A stretch of DNA of 64,000 nt from Ensifer oleiphilus (GTDB lineage Bacteria > Pseudomonadota > Alphaproteobacteria > Rhizobiales > Rhizobiaceae), in NCBI RefSeq assembly GCF_013371465.1, contig NZ_JABWDU010000002.1, positions 723,666 through 787,665 on the forward strand, written 5' to 3'. Shown piece after piece: positions 1 to 64,000 of this stretch. The notes under the pieces are model-generated. The model ran no database searches and had not been told where the DNA came from. It worked only from the letters and a program-made list of their open reading frames with translations. The number at the start of each line of letters is the position of its first letter. Within the stretch, counting starts at the first letter, position 1. The position numbers and the translations under genes were made by a program.

Positions 1-388
1 CCTTCCTCTGGAAGGAGAAGCCGCGCTCGGGCTCGTCGATCTGCATCGACGACACGCCGATGTCGAGCACAACGCCGTCGAGGCTGCCGGCCGGCGCATG
101 CTCTGCAAGTTCGGAAAAGCGGGAATGAATGAGCTTGAGCCTGCCGCCGGAGGCCGCGACCATCGGCTGGCCCGCAGCGATCGCCGAGGGGTCGCGATCG
201 AGCGCGATCACATCGGCGCCGGCATTGAGGATGGCGGAGGCATAACCACCGGCACCGAACGTGCCGTCGAGAATGACCTTGCCGGCGGCCGGCTCGAGTG
301 CTGCGAGAACCTCGTTCAGGAGGACGGGAATGTGACGGACCGGTCCGCCGTCGGCTTCAGAAGCTCCTCCGCCTTGTTCCGTCACCAT
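1..388 (-). CDS. rsmH: 16S rRNA m4C1402 methyltransferase RsmH (MraW), N-terminal part
   Basis: The gene runs off the left edge; only the first ~129 codons are visible. RsmH methylates N4 of C1402 in 16S rRNA using S-adenosylmethionine. The visible part has the family start ([10 protein letters not shown]), the SAM motif [14 protein letters not shown] at about residues 41-54, ALDRD a little further on, and [14 protein letters not shown]. The ATG at 388 follows a GGAGAGGCGGA ribosome binding site and lies 14 nt after the mraZ stop. It is the second gene of the dcw (division and cell wall) cluster and is presumably co-transcribed with mraZ. Confidence 0.95.
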
Positions 389-402
389 TCCGCCTCTCCA
401 TT

Positions 403-843
403 CTATTCCGGACGCAGCCCCCGTGACTTGCGCCCTTCCCGGGCTGCCGCCTGCGCCTTTGCAAAGGCCTGCGGCTCCCAGAGCTGAAAATAATCGCCCC
501 GCCCGACGAACATCACGTCGGTCGAGATACCGGTGAAGTCGCGGATGAAATCCGTCACCATCAACCGGCCTTCCGGATCGAGCTTCACGAAGACCCCGCC
601 CCCATGAACGAGCAGCGACATCTCGTTGGCTGCCGGAGAAAATGGATCCTCGGCCGCCATCTGCCTCTCGAACCGATCCAGGAGCTCCGGCCCGCCGACG
701 CTGATCGCCGGAAAGACGAAATCCTGAAAACAGTATAGCTCCCGGACGCCCCCATCCGACAGAACGGAACGAAACGCCGAAGGCACGGACACCCGCCCCT
801 TTGCATCGATCCGATTGGTGGCATTTGACAAGAAGCGGTTCAT
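403..843 (-). CDS. mraZ: transcriptional regulator MraZ
   Basis: 146 residues, normal for the family. MraZ is a DNA-binding protein with two SpoVT/AbrB-like halves that regulates the dcw cluster from its own promoter. The N-terminus [21 protein letters not shown] is the conserved first AbrB-like half; a second half follows ([18 protein letters not shown]). It is the first gene of dcw and sits just before rsmH. Four phased TGGG boxes lie about 180-210 bp upstream. The Shine-Dalgarno is weak, but the start matches family N-termini. Confidence 0.95.
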
Positions 844-1019
844 GACGCGAAACGGCCGCCCAAGACTGACGGGCCATAATCATCGACCCGCGAGAACACT
901 CGACCGCACTCACAAAACACCCCTGCCGGACACCAACATGTCCGCCCATCTCCCGAAGCCGGGAGACCCTGGAATTTTGCGATGATGGGCCACGACGCGG
1001 CCCTTGCGCAGTACCATTA

Positions 1020-1053
1020 TGGGATATCATGGGACCATATGGGCGTCAATGGG
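1020..1053. promoter_or_regulatory. MraZ-type operator: four TGGG boxes at exact 10-bp spacing
   Basis: TGGG occurs on the plus strand at 1020, 1030, 1040 and 1050, each followed by six non-conserved bases, so the period is exactly 10 bp. MraZ of E. coli is reported to bind TGGGN repeats separated by 5 nt, the same geometry. The boxes lie in the 493-bp non-coding stretch 844-1336 between mraZ and rnpB. I see no protein gene in that stretch. TGGG is on the strand opposite to mraZ; whether that is the usual orientation in this clade I cannot say. Confidence 0.75.
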
Positions 1054-1293
1054 ATTGGCTCTTGAACAGCCGGGTAGCTGATCAAATATTGATAGGTTGT
1101 TAAGTTTAACGAAGCGTTACGAAGCGACCCCCGCTGCCCTGGAATGCGACGGTCAAAAGGCTTCAAATCGTTGGGAAATCAGAATGTGAGAAAGAATGCA
1201 GCAAAGTGGGGAAGCAGGACTTCCTCGCGCGATTTCTGATCGCTTGATCCGGTCCGGCATCGAAATGATACCCGCCTGGACATGCGTTGCACC

Positions 1294-1313
1294 CGCGCGC
1301 TTCGAAGCGCGCG
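1294..1313. terminator. 20-bp perfect palindrome after rnpB, candidate terminator
   Basis: CGCGCGC-TTCGAA-GCGCGCG forms a perfect palindrome 24-43 nt beyond the 3' end of rnpB on the minus strand. It could fold as a short GC-rich hairpin stopping rnpB transcription. There is no clear T-run after it on the minus strand, so it could also be a protein-binding palindrome. Confidence 0.4.
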
Positions 1314-1336
1314 ACGCCGCTGGGAAAAGGAAAATC

Positions 1337-1734
1337 GCCAGTTGGCCTGTAAGCCGGGTTCTGTATGGCCCCGCTGCCCGAAGACAGCAGAACGTGGCAG
1401 CCATTCATCTGGGACTACGTTTGCACGCAGCCTCTTGCAACCCACCCGGATGACTGGCCCGGAAACAGGCTGGACGCTTGCGCGTCCGCGTCATCCCTAT
1501 TCGGTCTTGCTCCCGGTGGGGTTTGCCGTGCCGTCCATGTCGCCATGTCCGCGGTGGGCTCTTACCCCACCCTTTCACCCTTACTCCGCAAGCGGAGCGG
1601 TTTGCTTTCTGTGGCACTTTCCCTGAGGTCGCCCTCGCCGGACGTTATCCGGCACCGTACTTCCGTGGAGCCCGGACTTTCCTCCCCCCGCGGCCTTTCG
1701 GCACTTGCGGAGCGCGGCTGCCCGGCCAACTGGC
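1337..1734 (-). ncRNA. rnpB: RNase P RNA (bacterial class A)
   Basis: Read on the minus strand, the ends pair as helix P1 (GCCAGTTGGCC at the 5' end with GGCCAACTGGC at the 3' end). Class A landmarks are present: GAGGAAAGTCCGGGCTCC near the 5' end, a GGGTAAGAGCCCACCG segment in the middle, and ACAGAACCCGGCTTACAGG near the 3' end. Length is about 398 nt, typical for alphaproteobacteria. The RNA is the catalytic part of RNase P, which trims tRNA 5' ends. Exact ends are set by the P1 pairing and may be off by a few bases. Confidence 0.95.
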
Positions 1735-1822
1735 AGGCGGTCCTTAAACGACCGGGAAGCCGAGCGCCAGAGAAAAACGGCAGGCCCGGCGTTTCCTCGC
1801 TCGCCCGCCCGCGCTTTCAGGT

Positions 1823-3013
1823 TCAGCGGAACGCGACGGCGAAATCCGTCTCATAGGCCGGGTCGTCGATGCGGCCGTCTATCACCAGCGCGGCGGCGAG
1901 CCGGCCGATCTCGTCGGAGCTTTTCGCCGCCTGGCCGTTGCCCCCCGTCACCACCGCAATACGGTCGCTGCCGGCAAAGCCGATATAGGGAAAGCCATGG
2001 CGGGTGAAAGACGTCACGCAGGGTCTGAAATGCGTCGAAGCCGGCCTGAAGCCGGGCATCACCTGGGCCAGCAGCCCGCCCATATGTTCGGCCGCCCCGG
2101 CACCGGCGCCGCCGCGGAACCAGGCGCGCACTTCGGGCTCGCTGTCGAGCACGCGATCGGTCGGGTCGCCGCCGATCTTGATATAGTGCTTGCCGTCGGC
2201 GTAAGCGACCGGCGGCAGCAGATAGTAGCTCTTCGCCTGCTCCGGTGCTGCGCCGATCAGCGACGGCATATGCTCGTAGTTTGGCAGATCGCCGTCGGCG
2301 ACCTCGGCGAAGAACACGGTGCGCGCCTTGACCACAAGGTCGATCGGCCGGGGAAGAAGCGTGTCGGAAAGAGAGAACCCGCCGGCGGCAACGATCACCC
2401 GTCCGGCATCGAGCGTGGCGCCGTCGACCGTCGTGACGACGACGCGGTCGCCGGCCTCCGATACCGAGGCCACTTCGCTGCGCACGATCCGCGCGCCGGC
2501 CTTTCCCGCTGAGATCGTCTGCGCCAGCACCAGCGCGCGAGGATTGATGTAGCCGGCCCCTTGCGCCTCGTGAATGCCGGCAAAGCCTTCGGGAAAACGG
2601 AACCAGGGAAAGCGTTCGGAAATGGCATCCTCATCGAGGAGCGGCGCCTCGACGCCAAGCGCGTCGCGCGCCCTGGCAACTTTCTCGATATAGTCGTAAG
2701 CGCCGCCCGGCGCCGGCCCGGCGATCAGGCAGCCGACTTCCGCATAGAAGTCGACGCCGCTTTGTGCGGCAATCTCGTCGTAGCGATCGATGGAGCGCTT
2801 GGCGAGCCGCGCCCAGACCGGATCGTCGTCGATCGTGCGGGTGATGCGGGCATTGTCGTAGTGGCTGGAAAAGACACCGCCGTGATTGGCCCAGTCTCCG
2901 GGCTCGTCCGGCCCGACGAGAGCCACCCTTGCGCCCGAGAGCGCCAGGTGCCGCGCTGCCGCCGCCCCCATCATGCCCTTGCCGACAACGATGAAATCAA
3001 AGCTTTCCGACAT
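1823..3013 (-). CDS. FAD-dependent oxidoreductase, DAO / sarcosine-oxidase-like
   Basis: 396 residues. The N-terminus has a dinucleotide-binding motif (FIVVGKGMMGAAAARHLA) and the C-terminus has GGNGQAAKSS, both typical of DAO-family flavoproteins that oxidise amino acids or N-methylated amines. The stretch RPCVTSFTRHGFPYIG resembles the covalent-flavin cysteine region of monomeric sarcosine oxidases; assigning that Cys is an inference. I chose the ATG at 3013, five codons inside the longest frame, because GAGGACGG sits just before it. It stands alone on the minus strand. The substrate is unknown. Confidence 0.8.
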   Translation of the reverse strand: MSESFDFIVVGKGMMGAAAARHLALSGARVALVGPDEPGDWANHGGVFSSHYDNARITRTIDDDPVWARLAKRSIDRYDEIAAQSGVDFYAEVGCLIAGPAPGGAYDYIEKVARARDALGVEAPLLDEDAISERFPWFRFPEGFAGIHEAQGAGYINPRALVLAQTISAGKAGARIVRSEVASVSEAGDRVVVTTVDGATLDAGRVIVAAGGFSLSDTLLPRPIDLVVKARTVFFAEVADGDLPNYEHMPSLIGAAPEQAKSYYLLPPVAYADGKHYIKIGGDPTDRVLDSEPEVRAWFRGGAGAGAAEHMGGLLAQVMPGFRPASTHFRPCVTSFTRHGFPYIGFAGSDRIAVVTGGNGQAAKSSDEIGRLAAALVIDGRIDDPAYETDFAVAFR

Positions 3014-3240
3014 GTCCGTCCTCACCATTTCGATCAGGTCGGGATAGCATGTCGGCGCAGATATGACACTGCGGTTGCATCACGTTTTGAAGGTCGCCGG
3101 AACGCGAGACCTGTCCGGCTGGAGCACCCGCCACCGCTTGAAGACAGCAGGCGGCTGATGCTCGGTATTCGATGGAAACAATGCCCCTGAACCGGGGCAC
3201 TTCCTCAAGTCGGCATCGGCCGATGCGAGGAGGTCATGCT

Positions 3241-3283
3241 GCACGCTTCAACCGATGAAGCCGCACGCTCCAACCGATGAAGC
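3241..3283. repeat. tandem 22-bp repeat with hairpin potential
   Basis: The 22 bp at 3241-3262 recur at 3263-3283 with one mismatch. Within the repeats GCACGCT and AGCGTGC can pair, so the array can fold as a hairpin. It lies downstream of the minus-strand lytic transglycosylase (stop at 3328), where it could end that transcript. The rest of 3014-3327 shows no gene. Confidence 0.5.
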
Positions 3284-3327
3284 GTGCTTTGCGCGCATGG
3301 TCTGGCGCGCCCTACGATCGGCATCGA

Positions 3328-3855
3328 TCAGTCGATGATGCTCTGGACCTTGCCGCAGTAACGCTTGGAAACCGGGTTCATGCGCTTGGCGCCATGGCCG
3401 GCATTGTACTTGAGAACGGTGCCGCAGGTGGTGCCGCCGGAAAGCTCATGCGCCATGGCGAGATATTTCATGCCGAACTTGATGTTCGTTTCGGGATCGT
3501 AGAGACCCTTGGAGGAACCGGCATAGCCCATCATGCGTGCCGTTGCCGGCTTGATCTGCATCAGGCCGATTTCACCGGCGCTGCCACGAGCCTTCGGATT
3601 GAAGTTGCTTTCGACCTTGACGATCGCATGGGCCAGATCGATCGGAACGCCGTACTGCTTGGCATAGGACTGGATCAGGATGGTGTACTGCGTGCCCTGT
3701 GCGAGCTGTGGGCTCGGGTAGCCTGTCGTCCGTGTAACTGACTTGAGGGATGAGGTCTTGATGGTCTTGTCGACGTTCCCCGCATACGACGTACCAATCC
3801 CGGCGAAGAACATGCCAAAGCATGCCGCCACCGCAGCAACAGACGATATTCTCAT
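3328..3855 (-). CDS. lytic transglycosylase, SLT domain, secreted
   Basis: 175 residues from the ATG at 3855. The N-terminus (MRISSVAAVAACFGMFFAGIG...SYA) is a signal peptide and is preceded by GGAG; the longer frame upstream looks untranslated. The mature part is a single SLT domain: catalytic Glu in KVESNFNPKARGSAGEIGLMQ, then ATARMMGY and YNAGHGAKR. Such enzymes cut the MurNAc-GlcNAc bond of peptidoglycan to give anhydro-MurNAc. It is one of several wall hydrolases in the first 32 kb. Confidence 0.88.
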   Translation of the reverse strand: MRISSVAAVAACFGMFFAGIGTSYAGNVDKTIKTSSLKSVTRTTGYPSPQLAQGTQYTILIQSYAKQYGVPIDLAHAIVKVESNFNPKARGSAGEIGLMQIKPATARMMGYAGSSKGLYDPETNIKFGMKYLAMAHELSGGTTCGTVLKYNAGHGAKRMNPVSKRYCGKVQSIID

Positions 3856-4081
3856 GTAGCTTGAAGTCTCCGGTCTGGGGAATGGACAGCCCGGCGCACC
3901 CCGCCGTTCACGTCTCACTTCCCGATCGTTTCATTGACAGGAAGGAGCGTCTTGCCCTTGCGTTTCCTGCAGTTTCAATGAGCGGCAAATGAATGCCGCA
4001 TCATGGTAAACATGTGGCAACGCAGCAAATTTGTGCGGAAATGGTCGAAAAAGCTAATTTAGCACGCAAAAATTTTGCGTC

Positions 4082-4846
4082 TCAGGCACCAAACTGAGGT
4101 AGAGCCGCAAGCAGCCGGTGCAACGTATCGAGCGTCGAGATATCGGCGATGCCGTCGACCCGCTGCTGGCGAAAATGCCGCTGGAACGCGGCAACGATGC
4201 CCTCGGTTTTCTCACAGAAATCGCCAGTGACTTCAATGCCGTAACCGTAGAGCGACAGCATCGACTGGATCGCCTCGACCGGCTGGCCACGGTCGCCGCG
4301 CTGGAAAAATCGACCGCCGCCGATCGGCGCCGGCTCCACCCAGTGACCGACGCCTTCGCGGTGCAGCCGATGCCACGGAAATTTTTCGCCCGGGTCGACC
4401 TTGCGAATCGGGGCGATATCGCTGTGTGCCAGCACCCGCTCAGGGGCAATCGACCACCGTTCGCCACAGTCCCGACACAATTCGACGACCGCCGCGATCT
4501 GTTTTTCGGGGAATTCGGGAAGGCCGCCGGGATGACCGGCATTGGCGATCTCGATGCCGATCGAGCTGGAATTGATGTCCGTCTCGCCCTTCCAGACGCT
4601 TTTCCCCGCGTGCCAGGCCCTCAGCGCCTCCGGCACCAGCTGGTCGACACGGCCGTCCTCATGAACGAAATAGTGGCTGGAAACCTGGCTTTCCTCGCGA
4701 CATAGCCATTCGAGTGCAGATTTCGCCGTCGGCATGCCGGTATAATGAAGCACAATGATATCGGGAATCCGGCCGTCCGCACGGTCGCCGAAATTGGGCG
4801 ACGGCATGAAGCGCGCACCCGAGTAGTCGCAGTATTTCGACGTCAT
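4082..4846 (-). CDS. N-acetylmuramoyl-L-alanine amidase (Amidase_2) with C-terminal peptidoglycan-binding domain
   Basis: 254 residues. The Amidase_2 domain covers about residues 10-165: zinc-ligand candidates are His in IIVLHYTGM, His in LAHSDIAPIRKVDPG and the following Asp, and RAWHAGKS and IGIEIANAG are conserved. A PG_binding_1 domain (QPVEAIQSMLSLYGYGIEVTG) follows. It removes the stem peptide from MurNAc. There is no obvious signal peptide, as in cytoplasmic AmpD-like or recycling enzymes. The start overlaps the stop of the TerB/DnaJ gene by 4 bp (ATGA), so the two are translationally coupled. Confidence 0.9.
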   Translation of the reverse strand: MTSKYCDYSGARFMPSPNFGDRADGRIPDIIVLHYTGMPTAKSALEWLCREESQVSSHYFVHEDGRVDQLVPEALRAWHAGKSVWKGETDINSSSIGIEIANAGHPGGLPEFPEKQIAAVVELCRDCGERWSIAPERVLAHSDIAPIRKVDPGEKFPWHRLHREGVGHWVEPAPIGGGRFFQRGDRGQPVEAIQSMLSLYGYGIEVTGDFCEKTEGIVAAFQRHFRQQRVDGIADISTLDTLHRLLAALPQFGA

Positions 4847-5550
4847 GCGGCGCGGCGTTCTCTCTCGATCGCCTCATAGGCGGCATTGAGCGCAGCCATG
4901 CGATCATTGGCGATCGCGTGGAACTCTTGTGGCACACCGCGCGCAACCAGCCTGTCGGGATGGTTCTCCGACACGAGCACACGGTAATGCTTGCGGATCT
5001 TGGCGAAATCGTCCTTGGGCGAAACGCCGAGAACGAGATAGGGGTCCCGGCCGTCGCTATGGACATGCCGTGCCATGATCTGTTCGAAGTGCGCCTCGTC
5101 CATCTTGAAGATTTCGGCGACCCGCATCAGGAACGCCAGTTCCTTCTCATGCACGGCGCCGTCCGACTTGGCGATGTGGAACAGACCGTCGATGATGTCT
5201 TCCAAGATCGGGCAATTGCTTTCGCATGACGAGCAGAGGGAGGCCATCTTCTCCGCATACGCCTCATAGCCGGCAACGTCCTGGCGCGCGAGGTTATAGA
5301 GACGGGCGACGTTCTGCGCCTGATCGGCGGGAAACTCGAAGATATCGCGGAAGGCAGAAACCTCGGCTTCCGTCACCACGCCGTCGGCCTTGGCCATCTT
5401 GGCCGAAAGCGCGATCATCGCCACGGAGAAAGCCACCTTGCGCCGCGTTTCGGGATCGCCTTCGAACAGGGTGCGCACGGCCTCCACCACACCGGCAAGC
5501 GCGTTGCCCGTGGCGGTGACGATCTTGAGGAGGCTATCCCAGAATGACAT
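4843..5550 (-). CDS. DjlA-like co-chaperone: TerB domain plus C-terminal J domain
   Basis: 235 residues. A TerB/DjlA-type helical domain (about residues 35-155, with a KADGVVTEAEV acidic motif and KSDGAVHEKEL) is followed by a DnaJ domain (about 165-230) with the diagnostic HPD in SENHPDRLVARG. J domains stimulate DnaK. E. coli DjlA is membrane-anchored; here a short hydrophobic N-terminal helix is possible but not clear. It is coupled to the amidase gene by a 4-bp overlap. Confidence 0.88.
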   Translation of the reverse strand: MSFWDSLLKIVTATGNALAGVVEAVRTLFEGDPETRRKVAFSVAMIALSAKMAKADGVVTEAEVSAFRDIFEFPADQAQNVARLYNLARQDVAGYEAYAEKMASLCSSCESNCPILEDIIDGLFHIAKSDGAVHEKELAFLMRVAEIFKMDEAHFEQIMARHVHSDGRDPYLVLGVSPKDDFAKIRKHYRVLVSENHPDRLVARGVPQEFHAIANDRMAALNAAYEAIERERRAA

Positions 5551-5957
5551 GCACGATTTTCCTGTCTCTCCAGCCTATAGCATGGACTATTGTGGTGGCA
5601 AATTGCAAGCGGTGGCCTGCGGCGAACCCCGGGAATGACGAATTTGTGATGGCCCCTCACTATTGTCAATCCGTTTGAGTAACGTTGCGCCGGCGCAAGG
5701 GTTCCCGCCTGTTCCCTGGGGAACACGCCCGCGCCCTTGGGAAAACGCTCGAGCCCCTGCCCCGCATCGCATTGACGCCGACGACGTTCCGCCGCCACCT
5801 TCCCTTGCGCGACATCATGTCCACGGCAACAATAGAGACGAATGCGACGAAACCTGCGCGCTTGCCGACAGGACATCCACAGAGCCGTCATTTAACTTCC
5901 ATCCGTTTTGCGCTAGAGAGGCCCCACCAATTGCGTGCCGAATCCCGAGGAGGAAAC
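5551..5957. other. intergenic region upstream of pfp, no gene seen
   Basis: 407 bp between the divergent djlA-like gene and pfp. Open frames here have no ribosome binding site and no recognisable product. The region must carry the promoters of both genes; I cannot place -35/-10 elements with confidence. Confidence 0.5.
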
Positions 5958-7172
5958 ATGGCCAAGAAGAAAGTCGCAATGCTGACGGCCGGCGGGCTGG
6001 CGCCCTGCCTGTCATCCGCCGTTGGCGGCCTGATCGAGCGCTACACCGACATTGCGCCCGAGTATGAGCTGGTGGCCTACCGCTCCGGCTACCAGGGCGT
6101 CCTGCTTGGCGACCGCATCGAGATCACCAGGGACATGCGCGAGAACGCGCACATCCTCCACCGCCACGGCGGCTCGCCGATCGGCAACAGCCGCGTCAAG
6201 CTCACCAATGCTGCCGACTGCGTCAAGCGTGGCCTGGTCAAGGAAGGTGAAAACCCGCTGCGCGTGGCGGCCGAACGGCTCGCCGCCGACGGCATCTCGA
6301 TCCTGCACACGATCGGCGGTGACGACACCAACACCACGGCGGCAGATCTTGCCGCCTATCTCGGCGCCAATGGCTACAACCTGACGGTCGTCGGCCTGCC
6401 GAAGACCGTCGACAACGACGTCGTGCCGATCCGCCAGACGCTTGGCGCCTGGACGGCGGCTGAGTACGGCGCCCGCTTCTTCGATCACGTCAGCAACGAG
6501 CAGAGTGCCGCCCCGCGCACGCTCGTGGTTCACGAAGTCATGGGCCGCCACTGCGGCTGGCTGACGGCGGCAACCGCGCGCTCCTACGTCCAGATGACCG
6601 AGGACAAGCAGTTCGTCGACGGCTTCATGATGAACAAGCAGCTGAAGAACATCGACGGCCTCTATTTGCCCGAGATCAAGTTCGACCTCGAGGCCGAGGC
6701 AGAGCGCCTGCGTGGCGTCATGAACCGCTCGGGTTTCGTCACGCTGTTCGTCAGCGAAGGCGCCTGCCTCGACGCGATCGTCGCCGAGCGGGAAGCCGCC
6801 GGCGAAACCGTCAAGCGCGATGCCTTCGGCCACGTGAAGATCGACACCATCAATGTCGGCAACTGGTTCACCAAGCAGTTTGCGGCCCTTCTCGGTGCCG
6901 AACGCTCGATGGTGCAGAAGTCGGGCTATTACGCCCGCTCCGCACCGGCAAACGGCGACGACCTGCGCCTGATCCAGAGCATGGTCGATCTCGCCGTCGA
7001 AAGCGCGCTCAACAAGGTCTCCGGCGTCACGGGTCACGACGAGGACCAGGCGGGCAAGCTCAGAACCATCGAATTCCCGCGCATCAAGGGCGGCAAGCAC
7101 TTCGATACCTCGACCAAGTGGTTTGGCGACGTCATGGACGTCATCGGCCAGAAGTGGCAGCCGGAAGACTGA
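5958..7172 (+). CDS. pfp: pyrophosphate--fructose-6-phosphate 1-phosphotransferase
   Basis: 404 residues from the ATG at 5958, which follows GAGGAGGAAAC; the longer frame upstream is not supported. The enzyme reversibly phosphorylates fructose-6-phosphate with PPi. Family motifs are GGLAPCLSSAVGG, TIGGDDTNTTA (GGDD marks PPi rather than ATP use), GLPKTVDNDV, HEVMGRHCGWLTA, FVSEGA and ERSMVQKSGYYARS. Many rhizobia lack an ATP-dependent PfkA and carry this enzyme instead. Confidence 0.93.
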   Translation: MAKKKVAMLTAGGLAPCLSSAVGGLIERYTDIAPEYELVAYRSGYQGVLLGDRIEITRDMRENAHILHRHGGSPIGNSRVKLTNAADCVKRGLVKEGENPLRVAAERLAADGISILHTIGGDDTNTTAADLAAYLGANGYNLTVVGLPKTVDNDVVPIRQTLGAWTAAEYGARFFDHVSNEQSAAPRTLVVHEVMGRHCGWLTAATARSYVQMTEDKQFVDGFMMNKQLKNIDGLYLPEIKFDLEAEAERLRGVMNRSGFVTLFVSEGACLDAIVAEREAAGETVKRDAFGHVKIDTINVGNWFTKQFAALLGAERSMVQKSGYYARSAPANGDDLRLIQSMVDLAVESALNKVSGVTGHDEDQAGKLRTIEFPRIKGGKHFDTSTKWFGDVMDVIGQKWQPED

Positions 7173-7247
7173 GACGGAGCACCTGAAACTGAACATCGGT
7201 TTCGGGTGCAACGTTTTTCAAGCCGCAGCTTTCTATTCGCAGTTGAC

Positions 7248-7314
7248 GGCTCCGCGCCTTGGTGGCTCCCTCCAGAGATAAGTCTTGGAGAGCCCTCAAG
7301 CGCGGAGCCTTTTT
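7248..7314 (+). promoter_or_regulatory. structured leader of the LysE-type gene; Shine-Dalgarno inside a stem
   Basis: GGCTCCGCGC (7248-7257) pairs perfectly with GCGCGGAGCC (7300-7309). Inside it GGCTC-(cc)-TCCA (7264-7274) pairs with TGGAGAGCC (7286-7294). Five Ts (7310-7314) and then the ATG at 7316 follow at once. The GGAG ribosome binding site of the LysE gene lies within the closing stem. The shape suits a terminator for pfp, a translational switch, or both. I do not recognise a known riboswitch class. Confidence 0.6.
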
Positions 7315-7315
7315 C

Positions 7316-7951
7316 ATGTCGTTCGAACACTGGTTTGCCTTTGCCGCGGCCTCGGCCGTGCTGCTCGCCATCCCCGGCCCGACCATATTGCTCGTCATCT
7401 CCTATGCGCTCGGCCATGGCCGCAGAACCGCGGGGGCAACCGTTGCCGGCGTGGCGCTCGGCGATTTTACCGCCATGACCGCGTCGATGCTCGGGCTCGG
7501 CGCGCTGCTTGCCACCTCGGCCGCGATCTTCACCGTGTTGAAGTGGGTGGGGGCTGCCTACCTCATCTGGCTCGGCATCCAGCTCTGGCGGGCACCGGTC
7601 GCCGGCTTTGACGGCGCGAACGGTGAGGCGCCCGCCAGGGAGCGGCCGCTGCGCATCTTCCTGCATGCCTACGCTGTCACCGCGCTGAACCCCAAGAGCA
7701 TCGTCTTCTTCGTCGCCTTCCTGCCGCAGTTCCTCGATCTGTCGCAGCCGCTCTTTACTCAGATGGCGATTTTCGAGGTGGCGTTCCTGACGCTCGCCAT
7801 CGTCAATGCAAGCCTCTATGCCGCACTCGCGACCGCCGCCAAAAGCACGATTTCAAAGCCGAACATCCGGCGGATCGTCAACCGCACAGGTGGCTCGCTG
7901 CTCGTCGGCGCCGGGCTTCTGACGGCAACCATGAAGCGGGCATCGGCCTGA
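7316..7951 (+). CDS. LysE/RhtB-family amino-acid exporter
   Basis: 211 residues from the ATG at 7316 (CGGAG upstream). The N-terminus MSFEHWFAFAAASAVLLAIPGP matches the LysE family, with its conserved Pro-Gly-Pro in the first membrane helix. About six membrane helices and NPKSIVFFVAFLPQF are visible. These inner-membrane proteins export amino acids or homoserine-like compounds. The gene sits directly behind a strong hairpin, so translation may be gated. The substrate is not predictable. Confidence 0.88.
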   Translation: MSFEHWFAFAAASAVLLAIPGPTILLVISYALGHGRRTAGATVAGVALGDFTAMTASMLGLGALLATSAAIFTVLKWVGAAYLIWLGIQLWRAPVAGFDGANGEAPARERPLRIFLHAYAVTALNPKSIVFFVAFLPQFLDLSQPLFTQMAIFEVAFLTLAIVNASLYAALATAAKSTISKPNIRRIVNRTGGSLLVGAGLLTATMKRASA

Positions 7952-8067
7952 AATTCGCTCGCGCGCTTGCTGCCGGCCGCCCCATGGGTTAATGGAGATT
8001 CACGCATGGCGGCTGACGGCCGCTGATTTGCAGGGGCTGCGGGGCCCAGAAGCACGAAAGTGACAGC

Positions 8068-9060
8068 ATGGCGAAATTCCGTATTTCCCTTTCAAAACAG
8101 ACGTTTGGCGTGGCAGCTATTCTGTCGGCGACACTCGTCTCGGGGTGCTCCACTGTCGAGCATACCTCGGTGGAAGAGCTTACGGCCGTGCAGACGGTCA
8201 CCCCGCTTGCAAAACCCGGCACAGAAATGACGGCCTATGCCCTGCCGACACCGGATGGCGCGGCAACGGCAGCATCCGCTGCCCTGTCGGCACAGACAGC
8301 CGGAATGGCCACAACCTTGCCTATCGGCACCGACCTCGCGCAGGCCGCCGGCCCGGCACCGACTGTTGTCGCCGTTCCCGGTGGCAAGCCGGGTGAAGCC
8401 CAGGCTGTCGCCATGGCGGCACCGGTAGCGGCGTCGGCCAATGCCGCTGCACTCCCGGAAACCGCATCTGCCCTCGTCTCGCCGAAGACGAGCCGCGTTC
8501 AGGATCTTCCCGTTTCCACGCTTGCTGTTGCCGCCGCGATGGAATCGGACTTCGACACCGGCGAACCGGTCGGCCTCGAAACGCTCGTTGCCAACCGCAT
8601 GATCGTTCCGACCGAAAAGCCGAAGATGGGTGTGATCGGTTCGAGCGTCGCCGCCGTTGCGAGCGTCATTCCAGAATCGCTGAAGCTGACAAATGCGCCG
8701 TCCAGCTCGCGTCCGGACCTGGACAAGCTTATCAAGCACTACGCCGATCTCAACGGCATTCCGGTCGAGCTCGTGCACCGCGTCGTCAAGCGCGAGAGCA
8801 ACTACAACCCGCGCGCCTACAGCAAGGGCAATTACGGCCTGATGCAGATCCGCTACAATACCGCCAAGGGTCTAGGCTACGAAGGCCCGGCTGAGGGCCT
8901 GTTCGACGCGGAAACCAACCTGATGTATGCGACGAAGTACCTGCACGGCGCCTGGATGGTTGCCGACAACAAGCACGACGGCGCGGTCAAGCTCTATGCC
9001 AGCGGCTACTACTACCACGCCAAGCGCAAAGGTCTGCTCGACGACCTCGGCATGAAATAG
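8068..9060 (+). CDS. lytic transglycosylase, SLT domain, predicted lipoprotein
   Basis: 330 residues. The N-terminus carries a signal with lipobox LVSGC (Cys about residue 27), so the mature protein should be lipid-anchored. An Ala/Thr/Pro-rich linker of roughly 180 residues follows. The C-terminal SLT domain has VKRESNYNPRAYSKGNYGLMQ with the catalytic Glu, TAKGLGY, and YASGYYYHAKRKG. A perfect terminator hairpin follows the stop. Role: peptidoglycan turnover in the periplasm. Confidence 0.88.
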   Translation: MAKFRISLSKQTFGVAAILSATLVSGCSTVEHTSVEELTAVQTVTPLAKPGTEMTAYALPTPDGAATAASAALSAQTAGMATTLPIGTDLAQAAGPAPTVVAVPGGKPGEAQAVAMAAPVAASANAAALPETASALVSPKTSRVQDLPVSTLAVAAAMESDFDTGEPVGLETLVANRMIVPTEKPKMGVIGSSVAAVASVIPESLKLTNAPSSSRPDLDKLIKHYADLNGIPVELVHRVVKRESNYNPRAYSKGNYGLMQIRYNTAKGLGYEGPAEGLFDAETNLMYATKYLHGAWMVADNKHDGAVKLYASGYYYHAKRKGLLDDLGMK

Positions 9061-9091
9061 GCACAGCCGATCATTTCGCCAGAAAGTTCAC

Positions 9092-9119
9092 GAGGCGCTC
9101 AATCGAGCGCCTCTATTAT
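9092..9119 (+). terminator. rho-independent terminator after the SLT lipoprotein gene
   Basis: GAGGCGCTC (9092-9100) and GAGCGCCTC (9105-9113) form a perfect 9-bp stem with a 4-nt loop, followed by TATTATTTT. The stem also contains the last codons of the convergent minus-strand beta-lactamase-fold gene (stop at 9099). Confidence 0.75.
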
Positions 9120-10451
9120 TTTGGCGTTGAGCTTTTGCACGTCATAGCCACCACGCGATGGCGTCAGCCCCAGGCGCACGACCGCAAGCTTGAGCGACGG
9201 CACCAGCATGATCGCCTGCCCGTCATGCCCGAGCATCCAGAAGGTATCCGCTGGAAAGACACCGGTACCGGCGCGAACCCCGTTTTCCTGCAGCCAGACC
9301 TGGCCGGCGCCGTATTCGCCGCCAGAGGCTTTTGTCGGCGTGCGCATGAAGGTCACATAATCCTTCGGCAGGAACGCCCTCCCCTTCCAGCTACCGTCCT
9401 GAAGCAGGAACTGCCCAAAGCGCGCCCAGTCGCGCGCCGTCGCATACATGTAGGATGAACCGACGAAGGTGCCGCTTGCATCGGTTTCCATCACCGCGCT
9501 CGTCATCCCGAGCGGCAGGAACAGGGCTTCGTGCGGATAGGCAAGTGCAGCGGCAGGATCGTCGAAGCTGCGCATCCACAGCCGCGACAACAGCGTGCTG
9601 GTGCCGCTCGAATAGCGGAAGGTCGAGCCCGGCTCGGATGTCGCAGGCTTTGACGCGGCAAAGCCTGCCATGTCCCGTTCGAGGTAGAGCATGCGCGTCA
9701 CATCGCTGACATTGCCATAGCCCTCGTTGAATTCCAGACCGCTCTCCATGCCCATCAGATCGGCAAGCCTGATCTTCGCGCGCACATCGCCGCTCCACTC
9801 CGGCAGAAGGCCCGCGCGCGTCACCTCCATACGCCCCTCGGCGACCCGCATGCCGATCAGGGCTGCTGTCACCGATTTGGTCATCGACCAGCCGAGAAGC
9901 GGCGTCGAGCGATCGAAGCCGGTGGCGTAGGTCTCGGCAATCAGATGTCCATCGCGCACCACCGCGACCGCCCGCACGCCCGGGCCGGCAAGGCTCGCAT
10001 CCTCGATCAGTGCCTGAACGGACGGGTCGATTTCCGCCTTGTCCCCGTCCGGCCAGGCCACATCCGCCGATCTCGTGAGCTCGGGTGTCGTCGGTTCCAC
10101 CGCCGGCACCTGTGCGGCGAGATCGTCGGCGACGTTGGCGCAGCCAAGCCCCGGGCGGTAAGCGGCATAAGCCGGTGCGGCAAAGCCAAAGATGCGGGCC
10201 GAAACCAGCCGCTTGTCGCGGTCCACCGAGACGGTGATGAATTTCAGCAGCGGATGGCCCGGCGCCTGCACGTCGTCGGCCAGCACCTCCCGTCCGTCAC
10301 GCCCGGCGATGAAGACATTCGAGCAGACGATCTTGGCCGCGTATCCATCGCCGACCTTCAGCAACTCCGGCGGCGCTAAGGCCAGCCATCCGCCGACGCC
10401 GGCAGTGGCGACGACAACCGCGGCCCCGACAGTCTTCAATAGGCGTGCCAT
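9099..10451 (-). CDS. serine hydrolase of the beta-lactamase / penicillin-binding-protein fold (class C type)
   Basis: 450 residues from the ATG at 10451 (GAGGA upstream); the longer frame would run into the next gene. An N-terminal hydrophobic anchor or signal (TVGAAVVVATAGVGGWLAL) precedes a beta-lactamase domain. The catalytic SxxK is SMTK (GWSMTKSVTAALIG), and the second motif is probably YSSG (FRYSSGTSTLLSRL). The C-terminus has MLGHDGQAIM. Such proteins can be esterases, D-amino-peptidases or carboxypeptidases; beta-lactam resistance should not be assumed. Its 3' end overlaps the terminator of the convergent gene. Confidence 0.82.
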   Translation of the reverse strand: MARLLKTVGAAVVVATAGVGGWLALAPPELLKVGDGYAAKIVCSNVFIAGRDGREVLADDVQAPGHPLLKFITVSVDRDKRLVSARIFGFAAPAYAAYRPGLGCANVADDLAAQVPAVEPTTPELTRSADVAWPDGDKAEIDPSVQALIEDASLAGPGVRAVAVVRDGHLIAETYATGFDRSTPLLGWSMTKSVTAALIGMRVAEGRMEVTRAGLLPEWSGDVRAKIRLADLMGMESGLEFNEGYGNVSDVTRMLYLERDMAGFAASKPATSEPGSTFRYSSGTSTLLSRLWMRSFDDPAAALAYPHEALFLPLGMTSAVMETDASGTFVGSSYMYATARDWARFGQFLLQDGSWKGRAFLPKDYVTFMRTPTKASGGEYGAGQVWLQENGVRAGTGVFPADTFWMLGHDGQAIMLVPSLKLAVVRLGLTPSRGGYDVQKLNAKIIEALD

Positions 10452-10533
10452 CGCATCCTCCCGTCTGACGCGAGAGAGAGAAGCAGCATTTGACCGAAAG
10501 GAAAAGCCCTTGCGTCGTGCTTCGGATTGCAGG

Positions 10534-12096
10534 CTATGCCAGCCGGCGAGCGTCCCCGTCGCCAGAATTATCCAACAGGGCTGGAAGATCCCGTGCCGGC
10601 AAGGCTGGCGATATCCATGGCCCCCAGACCTCCACCGCACCTGCGGTGCGGGCGCAATCCATTTCGCTTTCCCTGGCGATGCCGCGCACCGCCATCGGCA
10701 ATCGCAGCACCTGCCCCGTCTTGACGAGACAGGCGAGCAGGGCGACGCTGCGCTCGCTGCCATGGACGTCGCGGATCGCCGGCAGGTCCACAGTCAACTG
10801 ATCCGGTTGTAGCTCGCCGACAAGGTTGAGCGGCAGCGAGGCGGCTGCGCCGCCGCTCAGCGCAACGCGCACCCCGAGCGCGCGCAGACCATGCAGGTTT
10901 TCGCACATCAACGCCATGTCAGCGGTCGACAGCGCTTCCGACACCTCGATCGTCAGCCGGCCGGGCGCCAGATCGGCCTCCTCCAGGCACGTCTTCACAT
11001 GGCTGAGGAAATCGCGATCTCGCAGTTGCAGCGCGAAGGGTGCCACCGTCAGGCCCACTGGAGACGGCCAGCTTGCCGCCTGACGACAAGACTGGCGCAA
11101 CGCCCAGTTGCCGACCGTCAGCGCAAGGGCTCCTTGATCCAACGGCTCCGCAAACGCCTCGGTGCCGATAACGCCGCGGATCGGATGCAGCCAGCGCAGC
11201 AGGACTTCGAAACCGCGGATGACGTTGCTCGCAGCACCGGCGATCGGGACATATTCCAAAAAGAACTCCCGCTGGGCGACGGCACGGGCAAGGTCGCGCT
11301 CGGCCTCGGCGCGCATTTTGGCGGCTTGCGCGAGATGCGGCGCATAGAAGACATGGCTGTTGCCGCGCATTTCCTTGGCTTCGTAGAGCGCCAGGTCCGC
11401 GCGCTTCAAGACCGCACCGGTCGACAGATCGCCCTGTTCCAGGAACGTGACACCGATGCTGCAGCCAGAAGCCGCCTGACCATCGACCAGATCGAAAGGC
11501 GCGTCGAACAGCGCCTTCACCCGGCCGGCAAGGGTCGCGACCTCGCCATCCGAGGGAGACCCCGGACCGAGCAGCACGAATTCGTCGCCACCGAGGCGAT
11601 AGACCGTCGCCTCGCCGGCAAAGGCCCGCCTTAGCCGCGTGCCGATGCCGTTCAGCAGCCGGTCGCCGGCATCGTGACCCATGGTGTCATTGATCGCCTT
11701 GAACCGGTCGAGATCGATCAGCAGCAGCGGCCGGCGCTCGAACGGCGCACCATCCGAGCGTAGCGCGCGCAGCACGTCCGCCTCCAGTGCGGAACGGTTT
11801 TCAAGCCCGGTCAACCGGTCGCGATGAACCTCGTTGCGCAGCCGGCGCTCGGCGCGGCGCGCTGCCTTGAGCTCGCGCTCCAGTCGTCGCGAGTAGGACC
11901 AGCGATAGAACGAGGCGCCGGCGACGAAGGGCATAACGCCCGCCGCAAGCGCTCCGGAAACGTTCCAGTGTGCAAAGGATCCATCCGTGAACAGCGTTTC
12001 CGTGGTCAGCCAGATTGCAGGAAACAAAGCCCCCAGTGCCGTGCCGGCAGCTGCAAATCGCTGCTCGGGCTTCGGCAGAAACGTTCTTAACATCAT
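10534..12096 (-). CDS. membrane GGDEF protein with a degenerate EAL domain
   Basis: 520 residues. Two hydrophobic segments (about 15-35 and 45-65) are followed by a GGDEF domain with intact RLGGDEFVLL at about 165-175, so diguanylate cyclase activity is possible. The usual RxxD inhibitory site is not in place. The C-terminal EAL-like domain has lost key residues: EAL reads EVL, the Asn of the VNLS motif is absent (VAPFALQLRD), DDFGTG is replaced by SGGAAAS, and the KID lysine is missing. It is therefore probably not a phosphodiesterase but may bind c-di-GMP or a partner. Confidence 0.88.
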   Translation of the reverse strand: MMLRTFLPKPEQRFAAAGTALGALFPAIWLTTETLFTDGSFAHWNVSGALAAGVMPFVAGASFYRWSYSRRLERELKAARRAERRLRNEVHRDRLTGLENRSALEADVLRALRSDGAPFERRPLLLIDLDRFKAINDTMGHDAGDRLLNGIGTRLRRAFAGEATVYRLGGDEFVLLGPGSPSDGEVATLAGRVKALFDAPFDLVDGQAASGCSIGVTFLEQGDLSTGAVLKRADLALYEAKEMRGNSHVFYAPHLAQAAKMRAEAERDLARAVAQREFFLEYVPIAGAASNVIRGFEVLLRWLHPIRGVIGTEAFAEPLDQGALALTVGNWALRQSCRQAASWPSPVGLTVAPFALQLRDRDFLSHVKTCLEEADLAPGRLTIEVSEALSTADMALMCENLHGLRALGVRVALSGGAAASLPLNLVGELQPDQLTVDLPAIRDVHGSERSVALLACLVKTGQVLRLPMAVRGIARESEMDCARTAGAVEVWGPWISPALPARDLPALLDNSGDGDARRLA

Positions 12097-12197
12097 GTCG
12101 ACGCCCCCCGAATATAAGAAGGAGCTAGCACGCCAGGGTTTAATGAATTCTTATGGGTGAAAAATCGTAGTCGGCCATTTTTTGTGCAGTGCGGGAG

Positions 12198-12216
12198 CTG
12201 TGAAAAAACCCGTCAT
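12198..12216 (+). promoter_or_regulatory. possible PhoB-box half-sites upstream of btaA
   Basis: CTGTGAA (12198-12204) and CCGTCAT (12210-12216) resemble Pho-box halves (CTGTCAT). Spacing is 12 rather than the usual 11 bp. A third weak half, CAGTGCG, lies 11 bp upstream at 12187. Betaine-lipid synthesis in Sinorhizobium is induced by phosphate starvation through PhoB, so a Pho box is expected here; the match itself is imperfect. Confidence 0.35.
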
Positions 12217-12274
12217 CAAAGTGTAGCGGAGTCACTTTAGAAGCGGCTAAGTTTCAACTGGATGAGCGGCAGAG

Positions 12275-13525
12275 ATGACCGAACTTGCTCCTGATGTCGG
12301 CTTTGGCAGAAACAATCCGAAGCTAAAAAACGCCCTCCTGCAACACAAGACCTTCTCGCTTGCCGGCCTCTCCGAGCGCCTGTTCGGCCTGCTCTTTTCC
12401 GGCCTCGTCTATCCGCAGATCTGGGAAGACCCTATCGTCGACATGGAAGCCATGCAGCTTCGCCCGGGGCACCGCATCGTCACCATAGGCTCCGGCGGCT
12501 GCAACATGCTGACCTATCTCTCGGCCGGCCCCAGCCGCATCGACGTGGTCGATCTCAATCCACACCACATCGCGCTCAACCGATTGAAGCTTGCCGCCTT
12601 CCGCCACCTGCCTGGCCACAAGGACGTCACGCGGTTCCTGGCAACCCAGGGTACCCAATCAAACGTCCAGGCCTTCGATCTGTTCATCGCCCCGAAGGTC
12701 GATCAGGCGACCCGCAGCTACTGGAACGGCCGCAGCGTCACCGGGCGCCGGCGCATCGGCGTCTTCGGTCGCAACATTTATCGAACCGGCCTGCTCGGCC
12801 GCTTCATCGCTGCCAGCCACATCCTGGCACGGCTGCACGGCGTCAACCCGGAAGAGTTCGTCCAGGCGCGCTCCATGCGCGAGCAGCGCCAGTTCTTCGA
12901 TACGCGCCTGGCGCCCTTGTTCGAGCGCCCGTTCATTCGCTGGATCACCAGCCAGAAGAGTTCGCTGTTCGGCCTCGGCATCCCGCCGCAACAGTTCGAC
13001 GAATTGGCAAGCCTCAGCGCCGACAAGTCGCTGGCCGCAGTGCTTCGCCACCGCCTGGAAAAGCTGACGTGCCATTTCCCGCTCAGGGAAAACTACTTCG
13101 CCTGGCAGGCCTTCGCCAGACGCTATCCCCTGCCGCACGAGGGCGAACTTCCGGCCTACCTGCACGCCGATAACTATGAGACGATCCGCAACCGCGCCGA
13201 AAACGTCCAGGTCCATCATGCCAGCTTCACCGAGCTTCTGGCGAAGAAGCCGGCCGCATCGGTCGACCGCTACGTGCTGCTCGACGCGCAGGACTGGATG
13301 AACGAGCAGCAGTTGAACGACCTGTGGACCGAGATCACCCGCACTGCCGATGCGGGCGCAACCGTCATCTTCCGCACCGCCGCTGAAGACAGCATCCTGA
13401 CCGGCCGCCTCTCTCCCGCGCTGATGGAACAGTGGCACTATGATGCCGAGACATCGCTGAGGCTCGGCAACGCCGATCGCTCGGCCATCTATGGCGGCTT
13501 CCACATCTACAGGAAGAAGGCATGA
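12275..13525 (+). CDS. btaA: S-adenosylmethionine:diacylglycerol 3-amino-3-carboxypropyltransferase BtaA
   Basis: 416 residues, DUF3419 family. BtaA transfers the aminocarboxypropyl group of SAM to diacylglycerol, the first step of the betaine lipid DGTS. Family features are an N-terminal FSGLVYPQIWEDPIVDMEA and a SAM-binding stretch VTIGSGGCNML at about residues 69-79, then VDLNPHHIALNRLKL. It overlaps btaB by 4 bp (ATGA). The pair replaces phospholipids with phosphorus-free lipids when phosphate is scarce. Confidence 0.95.
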   Translation: MTELAPDVGFGRNNPKLKNALLQHKTFSLAGLSERLFGLLFSGLVYPQIWEDPIVDMEAMQLRPGHRIVTIGSGGCNMLTYLSAGPSRIDVVDLNPHHIALNRLKLAAFRHLPGHKDVTRFLATQGTQSNVQAFDLFIAPKVDQATRSYWNGRSVTGRRRIGVFGRNIYRTGLLGRFIAASHILARLHGVNPEEFVQARSMREQRQFFDTRLAPLFERPFIRWITSQKSSLFGLGIPPQQFDELASLSADKSLAAVLRHRLEKLTCHFPLRENYFAWQAFARRYPLPHEGELPAYLHADNYETIRNRAENVQVHHASFTELLAKKPAASVDRYVLLDAQDWMNEQQLNDLWTEITRTADAGATVIFRTAAEDSILTGRLSPALMEQWHYDAETSLRLGNADRSAIYGGFHIYRKKA

Positions 13526-14256
13526 GCGAAGTGCACCAGACCGAGATCAGCCATCAGCGGCGCATGGACCACATGTACCGCTACCAGAGGCACGTCTACG
13601 ATCTGACGCGCAAATACTATCTCTTCGGCCGCGACACGCTGATCCGCGAACTGAACGTGGAGCCCGGCGCCTCCGTTCTCGAAGTCGGGTGCGGCACGGG
13701 ACGCAACCTCGCGCTCATCGGCGAATGCTTTCCGAGAGCCCGGCTCTTCGGTCTCGACATCTCCGCCGAGATGCTCGCCTCCGCTGCAGCCAAGCTCAGC
13801 CGCCGCAGCAGATCCCCCGCCATGCTGCGTGTCGCCGACGCGACCAGCTTCGAGCCCCGGTCGTTCGGTGAGGTCGGCTTCGACCGGATCGTCATCTCCT
13901 ATTCCCTGTCGATGATACCGGACTGGCAGGGCGCGATCGACGCGGCAATTGCCGCGCTCAACCCGGGTGGCTCGCTGCACGTTGCCGATTTCGGCCAGCA
14001 GGAACGGCTGCCGGCAGCCTTCCGCCGCCTGCTGCGCGGCTGGCTCAAGCGCTTCCATGTAACGCCGCGTGAAGCGCTGTTCGACGTCCTGGCCGAGCGC
14101 GCCAGGCGCAACGGCGCACAGCTCGAGCGCCGGGCCATCGGACGGGGTTATGCCTGGCTTGCGGTCTACCACCGCCCATCTGCCGCGCCATCCTCGCGGG
14201 CAAATCCGGCCGCCGCACTGCGGGGCGATCAGGGGGCTGCGACGATTCCCGCTTGA
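13522..14256 (+). CDS. btaB: diacylglyceryl-homoserine N-methyltransferase BtaB
   Basis: 244 residues. A class I SAM methyltransferase with motif I VLEVGCGTGRN (about 52-62), LFGLDISAEML and a post-I RVADAT stretch. It trimethylates diacylglyceryl-homoserine to the betaine lipid DGTS. The identity rests on the fold plus the 4-bp overlap with btaA. The C-terminal ~25 residues (Ala/Pro/Ser-rich) look like an unstructured tail. A small TTGAG/CTCAA hairpin with five Ts overlaps the stop and could be a weak terminator. Confidence 0.93.
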   Translation: MSEVHQTEISHQRRMDHMYRYQRHVYDLTRKYYLFGRDTLIRELNVEPGASVLEVGCGTGRNLALIGECFPRARLFGLDISAEMLASAAAKLSRRSRSPAMLRVADATSFEPRSFGEVGFDRIVISYSLSMIPDWQGAIDAAIAALNPGGSLHVADFGQQERLPAAFRRLLRGWLKRFHVTPREALFDVLAERARRNGAQLERRAIGRGYAWLAVYHRPSAAPSSRANPAAALRGDQGAATIPA

Positions 14257-14376
14257 GCTAACTCAATTTTTACGATGATATGGTGAAAATGAGGTTCACG
14301 CCTCGCTGGGGAACATCACCGTCATGGAAGCCATCGTGTGAGGCAGGCTCGTCGTTCGTTTCGAAACAGGACCTCC

Positions 14377-15162
14377 ATGCGCCGGCTTCTCCTGGCACTG
14401 CTGCCTATTGCCACCCTCCTTTCCGCCTGTTCGTCGACCGACTACGATCTGATGCAGACCGCATCGATCCCGCCGCGCTTCAACGATACCGACCCGCAGG
14501 ATTTCGGGGGCCGCACGCCGCACCACCACAATATCCACGGCATCGACGTCTCCAAGTGGAACGGCGATATCGACTGGATGAAGGTGAAGAATTCCGGCGT
14601 CTCCTTCGCCTTCATCAAGGCGACGGAGGGCAAGGACCGGGTCGACACGCGCTTCAACGAATATTGGCAGCGCGCCCGCGCCGCCGGCATTCCCTATGCG
14701 CCCTACCACTTCTACTATTTCTGCTCGACGGCAGACGCCCAGGCCGACTGGTTCATCGCCAACGTGCCGAAGAGCGCCGTCTACCTGCCGCCGGTTCTCG
14801 ACGTCGAGTGGAACGGCGAGTCCAAGACCTGCCGCACCCGCCCCTCGCCGGACGAGGTCCGCGTCGCGATGAAGCGCTTCATGGACCGGCTCGAAGCCCA
14901 TTACGGCAAGCGACCGATCATCTACACCTCGGTCGACTTCCACCGCGACAATCTCGTGGACCAGTTCAAGGAATACCACTTCTGGGTCCGCTCCGTCGCC
15001 AAGCATCCGGGCGAAGTCTATGTCGAACGCCGCTGGGCCTTCTGGCAATATACCAGCACCGGCGTGATACCGGGCATCGACGGCGCCACCGACATCAACG
15101 CCTTTGCCGGCTCGGCGAAGAACTGGAAGAATTGGGTTGCGGCCGTCTCCAAGCCGAAATGA
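14377..15162 (+). CDS. GH25 lysozyme, predicted lipoprotein
   Basis: 261 residues from the ATG at 14377 (AGGA upstream). A lipoprotein signal MRRLLLALLPIATLLSAC is followed by a GH25 (Chalaropsis-type muramidase) domain: GIDVSKWNGDIDWMKVK, FAFIKATEG, and the catalytic DxE in VLDVEWNG. The C-terminus has FWQYTSTG and GIDGATDINAFAG as in other GH25 enzymes. It would cleave the MurNAc-GlcNAc bond hydrolytically. It stands alone, between btaB and another wall hydrolase. Confidence 0.9.
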   Translation: MRRLLLALLPIATLLSACSSTDYDLMQTASIPPRFNDTDPQDFGGRTPHHHNIHGIDVSKWNGDIDWMKVKNSGVSFAFIKATEGKDRVDTRFNEYWQRARAAGIPYAPYHFYYFCSTADAQADWFIANVPKSAVYLPPVLDVEWNGESKTCRTRPSPDEVRVAMKRFMDRLEAHYGKRPIIYTSVDFHRDNLVDQFKEYHFWVRSVAKHPGEVYVERRWAFWQYTSTGVIPGIDGATDINAFAGSAKNWKNWVAAVSKPK

Positions 15163-15315
15163 CGACGGCCACGGTTCTGTGCAGAAGCGCGGCAAACCGA
15201 CCCATTTTCTTCTTTCCGTCATAATGCTCTGAGAGACGAGCAACAGATTGCATCTTTGGTACATTGACCGCCAGCGGCGGCGCATCGCGCCGTGCGGCGA
15301 CAGAAAGGAATTATC

Positions 15316-16512
15316 ATGATCCTCAAGGCCCGGCATGCACTTGCATCCGTTGCGCTTCTCGCGCTGACAGCCTCCCCGGTTTTCGCGCAGCAGGCACCGG
15401 CCTGCGGCGGCGATCTCGGCGCGTTCCTGCAAGGCGTCAAGGCAGAGGCAGTCGCCAAGGGCGTTCCGGCCGATGTGGTCGACCGTGCGCTTGCGGGTGC
15501 CGCCATCAATGAGAAGGTGCTGAGCCGCGACCGCGCCCAGGGCGTGTTCAAGCAGACCTTCACCGAGTTTTCCAAGCGCACCGTCAGCAAGTCGCGCCTC
15601 GACATCGGCGCCCAGAAGATGAAGGAATATGCCGATGTCTTCGCCCGCGCCGAGAAGGAATTCGGCGTTCCCGCCCCTGTGATCACCGCCTTCTGGGCAA
15701 TGGAAACCGACTTCGGCGCCGTTCAGGGCGACTTCAACACCCGTGATGCACTGGTGACGCTTGCCCATGACTGCCGCCGTCCGGAAATGTTCCGCCCGCA
15801 GTTGATCGCCGCCATCGAAATGGTCCAGCACGGCGACCTCGATCCGGCAACGACCACTGGCGCCTGGGCCGGCGAAATCGGCCAGGTGCAGATGCTGCCG
15901 GAAGACATAATCGCCTATGGCGTCGATGGCGACGGCGACGGCCACGTCAACCTGAAGAAGAGCTCGCCGGACGCGATCCTGACCGCCGCCAAGTTCATCC
16001 AGAGCCTCGGCTTCAAGGCCGGCCAGCCGGCGATCCAGGAAGTCAGCGTTCCCGAACAGCTGCCCTGGGAAAAGACCGGCCTGCAGCCGGGCATGAAGGC
16101 GAGCGACTGGTTCGCGCTCGGCGTCAAGCCGCGCAACGGCGACACCGCCTTCGGCAATCTCGAAGCCTCGCTGGTGCTGCCGCAGGGCCGCAAGGGCGTC
16201 GCCTTCCTGACCTACCCCAATTTCAACGTCTATCTCGAGTGGAACCAGTCGTTCATCTACACGACCTCGGCCGCCTATTTCGCAACCCGCCTCGGCGGCG
16301 CACCGACCTACGAGGGCGGCAATCCTGAACAGGGCCTCGACGACACCGGCATGAAGGCGCTGCAGACCAAGCTTCAGACGCTCGGCCATGACGTCGGCAA
16401 GGTCGACGGCATTCTCGGTTCGGGCACACGTGCGGCGCTGCAGAAAGAACAGCTGCGTCTCGGCCGCCCCGCCGATGGCTGGGCGACGCTCGAGTTGCTG
16501 AATTCGCTCTGA
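15316..16512 (+). CDS. lytic murein transglycosylase, MltB family, with peptidoglycan-binding domain
   Basis: 398 residues from the ATG at 15316 (AAAGGA upstream). The signal peptide ends near SPVFAQQ. The SLT_2 (MltB-type) domain covers about 30-330: catalytic Glu in FWAMETDFGAVQGDFNT, then GEIGQVQMLPEDIIAYGVDGDGDG. A C-terminal PG_binding_1 domain (ALQTKLQTLGHDVGKVDG) follows. The protein is periplasmic and takes part in murein turnover. Confidence 0.92.
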   Translation: MILKARHALASVALLALTASPVFAQQAPACGGDLGAFLQGVKAEAVAKGVPADVVDRALAGAAINEKVLSRDRAQGVFKQTFTEFSKRTVSKSRLDIGAQKMKEYADVFARAEKEFGVPAPVITAFWAMETDFGAVQGDFNTRDALVTLAHDCRRPEMFRPQLIAAIEMVQHGDLDPATTTGAWAGEIGQVQMLPEDIIAYGVDGDGDGHVNLKKSSPDAILTAAKFIQSLGFKAGQPAIQEVSVPEQLPWEKTGLQPGMKASDWFALGVKPRNGDTAFGNLEASLVLPQGRKGVAFLTYPNFNVYLEWNQSFIYTTSAAYFATRLGGAPTYEGGNPEQGLDDTGMKALQTKLQTLGHDVGKVDGILGSGTRAALQKEQLRLGRPADGWATLELLNSL

Positions 16513-16896
16513 TCATGCCCGGAAGAACAGCAGCGCGGCAAATGCCCGTAGACAATCATTTCGAGCGCTTCTGCATTTCCGCCTGAACCGAATGCACATC
16601 TGCCCGGCCCGGATCTGGCCGGGCAACATTTCTCCCTGCTCCCCCGGTCGCAACGGGCCGAAGCAGCCAGGTGCCTGCCTCCCTGGTCAGCGATAGAAAC
16701 CGAGAGCGCTTATGGGCCTCCCCGCGCAAGAAGCGGGTGGTGTCCCGCATCTTGCCGCGCTAGATCTGTGTGATGCCTATCCACTGGGCCGGTAAACCGC
16801 TATCGGCACACCGGTGGAGACGCGATCTATTTCCGTTGCGCATCCCGACTGGTCGAATAGATCGGCAGCGGCCGCGCATAAAGCGCGAGCAGCACC
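16513..16896. other. intergenic region with a GC hairpin, no gene seen
   Basis: TGCCCGGCC (16601-16609) and GGCCGGGCA (16617-16625) form a 9-bp stem with a 7-nt loop about 90 bp after the MltB-type gene. It lacks a T-run, so it is at best a weak terminator. Nothing else in these 384 bp is recognisable. Confidence 0.45.
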
Positions 16897-17835
16897 ATGA
16901 ATGCACCATCACAGGCAGCCAGCCAGCAGATGACCATGCGGACCTGGGCGCTTCTCGCCTTGCTCGGGCTTATCTGGGGCGGATCCTTCTTCTTTGCCCG
17001 CGTCGCCGTCGCGCATGTGCCGCCTTTCACGCTGGTGTTCCTGCGGCTCGGCCTCGCCGCGCTGGCGCTGCACCTCTATATCCGCGGGCGCTTCGGCATC
17101 TATCAGGCGCTCGCCAGCCGCTGGCGCGAATTCCTGCTGATGGGCCTGATCAACAACGCCATTCCGCATGCCTTCATCTTCCTCGGGCAAACCCATATCG
17201 GCGCCGGCCTTGCGGCGATCCTGAACGCAACCACACCCGTCTGGACCGTGATCATCGCCAACATGGCAACCGACGACGAAAAACTTAGCACTGCCAAGAT
17301 CGGCGGCTGCCTGCTCGGCCTCGCCGGCACGGTGGTGCTGATCGGGCCGAGCGCGATTGGCGGGCTTTTCGGCAAAGCCAGCAGCGTGCCGCTCTGGGCG
17401 CTGATGCTGCCGGTGCTCGCCGCCGTCAGCTATGGCCTGGCGGCGACCTACGGCAAGCGCTTTCGCGGCCTTGCTCCGCCGGTCACTGCGGCCGGCCAAT
17501 TGACCGCCTCGTCGCTGATGATGCTGCCGGTCGCGGCCCTCGTCGACACGCCCTGGGCCCTGCCGATGCCGCCGATCGAGGCAACGCTGGCCATTCTGGC
17601 GCTCGCGCTCGTCTCCACCGCCTATGGCTACATCCTGTTCTTCCGCATCATGAGCGAAGCCGGCGCCACAAACGCGTCGCTGGTCACGCTTCTTGTTCCG
17701 CCGAGCGCAATCCTTCTCGGCTATCTCTTTCTCGGTGAAACGCTGCAGCCGGCGGATGTCGGCGGCATGGCGTTGATTGCCGCCGGCCTTGCCGTACTCG
17801 ACGGCCGGATTCTCAGGATGAAACGCGCCGCATAA
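16897..17835 (+). CDS. EamA-family (DMT) transporter
   Basis: 312 residues with about ten membrane helices arranged as two EamA repeats; the first begins LALLGLIWGGSFFFARVAV and the second near LMLPVLAAVSYGLAATYGKRF. Members are inner-membrane metabolite exporters or exchangers. There is no substrate clue from its neighbours, and it appears to be monocistronic. Confidence 0.87.
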   Translation: MNAPSQAASQQMTMRTWALLALLGLIWGGSFFFARVAVAHVPPFTLVFLRLGLAALALHLYIRGRFGIYQALASRWREFLLMGLINNAIPHAFIFLGQTHIGAGLAAILNATTPVWTVIIANMATDDEKLSTAKIGGCLLGLAGTVVLIGPSAIGGLFGKASSVPLWALMLPVLAAVSYGLAATYGKRFRGLAPPVTAAGQLTASSLMMLPVAALVDTPWALPMPPIEATLAILALALVSTAYGYILFFRIMSEAGATNASLVTLLVPPSAILLGYLFLGETLQPADVGGMALIAAGLAVLDGRILRMKRAA

Positions 17836-18091
17836 GCGGAATCGAACAGGCGGGACAGCCGGCAAACGTGCCCTTCCGGGCCACTCACGCTCGGTTACAT
17901 CGGTTTACATTAACCTTCCGACAGTGATTGTGAAAAAAATGTGGCACGTTAAAATACGTTTTAATTTCAATCGACTAGCCCTGTTGATAAGGCGGTTGTG
18001 ATCACGCGTTTTTGCACTGCAGCACAAGTTTCCCTTTTAAGCGCCGCTATTTCGCCCTATGTTTTAACCGTCAGCGCAAGGAGGGTCTTCG

Positions 18092-18169
18092 ATGGGACTT
18101 ACACATTCGTTGAATGTCCTCATGATTAGTGCAGCGTTCGTATTCGTGGCCACAATGCTCTTCATCTGA
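18092..18169 (+). CDS. 25-residue hydrophobic microprotein
   Basis: An ATG at 18092 preceded by AAGGAGGG at 6-nt spacing opens a 25-codon frame ending TGA at 18167. The product starts MGLTHSLNVLMISA and continues as one hydrophobic stretch to MLFI, so it should be a single membrane helix with almost no soluble part. It sits alone in ~570 bp between a DMT gene and metF. An AT-rich promoter-like region precedes it and a strong terminator lies ~125 bp downstream. The near-ideal ribosome binding site is the main evidence; function unknown. Confidence 0.65.
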   Translation: MGLTHSLNVLMISAAFVFVATMLFI

Positions 18170-18290
18170 AGTCAGGCCGCTGAGAGTCCAGACCGAAATA
18201 GGACTTTAACTTTCCGGGAATCCAATTTGCAGCAGAGATTTTTGAGGTAGGCCAACACAGCAATCTGCCTCGACGCTGCAGGAAAAAAGA

Positions 18291-18330
18291 AGGCGCATGA
18301 AGGACACCTTCATGCGCTTTCGCTTTTTCA
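18291..18330. terminator. bidirectional terminator between the microprotein and metF
   Basis: GCGCATGAAGG (18293-18303) pairs perfectly with CCTTCATGCGC (18307-18317) around a 3-nt loop. On the plus strand TTTCGCTTTTTC follows; on the minus strand TTCTTTTTTCC follows. It can therefore end both the small plus-strand transcript and the minus-strand metF transcript (stop at 18410). Confidence 0.85.
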
Positions 18331-18409
18331 GAACGGCTTTCCGCCGGGACATTCGTGCTGCCCCTGGGAAATCAACAGCTCCCACATTTGCAGGCGAAAC
18401 TGCGGGGCT

Positions 18410-19351
18410 TTACGCCGCCGCGCCGGCAACCGCCTTCAGCGCAACATGCTCGCTTTGCGCCATCTCGTCGGCGCGCTCGAAGCCGACGAGGTCGCAGACA
18501 GCCGTGATCAGCGGCGAACGGTTCATCGTATAGAGGTGAAAGTCCCTGACGCCACGGCGGGCGAGATCGACGATCTGCTCGGCGGCAATATGGGTCGCCT
18601 CCTTGAAGCGCTCGGTCGGCTGGTCCTCCAGATGTGCAAGACGGGTGACGATCACCTCCGGCACGCTGGCGCCGCAAAGGCCGGCAAACTTCTGCACTTG
18701 GGCGAGGTTGTTGATCGGCAGGATGCCCGGCACGATCGGGATGTCGATGCCCGCCCGGCGCACGCGCTCAAGGTAGCGCTCGAAATCGTCGTTGTCGAAG
18801 AAGAACTGGGTGAGCGCCCGCGTAGCACCTGCATCCACCTTGCGCTTCAGCATGTCGATGTCGGCATCCACGTCAGGGCTTTCCGGGTGCTTTTCCGGAT
18901 AAGACGACACCGAGATCTCGACATCGCCGCGATCGCGAAGCGCCCGCACGAGATCGGAACTGCTCTCATAACCACCCGGAAAGGGCGCGTAGGTGCTGCC
19001 GATTCCGCCCTGCGGATCGCCGCGCAGCGCCACGAAGTGACGAACGCCGAACGAGAGAAACTCGTCGATAACCGTGTCCACCTCCGACTTGGGCGCGCCG
19101 ACGCAGGTCAGGTGCGCTGCCGTGTTGGCAAAGCCCTTCTCCTCGATCATCCGCTTGACTGTCGTCAGCGACCGCGTCTTGGTCGAACCGCCCGCACCAT
19201 AGGTGACGGTCACGAAGGCGGGACAAAAGACAGAGAGATCTTCGGCCGTCTGGAAGAGCTGCGCTTCCATCTCATCGGTTTTAGGGGGGAAGTATTCGAA
19301 GGAAAGCCGCAGATTGCCGCGCTCGGCAGGATAAAGCGTCTGTGCCGTCAT
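18410..19351 (-). CDS. metF: 5,10-methylenetetrahydrofolate reductase
   Basis: 313 residues from the ATG at 19351. MetF reduces methylene-THF to methyl-THF with FAD, feeding methionine synthesis. Motifs: LSFEYFPPKTDE, FVTVTYGAGGSTK, AHLTCVG, FVALRGDPQGG, TRALTQFFFDNDDF, VPGILPI. The start codon lies 2 nt after the stop of the upstream ArsR-methyltransferase gene, so the pair is translationally coupled and probably controlled by the operator at 20389-20410. Confidence 0.95.
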   Translation of the reverse strand: MTAQTLYPAERGNLRLSFEYFPPKTDEMEAQLFQTAEDLSVFCPAFVTVTYGAGGSTKTRSLTTVKRMIEEKGFANTAAHLTCVGAPKSEVDTVIDEFLSFGVRHFVALRGDPQGGIGSTYAPFPGGYESSSDLVRALRDRGDVEISVSSYPEKHPESPDVDADIDMLKRKVDAGATRALTQFFFDNDDFERYLERVRRAGIDIPIVPGILPINNLAQVQKFAGLCGASVPEVIVTRLAHLEDQPTERFKEATHIAAEQIVDLARRGVRDFHLYTMNRSPLITAVCDLVGFERADEMAQSEHVALKAVAGAAA

Positions 19352-19353
19352 TC

Positions 19354-20373
19354 TCAAAGTCCCCCTGCTTGCATGCGCTGATGTGGCGCTTCGCTCTCCT
19401 CGACGGCGCGCTGATCGCGCGCCAGCCAGATTGTCACCGTCAGTTTTCCTCCGTCCGTGCCTTCCGGCGACAGATCGGTCGTCTTTTCCAGTTGGAGCCC
19501 GGCCTTCGCCAGCCAATCGGTCATGGCCTGATGCGAGAAGCCGAGCCGCGCATGGGCATGTTCGTCGCGCAAATGCTCCAGCCCGTGCGGCGCAAAATCG
19601 ATGATCACCAGCCGTCCGCCCGGAGTCAGCATCCGGGCGGCCTCAGCGATTGCCGCTTCCGGCTGATCGAGGAAATGCAGCACCTGATGAATGGTGACGA
19701 GATCGAACACCTGGCCATCGAGCGGCAAGTTGAAGATATCGCCGTGGCGGATCGACGCCTTGGTGATGCCGGCACGATCGAGATTGGAGCGCGCAACGGC
19801 CAGCATGTCGCGGCTGGCATCGATGCCGATGCCGCGTCGGTAGAGGCCTTCGAACAGTTGCAGAATACGTCCCGTGCCGGTGCCCAGATCCAACAGGCTT
19901 TCGACCGGCTCGTCGCCAACCATGTCGCGCAGCGCCGTCTCCACGTCCCGCTCGCTGACATGCAGCCGCCGCAGCTCGTCCCAACCAGCCGCGTTGCGGC
20001 TGAAATAGGCCTGCGCCTTTTCGGCCCGAGCCTTCTTCAAGGTGACGAGCCTTGAGGCATCGCGCGACAGAACCGCGTCGTCCGATGTGGCAGACCCAAG
20101 CATCGCGCGCACCAGCGACACGCGGGCGCCCTCCTGGCGAAGGCGGAAGTAAGCCCATGCGCCTTCCTGGTAGCGGTCGACGAGCTCGACCTCGGCCAGC
20201 AACTTCAGGTGCCTCGAAATGCGGGGCTGCGATTGTCCGAGAATTTCGGTAAGATCGGTGACGGTGAGATCCCCCGCGCCAAGCAGCGCGAGCAGGCGCA
20301 TGCGGGTGGGCTCACCCGCAGCCTTCAGCACATCCACCAGCGCGTCGAGACCAAGCTCTCTCTGATCCGCCAT
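19354..20373 (-). CDS. ArsR-family regulator fused to a SAM-dependent methyltransferase domain
   Basis: 339 residues from the ATG at 20373 (GGGGA upstream); an in-frame GTG at 20391 would put the start inside the operator. N-terminal winged helix (about 10-95: EPTRMRLLALL, LTEILGQSQPRISRHLKLL), then a class I methyltransferase domain with SLLDLGTGTGRILQL and LVTIHQVLHFLDQ. ArsR-methyltransferase fusions next to metF are thought to sense SAM or SAH and regulate methionine metabolism (SahR-like regulators are a described example). Autoregulation is inferred from the palindrome in front of it. Confidence 0.88.
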   Translation of the reverse strand: MADQRELGLDALVDVLKAAGEPTRMRLLALLGAGDLTVTDLTEILGQSQPRISRHLKLLAEVELVDRYQEGAWAYFRLRQEGARVSLVRAMLGSATSDDAVLSRDASRLVTLKKARAEKAQAYFSRNAAGWDELRRLHVSERDVETALRDMVGDEPVESLLDLGTGTGRILQLFEGLYRRGIGIDASRDMLAVARSNLDRAGITKASIRHGDIFNLPLDGQVFDLVTIHQVLHFLDQPEAAIAEAARMLTPGGRLVIIDFAPHGLEHLRDEHAHARLGFSHQAMTDWLAKAGLQLEKTTDLSPEGTDGGKLTVTIWLARDQRAVEESEAPHQRMQAGGL

Positions 20374-20388
20374 ACCAATCCCCATCAA

Positions 20389-20410
20389 CACATAAAGATA
20401 TGTTTATGTG
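20389..20410. promoter_or_regulatory. 22-bp palindromic operator upstream of the ArsR-methyltransferase/metF pair
   Basis: Perfect 8-bp arms CACATAAA (20389-20396) and TTTATGTG (20403-20410) flank GATATG. The site is AT-rich in a GC-rich genome and ends 15 bp before the chosen start codon. This is the geometry expected of an ArsR-family dimer site, most likely for the adjacent regulator. Confidence 0.7.
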
Positions 20411-20871
20411 ATTTAAGGATGTAGCGCAAGCGGATTTGCGCTGACAGAGCAAACTATGCCGCTCAAGGAACAGGACTTTCCACCGTTCCGTCAGGCCACC
20501 GGGCGAAGCTTGCCTTCGCACGGCGCCAAGGGGCAGCCGTAACCTTGAAACGAATGCGATTGAAGGAAATCAGGTGTAACGTCAACGCGTTGCAGCGCAA
20601 CTGCGCGCGCCTGCCGCTTCTCCCATCGGCATTTCGAGGTCAAACGCCTTCGAGCCTTCCGCCCGCGGATTGCATCCGATTGATCTGGACCCGACGGCGT
20701 AACCGGGGTCGTCGTCTGCACGCGGCAATCGGGCCAGGGCCGGAGTCAAACCAAACCGACCATCTCGCAGGAAATGCGAGGCGATTGGTTGTGATTCCAC
20801 ACGCAAGACTCTAAGGGTGCCGAAGACGCAAACTTCTGCTCCCGAAGGCTCCTTGAAACAGGATCGCGCCA
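20411..20871. other. 461-bp intergenic region, no gene seen
   Basis: It lies between the divergent regulator and the accessory prs gene. Open frames exist on both strands but none has a good ribosome binding site or a recognisable product. It should contain the prs promoter, which I cannot place. Confidence 0.5.
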
Positions 20872-21804
20872 ATGAAGCTGGTGACCGGCAACTCCAACCG
20901 CGCCCTTGCCGAAGCCGTTGCCCATCACTTAGATCTTCCCCTGCTAGACTGCGCGGTCAAGCGCTTCGCCGACCAGGAAGTCCACGTTCAACTTCACGAG
21001 AATGTCCGCGGTGAGGACGTCTATATTCTCCAATCGACAAGCGCGCCGGCAGACGGCCATCTGATGGAACTGCTTATCCTGGCCGATACGCTGCGGCGCT
21101 CATCAGTTCGCCGTATCACCGCCGTGATGCCCTACTTCGGCTATGCCCGTCAGGATCGCCGCGCCGTTGGCCGCACACCGATCTCGGCGAAGCTCGTAGC
21201 CAATATGATTGCTGCCGCAGGTGTCCACCGCGTCATAACGGTTGATCTCCATACCGATCAGATCGAGGGGTTTTTCGATATTCCGACTGACAATCTCTAT
21301 TCAGCGCCCGTAACGAGCCGCGACATTCGGGAGCACTATGACACAAAGGGTTCAATCATCGTTTCGCCCGACGTGGGCGGCGTGGCGCGCGCTCGCGCCA
21401 TCGCCAAGCGACTTGGTACCGATCTCGCGATCATCGACAAACGGCGATCCGGCGTAGGAGTGTCGGAAGTCATGAACATCATTGGCGATGTGTCCGGAAA
21501 AAGCTGTCTTCTGATCGACGACATCGTCGATAGTGGCGGCACGCTGATCAACGCGGCGCAAGCGTTGCTGACATCTGGCGCCAGGGAGGTCTCGGCCTAT
21601 ATCACCCATGGCGTTCTTTCCGAAGGCGCATGTCAACGCATTGGTGCCAGCAGACTCAAGGAGCTGGTCGTGACCGACTCCATCCACGAAACCGCAGCTC
21701 AGCGTCAGACCCCCAATATCAGACGGATCACCATCGCGCCGCTGATAGGCGAGGCCCTCGTCCGGACGGCGAGAGAGCAAAGCGTTTCAAGCCTTTTCAA
21801 CTAG
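20872..21804 (+). CDS. ribose-phosphate pyrophosphokinase (PRPP synthetase), accessory paralogue
   Basis: 310 residues, full length. It makes PRPP from ribose-5-phosphate and ATP. Motifs: [54 protein letters not shown], the catalytic flexible-loop KR in [14 protein letters not shown], and the PRPP loop [13 protein letters not shown]. The start ([16 protein letters not shown]) and several variable positions differ from what I recall of the rhizobial housekeeping PrsA, so this looks like a second copy. Codon use is visibly less GC-biased than its neighbours, and a palindromic repeat follows. Recent transfer is possible. Confidence 0.85.
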
Positions 21805-21845
21805 AGCACGTCGCGCTCTTTCAGATTCGCTTGGCGCGTCTTAAG

Positions 21846-21945
21846 TTGTTGTTTTAACGCATGTCGTTATCGCAAGACCGTGAAAAACTTCTGCGCGACA
21901 GGCTTTGGAGCGTTTGTGAGCGTCCGTTTGAACCGGAAACGCTCC
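21846..21945. repeat. RIME-like palindromic repeat downstream of prs
   Basis: Two hairpins in tandem: GCATGTCG (21859-21866) with CGACAGGC (21896-21903, one mismatch), then GGAGCGTTT (21907-21915) with AAACGCTCC (21937-21945). This resembles the small two-hairpin intergenic mosaic elements (RIME) of rhizobia. The rest of 21805-22146 has no gene. Confidence 0.6.
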
Positions 21946-22146
21946 GGAACATCCCGCTTTCAAGTGGAACCACCAAAGGCCGATAAGGCCTTCCAAAATC
22001 AGAGTGCGAGTGCGACCCCGTTGCGTTCTTCCGGACGCGGGGGCCCCCAGGCGTCGCGGTCCGGACAGCATGCCGGCTGCCGCCCTGCCCATGCCGCAAA
22101 ACATGGGTGCGTCGCGCAAGACCGGTCTCACGCGACGCACTAAACG

Positions 22147-23796
22147 TCAGCGCGTCAGGCGCTTGTAGGTGACGCGCTTCGGGTTGACCGAATCCGGGCC
22201 GAGGCGACGGATCTTGTCCTTCTCGTAGTCTTCGAAGTTGCCTTCGAACCATTCGACCTGGCTATCGCCTTCAAAGGCGAGGATGTGGGTCGCCAGGCGG
22301 TCGAGGAACATGCGATCGTGGCTGATGATAACGGCGCAGCCGGCAAAGTTTTCGAGCGCGATTTCAAGAGCTGCCAGCGTCTCGGTGTCGAGGTCGTTGG
22401 TCGGTTCGTCGAGCAGCAGCACGTTGCCGCCATTCTTCAGCATCTTGGCGAGGTGAACGCGGTTGCGCTGACCACCCGAGAGATTGCCGACCTTCTGCTG
22501 CTGGTCGCCACCCTTGAAGTTGAAGGTCGAGCAGTAGGCGCGCGAGTTCATCTCGTACTTGCCGAGCTTGATGACTTCGGCACCGCCGGAAATTTCTTCC
22601 CAGACGGTCTTGTTGCCGTCGAGCGCGTCGCGGCTCTGGTCGACATAGCCCAGATGCACCGTCTCGCCGATGCGGATCGAGCCACCGTCCGGCTGCTCCT
22701 GGCCGGTGATCATCCGGAACAGCGTCGTCTTGCCGGCGCCGTTCGGGCCGATGATGCCGACGATGCCGCCCGGCGGCAGCTTCAGCGACAGGCCGTCGAT
22801 CAGGAGGCGATCGCCATAGCCCTTGGTGACGCCATCCATCTCGATGACCACCTGGCCGAGACGTTCGCCGACCGGGATGATGATCTGTGCATCGCCCGGA
22901 CGCTGGTTTTCTGCGGCATCGACCAGTTCGTCATAGGAGCGGATACGCGCCTTGGACTTGGCCTGACGGGCCTTCGGGCTGGATGCGATCCATTCCTGTT
23001 CGCGGGCAATCGCCTTCTGGCGGGAAGCCTCTTCGCGGCCTTCCTGCTGCATGCGCTTGGCCTTGGCGATGAGGTAAGCCGAGTAGTTGCCTTCGTAGGG
23101 AATGCTGCGACCGCGGTCGAGCTCGAGGATCCAGCCGGTGACGTTGTCGAGGAAGTAGCGGTCGTGGGTGATCATCAACACGGCGCCCGGATATTCACGC
23201 AGGTGCTTTTCGAGCCAGGCGATCGTCTCGGCGTCGAGGTGGTTAGTCGGTTCGTCGAGCAACAGCAGGTCAGGCTGCGACAGAAGCAGCTTGCAAAGCG
23301 CGATACGACGCTTTTCACCGCCCGAAAGGCTGGTGACATCGGCATCACCCGGCGGGCAGCGCAGCGCTTCCATCGCCATTTCGACCTGGCTTTCCAGATC
23401 CCACAGGTTCTGGCTGTCGATGATGTCCTGAAGCTTTGCGCCCTCTTCCGCCGTCTCGTCGGAATAGTTCATCATCAGCTCGTTGTAGCGCTCGACGATC
23501 GCGGTCTTGGCGGCAACACCTTCCATGGCGTTTTCGAGCACGGTCTTGGTCGGGTCGAGCTGCGGTTCCTGCGGCAGGTAGCCGATGGTGGCACCTTCGG
23601 CGATCCAGGCTTCGCCGGTGTATTCCTTGTCGAGACCAGCCATGATGCGCAGCACGGTCGACTTACCGGCACCGTTCGGGCCGAGGATACCGATCTTCGC
23701 GTCCGGGTAGAACGACAGATGAACGTTGTCCAGGACCTTCTTTGCGCCGTAGGACTTGTTGAGCCCGGCCATGTGATAGATGAATTGACGTGCCAT
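22147..23796 (-). CDS. ettA: energy-dependent translational throttle protein EttA (ABC-F)
   Basis: 549 residues. Two ABC domains without membrane segments: Walker [10 protein letters not shown], signature [11 protein letters not shown] and Walker [13 protein letters not shown] in the first; [20 protein letters not shown] and [12 protein letters not shown] in the second. An arm and linker region lies between (about 240-300). EttA binds the ribosomal E site and gates elongation according to the ATP/ADP ratio. The start [17 protein letters not shown] is family-typical and preceded by GGAG. Confidence 0.95.
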
Positions 23797-23914
23797 AAAG
23801 GAAAGCTCCGCATGGGAAGGAAATTTGCCCGCTATGTAGGCGAATTAGTGCAAAGGGGCAATCGCCAAAGGCGCTTGCCCCCGCCTATCCCATGCCAGTG
23901 GGGCTTGTCAGCCG

Positions 23915-24694
23915 CTATCCGCGGCCTGCCGCATCGGCAATGCCCTTGGCGCATTTGAACTCCGTCGGCCCCGCGGCCTGGATCAGCGGCGCGAGCCCGG
24001 ATTTGCCCGAGACATCCCCGGTCAGCCCGATCGTCAGGCCGGTGATGACACTGCGCCCCGAGACAGTCTGGCAGCGCATGCGCACCCGGTCGCCGGCACC
24101 TTGGCCAAAGCTCTGGTCGAACGCCTGTTTGATCGCCGTCTCGTCGAGTTCTGAGCCAATGCGTCCTCTAAAGAGCGCGCCGACGGCCGAACGGTTGAGC
24201 TCCTCGAGCATGCGAAGTTGCACGGCGAAATACTCGTCGACGGTGCCGCTTTGGCAGGTGCCGCTGCGCAACCATTGATGTCGGTCAAGCCCCGACTGCA
24301 CACCGGGCATTGCGACCAGCAGCCGCGCAGCTGTATCGTCGGCCATGGCAAGCTTCGGCAGATCGAGCCAGTCGCCCTTGCGATCCTGGCTGCGCATCTC
24401 GGCCGCCACCCCGCAATAGCTCTTGCGCAAGGGCCAGAGCCCATGCAGCGACAGGTTGGTGGCATCGAACCGTTCCGCCGTCTGGCTGGCGCATTCCTTG
24501 CGCTCAGGCCGCGTCTCGCAGAAGCCGGGCTGCCAGCTGACGGCAAGCACGTAGTCCGTTCGCGACGAGCCACTTTCCGCCCCAGAGTCGACCTTCTCCT
24601 GCGCCAAGGCAAAGCACGACGGGGCAAGCAGCATCGCCAGCGCCATCGCAACAATTGTCATTGGACTTGATATTGCTTTACTCCAACATGCCAT
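23915..24694 (-). CDS. RNase T2-family protein with altered second active-site motif
   Basis: 259 residues from the ATG at 24694 (GGGAGAG upstream). A signal peptide (TIVAMALAMLLAPSCFALA) suggests a periplasmic protein. The first conserved active-site segment is intact (LSLHGLWPL, catalytic His). The second reads HQWLRSGTC where active T2 enzymes have HEWxKHGTC, so the catalytic Glu and second His are Gln and Ser here. Cysteines for disulphides are kept. It may be slow, inactive as an RNase, or differently tuned. Confidence 0.85.
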   Translation of the reverse strand: MACWSKAISSPMTIVAMALAMLLAPSCFALAQEKVDSGAESGSSRTDYVLAVSWQPGFCETRPERKECASQTAERFDATNLSLHGLWPLRKSYCGVAAEMRSQDRKGDWLDLPKLAMADDTAARLLVAMPGVQSGLDRHQWLRSGTCQSGTVDEYFAVQLRMLEELNRSAVGALFRGRIGSELDETAIKQAFDQSFGQGAGDRVRMRCQTVSGRSVITGLTIGLTGDVSGKSGLAPLIQAAGPTEFKCAKGIADAAGRG

Positions 24695-24876
24695 GACACT
24701 CTCCCGAAAAACAAAACGGGAACAAATATCGCTCAAAACGGGAAAATTGCAACTGGTAATTACAGATGCAGGAAATCGCTTGTGACCTCATGCGTAGAGA
24801 TCACCAAGCAGCGATTGCCTTTCCCATGCAAATCGATTTGATATCGGCAAAGCTGAGGATTGGTCCGGGGGAAGGC

Positions 24877-25857
24877 ATGTTCGGGCAGGTGAGGACACAT
24901 CAAAGCCCGACAGGCGCGACATTAAGCTGGCGCCACTTTCCGGCAACGATCGACGCGCGCGGCATTCTTCTCGTCAGCCATGGGCTCGCCGAACATTCCG
25001 GCCGCTATGCCCGTTTCGCGGAAGTGATGGCCGCCCACGGCTTCCACGTCTACGCCCATGACCATCGCGGCCACGGTGCGACCCGCGCGCCGGATGCGCC
25101 GCTGGCGATGTTCTCGAACCGGAACGGGCTCGACAAGGTATTTGCCGACATCAAGGCGATGCGCGCGCTTGCCGTCGCGGCCCATCCGGGTCTGCCGGTC
25201 ATTCTCTTCGGCCATTCCATGGGCGGACTGATCACGCTCAACGCCGCCGAGACCGATCCTGATCTCTATGACGCGCTCGCCGTCTGGAACTCGAATTTCC
25301 GCCCCGGCCTTGCCGGGCGCGGCGGCCAGTTGATCCTGAAGATCGAAAAGGCGCTCAAGGGCTCTGATGTGCCGAGCCCGCTCTTGTCCAAGCTCACCTT
25401 CGGCGCCTGGGGCCAGGCGATCAAGGATCGCAAGACCGATTCCGACTGGCTATCGCGGGACGAGGCGGAAGTGGCGAAATATATCGCCGACCCGCTTTGC
25501 GGTTTCGATGCGACAGTCTCCCTCTGGCTGGATCTGATGCGGCTCGCCTTTGCCGGCGCGCGGGCAGATCGGTTGGCACGCCTGCCGGCAAACCTTCCCG
25601 TCCATCTCGTCGGCGGCAGCGCCGATCCCTCGACCGAAAACGGCGCCGCGATCCGTTGGCTCGGCAGCCAAATGAAGGCGCGCGGCATGACGGGCGTGTC
25701 CGTGACGATCCACGAGGGCATGCGGCACGAGACGCTCAACGAAATCGGCCGCGAAAAGGCGACCGCGGACTTTGCGACCTGGTGCCAATCTGCCGTCAGC
25801 AAGGCTGATGGCGCAAAGGCTACGGCCGGCAAGGTTGCCGTCGGCAAGAGGTCCTGA
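24877..25857 (+). CDS. alpha/beta hydrolase, lysophospholipase / monoglyceride-lipase type
   Basis: 326 residues from the ATG at 24877 (GGGGGAAGG upstream); the 37 codons in front in the longest frame are unsupported. Hydrolase_4 features: GILLVSHGLAEHSGRY, HDHRGHG, the nucleophile elbow GHSMGG, and a C-terminal His in EGMRHETLNE. It probably cleaves lysophospholipids or monoacylglycerols. A DMT transporter gene follows after 12 bp, suggesting a two-gene unit. Confidence 0.87.
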   Translation: MFGQVRTHQSPTGATLSWRHFPATIDARGILLVSHGLAEHSGRYARFAEVMAAHGFHVYAHDHRGHGATRAPDAPLAMFSNRNGLDKVFADIKAMRALAVAAHPGLPVILFGHSMGGLITLNAAETDPDLYDALAVWNSNFRPGLAGRGGQLILKIEKALKGSDVPSPLLSKLTFGAWGQAIKDRKTDSDWLSRDEAEVAKYIADPLCGFDATVSLWLDLMRLAFAGARADRLARLPANLPVHLVGGSADPSTENGAAIRWLGSQMKARGMTGVSVTIHEGMRHETLNEIGREKATADFATWCQSAVSKADGAKATAGKVAVGKRS

Positions 25858-25869
25858 CCCGAAATCACC

Positions 25870-26823
25870 ATGGCAGACATGTCCCTCCCCAAGACCGCCA
25901 ATGCCAATGACCGAATCTCCTTCGGCCTGACGCTGATGGTCCTTTCGGTGCTCCTGTCGCCGCTGATCGACATCTTCGCCAAGCTGGCGATCGCCACCGT
26001 TCCCTCGGCGCAGATTACCGCCGTGCGTTTCATCCTGCAGGTGGTCTTCATCCTGCCGATCGTGCTGGTGCGCGGCAGCCTGTTCGACCTCACCTGGCGC
26101 AAGACCGGACTGCATGCGCTGCGCGGCGGCCTGCTTGTCGTCACCATGCTTTCCTTCATCACGACGCTGAAGGTGATGGAGGTGGCCGACGCCATCGCCA
26201 TCTTCTTCGTCGAGCCGATCATCCTCACCATCCTTGGCAGCATTTTCCTGAAGGAAACCATCGGCTGGCGGCGCTACACCGCCTGCGCCGTCGGCTTCCT
26301 CGGCGCGCTGCTGGTCATCCAGCCGAGCATGCAGGAGGTCGGCCTCATCGCGCTCTTGCCGATCGTCGCGGCCTTCGGCCTTGCCGTGTTCCTGCTGGTG
26401 ACGCGCATGGTGGCGCAGAACGAAGACCCGTGGTCGATGCAGTTCCATGCCGGCATCTGGGGCGGGCTTTTCTGTCTCGTTCTTCTGTGGCTCGGCGAAG
26501 GCAGCGGATCTGACGTCTTCGATCCGGTCTGGCCCGCCGGCAACGCCTGGCTCTACCTGCTCGGCGTCGGCGTCACCGCCACCATTTCGGGCGTGCTCGG
26601 GGTCTATGCCTATCGCTCGGCTCCGGCTTCCGTACTGGCGCCGCTGCAATATCTCGAAATCGTCTCGGCGACGATCTTCGGCTGGCTCGTCTTCGGCCAC
26701 CTGCCCGACGCGCTGAAATGGCTGGGCATTTCCATCATCATCGGCTCCGGCCTCTACATCATCTGGCGGGAGCGCCGGGTCGACAAGACCGCGAGTATCG
26801 CTCCGGTCTCGCCCGCAATCTGA
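25870..26823 (+). CDS. EamA-family (DMT) transporter
   Basis: 317 residues, about ten membrane helices in two EamA repeats (VLLSPLIDIFAKLAIATVPSAQITAVRF early on; PASVLAPLQYLEIVSATIFGWLVFG in the second half). Starts 12 bp after the hydrolase gene. This subtype (RarD or riboflavin-transporter-like names are often given) has no assigned substrate. Confidence 0.86.
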   Translation: MADMSLPKTANANDRISFGLTLMVLSVLLSPLIDIFAKLAIATVPSAQITAVRFILQVVFILPIVLVRGSLFDLTWRKTGLHALRGGLLVVTMLSFITTLKVMEVADAIAIFFVEPIILTILGSIFLKETIGWRRYTACAVGFLGALLVIQPSMQEVGLIALLPIVAAFGLAVFLLVTRMVAQNEDPWSMQFHAGIWGGLFCLVLLWLGEGSGSDVFDPVWPAGNAWLYLLGVGVTATISGVLGVYAYRSAPASVLAPLQYLEIVSATIFGWLVFGHLPDALKWLGISIIIGSGLYIIWRERRVDKTASIAPVSPAI

Positions 26824-26866
26824 AATAAGCATCTGACAACAAAAGAATGACTATCGGGAGGAAAGC

Positions 26867-28513
26867 ATGAAAACTGGAGGTCAACTCGTCGTCGACGCGC
26901 TCGTCGCCAACGGCGTCAAGCGCATCGCCTGCGTACCCGGCGAAAGCTATCTGGCGGTGCTGGACGCGCTCTACGACACCGACATCGATGTCGTCGTCTG
27001 CCGCCAGGAGGGGGGCGCTGCGATGATGGCCGATGCCTGGGGCCGCCTCAGCGGCGAGCCCGGCATCTGCATGGTGACCCGCGGCCCCGGCGCCACCAAT
27101 GCCTCGGCCGGCCTCCATGTTGCCAAACAGGACTCCATCCCGATGATCCTCTTCATCGGCCAGGTGCAGAGCGAGGCGCGCGAGCGCGAAGCCTTCCAGG
27201 AGATCGAATATCGCCGCGCCTTCACCGAGGTCGCCAAATGGGTCGGCGAGATCGACGACCCCGCTCGCATCCCGGAATTCGTCACCCGCGCCTTTGCGGT
27301 CGCAACCTCCGGCCGACCTGGCCCGGTCGTGTTGACACTTCCCGAAGACATGCTGACGCGCAGCGCCGATGCGCCAGCCGCAAAGGCCTACCAGCCGGTC
27401 GAGGGCCATCCCGGCCCCTCCCAGATCAAGAAGCTCGGCGCGTTGCTCGAAAACGCCAAGCGCCCGATCGCCATTCTCGGCGGCACCCGCTGGACGGCTG
27501 ACAGCGTCGCCGAATTCCAGCGCTTCGCCGAACGCTGGAGCTTGCCGGTCGGCTGCTCCTTCCGTCGCCAGATGCTGTACGACCATCTGCACCCCAACTA
27601 TGCCGGCGATGTCGGTATCGGCATCAACCCGGCGCTCGCCAAGGAAATCAAGGAAGCCGATCTCGTGCTTCTGATCGGCGGACGCTTCTCCGAAATGCCC
27701 TCGTCGGGCTACACCCTGATGGATAGCCCCTACCCGCGCCAGACGCTGGTGCATGTGCACCCGGATGCCTCCGAACTCGGCCGCGTCTACCGCCCGGAAT
27801 TGCCGATCGCCGCCAGCCCGCGCGACTTCGTTGCGGCCCTCGGGAGCCTTGCGCCCGCGGCCGAGCCAGTCTGGTCGGCACGCACAAGGGCGATGCACGA
27901 AGCCTATCTCAAATGGTCGACACCGCCGGAAACCGGCCCCGGCGACGTGCGCATGGGCCCGATCATGAACTGGATCGAGGCGAACACGCCGGAAGACACG
28001 ATCTTCACCAACGGTGCGGGCAACTACGCCACCTGGGTGCATCGCTTCCACCGCTTCCGTCGGTACGCGACACAGGCAGCCCCCGCCTCGGGCTCGATGG
28101 GCTACGGCCTGCCTGCCGCCGTTGCCGCCAAGCATCTGCACCCGGACCGTGAAGTCATCTGCTTTGCCGGCGACGGCTGCTTCCTGATGCACGGCCAGGA
28201 GTTCGCAACCGCGGTGCGCTACCGCCTGCCGATCATCACCGTCGTCGTCAACAACGGCATCTACGGCACGATCCGCATGCACCAGGAGCGCGACTACCCC
28301 GGCCGCGTCAGCGCCACGGACCTGACCAACCCAGACTTTGCAGCACTCGCCCGCGCCTATGGCGGCCACGGCGAGACGGTGGAAAAGACGGAAGAGTTTG
28401 CCGATGCGTTCCTGCGCGCCCGCGCCAGCAGCAAGCCGGCGATCATCGAAATCAAGCTCGATCCGGAAGCGATCACCCCGACGCGCACGCTGAGCGAGAT
28501 CAGGAAGGGTTGA
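26867..28513 (+). CDS. thiamine-pyrophosphate enzyme, acetolactate-synthase-like
   Basis: 548 residues; strong GGGAGGAAAGC before the ATG. Three TPP-enzyme domains: N-terminal PYR domain with the activating Glu in VVCRQEGGAAMMADAWGR; a central domain; and a C-terminal PP domain with GDGCFLMHGQEFATA...VVVNN. Similar to acetolactate synthase or benzoylformate-decarboxylase-like proteins, but there is no small regulatory subunit nearby, so it is probably not the biosynthetic IlvB. Substrate unknown. A hairpin repeat begins 5 bp after the stop. Confidence 0.85.
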   Translation: MKTGGQLVVDALVANGVKRIACVPGESYLAVLDALYDTDIDVVVCRQEGGAAMMADAWGRLSGEPGICMVTRGPGATNASAGLHVAKQDSIPMILFIGQVQSEAREREAFQEIEYRRAFTEVAKWVGEIDDPARIPEFVTRAFAVATSGRPGPVVLTLPEDMLTRSADAPAAKAYQPVEGHPGPSQIKKLGALLENAKRPIAILGGTRWTADSVAEFQRFAERWSLPVGCSFRRQMLYDHLHPNYAGDVGIGINPALAKEIKEADLVLLIGGRFSEMPSSGYTLMDSPYPRQTLVHVHPDASELGRVYRPELPIAASPRDFVAALGSLAPAAEPVWSARTRAMHEAYLKWSTPPETGPGDVRMGPIMNWIEANTPEDTIFTNGAGNYATWVHRFHRFRRYATQAAPASGSMGYGLPAAVAAKHLHPDREVICFAGDGCFLMHGQEFATAVRYRLPIITVVVNNGIYGTIRMHQERDYPGRVSATDLTNPDFAALARAYGGHGETVEKTEEFADAFLRARASSKPAIIEIKLDPEAITPTRTLSEIRKG

Positions 28514-28517
28514 TGTC

Positions 28518-28618
28518 TATCGTTGTCCCGAAAGCGCGCCGCGACTTCGGGACAACGATACGTATAAAAACAAGGAGATGGATCGTTTCCGTGAATCCGT
28601 TTGAGAGCGAAAACGATC
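28518..28618. repeat. RIME-like two-hairpin repeat after the TPP gene
   Basis: TATCGTTGTCCCGAA (28518-28532) and TTCGGGACAACGATA (28546-28560) are perfect 15-bp inverted arms with a 13-nt loop. A second hairpin, GATCGTTTCC (28581-28590) with GAAAACGATC (28609-28618), follows. The layout matches the element at 21846-21945. It may also end the TPP-enzyme transcript. Confidence 0.65.
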
Positions 28619-28707
28619 TCAACGACATCACTCGAAAGCGTCGATGGTATCGGGTGATCGAACAGCGATCGGCGTGACTGTTGAGACATGCGGCCCCGCA
28701 GCGCGCT

Positions 28708-29061
28708 CTACTCCTCCAGCCACTCCGTCGCAAACGCCCCGGTCGCATGCAGGTCGGTCGTCTCGAGGCGCCCCGGCCCAAGATTTTCGAACTTGTGCGG
28801 CACGTTAGCCGGCGCCACGACGATCTGCCCGGCTTCAGCCTCGATCTTTCGATCGCCGACGGTAAACAACGCCCTGCCAGTCCGGATGATGAAGGTCTCG
28901 GGATAGGGATGGCGATGCAGCTTCGGCCCGCCGCCGATCCTGTCGGTAGTAAAGAACATCACCGAGACGTCGGTGCCATAGGCGCCACCCTGAAATTCGC
29001 CCTGCCAGACATCGGGCTTTTCAGCCCATTGCTCGCGTTCGATCAGATGTAGGCCCGTCAT
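28708..29061 (-). CDS. small cupin-domain protein
   Basis: 117 residues, one Cupin_2 domain: metal-ligand candidates in GPKLHRHPYPETFIIRTG (two His, one Glu) and the second motif near VPHKFENLG. GGAGG lies 7 nt before the ATG. Cupins of this size bind a metal and act as isomerases, dioxygenases or ligand sensors; no neighbour reveals the role. Confidence 0.8.
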   Translation of the reverse strand: MTGLHLIEREQWAEKPDVWQGEFQGGAYGTDVSVMFFTTDRIGGGPKLHRHPYPETFIIRTGRALFTVGDRKIEAEAGQIVVAPANVPHKFENLGPGRLETTDLHATGAFATEWLEE

Positions 29062-29186
29062 CCAGCATCCTCCGCCATTCGATTGTTCGAATCACGGGCG
29101 AGCCGGCATGTCGGTATGCCTGGCACCCTTGGGCGCAAGGCATTTCTGGGCGCAGTGACGCCCGTGCACTGCTGCGCTGAACCGGC

Positions 29187-29525
29187 TCAGCCGCGAATAT
29201 GCTGTGTCTGCTGAAACACCGCCGTCGAGCGGGCGCCCGAGCGGCAATAGCCGAGCATCGGGCGCTGGAATTCGTCGAGCGCGTCGACCATCTTCTTGAC
29301 CGCATCCGCGGTCACGCCCATCGGGCCGACGGGAATGTGCATGGTCTCGATGCCCAGTTCCTGCGCGCGCGCTGCGATGGAATCGAACGTCGGCTGGTCC
29401 GGCGCCTCGAAATCGGGGCGGTGGCAGACGATGGACTTGAAGCCAAGCGCCTTGATCTGGTCGAGGTCCTCGACCGTGATCTGGCCGGAAACCGAGTATT
29501 CATCGTTGATCGGGCGAATGTCCAT
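29187..29525 (-). CDS. DUF442 / TIGR01244 family protein (BLH phosphatase-like domain)
   Basis: 112 residues. It matches the protein-tyrosine-phosphatase-like domain found at the N-terminus of Blh (beta-lactamase-like hydrolase) in the bigR-blh sulfide system. The catalytic loop is YCRSGARST (Cx(4)R-type with Cys and Arg present), preceded by HIPVGPMGVT. Here it stands alone, without the sulfur dioxygenase domain or BigR. Role unproven; possibly sulfur transfer or persulfide handling. Confidence 0.82.
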   Translation of the reverse strand: MDIRPINDEYSVSGQITVEDLDQIKALGFKSIVCHRPDFEAPDQPTFDSIAARAQELGIETMHIPVGPMGVTADAVKKMVDALDEFQRPMLGYCRSGARSTAVFQQTQHIRG

Positions 29526-29604
29526 GGCAGCTTTACCCTTGCAAAAAACCTGAGGCGATTGATGTAGGCGCGGTACCCGTCGTCGTCAATTCCAAACGCT
29601 TGAG

Positions 29605-30444
29605 TCAGGAGACGGCGAAGGCAATCGCATAGGTCTGTGTTTGCCCGGGCTCGAGCAGTTGCAGCTCGCCGGCAGCACCGAGCTCCGGCCGTTTGGCCAA
29701 CCGATGCGACGCAGGCTCGATGCTGATGACGTCGGCGTTGCCGCGCTGACAGCGCCACATCTGGAGATAAGGCAGTGTGTCGGCGCGAAAGCGCACCGTC
29801 AGCCGCTTGCCGCCGGTAAGCGGCGAAAGCGCCACGTCTGACCACCCATCCGCCCCGACTTCGCCCGGAATGCAGAAATGCGCGCTCTCACCCTCGCCGA
29901 ACCGCCAACCGCGCTCCCCCGCGGCAAAGGACGGGCTGATGATGCGCGTATCGTCGCTAACCAACCTGCCGGCAATGTTGAGGTGGTACATCATCATCGG
30001 TGGAAAGGCGTCAGCGCCGGTGTTGGTCAGCCGGTCTTCCAGCATCACCTCGTCCCGGTCGGCGTCCACGTGCCAGCGCCGCTCCAAAAGCGCGTGGCCG
30101 CCATCGGCAAGGTTGACCTCGACCGTGGCGATGCAAAGCGTGGCGTCGGCAGACATGTGCGTATGCTTGACCGGCGTGCCGGCAAGCGAGCCGTGAAGGG
30201 GATAGCGCGCGCCCTCCTCGCCGGCTGCAATCGGCTCTGGATGGCGGATGTGCTCCGGACCGCAGGTGAAGAGAAAGCCGGCAAGCGCCCGGTCGATACG
30301 CGGATCGCCGTCGGAGGGAATCGCCGCCCCCGGAGAAAGGTCGCCGCCATCGACGACGAAGGCAGCGATGTCGAGTGCCGACAACCGATCGAACAGGATG
30401 TGGTTCTCCTGCGCGTCATCAGGTGCATCAAATCTCGTTCGCAT
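29605..30444 (-). CDS. aldose 1-epimerase-like protein (DUF4432 type)
   Basis: 279 residues; GGAGGG upstream of the ATG. Galactose-mutarotase-like fold, with YPLHGSLAGTPVKH (His of the HG motif), MMMYHLNIAGRLV and ISIEPASHRLAKR near the C-terminus. Such proteins interconvert sugar anomers or are of unknown specificity. No sugar genes are adjacent. Confidence 0.78.
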   Translation of the reverse strand: MRTRFDAPDDAQENHILFDRLSALDIAAFVVDGGDLSPGAAIPSDGDPRIDRALAGFLFTCGPEHIRHPEPIAAGEEGARYPLHGSLAGTPVKHTHMSADATLCIATVEVNLADGGHALLERRWHVDADRDEVMLEDRLTNTGADAFPPMMMYHLNIAGRLVSDDTRIISPSFAAGERGWRFGEGESAHFCIPGEVGADGWSDVALSPLTGGKRLTVRFRADTLPYLQMWRCQRGNADVISIEPASHRLAKRPELGAAGELQLLEPGQTQTYAIAFAVS

Positions 30445-30611
30445 GCACCGGCCCTCCAGCCCAACCCACGGGAATCACAGCGATCACAAAGACATGATAG
30501 CCGATTGGGGCTGTTTCTCATCGGTTGAAAGCTGCTAAGACGCGGCCTAGATAGAATTTAACCGCTTATTCATGATGAATTCATTTTTTTCACATTAACG
30601 TCGAAATCGGA

Positions 30612-32039
30612 ATGTACCGCGCCACATCAACCACCATGAGAACAGGTTTTATCGTGACGTCAGCGACCCGCACCGGCCTCTCGCTCCTCGCCGCAGCCGG
30701 CTTCCTCGCCGTGGATCTTGCATCCGCCTTTGCTCAGGAAGGCTACGGCCGCAATCGGCCTGGCAATGGCGATGTGATGCTGGTGACGCCGGAAGGCGAG
30801 ATTCTCGACTACATGCCGGGGGCCGACGAAGTGCGCACAATGCGCGACCGCCGCGGCCGTACCGTGCTGGTCGACAACTGGGGCAATGTGGTCGCGACCG
30901 TGGTGCCGTCAGAAGGGTATGGTGCCTATCGCCGCCAGCAAGAAACGGACGTCTACTCCAACAGTCGTAGCCGCGATCGCGGCTATGGCTATTCGGAACC
31001 CGGCGACGTCACCGGCTCCATTCCGGATTATCGCGACCCTGACTATCGCGACGTTGTCCCGCCCTCCGTCGAGCGCAACGATCTGCCCAACAGCCTGCCC
31101 GGCCTGATCGACGGCGACGAACAGGCGGCGATCGACCCGCAATACGACCAGCCGCTCCGGCAGACCATGCCGCCGGCCATCTCTGTCAAATCCAAGTCGC
31201 GCGCCGAGATCACCGCGTTGCAGGTGTTCCTCGACCGCGAAGGCTTCTCGCCCGGCGTTATCGACGGCAAGATGGGCTCGAACGTCACCAAGGCGATCGA
31301 GGCCTGGCAGCAGGCAACCGGCGAAACGCTCGATCCCAACAACACCGAGGACATCCTCGAGCGGCTACGCATGAGCGGCGGCCTGCCGATCACCAGCTAC
31401 ACCATCACGGCCGCAGACGCCTCCGGCCCCTACGTCGCCTCGATCCCTGACGACTACGCCCACAAGGCGATGCTGCCGCACATGTCCTTCACCTCGACGA
31501 CGGAAATGCTCGGCGAGAAGTTCCACATGGACGAGACCTATCTGCGCGAACTCAACCCGGGCGTCGACTTCACCATTCCCGGCACGATCATCAAGGTCAT
31601 CAACCCCGGTGAAAACCGCAAGGAAAAGGTCGCGCGCATCGTCGCCGACAAGGCCCGCAAGCAGGTGCTGGCCTATGACGCCGCCGACAAGCTCGTCGCC
31701 GCCTATCCGGCAACGATCGGCTCCTCCGACACGCCTTCGCCCTCGGGCACCGTCAATGTCGAGCGCATCGCGCTCAATCCCGGTTACACCTATAACCCGA
31801 AGATCAACTTCAAGCAGGGCAACAACGACAAGATCCTGACGTTGCAGCCAGGCCCGAACGGCCCGGTCGGCACGGTCTGGATCGCACTCTCGAAGCCGAC
31901 CTACGGCATTCATGGCACACCGGAGCCGTCGAAGATCGGCAAGACCCAGAGCCACGGCTGCGTTCGCCTGACCAATTGGGACGCGACCGAACTCGCCAAG
32001 ATGGTGAGCGTCGGCGTCACGGTCGAGTTCGTCGACTGA
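30612..32039 (+). CDS. L,D-transpeptidase (YkuD) with peptidoglycan-binding domain
   Basis: 475 residues. A signal peptide ends near VDLASAFAQ. A long Pro/Asp/Arg-rich linker is followed by a PG_binding_1 domain (ALQVFLDREGFSPGVIDGKMG, about 195-250). The C-terminal YkuD domain has catalytic HG and Cys in GIHGTPEP...SHGCVRLTN. It makes 3-3 crosslinks in peptidoglycan or attaches proteins to it. Start: the first ATG; a second ATG eight codons later is an alternative, neither with a strong Shine-Dalgarno. Confidence 0.9.
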   Translation: MYRATSTTMRTGFIVTSATRTGLSLLAAAGFLAVDLASAFAQEGYGRNRPGNGDVMLVTPEGEILDYMPGADEVRTMRDRRGRTVLVDNWGNVVATVVPSEGYGAYRRQQETDVYSNSRSRDRGYGYSEPGDVTGSIPDYRDPDYRDVVPPSVERNDLPNSLPGLIDGDEQAAIDPQYDQPLRQTMPPAISVKSKSRAEITALQVFLDREGFSPGVIDGKMGSNVTKAIEAWQQATGETLDPNNTEDILERLRMSGGLPITSYTITAADASGPYVASIPDDYAHKAMLPHMSFTSTTEMLGEKFHMDETYLRELNPGVDFTIPGTIIKVINPGENRKEKVARIVADKARKQVLAYDAADKLVAAYPATIGSSDTPSPSGTVNVERIALNPGYTYNPKINFKQGNNDKILTLQPGPNGPVGTVWIALSKPTYGIHGTPEPSKIGKTQSHGCVRLTNWDATELAKMVSVGVTVEFVD

Positions 32040-32154
32040 GACGTCAGTCTGGGCGCCTAAGCGTAAGCGCGCGCCTTCTAATCGACGACGTCAAAATACC
32101 TGGAGAAAGAGGCTTCCCCTGGTCCCTCATTCTGGCCTTGGGCCGGAATCCAGC

Positions 32155-32255
32155 GACCTGACATCCGTCAGGTCGAAACACTTTTCATCCCAAAGACTGG
32201 AATGGTCCGCAGTTCCTGCGGACCTGCAAGAGATTCCTGTGACAGGCACAGGAAT
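32155..32255. repeat. three-hairpin intergenic repeat within a 776-bp gap
   Basis: Three inverted pairs follow one another: GACCTGAC/GTCAGGTC (32155-32174), GGTCCGCAG/CTGCGGACC (32204-32224) and ATTCCTGTG/CACAGGAAT (32233-32255). This is typical of rhizobial palindromic intergenic sequences. It sits in the long gap 32040-32815, which otherwise has no convincing gene; a TTG-started 62-codon frame at 32499-32687 has AAGGA before it but no recognisable product. Confidence 0.55.
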
Positions 32256-32682
32256 GACGCTCATGGCCGTCGCCGAGCATACAAGGCGATTTGCCGGCGA
32301 CAAGAAGAGCTGCATCCAAAGGCTCGATACATAGGGGATGGTTGCTCGTCCCAACCATTGCGGCAGGGATCATCGCGAAGCCACAGAATTCCTCCCGAGT
32401 CCGTTGAAATCGCAGCTTTTTGCTTGCGCCTTCACCCAATTGGGGGAGTGACACCGACATGCCCGCGTTGAAAATGGCCCTGTCTGCTCAAGGACGTCTT
32501 GGTCAGGCTATTTTCATCGGAACCCATAGGGCCGGTGCGGCGGACCACCGTCCCGGCAAAGACATTTACACCCGACTACTCCACCGACACGACCCAGACC
32601 GCGGCCGCCCACGAACCGGCTGCGGTCACTTTTTTTGCAGGGGCCACCCGGCACCATGCTCCAAGGCGCCCGGTCGTCACGG

Positions 32683-32743
32683 CCTGATGAAACCCATCAC
32701 AACCTCATGAAACCCATCATGACCTCATGAAACATTGTCATGA
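32683..32743. repeat. three tandem ~20-bp repeats upstream of the PuuB-like gene
   Basis: Three units beginning CCTGATGAAACCCATCAC, CCTCATGAAACCCATCAT and CCTCATGAAACATTGTCATG follow head to tail at 20-bp spacing. They end ~70 bp before the start of the flavoenzyme gene at 32816. Each unit contains an ATGA...TCAT inverted element. Two-turn spacing suggests a regulator-binding array. Confidence 0.6.
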
Positions 32744-32815
32744 GAAATTTGAAGGCGATGGCCCTATCACTTAGCCACCTCTAAACTTCAGACCCTTACC
32801 GAAGGAATGTCCGTC

Positions 32816-34105
32816 ATGGCGACCGAGCGCACCCTGCCCAACCTCTGGCATGCGACGGCGCCGGCAGCGCCGGAGACCCGGCCGCTCGGCCGCGACATCA
32901 CGACCGATGTCGCCATCATCGGCGGCGGCTTCACCGGTCTTTCCGCAGCGCTGCACCTCGCCGAAAAAGGCGTGAAGGCGACAGTCATCGAGGCAAAGAT
33001 GATCGGCTTCGGTGGTTCCGGCCGCAATGTCGGCCTCGTTAATGCCGGCATGTGGGTGAAGCCCGACGACCTGATCGCGACGCTCGGACCCGAAGCCGGC
33101 AATCGCCTGCTCGGCGAACTCGGCGACGGCCCGGCAATGGTCTATGCCCTTGTCGAAAAGCACGGCATGTCCTGCGAAGCCGTTCGCAACGGCACCCTGC
33201 ACATGGCCGTCGGTGCCGAGGGTCTGAAGGATATCAGCGACCGCGAAGCCCAGTGGAAGAAGCGCGGCGCGCCGGTCGAGGTTCTCTCGGCCGAGCGGGC
33301 AGCAACGCTTTCCGGTGCGAAAGGCTTTTCCGGCGCGCTGCTCGATCGCCGCGCCGGCACGATCCAGCCGCTTGCCTATGCGCGCGGCCTTGCCCGCGCT
33401 GCGCTTGCCGCCGGTGCCGAGATCTATACCGACACGCCGCTCACAGGCGCCGAGCGCCAGGGCGAGACCTGGGTGCTGAAGGCGGGTGCGAATACCGTCA
33501 AAGCCAAGCAGGTGATCCTCGCCACCAATGCCTATGGCGGCATGTTCGCCGAGGCACCCTGGCAGCAGCACACGCATGAACTGACGATCCTGCCCTATTT
33601 CCAGTTCGCCACCAATCCGCTGCCGGAGAAGGTCGCAAACCGCATCCTGCCGGAGCGTCAGGGCACCTGGGATACCGGCCTCGTCATGACCTCTTTCCGC
33701 ATGGACCAGCAGAACCGCCTGATCTTCGGTTCGATCGGACGTCTCGATGCGATGGCCGAAGGCACGCACCGTGCCTTTGCCGCCCGTTCCGTGCGCAAGC
33801 TCTTCCCTTACATCGGCGATTTCCGCTTCGAATACTGGTGGGACGGCCGCATCGGCATGACCACCAACAACCTGCCGGCCATGCACACGTTGGCGCCGAA
33901 CGTATTTTCCGTCAGCGGCTACAACGGCCGCGGCATCGCGCCGGGCACCGTCTTCGGCAAGGCACTCGCCAACCACGTCACGGGTGAGACCTCGGCGATC
34001 CCGCTTGCCGAGACCCCCATCACCCCCGACACCTGGCGCACCGTCAAGTCCGCCTTCTACCATGCCGGCGCGCAGGCGAAGCATCTGGTCGATCGGCGGT
34101 TCTGA
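32816..34105 (+). CDS. FAD-dependent oxidoreductase, gamma-glutamylputrescine-oxidase (PuuB)-like
   Basis: 429 residues. DAO fold with VAIIGGGFTGLSAALHLAEKG near the N-terminus, GFGGSGRNVGLVNAG, and YNGRGIAPGTVFGKALA near the C-terminus. The region HELTILPYFQFATNPLP is typical of the PuuB/OrdL subgroup that oxidises gamma-glutamyl amines or other secondary amines. I chose the ATG at 32816 (AAGGA 8 nt before) rather than 32807. A glutamine-synthetase-like ligase, ALDH and amine permease lie 4-10 kb away on the other strand. Confidence 0.82.
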   Translation: MATERTLPNLWHATAPAAPETRPLGRDITTDVAIIGGGFTGLSAALHLAEKGVKATVIEAKMIGFGGSGRNVGLVNAGMWVKPDDLIATLGPEAGNRLLGELGDGPAMVYALVEKHGMSCEAVRNGTLHMAVGAEGLKDISDREAQWKKRGAPVEVLSAERAATLSGAKGFSGALLDRRAGTIQPLAYARGLARAALAAGAEIYTDTPLTGAERQGETWVLKAGANTVKAKQVILATNAYGGMFAEAPWQQHTHELTILPYFQFATNPLPEKVANRILPERQGTWDTGLVMTSFRMDQQNRLIFGSIGRLDAMAEGTHRAFAARSVRKLFPYIGDFRFEYWWDGRIGMTTNNLPAMHTLAPNVFSVSGYNGRGIAPGTVFGKALANHVTGETSAIPLAETPITPDTWRTVKSAFYHAGAQAKHLVDRRF

Positions 34106-34209
34106 GCGGTTTCGTTCCGTACGGCGCGATCTGTGTCATCGCAAGCACCATCTCAAAGACAGGTTCCATGCCGCCGCGGCTGTGCCGCAGGGAGGCACCC
34201 ACTCTCCTT

Positions 34210-34313
34210 GTCATCCTCGGGCTTGACCCGAGGATCCATGCCGCGCCACGCGCAGAATGATGTGTCGTCGAAGAACCGAAGAGCTTGAACCTCGGGTCAA
34301 GCCCGAGGATGAC
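34210..34313. repeat. 23-bp perfect inverted repeat, each arm itself palindromic
   Basis: The 23 bases at 34210-34232 are the exact reverse complement of 34291-34313. Each arm contains CCTCGGG-CTTGA-CCCGAGG or its complement, so local and long-range hairpins compete. This ~104-bp element is a recognisable rhizobial intergenic repeat type. The gap 34106-34559 holds no gene. Confidence 0.65.
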
Positions 34314-34500
34314 GCGTTGGGAGGTCGGTGCCACGAGACCCGTGCCCATCGGCAAACTCTAACGTTGCGATTCCACTCGGTGAACCCTCTCGGCGGTGAC
34401 GAGCGGAGCGGGCGGCGTCGAGCGCAACGAACGTCGACATCGAGAGGCACATTGCGCACGGTCGGCAATCCCGGGGCACCCGTGAGGCTTCGCAACAACA

Positions 34501-34537
34501 GACAGCGCCCCGGATCGTAATGATTCGAGGCGCTGTC
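34501..34537 (-). terminator. hairpin 3' of the chemoreceptor gene
   Basis: GACAGCGCC (34501-34509) and GGCGCTGTC (34529-34537) are perfect 9-bp arms starting 22 nt after the receptor stop on the minus strand. There is no real T-run, so it may only stabilise the mRNA end. Confidence 0.4.
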
Positions 34538-34559
34538 GGTCAGACTGAAATATGCGGCG

Positions 34560-36080
34560 TCAGGCCGCGCGCCGATAGCCGGACGGGCTGCCGACATGAA
34601 CCTGGGTGGACGTCTTGAACGCCTTCAGCTTTAGCGCGATCTGTTCGGATTCCACCGTCAGCGCCTGGCTTGCGGCATTGGCCTCTTCGACCATGGCAGC
34701 GTTCTGCTGGGTGATCTGGTCCATCTGGCCGATGGCCGTGTTGACCGCCTGCAGGCCGGTTGCCTGTTCTGCCGTGCTGGCGCGGATGTTGCCGAAGACC
34801 GAACTGACCTCGACCACCTGCGAGACGATCTGCTGCAGCGACTGGGCAACCTGGTTGACCGAGTTGACGCCGTCATCCACCTGGCCGCGCGACTTGGCAA
34901 TCAGCCCCTGGATGTCCTTGGCCGCATCGGCGCAGCGCTGGGCGAGCGCCCGCACTTCGGAGGCGACAACGGCAAAGCCCCTGCCCGCTTCGCCGGCGCG
35001 TGCTGCCTCGATGCCGGCGTTGAGCGCCAGAAGGTTGGTCTGGAAGGCGATTTCGTCAATCACGTCTACGATGCGGGCAATACTTGCCGACGACGTCTGG
35101 ATTTCCTGCATCACCTCGATCGCATGCGTGACGACCTCGCCGCTCCGCTCGGCGTTGGCGCGGGCGGCAATCACCGTCGAGTTCGCCTGATCGGCGCCTT
35201 CGGCCGTCTGCTTGACCGTCCGTGTCACCTGCTCCACGGCAGCGGCGGTTTCTTCAAGGTTTGCCGCCTGCCGTTCGGTGCGCTTGGCGAGATCGTCGGC
35301 GGCTGCCGCAATCTCCTTGGCGCTGAGATGGATCTGGCTGGCGCCGGCCTCGATGCCGCCGATCGCGCGGGCAAGCTCGCTGATCGCGTGGTTGAAGTGT
35401 TCGCCGAGTTCTTCGTAGGCAACAGGCAGGTCCGCGGCGATGCGCGCCGTCAGGTCGCCGTCGGAGATCTTCTTCAGCGCAACACCGAAGGTCTCGCTGA
35501 CGAGCTTGCGTTCGGTTGCCAGCACCTCTTCCTGAACCGCGCGCTGCTTGGTGACGTCGGAAGCGTCCATGTAAACCGAGATCGACAGGTCCATGTCGAG
35601 GAACATGCCCTTGACGAGGCTCGACAGCATCGCGCTCATCTCTTCCGCCGAAGTCGCCTGGCGCGAGAACAGGCCGCCCTTCGGCCAATGCGCCTTGACG
35701 ATCTCGGTGATCAGATGCTCGGCGATCAGCGCGTAGCCGCCGATATACCAGCGCGGCTCAAGCCCAATGCGGGCATGCACCTGGCCGATGGTGCGCACCT
35801 TCGCACCGTATTCGTCGTTGAAATTGCCGTCGGCGATATTAGCCCAGTGGCCGACCTGCGCGCCCTTGGCGCGGTTGATATGCGCGTCCGACGAGAAGAA
35901 GCGGTTCGTTTCCGGTGTCTTCTTCACCCGGGCGTAGAACTTGTCGAGCGCCGGCGCCATTTCCTTATCCAGGATCGGCTTCAGGGTCTTCAGGCTCGCC
36001 TTGGCCGCATCATCAAGCGCCATGAAATTAAGACGACCGGCAATGTCTTCCTTGCCGGCAGCGACGTGTTCCGTTTTCAT
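34560..36080 (-). CDS. soluble globin-coupled chemoreceptor (methyl-accepting protein, IcpA-like)
   Basis: 506 residues from the ATG at 36080 (GGGAAG upstream). The N-terminal protoglobin sensor domain (about 15-175) includes [26 protein letters not shown] and [15 protein letters not shown] with the proximal-His region. A HAMP-like segment ([10 protein letters not shown]) and an MCP signalling domain follow, with the conserved hairpin tip [33 protein letters not shown]. There is no membrane segment. It probably senses oxygen through haem and signals to CheA from the cytoplasm. An orphan ParA gene lies just upstream. Confidence 0.92.
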
Positions 36081-36295
36081 GCGCGACTTCCCTGCATGCT
36101 CTTGCTGGATCATGGAAGCGGGACGGGAGACCGGGCGAACGAGGTCACATCCACAATCCTTACCGCAATCATGGCGGCTACCTGCACCTCGGCAAACCGC
36201 CATCAGGTACAATCACTTTCCATCAGTACACGTATAAGCCCATGGTAAAGGAAGCCTTACGGGAAACAGCCAATTCGAGTGGTCGCCACGCGATT

Positions 36296-36327
36296 CAACC
36301 GGAATTGACGAACATCAATTCCGGTTG
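36296..36327. terminator. 12-bp perfect inverted repeat between parA-like and receptor genes
   Basis: CAACCGGAATTG (36296-36307) and CAATTCCGGTTG (36316-36327) with an 8-nt loop, 30 nt after the parA-like stop on the minus strand. There is no T-run on the minus strand, so termination may be partial and allow read-through into the receptor gene. Confidence 0.45.
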
Positions 36328-36356
36328 TGATAGTTTTCAGAACGGGTGGTGCTTGG

Positions 36357-37076
36357 TCAGGCCGCGCGTCGCGAAGCCCAGGATGGCGCACGCGAAGCCC
36401 AGGAGCGCCGCGCCTTGATCGGCGTCAGGGCCTGCACTTCCTTGGCAAGGGCAATCGCATTTTCGCGCGCCTTGTCGAGGTTGCTGACGCGGGTCTCGTC
36501 CATCGACTGCAGCGTTCCACCACAGTCGAAGATTTCGCGATAGGCAACGCGTTCGACGATCGGCGTGTCGAGCACCGAGACACCGCGAGAGGCAAGCAGC
36601 GTCTTGATGGTCTGCAGCGCCCGCGTCGTCACCAGCGAATTGACGCGGGTGAGCACGACCGAATGGTTGATGCGAACCCGGGCCCTCTCCTCGATCTGGC
36701 GGATAAGTTCGAGGATCTGCACGGCACCGCGCGCGTCCATGGCACAGCCCTGAACCGGGATCAGCACCTGGTCGGAAAGGGCCAGCGCCAGCGCGACGAT
36801 CTGGTCCTTGGCGCCGGCGAGGTCGATGATGATGTAATCGGCCTCTTCCTTCATTTCCCGAATATGACATTCCAGCGATGCCGGGGTGATATGGGAGATG
36901 ACAGAGAGATTGGCGATCTGGCCGGAGACTTCCGCCCAGCTGGTGATCCAACGCTGCGGATCAGCATCGAGAACCACGACGCGGTGTCCCTGTCTTGCCA
37001 GTTCCGTCGACAGGATCAGCGCCGCCGTCGTCTTGCCCGCGCCGCCCTTTGCATTGGCGAAAGTGATGACCGCCAT
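36357..37076 (-). CDS. orphan ParA-family ATPase
   Basis: 239 residues from the ATG at 37076 (GAGGAATAAG upstream). MAVITFANAKGGAGKTTAAL has the deviant Walker A (KGGxGKT) of ParA/MinD ATPases; VVVLDADPQRWITSW and ADYIIIDLAGAKDQ follow. There is no ParB or parS candidate nearby and no N-terminal DNA-binding domain, so it is a short orphan ParA. The C-terminus carries a 21-bp direct duplication (SWASRAP/SWASRRA). It precedes a soluble chemoreceptor gene in the same orientation, an arrangement reminiscent of ppfA-tlpT in Rhodobacter. Confidence 0.85.
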   Translation of the reverse strand: MAVITFANAKGGAGKTTAALILSTELARQGHRVVVLDADPQRWITSWAEVSGQIANLSVISHITPASLECHIREMKEEADYIIIDLAGAKDQIVALALALSDQVLIPVQGCAMDARGAVQILELIRQIEERARVRINHSVVLTRVNSLVTTRALQTIKTLLASRGVSVLDTPIVERVAYREIFDCGGTLQSMDETRVSNLDKARENAIALAKEVQALTPIKARRSWASRAPSWASRRAA

Positions 37077-37234
37077 CTTATTCCTCATTCTATCCTGTGT
37101 TCCCGCGCCCTGCCCGACCGAGCGTTCGGCCGGCCATTGCCGCTTAATAGAACCTTTCAGAACATGGTTAACGAATTGGAAATTTTCGCTGGCAAAGATT
37201 AACACCACCCTGCCCAATCCGCGGGCAGGACACG

Positions 37235-37265
37235 AAAAAGCCCGGAAACTGGGGGTTTCCGGGCT
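37235..37265 (-). terminator. rho-independent terminator of the ADH operon
   Basis: AGCCCGGAAAC (37239-37249) pairs perfectly with GTTTCCGGGCT (37255-37265), loop 5 nt. On the minus strand five Ts (37239-37235) follow. It lies 46 bp after the ADH stop and before the parA-like gene, separating the two transcription units. Confidence 0.88.
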
Positions 37266-37310
37266 CGAAGAAAATTAACACTCAGAGGCTTCTGGGCAAT
37301 GCACCCGTGC

Positions 37311-38456
37311 TCAGATGCATTCCCTGAACAGTTTCTTGGCCGCATCGAGCGTCAGCTCGACCGGGTTGCCGCCGGCGGTCGGATCGACGATCGCCATTTC
37401 CGACATCTCGTCGATACGGTCGGTGCCGACGCCGAGTGCGGAAAGCTTGTCGGGAACGCCGAGTTCCTCGCGCAGCTTCAAGACATAATCGTAGAAGCCG
37501 TCGAAGCCGCCTGAGATGCCGAGATAGGCCGCCGCCCGCACGATCTTGTCCTCGATCGCCGAGCGGTTGAAGCGCAGCACCGGCGGCATCACCACGGCGT
37601 TCGTCATGCCGTGATGGGTGTTGTAGATCGCGCCGACCGGATGGGAGAGCGAGTGGATGGCGCCGAGCCCCTTCTGGAAGGCCACAGCCCCCATGGCCGC
37701 CGCACTCATCATGTTGGCGCGGGCTTCGATATCGGTGCCGTCCTTGTAGGCGCGCGGCAGGTATTCCTTGACCAGCCGCATGCCCTCGAGCGCGATGCCG
37801 GCCGACATCGGGTGGTAGAACGGCGAGGAATAGGCTTCCAGGCAATGGGCAAAGGCGTCCATGCCGGTGCCAGCGGTGATCACTCTGGGCATGCCGACCG
37901 TCAGTTCCGGATCGCAGATGGTGACGGCGGGCAGGAACTTCGGATGGAAGATCACTTTCTTGACGTGGCTGGCCGAATTGGTGATGACGCTGGCGCGGCC
38001 GACTTCCGAGCCGGTGCCCGCCGTCGTCGGCACAGCGACGATCGGCGCGATGCCCTCGACGCTGGCACGCGTCCACCAGTCGCCGACATCCTCGAAGTCC
38101 CAGACCGGCCGCGTCTGCCCGGCCATGAAGGCCACGCATTTGCCAAGGTCGAGGCCGGAGCCACCGCCGAAGGCGACGACGCCGTCATGGCCGCCATCCT
38201 TGAAGGCCTTGACGCCGGCGGCCAGGTTGACGTCGTTCGGGTTCGGATCGACGTCGGCGAAGATCGCCCGGCCAAGGCCGTTGGCCTCGAGGATATCGAG
38301 CGCATTCTGCGTGATCGCCATCGGCGCCAGGCCACGGTCGGTGATCAAAAGCGGCTTCTTCATGCCGGCCGCCTTGCAGTGGTCGGCAAGCTCCTTGATC
38401 CGGCCGGCGCCAAACTTGATGGCGGTCGGATAGCTCCAGTTCGCGGTGATCGTCAT
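37311..38456 (-). CDS. iron-containing (type III) alcohol dehydrogenase
   Basis: 381 residues. Fe-ADH features: GGGSGLDLGKCVAF, PTTAGTGSEVGRASVIT, metal ligands in GMDAFAHCLEAYSSPFYHP and HSLSHPVGAIYNTHHGMTNA. It oxidises an alcohol to an aldehyde with NAD(P). The start overlaps the ALDH stop by 4 bp, so the aldehyde formed is probably passed to that enzyme. Last gene of the minus-strand cluster; a strong terminator follows. Confidence 0.92.
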   Translation of the reverse strand: MTITANWSYPTAIKFGAGRIKELADHCKAAGMKKPLLITDRGLAPMAITQNALDILEANGLGRAIFADVDPNPNDVNLAAGVKAFKDGGHDGVVAFGGGSGLDLGKCVAFMAGQTRPVWDFEDVGDWWTRASVEGIAPIVAVPTTAGTGSEVGRASVITNSASHVKKVIFHPKFLPAVTICDPELTVGMPRVITAGTGMDAFAHCLEAYSSPFYHPMSAGIALEGMRLVKEYLPRAYKDGTDIEARANMMSAAAMGAVAFQKGLGAIHSLSHPVGAIYNTHHGMTNAVVMPPVLRFNRSAIEDKIVRAAAYLGISGGFDGFYDYVLKLREELGVPDKLSALGVGTDRIDEMSEMAIVDPTAGGNPVELTLDAAKKLFRECI

Positions 38457-39838
38457 GCTGTGACTTTCTTCAGATGGTAGGATTTCGGGCGGGTAAGGTT
38501 CTGGAAGCCGATGACCGAAAGCGAGCCGCCGCGGCCGGTTTCCTTGACGCCGGTCCAGCAGAGCGCCGGATCGAGATAGTCGGCGCGGTTCATGAACACG
38601 GTGCCGGTCTCAAGGTCACGGCCGATGCGCGAGGCGCGGTCCGCATCCTTGGTCCACAGCGACACCGTCAGCCCGTACTGGCAATCGTTCATCAGCTCGA
38701 TCGCCTGGCTGTCGCTCTTCACCTTCATGATGCCGACGGCAGGCCCGAACGTTTCCTCGCGCATGAAGGCCATGGAGTGGTCGACGTCGACCAGCACCTG
38801 CGGCGCGAGATAAGCGCCGCCATCGTCCTGCGGGAACAGTTTCGGATCGACCAACGCCTTGGCGCCCTTGGCCAACGCATCGGCGATCTGCTCGCGAACG
38901 GTCGCGGCAAACCGCTTGTGCGCCATCGGGCCAAGCGTCGTTTCCGGATCAAGCGGATTGCCGAGCTTGTAGTTCGATACCCAGGCGACCGACTTCTCGA
39001 CGAAGGCGTCGTAGAGCGATTCATGCACATAGATGCGCTCGATGCCGCAGCAGCACTGGCCGGAGTTGAAAGTTGCGCCATCCATCAGGGTGTCGACCGC
39101 CGCATCGAGATCGGCGTCTTCCATGACATAGCCCGGATCCTTGCCGCCGAGTTCAAGGCCAAGGCCGGTGAAGGTGCCGGCAGCCGCGCGCTCGATCGAC
39201 CGGCCACCTTCGACCGAACCGGTGAAGTTGATGAAGTCGAAACTTTTCGCCGCAATCAGCGCCGCCGTCGTCTCGTGGTCGAGGAAGACGTTCTGGAACA
39301 CGTCGGCCGGAACGCCCGCCTCGACGAAGGCGCGCACCATGCGCTCGCCGACGAGGATCGTCTGGCTGGCATGCTTGATGATGACGGTGTTGCCGGCCAT
39401 CAGCGCCGGCGCGACCGTGTTGATCGCGGTCATGTAAGGATAGTTCCACGGCGCGATGACGAAGACGACGCCATGCGGCTCGCGCTCGATGCGACGGCCG
39501 AAGCGGTCGCTGTCTTCGACCAGGATCGGCTGCAGCGCGTCGGCGGCAATCGACGCGACATAGTTCGAGCGCTCGTTGAAGCCCTTGAACTCGCCGCCGT
39601 AGCGCACCGGCCGGCCCATCTGCCAGGCCAGTTCCGGCACGACCTCGTCGACCATCTCGTTGAGACGGGCGACACCGGCCAGCACCAGATTGACGCGCTC
39701 GTCCAGCGGACGGCGGGCCCAAGCCTTCTGCGCCTGACGGGCACGCGAAACCACCTGCTTGGCCATATCCAGCGGCAGCGCCGGGCGTTCCGCGTAGACC
39801 TCGCCATTCACGGGCGAAATGCACTTGATCATGCTCAT
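38453..39838 (-). CDS. NAD(P)-dependent aldehyde dehydrogenase, succinate-semialdehyde-dehydrogenase-like
   Basis: 461 residues; GGAAG before the ATG. Motifs: WNYPYMTAINTVAPALMAGNT, FTGSVEGGRSI, catalytic Glu in LELGGKDPGYV and catalytic Cys in FNSGQCCCGIERIYVH. GabD/PuuC-type. Between the ligase and ADH genes it would oxidise an amino- or gamma-glutamylamino-aldehyde. A palindromic repeat separates it from the upstream ligase gene. Confidence 0.92.
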   Translation of the reverse strand: MSMIKCISPVNGEVYAERPALPLDMAKQVVSRARQAQKAWARRPLDERVNLVLAGVARLNEMVDEVVPELAWQMGRPVRYGGEFKGFNERSNYVASIAADALQPILVEDSDRFGRRIEREPHGVVFVIAPWNYPYMTAINTVAPALMAGNTVIIKHASQTILVGERMVRAFVEAGVPADVFQNVFLDHETTAALIAAKSFDFINFTGSVEGGRSIERAAAGTFTGLGLELGGKDPGYVMEDADLDAAVDTLMDGATFNSGQCCCGIERIYVHESLYDAFVEKSVAWVSNYKLGNPLDPETTLGPMAHKRFAATVREQIADALAKGAKALVDPKLFPQDDGGAYLAPQVLVDVDHSMAFMREETFGPAVGIMKVKSDSQAIELMNDCQYGLTVSLWTKDADRASRIGRDLETGTVFMNRADYLDPALCWTGVKETGRGGSLSVIGFQNLTRPKSYHLKKVTA

Positions 39839-39887
39839 GATCGTCTTCCTGTTTGTTCCATCGGATTTCTCGTTCGGTGCTGCGGCC

Positions 39888-40027
39888 GCCCCTCATCCGG
39901 CCTGCCGGCCACCTTCTCCCCGCAAGCGGGGCGAAGGAAATATGCCGCGCCGTTGCTCCCACCCAAGCCCGATTCGCAGGGCAGGTCCCCTCTCCCCGCA
40001 GGCGGGGAGAGGGTTAGGGTGAGGGGC
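39888..40027. repeat. 140-bp palindromic repeat, copy 1
   Basis: The ends are GCCCCTCATCC and its near-mirror GTGAGGGGC. Inside are CACCTTCTCCCCGC and GCGGGGAGAGGGTTAGGGT. The same outer parts occur at 50112-50299 around a different centre. It lies between the ligase and ALDH genes, so the operon mRNA carries it as a large hairpin. Confidence 0.85.
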
Positions 40028-40043
40028 AAATTCCGCGCCCTCC

Positions 40044-41408
40044 TTACGCTCTTTCAAAGCCGCGTGCGACCTCCCAATCGGTGACGCGGCGGTCGTACTC
40101 TTCCTGTTCCCACTCGGCCGCGCGCACATAGTGGTCGATGACCTCGTCACCGAAGGCTTCACGCAGCATCTTGGAGCCGGTCAGCGCTTCGGTCGCCGCC
40201 CGCAAGGTACGCGGAATCTCGCGCACGTCCTTGCCGCCATAGGCATCGCCGACGAAGGGCGCTTCCAGCTCCATCTTGCCTTCGATACCGGAAATGCCGG
40301 CGGCGAGCAAAGCCGCGAAAGCGAGATAGGGGTTGAGGTCGGAGCCGCCGACGCGGCACTCGATGCGGATCCCCTTGGTGTCCTCGCCGCACAGGCGGTA
40401 ACCGGCGGTGCGGTTGTCCTTGCTCCAGACGGCCTTGGTCGGGGCGAAGGTGCCGGCCATGAAGCGCTTGTAGGAATTGATGTAGGGCGCGAGGAAATAG
40501 GTGATTTCGCTGGCGTGGCTCAAGAGACCGGCCACATATTGGCGCATCTGCTCCGACATGCCGTATTTGCCGTCCTTGTCGAAGAATTTCGGCGTCTTGC
40601 CGTCGGCGCTCCACAGCGATTGGTGGATATGCGAGGAAGAGCCGGCAGCCTGATAATTCCACTTGGCAAGGAAGGTGATCGCCTTGCCCCGCGACCAGGC
40701 GATTTCCTTGCAGCCGTTCTTGATGATGGCGTGCCGGTCGGCCATCGTTAGCGCGTCGGCGTAACGCACGTTGATTTCTTCCTGGCCGGCGGACGCCTCG
40801 CCCTTGGAATTCTCGACCGGAATGTCGGCGCCTTGCAGGCCGTTGCGGATCGCCCGCATCACATCTTCTTCCTTGGTGGTCTGGAAGATGTGGTAGTCCT
40901 CGTTGTAGCCGCTGACGAGTTGCAGGTCGCGGTAGCCGGACTGGCGCGCGTCGTCATAGGTCTGATCGAAGAGGAAGAATTCGAGTTCGCTCGCCATGAA
41001 GGCCTTGAGGCCCATGGCCTCCAGCCGCGCGATCTGCCTCTTCAGGATGGCGCGCGGCGAATGCGGCACTTCCGCGTGGGTGTGATGGTCCAACATGTCG
41101 CACAGCACAAGGGCCGTGCCTTCGAGCCACGGAATGCGCCGGAGCGTCGAAAGATCAGGCTTCATCGTATAGTCGCCGTAACCTTTATCCCAGCTCGTCG
41201 CCTTGTAGCCCGAGACGGTTTCCATCTCCATGTCGGTTGCCAGCAGGTAGTTGCAGCTATGCGTTTCCTGCCAGGCGCTGTCGACGAAATATTGCGCGTG
41301 GAAGCGCTTGCCCATCAGCCGGCCCTGCATGTCGACCTGGCAGGCGAGAACCGTATCGATGCGGCCGGCGGCGACATCCTCTTTCAATTGCTCAAACGAA
41401 TAGCTCAT
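40044..41408 (-). CDS. glutamine-synthetase-family ligase, probable gamma-glutamyl-amine synthetase
   Basis: 454 residues from the ATG at 41408 (GGGA 8 nt before). GS catalytic domain: MASELEFFLFDQ, AGQEEINVRYADAL, GSSSHIHQSLW (ATP/Glu-binding His), NRTAGYRLCGEDTKGIRIECRVGGSDLNPYLAFAALLAAG. The NLYDLP adenylylation-site motif of true GlnA is absent. With a permease, dehydrogenases and an amidohydrolase alongside, it more likely joins glutamate to an amine (as PuuA, IpuC or GlnA4 do) than makes glutamine. The substrate is inferred. Confidence 0.88.
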   Translation of the reverse strand: MSYSFEQLKEDVAAGRIDTVLACQVDMQGRLMGKRFHAQYFVDSAWQETHSCNYLLATDMEMETVSGYKATSWDKGYGDYTMKPDLSTLRRIPWLEGTALVLCDMLDHHTHAEVPHSPRAILKRQIARLEAMGLKAFMASELEFFLFDQTYDDARQSGYRDLQLVSGYNEDYHIFQTTKEEDVMRAIRNGLQGADIPVENSKGEASAGQEEINVRYADALTMADRHAIIKNGCKEIAWSRGKAITFLAKWNYQAAGSSSHIHQSLWSADGKTPKFFDKDGKYGMSEQMRQYVAGLLSHASEITYFLAPYINSYKRFMAGTFAPTKAVWSKDNRTAGYRLCGEDTKGIRIECRVGGSDLNPYLAFAALLAAGISGIEGKMELEAPFVGDAYGGKDVREIPRTLRAATEALTGSKMLREAFGDEVIDHYVRAAEWEQEEYDRRVTDWEVARGFERA

Positions 41409-41452
41409 CAAATTCATCCCATGTTTCGGCAAGCAGCCGTTCCCGTGGCCGC

Positions 41453-41488
41453 AAAAAGAAAGGCGGAAGCTGCAGATGCGCTCCCGCC
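41453..41488 (-). terminator. intra-cluster terminator between permease and ligase genes
   Basis: On the minus strand GGCGGGAGC (41488-41480) pairs with GCTTCCGCC (41470-41462), nine pairs with one G-U, then TTCTTTTT (41460-41453). It lies 15 nt after the permease stop and ~45 bp before the ligase start. It should lower expression of ligase-ALDH-ADH relative to hydrolase-permease, unless those have their own promoter. Confidence 0.8.
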
Positions 41489-41502
41489 CATTTTATTATT
41501 GC

Positions 41503-43050
41503 TTAGACTTGGCCGACTGCCTTTTCGGCTGCGGCGATTTCCGCCTGGCGGCGGGCCACTTCGTCGCCGATCGGCGGGCCGCGGAAGCGGCGGTTTTCCA
41601 GACCGAACCAGATGATCGCGGTCAGCACCAGGAAGCCGACGGTGATGTAGAGCGCCCAGTCGTTCGGCGGCTGGATGCCGAGAACGAAGATCAGCGCCAT
41701 GGCGATAATCGAGAGCACGGCAAAGATCTTGAACATACCCTCGCCCAGGTTCCACGGGCCCATCTTGTCCCACTTCGACGTGCCCCAGGCGAAGAGGCCG
41801 AGCGTGATCGGGATCGCGAAGGAGAAGAACAGGAAGATGACCGTGCACGACACGACGATCGTGTAAACGGGCGTCTCGCCGATCGCGACCAGCGACGAAC
41901 CCCAGACGAAGAGCACGGCGAGGATCGAACCGGTCCAGATTGCTGCCACCGGCGTGCGGTAGGTCGGGCTTACCTTGGCAAGCGCCTTGGAGGCCGGCAG
42001 ACCGCCGTCACGCGAGAAGGCGAAGATCATGCGCGAGACCGAGGTCACGGTTGCCAGGCCGCACAGCCACTGGCTGACGAGGATGGCGAGGTAGAGCACG
42101 TCCTTCATCACAGGGTGGACCTGTGCGTCCATCGCCCAGAAGAACACGTTCCAGCCCTGCTTGGCGGCTTCGTCCATGTTCGGGATCATCAGTACGAACG
42201 AGCACAGCATAATGTAGCCGAACAGCGCCGACCACAGCACCGACGAAACCATGCCGCGCGGCACGGATTCTGCCGCTTTCACGGTTTCTTCCGAGGTGTG
42301 CGCCGATGCGTCGTAGCCGGTGATCGTATAGATCGGCAGCAGCAGGCCGAGCAGGAAGACCCAGGTGCCCGAGGTCGCGGGCCACACGTTGCCACCCGTC
42401 TCCCCGGAATAGTTGGAGAAGGTGAAGAGGCGGGCGATGTCGTAGCTGTCGGCCACGGCAAGGCACACGCCCGCAAGCAGGATCGACGTCGCAAAGATCA
42501 GGTAGCCCGAGAAGTCGGTGAGCTTGGCCGTCAAGCCGATGCCCATGTGGTTTACCAGCGCTTGGGCGCCGGTGATGACAGCCAGGAAGATGATCCGCGT
42601 GAGCGTCGTATCCGCAAGGCCGAAATACGGCGTGCCGAACGAGCCCATGAAGAAGTAGTAGGTGCCGACATTGATGGCGCCGAGCACAGTAACGAGACCG
42701 AGCAGGTTGAACCAGGCGGTCAGCCAGCCGGTGAATCGGTTGCCGAGGATCGAACCCCAGTGATAGAGCCCGCCGGCGGTCGGATAGGCCGAGCTGATCT
42801 GTGCCATGGCAACGGCAAAGACGAGCGAGATGAAGCAGCCGAGCGGCCAGCCGATGCCGATTGCGGCCCCACCCGCACCCGACGTTGCCTGGGCCAGCGA
42901 ATTGATGCCGCCGGAGAGAATGCAGATGATCGAGAACGAGACCGCGAAGTTCGAGAACCGGCTCATGCGCCGCTCGAGCTCCTGGGCATAGCCCATCGAA
43001 TGCAGGACCTGCATGTCCTGCTTTTTGTCGAGATCACTGTAGTCTGACAT
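41503..43050 (-). CDS. APC-superfamily amino acid / amine permease
   Basis: 515 residues from the ATG at 43050 (GGGGAAG upstream). About twelve membrane helices. The first begins FSNFAVSFSIICILSGGINSL, typical of the APC amino-acid/choline/GABA permease group; TITGYDASAHTSEETVKAA is the conserved segment of that group. It should import the amine or amino acid degraded by its neighbours. Confidence 0.9.
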   Translation of the reverse strand: MSDYSDLDKKQDMQVLHSMGYAQELERRMSRFSNFAVSFSIICILSGGINSLAQATSGAGGAAIGIGWPLGCFISLVFAVAMAQISSAYPTAGGLYHWGSILGNRFTGWLTAWFNLLGLVTVLGAINVGTYYFFMGSFGTPYFGLADTTLTRIIFLAVITGAQALVNHMGIGLTAKLTDFSGYLIFATSILLAGVCLAVADSYDIARLFTFSNYSGETGGNVWPATSGTWVFLLGLLLPIYTITGYDASAHTSEETVKAAESVPRGMVSSVLWSALFGYIMLCSFVLMIPNMDEAAKQGWNVFFWAMDAQVHPVMKDVLYLAILVSQWLCGLATVTSVSRMIFAFSRDGGLPASKALAKVSPTYRTPVAAIWTGSILAVLFVWGSSLVAIGETPVYTIVVSCTVIFLFFSFAIPITLGLFAWGTSKWDKMGPWNLGEGMFKIFAVLSIIAMALIFVLGIQPPNDWALYITVGFLVLTAIIWFGLENRRFRGPPIGDEVARRQAEIAAAEKAVGQV

Positions 43051-43162
43051 TGTTCTTCCCCTGATTTCTTCAGACCCGGCCGCCCCATTGCGGCAGGATC
43101 CCATCACTACCCGCCCCGGCAAGCCGGAACGGGACCGCGGCAAAGCCGCTCCCCAGGGTCTT

Positions 43163-43945
43163 TTATTGTGCTGAAAGTGCTGCCACGCCTTGGCTGAGCA
43201 GCCCTTCCAGATAATCGGCCATGACCCTCTGGCCGATCTCGTTTCGAATGAGATCGTTACGGATCTCGATCATCACATTCGGCAATCCGTTGTGGACGCC
43301 GTATTCGATCAGGCTATGCGTGACACCATCGGCCGGCCCGTAAGGCTCGTTGCGGCGGATGTCATAGGCAACCTTGCCCTTGGTTGCGAAGGTCAGCATC
43401 TGGTCGGCGAGCCGGCTGTCGGCGTCATGCAATATGCCGACCTCGACGGAACGCGGCTTGCCGAAATAGACGGGTGTGAACGAGTGCATGGTGACGACCA
43501 CGGGCGGCTTGCCCTTGGCCTTGCGCTCGGTGACGAACCGGCTGACGGCATCGTGAAACGGCAGGTAGATCTCGTCGACACGCGCCTGCCGCTCGTCCTC
43601 CGCCAAATCGCGGTTACCGGGAACCTCGAAGACTTCGCTGACGGCAGGCATGGCGCCGTCGGCCTCCGGTGGACGGTTGCAATCATAGGCGAGGCGCGAG
43701 AAGCGCTGGTAGATCAGCGCCGCATCGAGCTTGCGCGACAGGAGCTCGGCAACGGCGAGCGCCCCCGGATCCCAGGCAATGTGGCTTTCGAGCGCCTGCT
43801 GCGAGAGGCCGAGCGAACCCAGCCGCTCGGGCACCCGGCGCGACGCGTGCTCGCAAACGAGAACGATTTCGCCTCTGCCGGCCGCATTCTCGATTGCAAC
43901 CGGATCGCCGTCTGTATCGGTCAAAAGTCGCGTCAACACCGGCAT
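43163..43945 (-). CDS. N-formylglutamate-amidohydrolase-family enzyme
   Basis: 260 residues, PF05013-like. Motifs: VLVCEHASRRVPERLG, HIAWDPGALAVAELL, DCNRPP, VVTMHSFTPVYFGKPR, and PNVMIEIRNDLI near the end. The family hydrolyses N-acyl-glutamates (HutG) and related gamma- or alpha-linked compounds. There are no hut genes here. First gene of the cluster, directly divergent from the RpiR regulator; it could release glutamate from a gamma-glutamyl product. Confidence 0.87.
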   Translation of the reverse strand: MPVLTRLLTDTDGDPVAIENAAGRGEIVLVCEHASRRVPERLGSLGLSQQALESHIAWDPGALAVAELLSRKLDAALIYQRFSRLAYDCNRPPEADGAMPAVSEVFEVPGNRDLAEDERQARVDEIYLPFHDAVSRFVTERKAKGKPPVVVTMHSFTPVYFGKPRSVEVGILHDADSRLADQMLTFATKGKVAYDIRRNEPYGPADGVTHSLIEYGVHNGLPNVMIEIRNDLIRNEIGQRVMADYLEGLLSQGVAALSAQ

Positions 43946-44003
43946 CCCCTCTTGCCCCGTTAGACGTTCATTAATGAAAAGATTTGTTCAGAGATTAGCC
44001 AGT

Positions 44004-44098
44004 GTCAATCGAAATCTGAAACGATCTCTTCAAAATTGCGATTGACTCCAATTGTGACAGCGATGTTTAATCTGTCACAAACTGGCATTAGACCAGTT
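44004..44098. promoter_or_regulatory. operator region of the hydrolase/RpiR divergon
   Basis: Three inverted repeats lie in the 166-bp gap. GTCAATCG (44004-44011) with CGATTGAC (44039-44046). TTGTGACA (44052-44059) with TGTCACAA (44073-44080), half-site centres 21 bp apart, two helical turns. AACTGG (44080-44085) with CCAGTT (44093-44098). The second is the best candidate for the RpiR dimer site and would control both directions. Confidence 0.6.
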
Positions 44099-44111
44099 CA
44101 GGGGAACCGAT

Positions 44112-44990
44112 TTGAACAGCAAGGCGACATCCACGACGGTGTTGGATGTGATCAATGCCCACTTCACCGCGCTGACCCGCGCGGAAAAGCAGTTGGCGGA
44201 GACACTTCTCGACAATTATCCGGTCTCGGGACTCGGCTCGATCACCACGGTCGCCGAGAACGCCGGCGTGTCGACGCCAACAGTCGCCCGCATGGTGCAA
44301 AAGCTTGGTTTCAAAGGCTTTCCCGACTTTCAGTCGCGGCTGCACCAGGAGCTGGAAGCGACGATTTCCAACCCGATCACCAAGCATGACCGCTGGGCCG
44401 CGAGCGCGCCGGGCACCCACACGCTCAACCGCTTTGCCGATGCCGCCATGAACAACATGCGCGAGACGCTCTCGCAGATCGAGCCGCAGGAATTCGACGA
44501 TGCGGTGGCGCTTGTCGCCGATCGCAAACGCAGCGTCTATCTGCTGGGCGGCCGTATCACCCGCGCCGTTGCTGATTATCTCTTCACCCACCTGCAGGTC
44601 ATCCGCCCTGGTGTCACCGAAATTGCCTCCAATGCCAGCGCCTGGCCGCACTACGTGCTCGACATGCGCCATGGCGACGTACTGATTCTCTTCGACATCC
44701 GCCGCTACGAGCAGGAGATGGAGACACTCGCGAAATCCGCCCTCGACCGGGGCGTCGAGATCGTGCTCTTCACCGATCGCTGGAGTTCGCCGGTCGCCAA
44801 ATCCGCCTCCAAGGTCTTCCGCTCCCAGATCGAGGTGCCATCCGCCTGGGACAGTTCGGTAGTGATCCTTTTCCTCGTCGAAGCCCTGATCGAAGCCGTT
44901 CAGAGCTCCAACTGGGACGCGACCCGCGACCGGATGAAGACGCTCGAGGGGCTGTTCGATTCGACCCGCATCTTTCGCAAACCGGTTTAG
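44112..44990 (+). CDS. MurR/RpiR-family transcriptional regulator
   Basis: 292 residues starting with TTG at 44112 (GGGGA before it). N-terminal HTH_6 domain (ITTVAENAGVSTPTVARMVQKLGFKGFPDFQ, about 45-75) and C-terminal SIS domain (VYLLGGRITRAVADYLFTHL, about 140-260). Such regulators bind phosphosugars or other small ligands. Divergent from the hydrolase-permease-ligase cluster and followed by an ABC importer; it may control both. Confidence 0.9.
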   Translation: MNSKATSTTVLDVINAHFTALTRAEKQLAETLLDNYPVSGLGSITTVAENAGVSTPTVARMVQKLGFKGFPDFQSRLHQELEATISNPITKHDRWAASAPGTHTLNRFADAAMNNMRETLSQIEPQEFDDAVALVADRKRSVYLLGGRITRAVADYLFTHLQVIRPGVTEIASNASAWPHYVLDMRHGDVLILFDIRRYEQEMETLAKSALDRGVEIVLFTDRWSSPVAKSASKVFRSQIEVPSAWDSSVVILFLVEALIEAVQSSNWDATRDRMKTLEGLFDSTRIFRKPV

Positions 44991-45103
44991 GAGGGACAGC
45001 CGGAACGTTCACGAAGTTTTATGCACCTGTGTTTCAGTGAAAGCGCCGTGTCGGAAAAAGATTTGTTCTTCCAACGACATGCGCGGCGCCAACAGACAGA
45101 TCG

Positions 45104-45121
45104 CTGTCACATAAGTTTCAT
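45104..45121 (+). promoter_or_regulatory. Pho-box-like site before the ABC importer operon
   Basis: CTGTCACATAAGTTTCAT matches the 18-bp PhoB consensus (CTGTCATAAAACTGTCAT) at 14 positions, with correct 11-bp spacing of the halves. A TTTAAC at 45130-45135 could be the -10. The site is 57 bp before the GTG start. PhoB control of this importer is an inference. Confidence 0.5.
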
Positions 45122-45177
45122 AGCATCTCTTTAACAGCATCGCCGAAATTGACTGAAAACCCATAAGGAGAACGCCA

Positions 45178-46284
45178 GTGATTTCAACGACTCAACGCCT
45201 GCTCTCGCTTTCAACCGCCATTCTCTTGGCAACGACGGCTATTGCCGCTGCCGAGCCGAGCGCCGAGCTCATCGAAGCCGCCAAGAAGGAAGGCATGCTG
45301 ACCACCGTCGCCCTGCCCCACGACTGGTGCGGTTATGGCGACGTCATCGCCGCCTTCAAGGCCAAGTATCCGGAAATCCAGGTCAACGAATTGAACCCCG
45401 ACGCCGGCTCTGCGGACGAAGTCGAGGCGGTCAAGGCCAACAAGGACAACAAGGGCCCGCAGGCGCCTGACGTTGTCGACGTCGGCCTTGCCTTCGGTCC
45501 GCAGATGAAGGCCGAAGGCCTGCTGCAGCCCTACAAGGTATCGACCTGGGACGAAATCCCTGACAGCGTCAAGGATGCCGAAGGCTACTGGTACGGCGAC
45601 TACTACGGCGTGATGTCCTTCCTGGTAAACAAGGACCTCGTCGCCAACGCGCCGAAGGACTGGGCCGACCTCTTGAAGCCGGAATATGCTGGCCAGGTAG
45701 CGCTTGCCGGCGACCCGCGCGCCTCCAACCAGGCGATCCTCGGCGTTCTCGCCGCTGGCCTCGCCAAGGGCGCAAAGTCCGGCAAGGAAGCCGGTGAAGC
45801 CGGTCTCGCCTACTTCGCCGAGCTGAACAAGGCCGGCAACTTCGTTCCGGTTATCGGCAAGTCCGGCACGCTCGCCCAGGGCTCGACCCCGATCGTCGTT
45901 GCTTGGGACTACAACGCCCTCGGCTGGGCGAAGACGCTCAACGGCAACCCGCCGACCGAAGTCGTCGTTCCTGCCAGCGGCGTTCTCGCCGGCGTCTACG
46001 TTCAGGGCATCTCGGCCTATGCGCCGCACCCGAACGCTGCCAAGCTGTGGATGGAGCACCTCTATTCCGACGAAGGTCAGCTCGGCTGGCTGAAGGGCTT
46101 CTGCCACCCGACGCGCTTCAACGCCATGGTCAAGGCCGGCAAGGTTCCGCAGGAACTGATCGACGCCCTGCCGCCGGCAGCAGCCTACGAAAAGGCCTAC
46201 TTCCCGACGCTCGAAGAAGTCGATGCCAACAAGGCAGCGGTTACCGGCGCCTGGGATTCCGTGGTCGGCGCCAACGTTCAGTAA
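45178..46284 (+). CDS. ABC transporter periplasmic substrate-binding protein
   Basis: 368 residues from a GTG at 45178 with AAGGAG 8 nt before. The signal peptide ends near TTAIAAAEP. Bacterial extracellular solute-binding family 1/6 (AfuA/PotD-like): VDVGLAFGPQMKAEGLLQPYK, DYYGVMSFLVNKDLV, VAWDYNALGWAKTL. First of four importer genes (binding protein, two permeases, ATPase). Ligand unknown; the Pho-box-like site hints at a phosphorus-containing or scarce-nutrient ligand. Confidence 0.88.
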   Translation: MISTTQRLLSLSTAILLATTAIAAAEPSAELIEAAKKEGMLTTVALPHDWCGYGDVIAAFKAKYPEIQVNELNPDAGSADEVEAVKANKDNKGPQAPDVVDVGLAFGPQMKAEGLLQPYKVSTWDEIPDSVKDAEGYWYGDYYGVMSFLVNKDLVANAPKDWADLLKPEYAGQVALAGDPRASNQAILGVLAAGLAKGAKSGKEAGEAGLAYFAELNKAGNFVPVIGKSGTLAQGSTPIVVAWDYNALGWAKTLNGNPPTEVVVPASGVLAGVYVQGISAYAPHPNAAKLWMEHLYSDEGQLGWLKGFCHPTRFNAMVKAGKVPQELIDALPPAAAYEKAYFPTLEEVDANKAAVTGAWDSVVGANVQ

Positions 46285-46301
46285 GCGTTTCCACAATCAT
46301 G

Positions 46302-46331
46302 CTGCCCCGGCCGGTTTTCCGACCGGGGCAG
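46302..46331 (+). terminator. hairpin between binding-protein and permease genes
   Basis: CTGCCCCGG (46302-46310) pairs with CCGGGGCAG (46323-46331). There is no T-run. Hairpins here commonly protect the abundant binding-protein mRNA and reduce downstream expression. Confidence 0.6.
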
Positions 46332-46397
46332 ATGCTATAACCATAAGAAATTCAATGAACGACCGCGTCCGTAACGCGGCTTCTCGGGGCGAACGGA

Positions 46398-47279
46398 ATG
46401 TCATCTGCTCACACCGGCGCCAGGCCACCTGCGCGCCGTCTTCCGCTTCACTGGCTCGGCGTCCTGCCCTTTGCAGCGTTCGTGTTCCTTTTTCTGATTC
46501 TGCCGACGATGAAGATCGTGGTTGGCGCCTTCCAGACGCCTGAGGGCAGCTTTACGTTCGACAACGTCATTGGCCTGTTCACACCCTCGATATTGTCGGC
46601 CTACTGGATCTCCATCAAGATCAGCATCGCCTCGGCGCTTCTCGGCTGCCTGATCGGCTTTGCGATCGCGTCCGCGGTCGTCTTCGGCGGATTGCCGAAA
46701 TGGATCCGCGGGCCGCTTCTGACCTTTTCCGGTGTCGCCTCGAACTTCGCCGGCGTGCCGCTCGCCTTTGCCTTTCTGGCGACGCTCGGCCCCGTCGGCA
46801 TCCTCACCGTCTTCCTGCGCTCGAATTTCGGTCTCGACCTCAGGCTGCTCGGTTTCAACCTCCTGTCCTTCTGGGGGCTCACCGTCACCTATCTGTTCTT
46901 CCAGATCCCGCTGATGATCCTCATCATCACCCCGGCTCTCGACGGGTTGAAGCGCGAGTGGCGCGAGGCCGCCGAAATTCTCGGTGCGACGGGCTTGCAA
47001 TACTGGCGCATGGTCGCCTTCCCGATCCTGCTGCCCTCGCTTCTCGGCACCCTCGCGCTCCTCTTCGCCAACGCCTTCGGAGCCGTCGCGACCGCGATCG
47101 CGCTCACCGGCTCGTCGCTGTCGATCGTGCCCATCCTGCTCTTCGCCCAGATCCGCGGCGACGTTCTCGGCAACCCGCACCTCGGCTACGCGCTCGCCTT
47201 CGGCATGATCGTCGTCACGGGCATCGCCAACGCGATCTACATCTGGCTTCGCGCCCGCAGCGAGAGGTGGCTGAAATGA
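46398..47279 (+). CDS. ABC transporter inner-membrane permease (first subunit)
   Basis: 293 residues, about six membrane helices; the EAA loop is EWREAAEILGATGLQYWRMVAFPILLPS. Belongs to the binding-protein-dependent permease family of spermidine/iron/thiamine type. Its stop overlaps the start of the second permease (ATGA). Confidence 0.9.
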   Translation: MSSAHTGARPPARRLPLHWLGVLPFAAFVFLFLILPTMKIVVGAFQTPEGSFTFDNVIGLFTPSILSAYWISIKISIASALLGCLIGFAIASAVVFGGLPKWIRGPLLTFSGVASNFAGVPLAFAFLATLGPVGILTVFLRSNFGLDLRLLGFNLLSFWGLTVTYLFFQIPLMILIITPALDGLKREWREAAEILGATGLQYWRMVAFPILLPSLLGTLALLFANAFGAVATAIALTGSSLSIVPILLFAQIRGDVLGNPHLGYALAFGMIVVTGIANAIYIWLRARSERWLK

Positions 47280-48058
47280 AGAAGATATGGGCCTGGGGGG
47301 CCCTGATTTTCGGCCTCCTCTATTTCACCCTGCCGCTCATCGGCATGACGAACTTCTCGCTGAAGATGCGCCGCGGCGAGTATTCCTTCGACGCCTATGC
47401 GAAGGTCTTCAGCGACCCGCGCTTCCAGGAGACCTTCACCTACTCCATCATGCAGGCGCTGTTCACCATCGCCTTCGGCGTGCTGCTTGTGGTGCCGACG
47501 GCCTACTGGGTTCGCCTGAAGCTGCCCGGCTTGCGGCCCTACATCGAGTTCATCACGCTGCTGCCGCTCGTCATTCCGGCAATCGTCATCGTCTTCGGCT
47601 ATATCCGTCTCTACAACACCTCGAGTTGGCTGCCGCTGACCGGATCGATCGCCGGCACCAACGTGCTTCTGATGTTCGGTTATGCCATCCTCGCCCTTCC
47701 CTACATGTACCGGGCGGTGGACACGGGGCTTCGGACGATAGACATCGCCACTTTGACCGAGGCCGCCCAAAGCCTCGGCGCGGGATGGGCGACCATCCTC
47801 GGACGGATTATCCTGCCCAATGTTCTGGTCGCCGTGCTCTCGGGCGCCTTCCTGACGTTTGCCATCGTCATCGGCGAATTCACCATGGCAGCGCTTTTGA
47901 ACAGGCCGGCCTTCGGTCCGTATATGCAGCTTCTGGGCGCCAACCGCGCCTATGAGCCAGCCGCCCTCGCCGTCATCGCGTTCGGCATCACCTGGGGCTG
48001 CCTCGGCCTCATCCAGCTCGTCTCGCGCTTCCAAAAAAGCGCGCCTCCCAAGGCCTGA
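47276..48058 (+). CDS. ABC transporter inner-membrane permease (second subunit)
   Basis: 260 residues from the ATG at 47276, overlapping the first permease by 4 bp; the longer frame extending back to 46700 is a shadow of that gene. Six membrane helices and EAA loop LTEAAQSLGAGWATILGRIILPN. Partner of the preceding subunit. Confidence 0.9.
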   Translation: MKKIWAWGALIFGLLYFTLPLIGMTNFSLKMRRGEYSFDAYAKVFSDPRFQETFTYSIMQALFTIAFGVLLVVPTAYWVRLKLPGLRPYIEFITLLPLVIPAIVIVFGYIRLYNTSSWLPLTGSIAGTNVLLMFGYAILALPYMYRAVDTGLRTIDIATLTEAAQSLGAGWATILGRIILPNVLVAVLSGAFLTFAIVIGEFTMAALLNRPAFGPYMQLLGANRAYEPAALAVIAFGITWGCLGLIQLVSRFQKSAPPKA

Positions 48059-48070
48059 GGATCGGTTCCC

Positions 48071-49132
48071 ATGAGTTTCCTGACACTGACCAACATCCAG
48101 AAATCCTTCGGCCCCGTGCAGGTCGTGCATGGCTTCGACATGGCGATCGAAAAGGGCGAATTCGTCTCTTTCCTTGGGCCCTCGGGCTGCGGCAAGACGA
48201 CCGTCCTGCGCATGATCGCCGGCTTCGAGACGCCCTCCAGCGGATCGATCGTCATCGACGGCAAGGACCAGGGCACGCTGAAGCCGAATCAGCGCAACAT
48301 CGGCATGGTGTTCCAGGCCTATGCGTTGTTCCCGAACATGAACGTACACGACAACGTCGCCTTCGGCCTGAAGGTCGCCGGGTCGCCAAAGTCGGAGACC
48401 GACACCCGCGTCAAGCAGATGCTGAGCCTGATCAAGCTCGAGCACCTGGCGGATCGTTTCCCCTACCAGCTCTCCGGCGGCCAGCAGCAGCGCGTGGCAC
48501 TCGCCCGCGCGCTCGCCGTCAAGCCGCAGGTGCTTCTGCTCGACGAGCCGCTATCGGCGCTCGACGCCAAGATCCGCGTGTCGCTGCGCGAGGAAATCCG
48601 CCAGATTCAGCAGCAGCTCGGCATCACCACCGTCTTCGTCACCCATGACCAGGAAGAGGCGCTGTCGATCTCGGATCGCATCGTCGTGATGAATGGCGGC
48701 CGCGCCGACCAGATCGGCACGCCGTTCGAGATCTACAACACGCCTGCGACACGCTTCGTCGCCTCCTTCGTCGGCACGCTCAACATCATCGAGGCCAAGG
48801 TCGCAGACCCCGCCACGGGCGCCGTCGCCATTGGCAACCAGCAGGTTTCGCTGAAGGAGCAGATTGCCGGCATGAAGGGCGGCGACCCGATTTCGCTGGC
48901 GCTACGCCCGGAGGCAGGCTCGATCGCCGACAGCGCCAAGGGCGACACCGCGCTGACCGGAGAGGTGGTTTCAACCAGCTTCCTCGGCTCGGTTATCCGC
49001 ACCAAGCTGCGCATCGGTAGCGACGTCATCTCTTTCGACATGTTCAACGACCCCGGCCTGACGCCGCCCACGTTCGGCGACAACGTCACGCTGCGCTTTG
49101 CCGCAAAGGATCTGCTGGTCATCCGAGAGTAA
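48071..49132 (+). CDS. ABC transporter ATPase (PotA/FbpC-like)
   Basis: 353 residues; GAGGA upstream. Complete ABC motifs: Walker A GPSGCGKTT, Q-loop MVFQAYALFP, signature LSGGQQQRVAL, Walker B LLLDEPLSALD, H-loop VTHDQEEAL, and a C-terminal TOBE-like domain. It energises the importer encoded by the three genes in front. Confidence 0.93.
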   Translation: MSFLTLTNIQKSFGPVQVVHGFDMAIEKGEFVSFLGPSGCGKTTVLRMIAGFETPSSGSIVIDGKDQGTLKPNQRNIGMVFQAYALFPNMNVHDNVAFGLKVAGSPKSETDTRVKQMLSLIKLEHLADRFPYQLSGGQQQRVALARALAVKPQVLLLDEPLSALDAKIRVSLREEIRQIQQQLGITTVFVTHDQEEALSISDRIVVMNGGRADQIGTPFEIYNTPATRFVASFVGTLNIIEAKVADPATGAVAIGNQQVSLKEQIAGMKGGDPISLALRPEAGSIADSAKGDTALTGEVVSTSFLGSVIRTKLRIGSDVISFDMFNDPGLTPPTFGDNVTLRFAAKDLLVIRE

Positions 49133-49273
49133 CGCCGCGCCTCAGAAGGCCGAGCCCTGCCGGAATCATTTCGCCCGGCAGCGGCCGACCTTGGAAAAAT
49201 CTGTCGTAATTTCCAGGATTTTCGTCGCGCCACGCGTTTGACCACGCGTGGCCGATCTATATAGTCGGCCCTG

Positions 49274-50083
<810 letters not shown>

Positions 50084-50111
50084 TCTGACGACGGTTACAC
50101 ACCGTAGCCGG

Positions 50112-50299
50112 CTGCCCCTCATCCGGCCTACCGGCCACCTTCTCCCCGCTTGGCGGGGAGAAGGACACGTGTGGGACGCTCAGCGCCCAAACGCCCCCAC
50201 TTGCAGCAGAAGACACCACCGTCACACAGCAATCGGCGGCCAGTAATTGGTCACGTCCCCTCTCCCCGCCTGCGGGGAGAGGGTTAGGGTGAGGGGCAG
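50112..50299. repeat. 188-bp palindromic repeat, copy 2
   Basis: Ends CTGCCCCTCATCC and GTGAGGGGCAG are inverted. CACCTTCTCCCCGC and GCGGGGAGAGGGTTAGGGT are shared with copy 1 (39888-40027), but the central ~100 bp differ. Lies downstream of ribH2; the gap 50084-50437 holds no gene. Confidence 0.85.
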
Positions 50300-50437
50300 C
50301 CCCAAGCACAACAGCTGAAGGCCAAACCCGCGCGAAAGAAGCGCCCTCGCCCTTCTTGAATCAACCTCTGAACCGCCTGAATCAGACCGTCAGAACCGGC
50401 CGCCAAACCGCTGTTTCGACTCGGCAATTCCCGGCAC

Positions 50438-51715
50438 TCAATGCGCCGGCTCTGCCTCATCCAGGCACCGCTGCAGCGCCGCCATCCGGTGGCGATGGCC
50501 GGCCGCCTCAAAACCGACGACGGTGACGAACGGTGCAAACATCACGACAACAAGGCAGATCGCCATGTCGACGCCCGCCATCGCCGCCGCGATCGACGCT
50601 GCCAGCACAAGCACCGTTCCGGCAAGCAGCCAGGCATGCAGCGCCTCGCTCTGCCGCAGCAGATAGGCGTACATGCCGTAGACCAGGCCGATATAGGCGC
50701 CGACCGGAACCACCACTGTCAGCACCGTTGCCAGCGAGCTGATATGTACCTTGTGCTCGATATAGTAGGCGGCGACATGCAGTCCGGCACCAGTCGCGAC
50801 GATGGCAGCGAAGATGAACATGTGGCCATAGCCCCAGACGAAGGAGCGCCTGCGGTGCGCATGCAGCACCTCGCCACTCGGCAGCAGAAAATAGATCCAC
50901 CACATGCCGAAGGTGAGCCCGGTGCCGGCCAGGCAGACGAGTGCCACGTCGAGGGTCCACCCCTCCCCGTCGACGACGGCACTGATCGAGGCGACCGTGC
51001 CGACCACACCTTCGCCAAGCGCGATGATCGCCAGAAGCCCGTAGCGTTCGGCGATGTGATGCGCATGCCAGGGCGTGCCGCCATGCCGCGTCTCGGCGAT
51101 ATAGGGCCCGAGCATTTCGATCGCCGTCAGCACTGCGACCATGGCAATCGACACGGCGAGCGAGAAGTCGAAGAAGATCAGCACGATCCAGCCGAGCTGG
51201 GCGATGCCGATGGCGATCACATAGGTCATGCAGGCGTCACGCCGCACCGGATCCTGGCGGGTGGCGCGCAGCCACTGGAAAATCATCGCCACGCGCATGA
51301 CGACATAGCCGAGCACCATCACGCCATTGTCGAGATGCCCCCCGACGTCGATCGAGTGGAACATGGCGGGAAGGCCGATCGCCAGAATCAGCACGCCGAC
51401 CATCTGCACCATGGTCACGCAGCGGAACACCCAGTCGTCGGTGTCGTAGGCGGACGCAAACCAGGTGAAATTGATCCAGGCCCAGCAGATGGCAAAGATC
51501 GCCAGGGTGAAGCCGATCAGCCCCGCCTTGAAATGTCCTTCTGCCATCAGATGCGCAAGCTGCGATGCCGCAAGGCTGAAGGCAATGACGAACGTCAGGT
51601 CGAACAACAGCTCGAGCGTCGTCGCGGTGCGGTGGTGTTCCTGCGTGTCGCGTCCGCTCATGCGCGCCAGGCGGTGACGTGCGGCATGGGGCGGTGTCGT
51701 TGTGGCGTCGGACAT
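50438..51715 (-). CDS. low-temperature-requirement A (LtrA) family membrane protein
   Basis: 425 residues from the ATG at 51715 (GAGGAA upstream). Around twelve membrane helices; family motifs ATTLELLFDLTFVIAFSLAAS early, AERYGLLAIIALGEGVVGT in the middle and FVWGYGHMFIFAAIVATGAG later. LtrA was named from a cold-growth mutant in Listeria; the biochemical role is unknown. A GEG segment and many His residues are conserved. Confidence 0.88.
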   Translation of the reverse strand: MSDATTTPPHAARHRLARMSGRDTQEHHRTATTLELLFDLTFVIAFSLAASQLAHLMAEGHFKAGLIGFTLAIFAICWAWINFTWFASAYDTDDWVFRCVTMVQMVGVLILAIGLPAMFHSIDVGGHLDNGVMVLGYVVMRVAMIFQWLRATRQDPVRRDACMTYVIAIGIAQLGWIVLIFFDFSLAVSIAMVAVLTAIEMLGPYIAETRHGGTPWHAHHIAERYGLLAIIALGEGVVGTVASISAVVDGEGWTLDVALVCLAGTGLTFGMWWIYFLLPSGEVLHAHRRRSFVWGYGHMFIFAAIVATGAGLHVAAYYIEHKVHISSLATVLTVVVPVGAYIGLVYGMYAYLLRQSEALHAWLLAGTVLVLAASIAAAMAGVDMAICLVVVMFAPFVTVVGFEAAGHRHRMAALQRCLDEAEPAH

Positions 51716-51820
51716 GGGGCGGCATTCCTCGCTGGCGGGACAATATGCAAGCATATTCAAATCTTTGCAGAAGTCTCGTCAAGCGGGGAGTACCGGATCA
51801 CCCAGCATTGGTTGGAAATG

Positions 51821-51847
51821 AAAACGCCCGGCATCTCTGCCGGGCGT
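51821..51847 (-). terminator. terminator of the polyol operon
   Basis: ACGCCCGGCA (51824-51833) and TGCCGGGCGT (51838-51847) form a perfect 10-bp stem with a 4-nt loop. On the minus strand TTTTC follows. It lies 59 bp after the rpiB stop and marks the end of the long operon. Confidence 0.88.
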
Positions 51848-51905
51848 CTCGCCGCGATGCGCGAGGGAGGATCAACGTGCAACGCGGTAATTCTTGTCGG
51901 GGCGA

Positions 51906-52343
51906 TTACTTCGCCGCGTCGAGGCGATCGATCGCGTCGACATTGCCGGCAGACGGGCCGTTGGGGTCGAACTCGGAGGCAAGCCAGGCGTCGACGATCG
52001 ACTTGGCCAGCTCCGGCCCGATGACCCGCGCGCCCATGGTGATGATCTGGGCGTTGTTCGACTTGGCCGCACGCTCGGCGGAATAGGTGTCGTGGGTCAG
52101 CGCGGCGCGGATGCCCGGCACCTTGTTGGCCGAGATGCAGACGCCGATGCCGGTGCCGCAAAACAGGATGCCGCGCTCGTTCTCGCCATCGACGATGGTC
52201 TGCGCCAGCTTCTGCGACAGGTCGGCATAGAAGCCGGACTGGCTGAGGTCGCTGACTTCGAGGTCGGCCTTGCCCTTCAGGTGAGGGGCGATGACGTCGA
52301 GCAAGGGTTTGCCGGCGCTGTCTGCTCCGATTGCGATCTTCAT
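51906..52343 (-). CDS. rpiB: RpiB-type isomerase, D-erythrose-4-phosphate isomerase (EryI/RpiB)
   Basis: 145 residues from the ATG at 52343. RpiB/LacAB family with the active-site Cys in [16 protein letters not shown] and [21 protein letters not shown]. In Brucella the equivalent enzyme converts D-erythrulose-4-phosphate-derived tetrose to D-erythrose-4-phosphate in erythritol breakdown. Last gene of the operon, 40 bp after tpiB. The context (tpiB, eryC, eryB, eryA) supports the tetrose rather than the pentose role. Confidence 0.92.
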
Positions 52344-52383
52344 GATGGTTCCTTTCCGTCGTTGTTGGTTGGCGTGCGGAGGC

Positions 52384-53151
52384 TCAGATCGCCCCGGAGA
52401 CACGCTTCAGAATGTCGAGATAGCCGTTGACGTCCCAGGCGGAGCGGCCGATGAACAGGCCGTCGATATGCTTCTGGGCGATCAGTTCCTCACAATTGCC
52501 AGGGTTGACGCTGCCGCCGTAAAGCACGGGAACGCGCAGGCCGAGCGCGGCTTCCGCCACATCGGCGATGCGCTTGTGGCGCTCGTCGGCATAATCTGAC
52601 GTTGCCGGGATGCCATTGACGCCGATCGCCCAGACCGGCTCGTAGGCAAGCAGGATCGTCGCCTTGCGGGCATCGCCTTCCAGCAATTCCAGCGCGCCTT
52701 CCACCTGTCGCTTCAACACGGTATCCGCCACGCCCGCCTCGCGCTCGGCAAGCGTCTCGCCGATGCAGATCAGCGGCACGAGGCCATGGCGCACGGCCGC
52801 CGCCGTCTTCAGGCCGACGGTCCGGTCGGTCTCGCCGAAATGCTCGCGTCGTTCGCTGTGGCCGAGTTCGACGACGTCGAGGTTACAATCCCGAAGCATC
52901 ACCGGCGAAACCTCGCCGGTCCAGGCGCCGGCATCGTCCCAGTGCATGTTCTGCGCGCCGACCTTGACGCTGGTCTGAGCCAGCCGGTCCTTGACCTGGC
53001 GAACGGCGGTGAACGGCGGAATGACGAAACGCTGGATGCGCTCGTCGCGCGCTCCGTCGGCTGCTGCCAGCCCATCGGCAAAGACCATGGCCTCGACCAG
53101 CGTCTTGTTCATCTTCCAGCTTGTGCCCACCCAGAGCTGCGGCTTGTTCAT
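52384..53151 (-). CDS. tpiB: TIM-like D-tetrulose-4-phosphate isomerase (TpiB/EryH)
   Basis: 255 residues from the ATG at 53151. TIM-barrel of the triosephosphate isomerase family: catalytic His in [16 protein letters not shown], Glu in [10 protein letters not shown], phosphate loop [10 protein letters not shown]. The N-terminal motif is GTSWKMNK instead of GNWKMNG, so the substrate-contacting Asn is Ser. I recall this as a mark of the EryH/TpiA2 paralogues that act on four-carbon substrates. Overlaps the deoR-type gene by 4 bp (ATGA). Confidence 0.92.
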
Positions 53152-53933
53152 GCTGTCTCCGATACTTTTCGTGTGTCGACCTTGACCAGGCGGATGCCGG
53201 CGTCGCTCAGCGCGTCGGCATGCTCGTCCGCCACCTCGGCACCGGTCAGAACCGCGTCGAAGGCGTCGAGCCCGGTCAGGAAATGCAGGGCGGAACGCCC
53301 AAACTTGTCGTGATCCACAAGCAGATATTTGCGCGTGGCCGACTTCACCATCAGGCGCTTGGCCTGCACGACCTCCTGGTCCTGGTGGAAGGCGGCCGCT
53401 CCCGCGACTGCCGAACTGGAAAGGAAGGCGATATCGACGCGCAGCGAGCGTAGCGCCTCTTCCGTCACGATACCGAAGAAGCCGTTGAACTTCTTGCTGT
53501 ACTGGCCACCGAGCGCGATGACGTTGATGCCGGGCGCGCCGGACAGGCTGGCGATGACGCCGAGATTGTTGGTGATGACGGTGAGCGGCCGAATGTCCCT
53601 GATGCAGGCGGCGATGGCACCTGCCGTCGAGCTGTCGTCGATGAGGATGCTCTGCCCCGGCTCGATCAGACCGACCGCATATTCGGCGATCCGGTTCTTC
53701 TCGGCGGCGGCAATCTTCTCGCGATAACGGAAGTCGCTTTCGAACTGCGGGCTCGATTGGATCGAGGCGCCGCCATGGACCTTGCGCAACAGACCGGCCT
53801 GCTCGAGGTCGTCGAGGTCGCGATGCACGGTCATCTTGCTGACGCCGAAACGCAGCGAGAGATCCTCGACGGATGCCGTGCCGGCTTCCATCAGAACATC
53901 CATGATCGCCTGTCGCCTGTCTTCCGGCTTCAT
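53148..53933 (-). CDS. DeoR-family repressor of the polyol operon (EryR-like)
   Basis: 261 residues; the ATG at 53933 is preferred (GAGG 9 nt before), 53939 is possible. N-terminal DeoR helix-turn-helix (SVEDLSLRFGVSKMTVHRDLDDLEQAGLLRKVHGGA, about 20-55) and a C-terminal sugar-phosphate sensor domain (ILIDDSSTAGAIA, VITNNLGV). In Rhizobium leguminosarum a DeoR regulator precedes tpiB-rpiB in the erythritol locus; the same order is seen here. Confidence 0.9.
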   Translation of the reverse strand: MKPEDRRQAIMDVLMEAGTASVEDLSLRFGVSKMTVHRDLDDLEQAGLLRKVHGGASIQSSPQFESDFRYREKIAAAEKNRIAEYAVGLIEPGQSILIDDSSTAGAIAACIRDIRPLTVITNNLGVIASLSGAPGINVIALGGQYSKKFNGFFGIVTEEALRSLRVDIAFLSSSAVAGAAAFHQDQEVVQAKRLMVKSATRKYLLVDHDKFGRSALHFLTGLDAFDAVLTGAEVADEHADALSDAGIRLVKVDTRKVSETA

Positions 53934-54007
53934 CGCCATCCGCCTCGATCCGATGGCGCAAGGGCGCGTCACCACTTCCTGGAAGATAACATCAGAATGT
54001 TATATTT

Positions 54008-54049
54008 CAATATCAATGATGATACTTTGTGATATTTTAATGTGATATT
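54008..54049. promoter_or_regulatory. AT-rich operator candidate in front of the DeoR gene
   Basis: GTGATATT occurs twice (54029-54036 and 54042-54049) at 13-bp spacing, and an inverted AATATCA lies at 54009-54015. The 97-bp gap before the regulator is strikingly AT-rich compared with its surroundings. It probably contains a promoter for deoR-tpiB-rpiB and the site where the DeoR protein binds. One repeat overlaps the last codons of eryC. Confidence 0.6.
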
Positions 54050-54975
54050 AATGATCGATTGAAGCCGGTGTCGATATAGGGCTCCCAGAACTCCACGGAT
54101 TCCCGGATCATCTCGACGACGTTGTGATCCGTCGGCTCCCGCTCGCGGAAGGACAGCTCCAGGCAGATCTCGTTGTCGGTGCCGCCGCCGGCCTTGACCG
54201 CGTCGATCAGCTTTTCTGGCGTGATGCGGCCATCCTTGTTGTAGGCGGCGGTGAACGGCCAGTGCCCGCCCTTGTTCATCGACGACTGCTTGATGTGGAT
54301 GATCGGCGAACGCTCGGGAAAGGCACCCGCCCAAGCGTAGGGGTCGATGTCGGCAGGATTGTCGGATGTAACGTCGCCATGGTCGATATCCACCATCATC
54401 TTCATCGGGATCGGCAATCCCGCCTCGGCGAGCCGCCGGTCGAGCGCGCGGCACTCGGCGATCGTGTGGCCGAACTCGCGGCCGACCGACATCGGCTCCC
54501 AAAAGACATAGGAGAGACCGGCCGCCTTGCCGTGCTCCGCCACCTCGCGCCAGCAGTCGATGGCGATCTTCATCAGCTCCTCGCGCCGCGCCGGATCGTC
54601 AAAATCCTTCAGCGTGAAGATCGCGAACTGCGTGCCCATGCCGGAGGCGCCAAGCTCGGCGGAGATATCGGCAAACGTCTTGAACCAGTCGACATAGTAG
54701 CGCCGCACGTCCGGATCCGGGTGGCCGAAATGATTGAGCCTGCCATAGGGCCCGGTCATGCCCGAGGTGATCTTCACGCCGGTGCGGCCAAGCGCTGCCT
54801 TGAACTGGCGGATGGTCTTGGAGATCGTCGCCGCCGGCCAGCCCGGATTGACGAACTCGTGCGTCAGCTGCACGTGGCCGATGCGGATCTCTTCGCCGAT
54901 GGTCTCGATCAGGTCGTCGGGCTCGGCAAAGCGGTTGACCAGCGGATTTGTGTTGAGCGACAGCGTGAAAGCCAA
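54037..54975 (-). CDS. eryC: xylose-isomerase-superfamily enzyme, L-3-tetrulose-4-phosphate racemase (EryC-like)
   Basis: 312 residues starting with TTG at 54975 (AGGAG 7 nt before), 14 nt after the HAD gene. TIM-barrel of the sugar-phosphate isomerase/epimerase type. Metal-ligand candidates: Glu in YVFWEPMSVGRE, Asp/His in MMVDIDHGDVTSD, His in IIHIKQSS and Glu in EICLELSFRERE. In Brucella EryC converts L- to D-3-tetrulose-4-phosphate. The length and its place with eryA, eryB, tpiB and rpiB fit. Confidence 0.85.
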   Translation of the reverse strand: MAFTLSLNTNPLVNRFAEPDDLIETIGEEIRIGHVQLTHEFVNPGWPAATISKTIRQFKAALGRTGVKITSGMTGPYGRLNHFGHPDPDVRRYYVDWFKTFADISAELGASGMGTQFAIFTLKDFDDPARREELMKIAIDCWREVAEHGKAAGLSYVFWEPMSVGREFGHTIAECRALDRRLAEAGLPIPMKMMVDIDHGDVTSDNPADIDPYAWAGAFPERSPIIHIKQSSMNKGGHWPFTAAYNKDGRITPEKLIDAVKAGGGTDNEICLELSFREREPTDHNVVEMIRESVEFWEPYIDTGFNRSLISH

Positions 54976-54989
54976 GGCCTTGCTCCTGA

Positions 54990-55829
54990 CTACCAGAGAA
55001 ATTTCGGGAGGATGAAATCGGGAGTAGTGCCATGCTCGGCAAAGAGCATTTGCCGCTCCGCGTCGGAGGCATGCTCCAGTATCCCGGTGGTCACCAGCAC
55101 GGAGCCGAGGCCCGCACCCGCCGCCCCGGCGATATCGTGCTCGATGCTGTCGCCGATGGCGCAGACGCGCGACGGGTCGGGATGATCGAGATAGTCGAGC
55201 GCGAAGTCGTAGATGTCGGTGAAGGGCTTGCCGATCCAGCGGACCTTGCCGCCGATGTCCTCGTAAAGCTCGGCGATCCGCCCGGCGCCGAAGGCCGTTC
55301 CGGTCTTCGTCAACATGACCTTGTCGGGGTTGGTGCAGAGGCACGGCACGCCGCGCCGCGCCGCCGGCGCCAGCAACGCCTCGTAGTGCGACAGCGGCAG
55401 GACATCGCCTTCGCTTGCTGCCAGCAGCACAAAGTCCGCCTCTTCACCCCATTGGGTGCGCTCAAGATCGAGCCCTTTCAGCGCCGAGAGGTCGTCGTCA
55501 CGGCTGACCAAAAGGCACTTGCGGGGCAGCCCGCTTGCCTGCCTGCCCTCGCGCTTCAGGATCTGCCAGGCAACCTCCCCCGACGTCAGGAACCAGTCCC
55601 AACTGCCGGCAACGAATCCGAGATCGACCAGGCGGCGATCGTTTTCCGCCGAGCGCTTGCCGGAGTTGGAGAGAATGATGATGCGCTTGCCCTGATCTTT
55701 CAGCCGCACCAGCGTCTCGGCGGCGCCGGGATAGGGTCCGCGACCATCGCGCAGCACGCCGAACTGGTCGATCAGGAAGGCGTCGTAGCGATCGGCTATA
55801 TCGGCGAGACCGGCGATGTCGGTTGTCAT
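54990..55829 (-). CDS. HAD-superfamily class IIA protein (TIGR01459 type)
   Basis: 279 residues from the ATG at 55829, overlapping the FGGY gene stop by 4 bp. Class IIA cap arrangement. Motif I is FLIDQFGVLRDG: the nucleophile Asp is present but the usual +2 Asp acid/base is Phe. Motif II is IIILSNSGKR, then WIGKPFTDIYDFAL and CAIGDSIEHDIAGAAGAG. Activity may be reduced or directed at another leaving group. In this operon it could remove phosphate from a dead-end sugar phosphate. Confidence 0.85.
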   Translation of the reverse strand: MTTDIAGLADIADRYDAFLIDQFGVLRDGRGPYPGAAETLVRLKDQGKRIIILSNSGKRSAENDRRLVDLGFVAGSWDWFLTSGEVAWQILKREGRQASGLPRKCLLVSRDDDLSALKGLDLERTQWGEEADFVLLAASEGDVLPLSHYEALLAPAARRGVPCLCTNPDKVMLTKTGTAFGAGRIAELYEDIGGKVRWIGKPFTDIYDFALDYLDHPDPSRVCAIGDSIEHDIAGAAGAGLGSVLVTTGILEHASDAERQMLFAEHGTTPDFILPKFLW

Positions 55830-57112
55830 AATACACCTGCCTGTCTTGCACCCATGAGCGCCAGCCGCGCCGTGCCGGCTGCGGCCTCTTCGGAGCGCAC
55901 CGTCAGGAACGGCACGCAGAGCTTGCGCGCGCGGATCGCCGACCACACGGCGTTTCTGGCGCCACCACCAACGCTGCGGATGGAGCCAAGCTTCGGCCCG
56001 CCAAGCGCCGTCAGCCTGTCATAGGCAAGGCTTTCGACGCCGGCGATGCCCTCGAAGATCGCCTTCAGAAACACGGCATCATCCTCAGGCCGCGGTGTCA
56101 TACGCGGCTCGAAATTCGGATCAGCGATGGGAAAACGCTCGCCCGGTTTGGTCAACGGATAATAGTCGAGTCCGGTATCGCTGGCCGGATCGATGCGGAC
56201 CGATAGCGCGTCGATTTGCTCGCTGGAGAAATGGGCGGCGAGAACGACGCCACCCGTGTTCGACGCTCCGCCGGCCAGCCACATATCGCCGATGCGATGG
56301 CTGTAGAGCCCGTATTCCGGCGCAAACAGCGGTCGGTCGGAAAGCACCTTCACTGTCAAGGTCGTGCCAAGCGCGGTCACACCATCGCCCGGGCGATCTG
56401 CACCGGTCGCCAGGAACGAAGCGCAGCCATCGGTAGTGCCGGCAATGACGACCACCTCGCGCGAAAGCCCGAAGGCCTCCGCAGCAGCCGGCGAGATCGT
56501 CGCGACTGGCTCGCCGGCCGGCAGCACCTCCGGCAACAGCCCGGTGCGCGCCCCGGTCTTTTCGATCCAATCGGGCCAGCATCGCGCAATCGGATCGTAA
56601 CCGGTCTTCAAGGCATTGTTCTCGTCGGACACATCGTAAAGCCCGGTAAAATGCCCGGCCAGCCAATCGGCCTGGTGGATGACGCGGAAGGCACCCGGCA
56701 CCGATTGGAATGTCAGCATCTTGGCAAGCCCGGAGGTCGCGCCATGGGCGGCACTTTCCTTCGGCGCATGGGCGGCAATCGCCGCAAGGATTGCATCGTC
56801 GACAACCGGATCGTTGTACATCATCGGGCGAGCAAGCGGCGCACCGTCGGCGGCCACCGGCAGCATCGTTCCCGAGGTGCCGTCGATGCTGATCGCCCGG
56901 ATCACACCGCGATCGACCGCGGCGAGCACGTCGCCAAGTGCAGCCTGCACCGCCTTCCACCAACCGATAGGATCGCGGTGATCGTCCGAGAAGGCAGAAA
57001 GCCTGGCGGCGCCAGAGGCGGCAATCGCGCCATCGGATGCCATCGCGACGGCGCGCGCACCCGAGGTGCCGATATCGATACCGACCACGAGAGCGTCGTT
57101 TCTTGCGTTCAT
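55826..57112 (-). CDS. second FGGY-family carbohydrate kinase
   Basis: 428 residues from the ATG at 57112, overlapping both neighbours by 4 bp. FGGY motifs: VVGIDIGTSGARAVAM (ATP), ISIDGTSGTMLPV, catalytic Asp region in GTTDGCASFLATG, and VGGGARNAVW near the C-terminus. Xylulokinase/ribulokinase-like but shorter than the usual ~490-520. It is not needed for erythritol breakdown, which already has EryA, so it should phosphorylate a second polyol or ketose. Confidence 0.87.
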   Translation of the reverse strand: MNARNDALVVGIDIGTSGARAVAMASDGAIAASGAARLSAFSDDHRDPIGWWKAVQAALGDVLAAVDRGVIRAISIDGTSGTMLPVAADGAPLARPMMYNDPVVDDAILAAIAAHAPKESAAHGATSGLAKMLTFQSVPGAFRVIHQADWLAGHFTGLYDVSDENNALKTGYDPIARCWPDWIEKTGARTGLLPEVLPAGEPVATISPAAAEAFGLSREVVVIAGTTDGCASFLATGADRPGDGVTALGTTLTVKVLSDRPLFAPEYGLYSHRIGDMWLAGGASNTGGVVLAAHFSSEQIDALSVRIDPASDTGLDYYPLTKPGERFPIADPNFEPRMTPRPEDDAVFLKAIFEGIAGVESLAYDRLTALGGPKLGSIRSVGGGARNAVWSAIRARKLCVPFLTVRSEEAAAGTARLALMGARQAGVL

Positions 57113-58161
57113 TGCAGCGCCTGCCCTGCCCGGTTGAGTTTCTGGCGATATTTCTCCGCGTCCCAACCGAGCAGCTCCGCATTTTCGGCGGCGCTCAGGT
57201 AGCGCAGCCGCCCGCTCGCCGGGATGCGGGCCGTAACGTCGGCAAGGCAGCGGGCCATGGCGAGCGCACCGGCGGAAATGCCCTTCTCGACCAGCACGCC
57301 CTTTCCGGGAAAGAGCAGAAGCGGCGGCAGGCTTTCGCCCCGCTCTCTCCGGGTGGTCTCGATCGAAGCGGCCGTCTCGCCCGGTGCCGCGATGACGGAC
57401 CCCTTGCCGAGGAAGATGACATGGTCGGGATAGAGGCTGCCGCCGGCCGCCATCCGGCAGCTTTCCAGATCGGTTGCAACCGCATGCAGCCTGATATCGT
57501 CGGGCAGGCAATAGCCACTGTCGACCGCAAGCCGCGACAACGCCGCAAGATCGGCTGATGGCGCCGACCGTCGCTGCGTCGTCAACCGGCGGGAGACATC
57601 GGTCAGGAGGATCGCCGCATCGGCGACCGTCTCGGCGGCAACGGCAAGGCCGTGATTGCCGAGGATCAGCACGGAGGTCTTCTCCTGCATTCGCTCGGCA
57701 ATCGCTCGGGCTAGCGGCAGGCCGGGGCGCGCGTAGGGCACGAAGACATGCGGGATGCCGGCGAGACGCTCGGCGGCAATGGCGGCACCGTTTGTCTGGA
57801 CCGCTGTCGCGATGGTTTCAACGCAATGAACGTGGATCACCACCTTCTGCGGCATCAGCGCATGCACTGTCGTCTCGATCGACGGCCGGAGGCCGGACGG
57901 GTTCATCTCTGATATGACGTAGTCCTGCGCCTTCTCGGTAGCAGGATCGTTACGCTCCAGCGCGTCGAGCAACGGGTCGAGCGCCACCGGCACCATGACG
58001 TCGCGCTGCCGGGCATGCGCAAGCCAGAGGCCGGAGGCCTTGATCCAGAGCGTGCCGAGTTCCTTGATCGACGTGTTGCCGCCCGCCCCCTGCACCAGCA
58101 GCGGATCGGCGCCGACACGCGCCGAGATATCCAGCAAGGCCTCGAATTCCAGACTGCGCAT
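57109..58161 (-). CDS. class II aldolase/adducin-family protein with C-terminal extension
   Basis: 350 residues from the ATG at 58161 (GGGAGAG upstream). The N-terminal aldolase domain (about 1-210) has GAGGNTSIKELGTLWIKASG, zinc ligands HxH in KVVIHVHCVETIATA and a third His in LGNHGLAV. The extra ~130 residues form a second region (YPDHVIFLGKGSVIAA) known in some rhizobial members. It probably splits a ketose-1-phosphate (retro-aldol to DHAP plus aldehyde) or epimerises one. Coupled to the second kinase. Confidence 0.86.
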   Translation of the reverse strand: MRSLEFEALLDISARVGADPLLVQGAGGNTSIKELGTLWIKASGLWLAHARQRDVMVPVALDPLLDALERNDPATEKAQDYVISEMNPSGLRPSIETTVHALMPQKVVIHVHCVETIATAVQTNGAAIAAERLAGIPHVFVPYARPGLPLARAIAERMQEKTSVLILGNHGLAVAAETVADAAILLTDVSRRLTTQRRSAPSADLAALSRLAVDSGYCLPDDIRLHAVATDLESCRMAAGGSLYPDHVIFLGKGSVIAAPGETAASIETTRRERGESLPPLLLFPGKGVLVEKGISAGALAMARCLADVTARIPASGRLRYLSAAENAELLGWDAEKYRQKLNRAGQALQ

Positions 58162-58173
58162 TCCCACTCTCCC

Positions 58174-59706
58174 TCAGGCCGCCACTTGCTGGCGTTCCAG
58201 CCAGCCGGTGAAAGCCTGCCGTTCGGCCGGCGTCATGTGCAGGCCATGTTTCGTCCGACGCTCCAGGAGATCGTCCGCGGTCATGGCCCATTCGTTCTCC
58301 ATCAGGAAGCGCGCCTCGCGCTCGCGAAACAGCGGACTGAAGACGGCGCCGAGGTCGTCGAGCGACGTGGCATTGCCGATCAGATCATGCGTACGCGTAC
58401 CGTAGAGCCGCGCATAGTGCTTGGCGAGATCCGCCGTCAGCCAGCGATAGCGGGCCCTCAGATCCCCAAGGAATTGCTCGAAATCGGCATTGGCCATGTC
58501 GCCGCCGGGCAGATGTGCTTTTGCCGTCCAGGCCGCACCCATCTGAGGGAAGAACGGCTTCAGCCGCTCCAGCGCATGCTCGGACAGTTTGCGAAACGTC
58601 GTGATCTTGCCGCCGAAGACTGAGAGCAGCGGCGCCTGCCCATTGGCGGCATCGACCTCGAAGATATAGTCGCGCGTCACCGCCGAGGGGTTCTCGGCAT
58701 TGTCGTCATAGAGCGGGCGCACGCCCGAGAAGGAATGCACGATATCGTCCTCGGTCAGCTGCTGCTTGAAATAGCGGTTCACCGATTTCAAGAGATAGGC
58801 GATCTCGTTGCTATCGGCAGATACATCCTCGGGACGTCCCTCGTAGGGAATGTCGGTCGTGCCGATCAGCGCCAGATCGTTCTGGTAGGGATTGATGAAG
58901 ATCACCCGCTTGTCCGGGTTCTGCACCAGGTAGGCCTGCCGCCCCTCCCAGAATTTCGGCACGACGATATGGCTGCCCTTGACCAGCCGCACGCTGCGGC
59001 TGGAGTTGAGCCCGGCGACCCTGCCAATGATGTCGTTGACCCATGGCCCGGCCGTGTTGACGACCGAGCGCGCCCTGACCTCGGACCTCACGCCGGTGCG
59101 CAGGTCCGTCATCTCCACGTGCCAGAGGCCGTCGATCCGGCGAATGGCGCTGCAGGCCGTCCGGGTCAGCACCCGCGCGCCCTTCTTCTGCGCATCGAGC
59201 GCGTTGAGCACGACGAGCCGGGCGTCATCCACCCAACAGTCGGAATATTCGAAGGCCTTGCGATAGTCCCGCTTGATCGGCGCGCCCTCGGGCGCAGTCC
59301 TGAGATCAAGGCTGCGCGTGCCCGGCAGGCGCTTGCGGCCGCCAAGATGATCGTAGAGGAAGAGCCCGAGTCGCACGAGCCAGGCGGGCCTGTCGGCCGG
59401 ATTGTGCGGCAGCACGAAACGCATCGGCCAGATGATGTGCGGGGCGGACGAGAGCAGCACCTCGCGCTCGATCAGCGCCTCGCGCACCAGCCGGAACTCG
59501 TAATATTCGAGATAGCGCAAGCCGCCATGCACCAGCTTGCCCGAGCGCGAGCTCGTGCCCTGCGCCAGATCGTCCTTCTCGCACAAAAGCACCGAGAGCC
59601 CCCGCCCGGCGGCATCGCGCGCAATACCGGCACCGTTGACGCCGCCGCCGACCACGAAAAGATCATATAGTCCGGTCTCGGAACCCACGGTCTTGCCTCC
59701 CGTCAT
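58174..59706 (-). CDS. eryB: FAD-dependent L-erythritol-4-phosphate dehydrogenase (EryB), GlpD family
   Basis: 510 residues; the ATG at 59706 overlaps the preceding stop by one base (TGATG). GlpD-like: FVVGGGVNGAGIARDAAGRG, TSSRSGKLVHGGLRYLEY, ALIGTTDIPYEG and FSGVRPLYDD. In the Brucella/rhizobial erythritol pathway EryB oxidises L-erythritol-4-phosphate to L-3-tetrulose-4-phosphate. The same sequence class includes glycerol-3-phosphate dehydrogenases; the eryA, eryC, tpiB and rpiB context favours EryB. Confidence 0.85.
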   Translation of the reverse strand: MTGGKTVGSETGLYDLFVVGGGVNGAGIARDAAGRGLSVLLCEKDDLAQGTSSRSGKLVHGGLRYLEYYEFRLVREALIEREVLLSSAPHIIWPMRFVLPHNPADRPAWLVRLGLFLYDHLGGRKRLPGTRSLDLRTAPEGAPIKRDYRKAFEYSDCWVDDARLVVLNALDAQKKGARVLTRTACSAIRRIDGLWHVEMTDLRTGVRSEVRARSVVNTAGPWVNDIIGRVAGLNSSRSVRLVKGSHIVVPKFWEGRQAYLVQNPDKRVIFINPYQNDLALIGTTDIPYEGRPEDVSADSNEIAYLLKSVNRYFKQQLTEDDIVHSFSGVRPLYDDNAENPSAVTRDYIFEVDAANGQAPLLSVFGGKITTFRKLSEHALERLKPFFPQMGAAWTAKAHLPGGDMANADFEQFLGDLRARYRWLTADLAKHYARLYGTRTHDLIGNATSLDDLGAVFSPLFREREARFLMENEWAMTADDLLERRTKHGLHMTPAERQAFTGWLERQQVAA

Positions 59707-60743
59707 CAGCACGGATTGACCGGCGGCAGGCCGGCAATGTAGCGGCGCACCTCTTCGGCAGCCATCTCGGCGGCAAACGTAACGGTGCGTACCGACGCGC
59801 CGGCGATGTGCGGCGTCAGCGTCACGTTCTGAAGCTGCAGCAGCGGCCAGTCCTCCGGCACCGGCTCCACCGAAAAGGTCTCGAGCATTGCCGCCGACAG
59901 GTGGCCGCTCACCAGGTTTTCGTAGAGCGCGTCATAGTCGCAAAGCGGCCCGCGCGCCGTGTTGACGAAGATGGCTCCGGGTTTCATCTTCGCGAAGGTC
60001 TCGGCATTCATCATGTTGCGCGTTTCCTCGGTGACGCGCGGATGCAGCGTCACGACGTCGGAGCGCGACAGGAGTCTGTCGAGCGACACCTGCTCAACGC
60101 CGGCGTTGAGGTCGTCGGCGGAAAGCTGCACATAGGGGTCGTGCACCAGCACCTTCGTGCCGAAGGCCCTGAGCAGCCGGACGACCTTGGTGCCGATATT
60201 GCCATAGCCGATGACGCCGACGGTCAATTCCGAGAGTTCGCGGCCGGTGCGGTCTGCGCGGTAGAGATCGCCGCGCCACTCGCCCTTGCGCAGCGCCTCG
60301 TGGCCGGTGCGGATCAGCCGCGTCTCGGCGAGGATCGCGCCGAGCGTAAATTCGGCAACGGCGCTGGCATTGCGGCCGGGCGTGTTGACGACGCTGATAC
60401 CGGCGTCGCGCGCAGCCGCCATATCGATATTGACAGGCCCGCCGCGCGAGACGGCGACGAGCTTCAGCCCGGGAAGCGCGGTCAGCATGCCGCGCGACAA
60501 GGGCGCGAGCTGCGTCACCAGGATTTCGGCGTCGCCGATGAACTCGATGATATCGTCGGCCTTGCCCAGATACTCCTTCAGGCCGTCCATGCCTTCGACG
60601 GCATAACCGTGCTCCATCGGCACATCCGGCCAGGGCAGTTCGAGAGTGCGGATGTCGTGGCCGTCGCCGCTTGCTTCGACGATCTTGTCGCGAAACACGT
60701 CCGGCAGCATGAACCGGTCGCCGATGATGGCTATCTTCTTCAT
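59706..60743 (-). CDS. D-isomer-specific 2-hydroxyacid dehydrogenase
   Basis: 345 residues from the ATG at 60743, which overlaps the eryA stop (ATGA). NAD-binding GVIGYGNIGTKVVRLLRAFG; catalytic Arg in FVNTARGPLCDYDALYE, the Glu region ETFSVEPVPEDWP and His in VTLTPHIAGAS are all present. It is phosphoglycerate-dehydrogenase-like. No step of the known erythritol route uses such an enzyme, so it probably belongs to an additional branch producing or consuming a 2-hydroxy acid. Confidence 0.88.
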   Translation of the reverse strand: MKKIAIIGDRFMLPDVFRDKIVEASGDGHDIRTLELPWPDVPMEHGYAVEGMDGLKEYLGKADDIIEFIGDAEILVTQLAPLSRGMLTALPGLKLVAVSRGGPVNIDMAAARDAGISVVNTPGRNASAVAEFTLGAILAETRLIRTGHEALRKGEWRGDLYRADRTGRELSELTVGVIGYGNIGTKVVRLLRAFGTKVLVHDPYVQLSADDLNAGVEQVSLDRLLSRSDVVTLHPRVTEETRNMMNAETFAKMKPGAIFVNTARGPLCDYDALYENLVSGHLSAAMLETFSVEPVPEDWPLLQLQNVTLTPHIAGASVRTVTFAAEMAAEEVRRYIAGLPPVNPC

Positions 60744-62317
60744 TTCAGTTTTTCCTGTTGTGGTCCCGAGGCAGCCCCTTCCGAAAGGGCGTGCCACACG
60801 GGGCGAAGCGCAATGCGCGACTGCTGGTAGGAGGGGAAAAGGCCGTCGTAACGGCGCGCCAGCGCCTCGTCGGCCGGCTCGGCGGCACGCTGGTGCGGCG
60901 ACACCCAGTCACGCACGCAGTCGGCCATCGAGGGATAGATGCCGAGTGACACGGCGGCGATCATGGCAGCACCCGCCGCCCCCGCCTCCTCGCGTTCGCT
61001 GGTCTGGACGCTGGCGCCGAGAGCACCACCGAGAATGCGCCGAAGCGAGGCGCTGCGTGCAGCCCCGCCGGTCAGCCGAATCCGGCCGGGAAGCGGCCCC
61101 ATCTCGGCGTAGCAATCGCGCGCGGCCATGGCGAGCCCGTCGAACACCGCCTTCACCATGTCGCCGAAACCATGGGTGATCGAAAGCCCGACGAAGGAGG
61201 CGCGCGCCGAAGCGTCGACGAAGGGCCCGCGCTCGCCGGCTTCCGAGATATAGGGCTGGAACATGAGCGAGCTATCCTTGGCCTCAGCCAGCCAGCCGTC
61301 GACGTGGGACAGAAGCTCAGCCTTGGTCTTCTCGACGCCCATGCCCTTCAGGAGCCCGCCCGCGACCGAGAGGATCCAGTCGATGTTCAGCGTTGCCGCC
61401 ATGTTCGACTGCATCTGCGCGTAGGTGTCGGCAATCGGCATGCACATGGTGTAGCCGGTGAGATCGCGGTTGAGCCGCACGTCGTCGGCGCTGGTCGCAA
61501 GCCGCATGTGCATGCCTGTCGAGCCGATGATCGAGCAGCCGGTGTCGGTGCCGGGATCGTAGAGCCCGGCGCCAAGGGCCGTGCACACCACGTCGACATA
61601 GCCGAGCACCACCGGTGTGCCCGTGGGAAGGCCGGTGGCAGCAGCCGCATCCGTCGAGAGCAGATGATGCGATATCGCCCCGTCGACGATCTCCGGCAGG
61701 AAATGCTTGAGCTTTTGCAGGCCGAGAAAACGGATGACGTCGTCGTTGTAGCTGCGGGTGCGGAAGTTGCCGAAGGTGAAATTGGCTTCGGACGGATCCG
61801 TCGCACGCACCTGCGTCAACTTGAAATAGAGCCAGTCCTTGCAGTGGAACGTGGTCGCGACACCCGACAGCATTTCCGGCGCGTTGTCGCTCATCCAGCG
61901 CAGTTGCGCGCCCTGCTGGCAGGCGGCAAGGCCGGAGCCTGTGCTGGCAAAGCGCTCGACATCGCCGCTGTCGCCGCGCAGGCGCTCGACCGTATCGCCG
62001 GCGCGCGCGTCGAGCCAGAGCCAGCCCTTGCCGATCGGCTCACCCGCCTTGTCGATCATCCAGGTGCCATCGCCCTGGCCGGTCACCGCAATGGCGGCAA
62101 CGCGGCCCGGGAGGTTCTCGATCTTGGCCGACAGCTCCTTCAGGGTGGTGACCGTATCGGCCCAGGTGCGGTTGAGATCCTGGACGCTTCCGGTCCTGCC
62201 GACGGCTTCATAGGAATTCGACACCGCGGCCATGGCAAGCTGCCGCCCGCCAAGGTCGAAGGCCACCGACTTGATGACCGACGTTCCCGCATCGATGCCG
62301 ATGAGGATATCGCGCAT
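60740..62317 (-). CDS. eryA: erythritol kinase EryA (FGGY family)
   Basis: 525 residues; ATG at 62317 overlaps the upstream ATPase stop by one base (TGATG). FGGY motifs: MRDILIGIDAGTSVIKSVAF, AVTGQGDGTWMID, GLQKLKHFLPEIVDG, GCSIIGSTGMHMRL, and RLTGGAARSASLRRILGGAL. The N-terminal third is very close to what I recall of Brucella EryA (DATDPSEANFTFGNFRTR-like segment present). It makes L-erythritol-4-phosphate from erythritol. Confidence 0.85.
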   Translation of the reverse strand: MRDILIGIDAGTSVIKSVAFDLGGRQLAMAAVSNSYEAVGRTGSVQDLNRTWADTVTTLKELSAKIENLPGRVAAIAVTGQGDGTWMIDKAGEPIGKGWLWLDARAGDTVERLRGDSGDVERFASTGSGLAACQQGAQLRWMSDNAPEMLSGVATTFHCKDWLYFKLTQVRATDPSEANFTFGNFRTRSYNDDVIRFLGLQKLKHFLPEIVDGAISHHLLSTDAAAATGLPTGTPVVLGYVDVVCTALGAGLYDPGTDTGCSIIGSTGMHMRLATSADDVRLNRDLTGYTMCMPIADTYAQMQSNMAATLNIDWILSVAGGLLKGMGVEKTKAELLSHVDGWLAEAKDSSLMFQPYISEAGERGPFVDASARASFVGLSITHGFGDMVKAVFDGLAMAARDCYAEMGPLPGRIRLTGGAARSASLRRILGGALGASVQTSEREEAGAAGAAMIAAVSLGIYPSMADCVRDWVSPHQRAAEPADEALARRYDGLFPSYQQSRIALRPVWHALSEGAASGPQQEKLK

Positions 62318-63441
62318 CAGGCGAGCTCCACGCCATGGCTGATCGCCTTGCCGCTGTCACCGTCGAAAACGTGCAGGCTCGACGGGTCGAGCCGGATGCC
62401 GATCGGCTGGCCGACGGCAAGCTCGGTGCGGTCGTGCTCGACCAGCACCATGGTACCGCCGGCAAAGTCGGCAGCGATATGGGTCTGGTCGCCCAGCCAC
62501 TGGTTGACCGCCACCCGGCCGGAAACCCCGTCGGCGCTGCGGCGCACCGCGTATGGCCTTATCCCGAGCACCACCTTCTGCCGTTTCATCAGCGCGTCAC
62601 GCACCGCATGGGAGAAATCCGATGCCGCATAGTCGAGCCTGACGCCATCCTTGAGGCCGAACGAGACCTTGTTCTCGGAACCGGCGATGCTTGCCTCGAA
62701 CACGTTCATCGGCGGCTCGCCGACAAAGGTGCCGGTGAAGAGGTTGGCCGGGCGCTCCTTGATCTTCTGCGGCGTGTCGAACTGCTGCAGCACCCCGCCC
62801 TCCATGACGGCGATGCGGTCGGCAAGCGCGTTCGCCTCCGTCTGGTCGTGGGTGACGAGGATCGCCGTCAGCCCGCGCTCCTTGATGTAGTGCTTGATGC
62901 GGCCGCGCAGCACGGCGCGCAGCTGCGGCTCGAGCTGGCCCATCGGCTCGTCAAGCAGGTGCAGGCTGGCGTCGCGGATCAGGGCTCGGCCGAGCGAGGC
63001 GCGCTGCTGCTGGCCGCCGGAAATCGAGCTCGGATAGCGTCCGAGAATGTCTTCGATTTCCAAGAGCTTGGCGATACCGGCCACCTTGTCGTCGACGACA
63101 CTCTGCGACAGCTTCGACGCCTTGAGCGCAAAGGCGATGTTCTCGCGCACAGTCAGCGGCGGGTAGAGCGAATAGCCCTCGAAAGCCATGGCAACGTTGC
63201 GGCGCACCGGCGCGAGGGTCTGCACCTCGCGTCCGCCCAGCGAGATCGTGCCGCGCGACACCGCCTCGAAGCCGGCGATCATGCGCAATGTCGAGGTCTT
63301 GCCGCAACCGGACGAGCCGAGAAGCGCGATGATCTCGCCCTTTCCGACATCCATGTTGAGCTTCTTGACGGCGTGCACGCCGTAATCGACGGGGCCATAG
63401 AACTTGTCGACGTCCCGGATCAAAAGAGCGGTGTCGTTCAT
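62317..63441 (-). CDS. ABC transporter ATPase, GlpT/UgpC-like, second of a pair
   Basis: 374 residues from the ATG at 63441, overlapping the first ATPase by 4 bp. Walker A GSSGCGKTS, signature SISGGQQQRASL, Walker B LHLLDEP, H-loop VTHDQTEANAL. The Q-loop reads AMAFEGYSLYP, so the usual Gln is Glu, and the D-loop reads GQLEP instead of SxLD. Two adjacent ATPase genes resemble glpS-glpT of the rhizobial glycerol importer. The permeases and binding protein are not in the window and must lie beyond 64000. Confidence 0.88.
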   Translation of the reverse strand: MNDTALLIRDVDKFYGPVDYGVHAVKKLNMDVGKGEIIALLGSSGCGKTSTLRMIAGFEAVSRGTISLGGREVQTLAPVRRNVAMAFEGYSLYPPLTVRENIAFALKASKLSQSVVDDKVAGIAKLLEIEDILGRYPSSISGGQQQRASLGRALIRDASLHLLDEPMGQLEPQLRAVLRGRIKHYIKERGLTAILVTHDQTEANALADRIAVMEGGVLQQFDTPQKIKERPANLFTGTFVGEPPMNVFEASIAGSENKVSFGLKDGVRLDYAASDFSHAVRDALMKRQKVVLGIRPYAVRRSADGVSGRVAVNQWLGDQTHIAADFAGGTMVLVEHDRTELAVGQPIGIRLDPSSLHVFDGDSGKAISHGVELA

Positions 63442-64000
63442 GCCGCTTCTCCATTGCGCTTGGATTCTCTGTCGACGCGCGGCAGAAGCCGGCCGCTCGC
63501 CTTGTCGAAGAGGAAGGCCTGGGCGCCGTTGACGGCGATATGGGCAGGCCCTGCCACCGGCCCCGGCGTTCCGGCCGGGCGCGAAACCAGGATTTCCCGG
63601 CCGCGCGCGGTCATCGCCAAAGTCACGGTCTTTTCGTTGAGAGGCGTTTCCGCCTCGACCGTCACGGGAATGGCACCCGGCGCCGATGCGTCGACAAAGA
63701 CGATGGTTTCCGGGCGAAGACCGAGAACACACGACTTGCCGGAGACATCGCCGTCATAGTCGGCAAGCCGCACCCGGACATTGGAAAGCTCGACGAAGAC
63801 GCCCTCACCGCCCTTTTGCGGCGTCACGTCGAGAAGATTGATCGTCGGATCGCCGAAGAGACGGGCAATCTCGATATCGGCGGGCGCGTTGTAGATCTGC
63901 TGCGGCGTGCCGATCTGGCGGATGCGGCCCTGCGACATCACGGCGATCCGGTCGCCGAGCGCCATGGCCTCCTTGTAGTCCTGGGTGACGTAGACGACGG
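63438..64000 (-). CDS. ABC transporter ATPase, GlpS-like, first of a pair (C-terminal part)
   Basis: The gene runs off the right edge; the last ~187 codons are visible. They cover the end of the nucleotide-binding domain (VVYVTQDYKEAMALGDRIAVM) and a TOBE-like C-terminal domain. The switch (H-loop) His is Gln here (VTQD). Together with the altered Q-loop of its partner this suggests an asymmetric heterodimeric ATPase. The product overlaps the next gene by ATGA. Confidence 0.85.
   Translation of the reverse strand, partial: VVYVTQDYKEAMALGDRIAVMSQGRIRQIGTPQQIYNAPADIEIARLFGDPTINLLDVTPQKGGEGVFVELSNVRVRLADYDGDVSGKSCVLGLRPETIVFVDASAPGAIPVTVEAETPLNEKTVTLAMTARGREILVSRPAGTPGPVAGPAHIAVNGAQAFLFDKASGRLLPRVDRESKRNGEAA

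Follow-up and report, generated by a model that had tools for sequence, protein, structure and literature searches.

Gene content and organization of the locus

The window, a stretch of 64,000 nucleotides from an Ensifer adhaerens-like genome, carries twelve ORFs on the minus strand between position 51906 and its end. The locus runs past this end, with mptC, mptB, mptA and eryD next outside, and the boundary cuts the gene for an MptD-like ABC transporter ATPase (63438..64000), which extends to 64556. This protein was assigned by synteny and tblastn (84% and 86% identity to its syntenic counterparts in S. fredii NGR234 and S. meliloti Ak57, the order kept for the paired values below); a Pfam scan covered the other eleven. 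It is followed, in the direction of transcription, by the MptE-like ABC ATPase of a multiple polyol transporter (62317..63441; ABC_tran, TOBE_2 and OB_MalK domains; 87%/90%) and by the FGGY-family polyol kinase EryA (60740..62317; FGGY_N and FGGY_C; 85%/83%). The FAD-dependent polyol-phosphate dehydrogenase EryB, of the GlpD family, lies at 58174..59706 (PRK13369, 861.4 bits; 86%/87%). The remaining enzymes of the erythritol branch are the tetrulose-phosphate racemase/isomerase EryC with its AP_endonuc_2 domain (54037..54975; PF01261; 89% to both strains), the triosephosphate-isomerase-family enzyme TpiB/EryH (52384..53151; PF00121; 82%/84%) and the LacAB_rpiB-family isomerase RpiB/EryI (51906..52343; PF02502; 87%/88%). 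A DeoR-family regulator, EryR (53148..53933; DeoRC and HTH_DeoR; 85%/84%), which the initial annotation leaves unmentioned, sits between EryC and TpiB.

Four further genes are interleaved with these. RbtA, of the D-2-hydroxyacid dehydrogenase family (59706..60743; PF02826 and PF00389), is a proposed NAD(P)-dependent pentitol-phosphate dehydrogenase. LalA (57109..58167; PF00596) is a class II aldolase with a RhaD-like N-terminal domain and a family-specific C-terminal region, proposed to act on L-xylulose 1-phosphate. RbtB, the second FGGY kinase (55826..57112), is a proposed D-ribulose 5-kinase, and RbtC (54990..55829), a HAD-IIA protein of the TIGR01459 family (247.8 bits against a cut-off of 103.75), a proposed D-ribulose-1-phosphate phosphatase.

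The junctions, derived from ORF ends and start regions, are tight over most of the run. The genes for MptD and MptE overlap by 4 bp, MptE and EryA by 1 bp, EryA and RbtA by 4 bp, and RbtA and EryB by 1 bp if EryB starts at the ATG at 59706 or by 7 bp if it starts at the alternative GTG at 59712. A gap of 6 bp separates EryB from LalA, followed by two 4-bp overlaps (LalA/RbtB and RbtB/RbtC) and a gap of 14 bp before EryC, the start of which is a TTG at 54975. The EryC/EryR gap is 103 bp, EryR and TpiB again overlap by 4 bp, and 40 bp lie between TpiB and RpiB; eryR-tpiB-rpiB may form a unit separate from the rest of the locus. The ORFs and domain matches confirm the initial annotation in its core observation of twelve tightly packed minus-strand genes that include EryA, EryB, EryC, TpiB/EryH and RpiB/EryI.

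Relationship to published polyol loci

The same gene content and order, with protein identities of 73–95%, recur in both S. fredii NGR234 and S. meliloti Ak57, so that the arrangement is not due to chance. EryA, EryB, EryC, EryD, EryR, TpiB and the Mpt transporter all occur together (mptABC and eryD just outside the window), and rbtA and lalA-rbtB-rbtC stand in the order of the S. meliloti-type locus, eryD-mptABCDE-eryA-rbtA-fucA1-eryB-lalA-rbtBC-eryC-eryR-tpiB-rpiB. A ribH2-like gene is nearby in both S. meliloti and the window, whereas S. meliloti has a fucA1 gene separating rbtA from eryB that is absent from that position in the window and in NGR234. The Ak57 locus, its annotation completed by our own comparison, has 17 genes, which is the count published for the S. 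meliloti erythritol/adonitol/L-arabitol locus (PMC3599248). In that work, the S. meliloti EryA accepts erythritol, adonitol and L-arabitol, and lalA-rbtABC, with rbtB and rbtC grouped there, are reported to serve adonitol and L-arabitol (PMC3599248). Which rbt or lal name belongs to which gene was inferred by exclusion and order from the same source: once the named genes are removed, the 2-hydroxyacid dehydrogenase is left as rbtA and the contiguous aldolase-kinase-HAD trio corresponds to lalA-rbtB-rbtC. In line with the rbtC assignment, SMc01617 is a HAD protein. The eryABCD-type locus of Brucella and Rhizobium leguminosarum has the EryA, EryB, EryC, TpiB and RpiB route in common with the window but is without lalA-rbtABC and uses an EryEFG-type transporter rather than Mpt (PMC3599248).

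The second polyol branch suggested by the initial annotation is thus supported, in that the four additional genes match adonitol/L-arabitol genes, but it is already published and not new. We consider it likely that the twelve genes represent the enzyme section of an S. meliloti-type locus for erythritol, adonitol and L-arabitol, with the pentitol steps as proposed below.

RbtA and the FGGY-linked dehydrogenases

RbtA matches PF00389 and PF02826 at 62.9 and 191 bits (cut-offs 24.6 and 25.1) and keeps, in its NTARG, VEP and TPH stretches, the Arg, Glu and His motifs that we take to be the catalytic residues of D-2-hydroxyacid dehydrogenases. In known members of this family, a loop of the G-x-G type holds the carboxylate of the substrate. 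The D-3-phosphoglycerate dehydrogenase family (PDB 1wwk and relatives) shares both the family and the three motifs with RbtA and has the G-x-G type loop; the RbtA group instead displays the pattern [STA]R[GA]x(3)N, which in the window reads SRGGPVN. An FGGY kinase gene is close by in every locus that we read with this pattern. In a set of 64 rows (one locus, L160, repeats L080), an arginine occupies the first glycine position of the loop in all 51 FGGY-linked rows (50 distinct) versus none of the 13 others. Eight of these 13 come from the window's own genome as loci of about 3.5 kb, in which a kinase at a distance beyond about 1.5 kb would have escaped notice. Another seven regions comprise two that are linked and have the arginine (one almost the same as an earlier one from Klebsiella) and five with neither. 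The 25 plasmid records read among the matches listed (60 of 101) divide into 15 linked with the arginine and 10 with neither, and two more plasmid matches are the linked, arginine-bearing loci L005 and L006. In a tree of 62 rows, from which L160 was left out, as was the RbtA of the window itself (L189, represented by L085 at 98%), the FGGY-linked rows require two changes, because L194, an unlinked row on a very long branch, groups within them; a single change suffices in 8% of the bootstrap trees.

The gene neighborhoods are informative as to the substrate. RbtA lies directly downstream of EryA in 15/15 orthologue cases. It also occurs in three-gene kinase-RbtA-FucA runs in Shinella (with Mpt genes), in P. 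seriniphilus and in genome G197, the best EryB match of which is 49%, and is the only oxidoreductase within these runs; in the Shinella region, other oxidoreductase genes occur further downstream, past a GntR gene. Taken together, these arrangements point to a phosphorylated polyol as the substrate. RbtA was not seen in rhamnose-type trio loci, where an isomerase and a kinase would make the ketose 1-phosphate. We know of no polyol-phosphate dehydrogenase in the D-2-hydroxyacid dehydrogenase family, and a literature search for one returned nothing relevant within its reach, outside of which most subscription papers lie.

The same neighborhoods tell against the sugar-acid branch considered in the initial annotation, read here as one in which the second kinase and the aldolase would process an acid-derived substrate and RbtA a 2-hydroxy or 2-oxo acid. 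The family membership of RbtA and its retained Arg, Glu and His motifs are what one would expect of such an enzyme. However, RbtA goes together with EryA, a polyol kinase, the FGGY-linked group has an altered loop close to where the carboxylate site is expected, the eleven proteins scanned with Pfam include no sugar-acid kinase or dehydratase, and the additional genes are reported to serve adonitol and L-arabitol (PMC3599248). Hence, we regard this alternative as very improbable.

Co-occurrence of the pentitol genes and the role of EryB

A survey of 297 genomes, of which 29 bear EryA, scored RbtB and LalA against RbtA. Each occurs in 14 of the 15 genomes with an RbtA orthologue and in 4 of the 14 others, so these three genes tend to occur together; the corresponding Fisher value of 0.0004 overstates independence, as the surveyed genomes are related. 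We also collected 67 named loci by RbtB patterns, a selection that, unlike the 297-genome survey, is unable to show how often RbtB is absent. Among the 55 of these that hold RbtB and EryA, RbtC accompanies RbtB in 50. The five in which it was not found are L134, L137, L138 and L150, all of which keep RbtB, and L140, which is cut by a contig end. LalA is absent from one of the 55 (L120). M. ciceri has been scored as possessing LalA, RbtB and RbtC without RbtA (PMC3599248).

RbtA itself is present in 55/55 of these loci and EryB in 49/55, including 14/55 in which EryB occurs without EryC in the locus. A third locus class described by Geddes likewise retains EryA and EryB without EryC (PMC3599248). 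These patterns raise the possibility that EryB also serves pentitols. In one version, EryB would oxidize all three polyol phosphates and RbtA would catalyze another pentitol step, such as an epimerizing reduction or the redox conversion of a two-carbon product. Against this, it is RbtA and not EryB that is universal in the 55 loci and that forms the sole oxidoreductase of the three-gene runs. Further, the six EryB-less loci do not simply represent genomes devoid of EryB, an equation that proved wrong for five of them: these five genomes carry a 70–71% EryB elsewhere, as part of a separate erythritol unit. In three, it lies within an EryD-EryA-EryB-EryC run, and in two, with EryC, EryR, TpiB and RpiB, the 19 kb read there containing no EryA. 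The genome of the sixth, a MAG, yielded no EryB match. We did not count G087 as EryB-free, since its best EryB match of 55% is not clearly below the locus-borne 56% EryB of G286. We accordingly judge it rather unlikely that EryB acts on all three substrates.

The aldolase, the second kinase and the HAD protein

The zinc-binding His triad, catalytic Glu and phosphate-loop GN of LalA, presumably the signature of zinc-dependent class II aldolases, are retained in 91/91 distinct aligned rows; the row sets contain overlapping loci, and for LalA, RbtB and RbtC we give counts of distinct rows. Its RhaD-type BLASTP match (E 1.5e-10) shows 29% identity over 191 residues, and there are weak matches to FucA too (2opi, E 0.0002). 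The C-terminal extension noticed in the initial annotation is real, spanning approximately residues 187–352, and is a feature of the LalA family in our alignment, but it matches neither Pfam nor a RhaD-type profile. The idea of a RhaDA-type second domain was rejected, as only residues 6–186 align to that profile, which was built from three rows. By our own reasoning, L-xylulose 1-phosphate shares its C3/C4 configuration with L-rhamnulose 1-phosphate, and D-ribulose 1-phosphate with L-fuculose 1-phosphate. A review describes the use of RhaD for an L-xylulose-1-phosphate and of FucA for a D-ribulose-1-phosphate pathway (PMC6443609), and a FucA-family ribulose-1-phosphate aldolase has likewise been described (PMC9700705). 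These two pathways convert the ketose 1-phosphate to DHAP and glycolaldehyde, as proposed here; there, the ketose 1-phosphate comes from an isomerase and a kinase, whereas here it would come from a polyol kinase and a dehydrogenase.

The solved sequences closest to RbtB are AtXK-1 (E 1.5e-91) and SePSK (E 2.7e-90; PDB 5htn and 5htr for the pair), with near end-to-end alignments. The SePSK residues D8, T11, S72, K163 and D221 are kept in 94/94 distinct RbtB rows; S222 differs, being kept in 9/94 and replaced by Gly in 85/94. A plain xylulokinase was rejected on the basis of profile and nearest-neighbor matches, and a second EryA in view of an identity of 24%. SePSK is reported to respond most strongly to D-ribulose among five compounds; AtXK-1, which is as close to RbtB, shows little response to it (PMC4880283). 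Judging from sequence, we propose that RbtB is a putative D-ribulose kinase of the SePSK type.

RbtC keeps the nucleophile Asp of HAD motif I, and the Lys of motif III and the two Asp residues of motif IV are kept in 85/85 rows. The second Asp of motif I, expected from the DxD pattern, is Phe, Tyr or Trp in 84/84 ungapped distinct rows. A histidine phosphatase replaces the HAD protein in 4/5 FGGY-linked actinobacterial loci (L174, L175, L178 and L208), beside RbtA-, RbtB- and EryA-related genes. The fifth, L179 from Rubrobacter, has no histidine phosphatase and two annotated HAD hydrolase genes.

The atypical motif I might indicate that RbtB and RbtC work together in metabolite repair, salvaging D-ribulose or removing an erroneous sugar phosphate, with the main flux passing through the aldolase. 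The SePSK and AtXK-1 kinases, from a cyanobacterium and a plant, would fit such a function, their role in the cell having been unknown in 2016 (PMC4880283). However, the regular presence of RbtC alongside RbtB, its replacement by a different phosphatase in the four actinobacterial loci and the published grouping of rbtB and rbtC with adonitol/L-arabitol genes (PMC3599248) make such a pair quite improbable. The related suggestion of the initial annotation, that the HAD protein acts on a misphosphorylated product, is possible but not preferred.

A proposed pathway for pentitols

Gene content, order, protein families, retained residues and co-occurrence were computed, and the substrate of each additional enzyme is what we infer. 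The pentitol branch as such is published, and its enzyme steps would be as follows. The Mpt transporter would import the polyol and EryA phosphorylate one end of it as the shared entry. Phosphorylated erythritol would then pass through EryB, EryC, TpiB/EryH and RpiB/EryI to erythrose 4-phosphate, a route known from Brucella. With pentitols, RbtA would oxidize the carbon adjoining the phosphate to yield a pentulose 1-phosphate, namely D-ribulose 1-phosphate from adonitol and L-xylulose 1-phosphate from L-arabitol. The latter would be cleaved by the RhaD-like LalA to DHAP and glycolaldehyde. From the former, RbtC would strip the phosphate, and RbtB would rephosphorylate the resulting D-ribulose at C5 to D-ribulose 5-phosphate, which could enter the pentose phosphate pathway. 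The joint action of the second kinase and the aldolase envisaged in the initial annotation is plausible as regards a five-carbon ketose derivative and the likely product DHAP, but the two probably do not form one route: the kinase resembles a D-ribulose kinase and stands beside the HAD protein, and the aldolase constitutes an alternative exit.

Several observations count against this explanation. EryB persists without EryC in 14/55 loci, RbtC has an atypical motif I and was not found in 5/55 loci, and RbtA keeps the motifs of hydroxyacid dehydrogenases. To these we add the weak response of AtXK-1 to D-ribulose, the lack of RbtA in M. ciceri and of LalA in L120, the FucA matches of LalA and the further oxidoreductases downstream in Shinella. 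We advance tentatively, as a close call, the more general proposal that the RbtA-type group of bacteria and haloarchaea, marked by a nearby FGGY kinase and the loop arginine, has polyol phosphates and not hydroxyacids as its substrates for oxidation. Combined with an EryA-related kinase, a phosphatase of the HAD or histidine type and a SePSK-like kinase, it would constitute a phosphorylate-oxidize-dephosphorylate-rephosphorylate route from pentitols to pentulose 5-phosphates, or one that ends early via a FucA- or RhaD-type aldolase.

Implications

With this cluster, a published locus is documented in a further Ensifer, its additional genes corresponding to known adonitol/L-arabitol genes; the main interest would lie in the enzymology, as RbtA looks like an unusual dehydrogenase. 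Should RbtA prove to be a polyol-phosphate dehydrogenase, a group of annotated 2-hydroxyacid dehydrogenases across bacteria and haloarchaea would have to be renamed. Operons combining an FGGY kinase, a 2-hydroxyacid dehydrogenase and a class II aldolase would then become readable as polyol pathways, and the SePSK-type kinases would gain a testable function.

Locus type and gene complement

The twelve minus-strand genes of the initial annotation, running from 51906 to the window end, are borne out by open reading frames, Pfam, NCBIfam and gene junctions, and mptC, mptB, mptA and eryD continue the locus beyond it. The window is part of contig C22 in a 6.76-Mb genome. The pSymB replicon of S. meliloti Ak57 and pNGR234b of S. 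fredii NGR234 share this gene order, and among 67 named loci retrieved with RbtB patterns from species genomes (records very near the window's genome may be missing), the second kinase has its nearest counterpart (94% identity) in Ensifer adhaerens strain Lc04. The locus belongs to an already known type, described with 17 genes in S. meliloti by Geddes, Hausner and Oresnik 2013 (PMC3599248); the second polyol branch guessed at in the initial annotation was rightly guessed. Once the named genes are taken out, exclusion leaves the 2-hydroxyacid dehydrogenase as rbtA and the contiguous aldolase, kinase and HAD genes as lalA-rbtB-rbtC. Excerpts of a metabolic reconstruction give SMc01617 as a HAD protein (PMC3272708), and the erythritol route of Brucella is covered in excerpts of PMC5468441. 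The HAD gene of S. meliloti Ak57 appears split in two (locus L006, about 16.2-17.1 kb), as do several locus genes of Rhizobium sp. RCAM05350 (L151, 3-12 kb), probably reflecting frameshifts or sequencing errors.

Co-occurrence of the extra genes

We surveyed 297 genomes of the order for RbtB (E limit 1e-60; matched in 28), EryA (1e-100; 29), RbtA (1e-60; 17), LalA (1e-40; 34) and EryC (1e-60; 23). RbtA lies directly downstream of EryA in 15 of its 17 matches, those at 59% identity or more; the other two (49%) belong to an operon type with a FucA-type aldolase and another FGGY kinase. Among the 29 EryA genomes, RbtB and LalA each occur in 14 of 15 with RbtA versus 4 of 14 without, so that these three extras tend to co-occur, whereas the trend for EryC is reversed (9/15 versus 13/14). 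In all four genomes with RbtB and LalA but no RbtA, the LalA-RbtB-RbtC trio lies away from EryA, either inside a rhamnose-type cluster (G085, G209) or adjoining a second EryC (G080, G115); in G197, EryA and RbtA are accompanied by neither RbtB nor LalA. Across 398 genomes of the phylum, RbtA was matched at E 1e-50 in five, always near an FGGY kinase. The trio also occurs within rhamnose-type clusters with RhaK, RhaI and an ABC transporter (loci L007, L045, L046, L127) and, in additional genomes, lies next to other sugar ABC transporters. Eight of the 34 LalA genomes have a LalA-like protein but no RbtB match (G036, G099, G130, G225, G227, G244, G261, G278).

A proposed pentitol-phosphate dehydrogenase

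EryA is also present in 55 of the 67 named loci. Taking these as the counting base, RbtA occurs in 55, RbtB in 55 (by selection), LalA in 54, RbtC in 50, the GlpD-like FAD enzyme EryB in 49, and FucA and EryC in 35 each. For the six EryB-less loci, three genomes hold a separate EryD-EryA-EryB-EryC run; two have EryB, EryC, EryR, TpiB and RpiB elsewhere, with no EryA in the 19 kb read there; and one MAG gave no EryB match. In these genomes the genes thus fall into two sets, one for erythritol (EryB and EryC, with EryR, TpiB and RpiB where seen) and one for pentitols (RbtA, LalA, RbtB and RbtC), with EryA common to both or doubled. Shorter runs of only a kinase, RbtA and a FucA-type aldolase occur in Shinella sp. 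H4-D48, Paracoccus seriniphilus and G197; that of Shinella follows the Mpt transporter genes, and other oxidoreductases come later, past a GntR gene. Because RbtA is universal in the 55 loci, the sets are separable and such short runs exist, we propose that RbtA is the pentitol-phosphate dehydrogenase. Counting against this, EryB is kept without EryC in 14 of the 55 loci; hence, EryB may have a part in pentitol-phosphate oxidation.

In Ensifer (window 49553-50083, plus strand) and S. meliloti (L006, about 25.6 kb), the neighbourhood of the ery locus includes a gene for a ribH2-like 6,7-dimethyl-8-ribityllumazine synthase, which is also present in L155 and L156 (near 8 kb) and L169 (1190-1627). 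It directly adjoins eryB in two genomes with a separate eryB, and is found in 15 of 49 EryB-bearing named loci versus 0 of 6 EryB-less ones, numbers too small for certainty. It may serve the flavin supply of EryB.

Stereochemistry and choice of aldolase

Reasoning from Fischer forms, we find that only one end of L-arabitol has the three-carbon arrangement of erythritol. Phosphorylation at that end and oxidation of the neighbouring carbon would yield L-xylulose-1-P, and the same steps would take adonitol to D-ribulose-1-P. By the same reasoning, L-xylulose-1-P shares its C3/C4 arrangement with L-rhamnulose-1-P, and D-ribulose-1-P with L-fuculose-1-P. A review, in excerpt, assigns RhaD to the L-xylulose-1-P pathway and FucA to that of D-ribulose-1-P (PMC6443609), and a haloarchaeal FucA-family enzyme is described as a ribulose-1-P aldolase in excerpts of PMC9700705. 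With the NCBIfam ribulose-1-P aldolase model, the FucA from the Shinella run reaches 185 bits, and with L-fuculose-phosphate aldolase models 222 and 209 bits; all these scores are below cut-off. LalA aligns better with RhaD (E 1.5e-10, with 29% identity across 191 residues) than with either FucA protein of the two compared (best E 0.1), which fits L-xylulose-1-P as its proposed substrate; it also weakly matches a solved fuculose-1-phosphate aldolase (E 0.0002).

RbtB, RbtC and a proposed relocation of the phosphate

The nearest solved sequences to RbtB are the FGGY kinases AtXK-1 (E 1.5e-91) and SePSK (E 2.7e-90). In excerpts of their study, SePSK responds more to D-ribulose than to L-ribulose, D-xylulose, L-xylulose and glycerol, and AtXK-1 responds little to D-ribulose (PMC4880283). 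All 94 distinct RbtB rows retain Asp8, Thr11, Ser72, Lys163 and Asp221 of SePSK, whereas only 9 retain Ser222. Four of the five actinobacterial loci opened, in which an RbtA relative is encoded close to an FGGY kinase (Streptomyces KN37, NBC_01727 and BHT-5-2, and Nonomuraea), encode a histidine phosphatase together with an RbtA-like dehydrogenase, an RbtB-like kinase and an EryA-related kinase, the set being partly divergent in NBC_01727. In the two compared directly, the former kinases are 34-35% identical to RbtB and the latter about 31% to EryA. The fifth stretch, from Rubrobacter, has no histidine phosphatase and two annotated HAD hydrolase genes. Since a phosphatase of another family takes the place of RbtC, this comparison supports a putative step of dephosphorylation and rephosphorylation in the pentitol route. 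Against dephosphorylation, the second Asp of HAD motif I is missing from RbtC in all 84 distinct rows without a gap there.

The wider RbtA group

RbtA relatives close to FGGY kinases also occur in Rhodobacterales, Streptomyces, Nonomuraea, Klebsiella, Rubrobacter and haloarchaea. In 64 aligned rows, an Arg in what we take to be the carboxylate-holding loop of known 2-hydroxyacid dehydrogenases is present in all 51 FGGY-linked rows (50 distinct) versus none of 13 unlinked ones (Gly in 11, Ser in 1, Glu in 1). Seven regions opened later concur, in that the two linked ones have the Arg and the five unlinked ones lack it, and the Arg is absent from the three top solved relatives for which alignments were compared. 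On a 62-row tree the linked rows need two label changes versus a shuffled mean of 12, with a single very long unlinked branch placed among them. A second operon type combines an RbtA relative (about 50%) with a FucA-type aldolase and an FGGY kinase (L171, L172, L173, L158, L159, L166); in L171-L173, CoA-transferases lie upstream of it, and acetolactate-synthase-like and molybdopterin enzymes come after it. In G197, a 2-hydroxyacid dehydrogenase, an FGGY kinase and a class II aldolase recur as a second, diverged set (L080 10-3274) about 7 kb away from the EryA-RbtA-FucA run.

The second polyol branch is already known, having been published for this locus type; for its biology, we infer the order of steps in the pentitol branch and a role for RbtA as its polyol-phosphate dehydrogenase.
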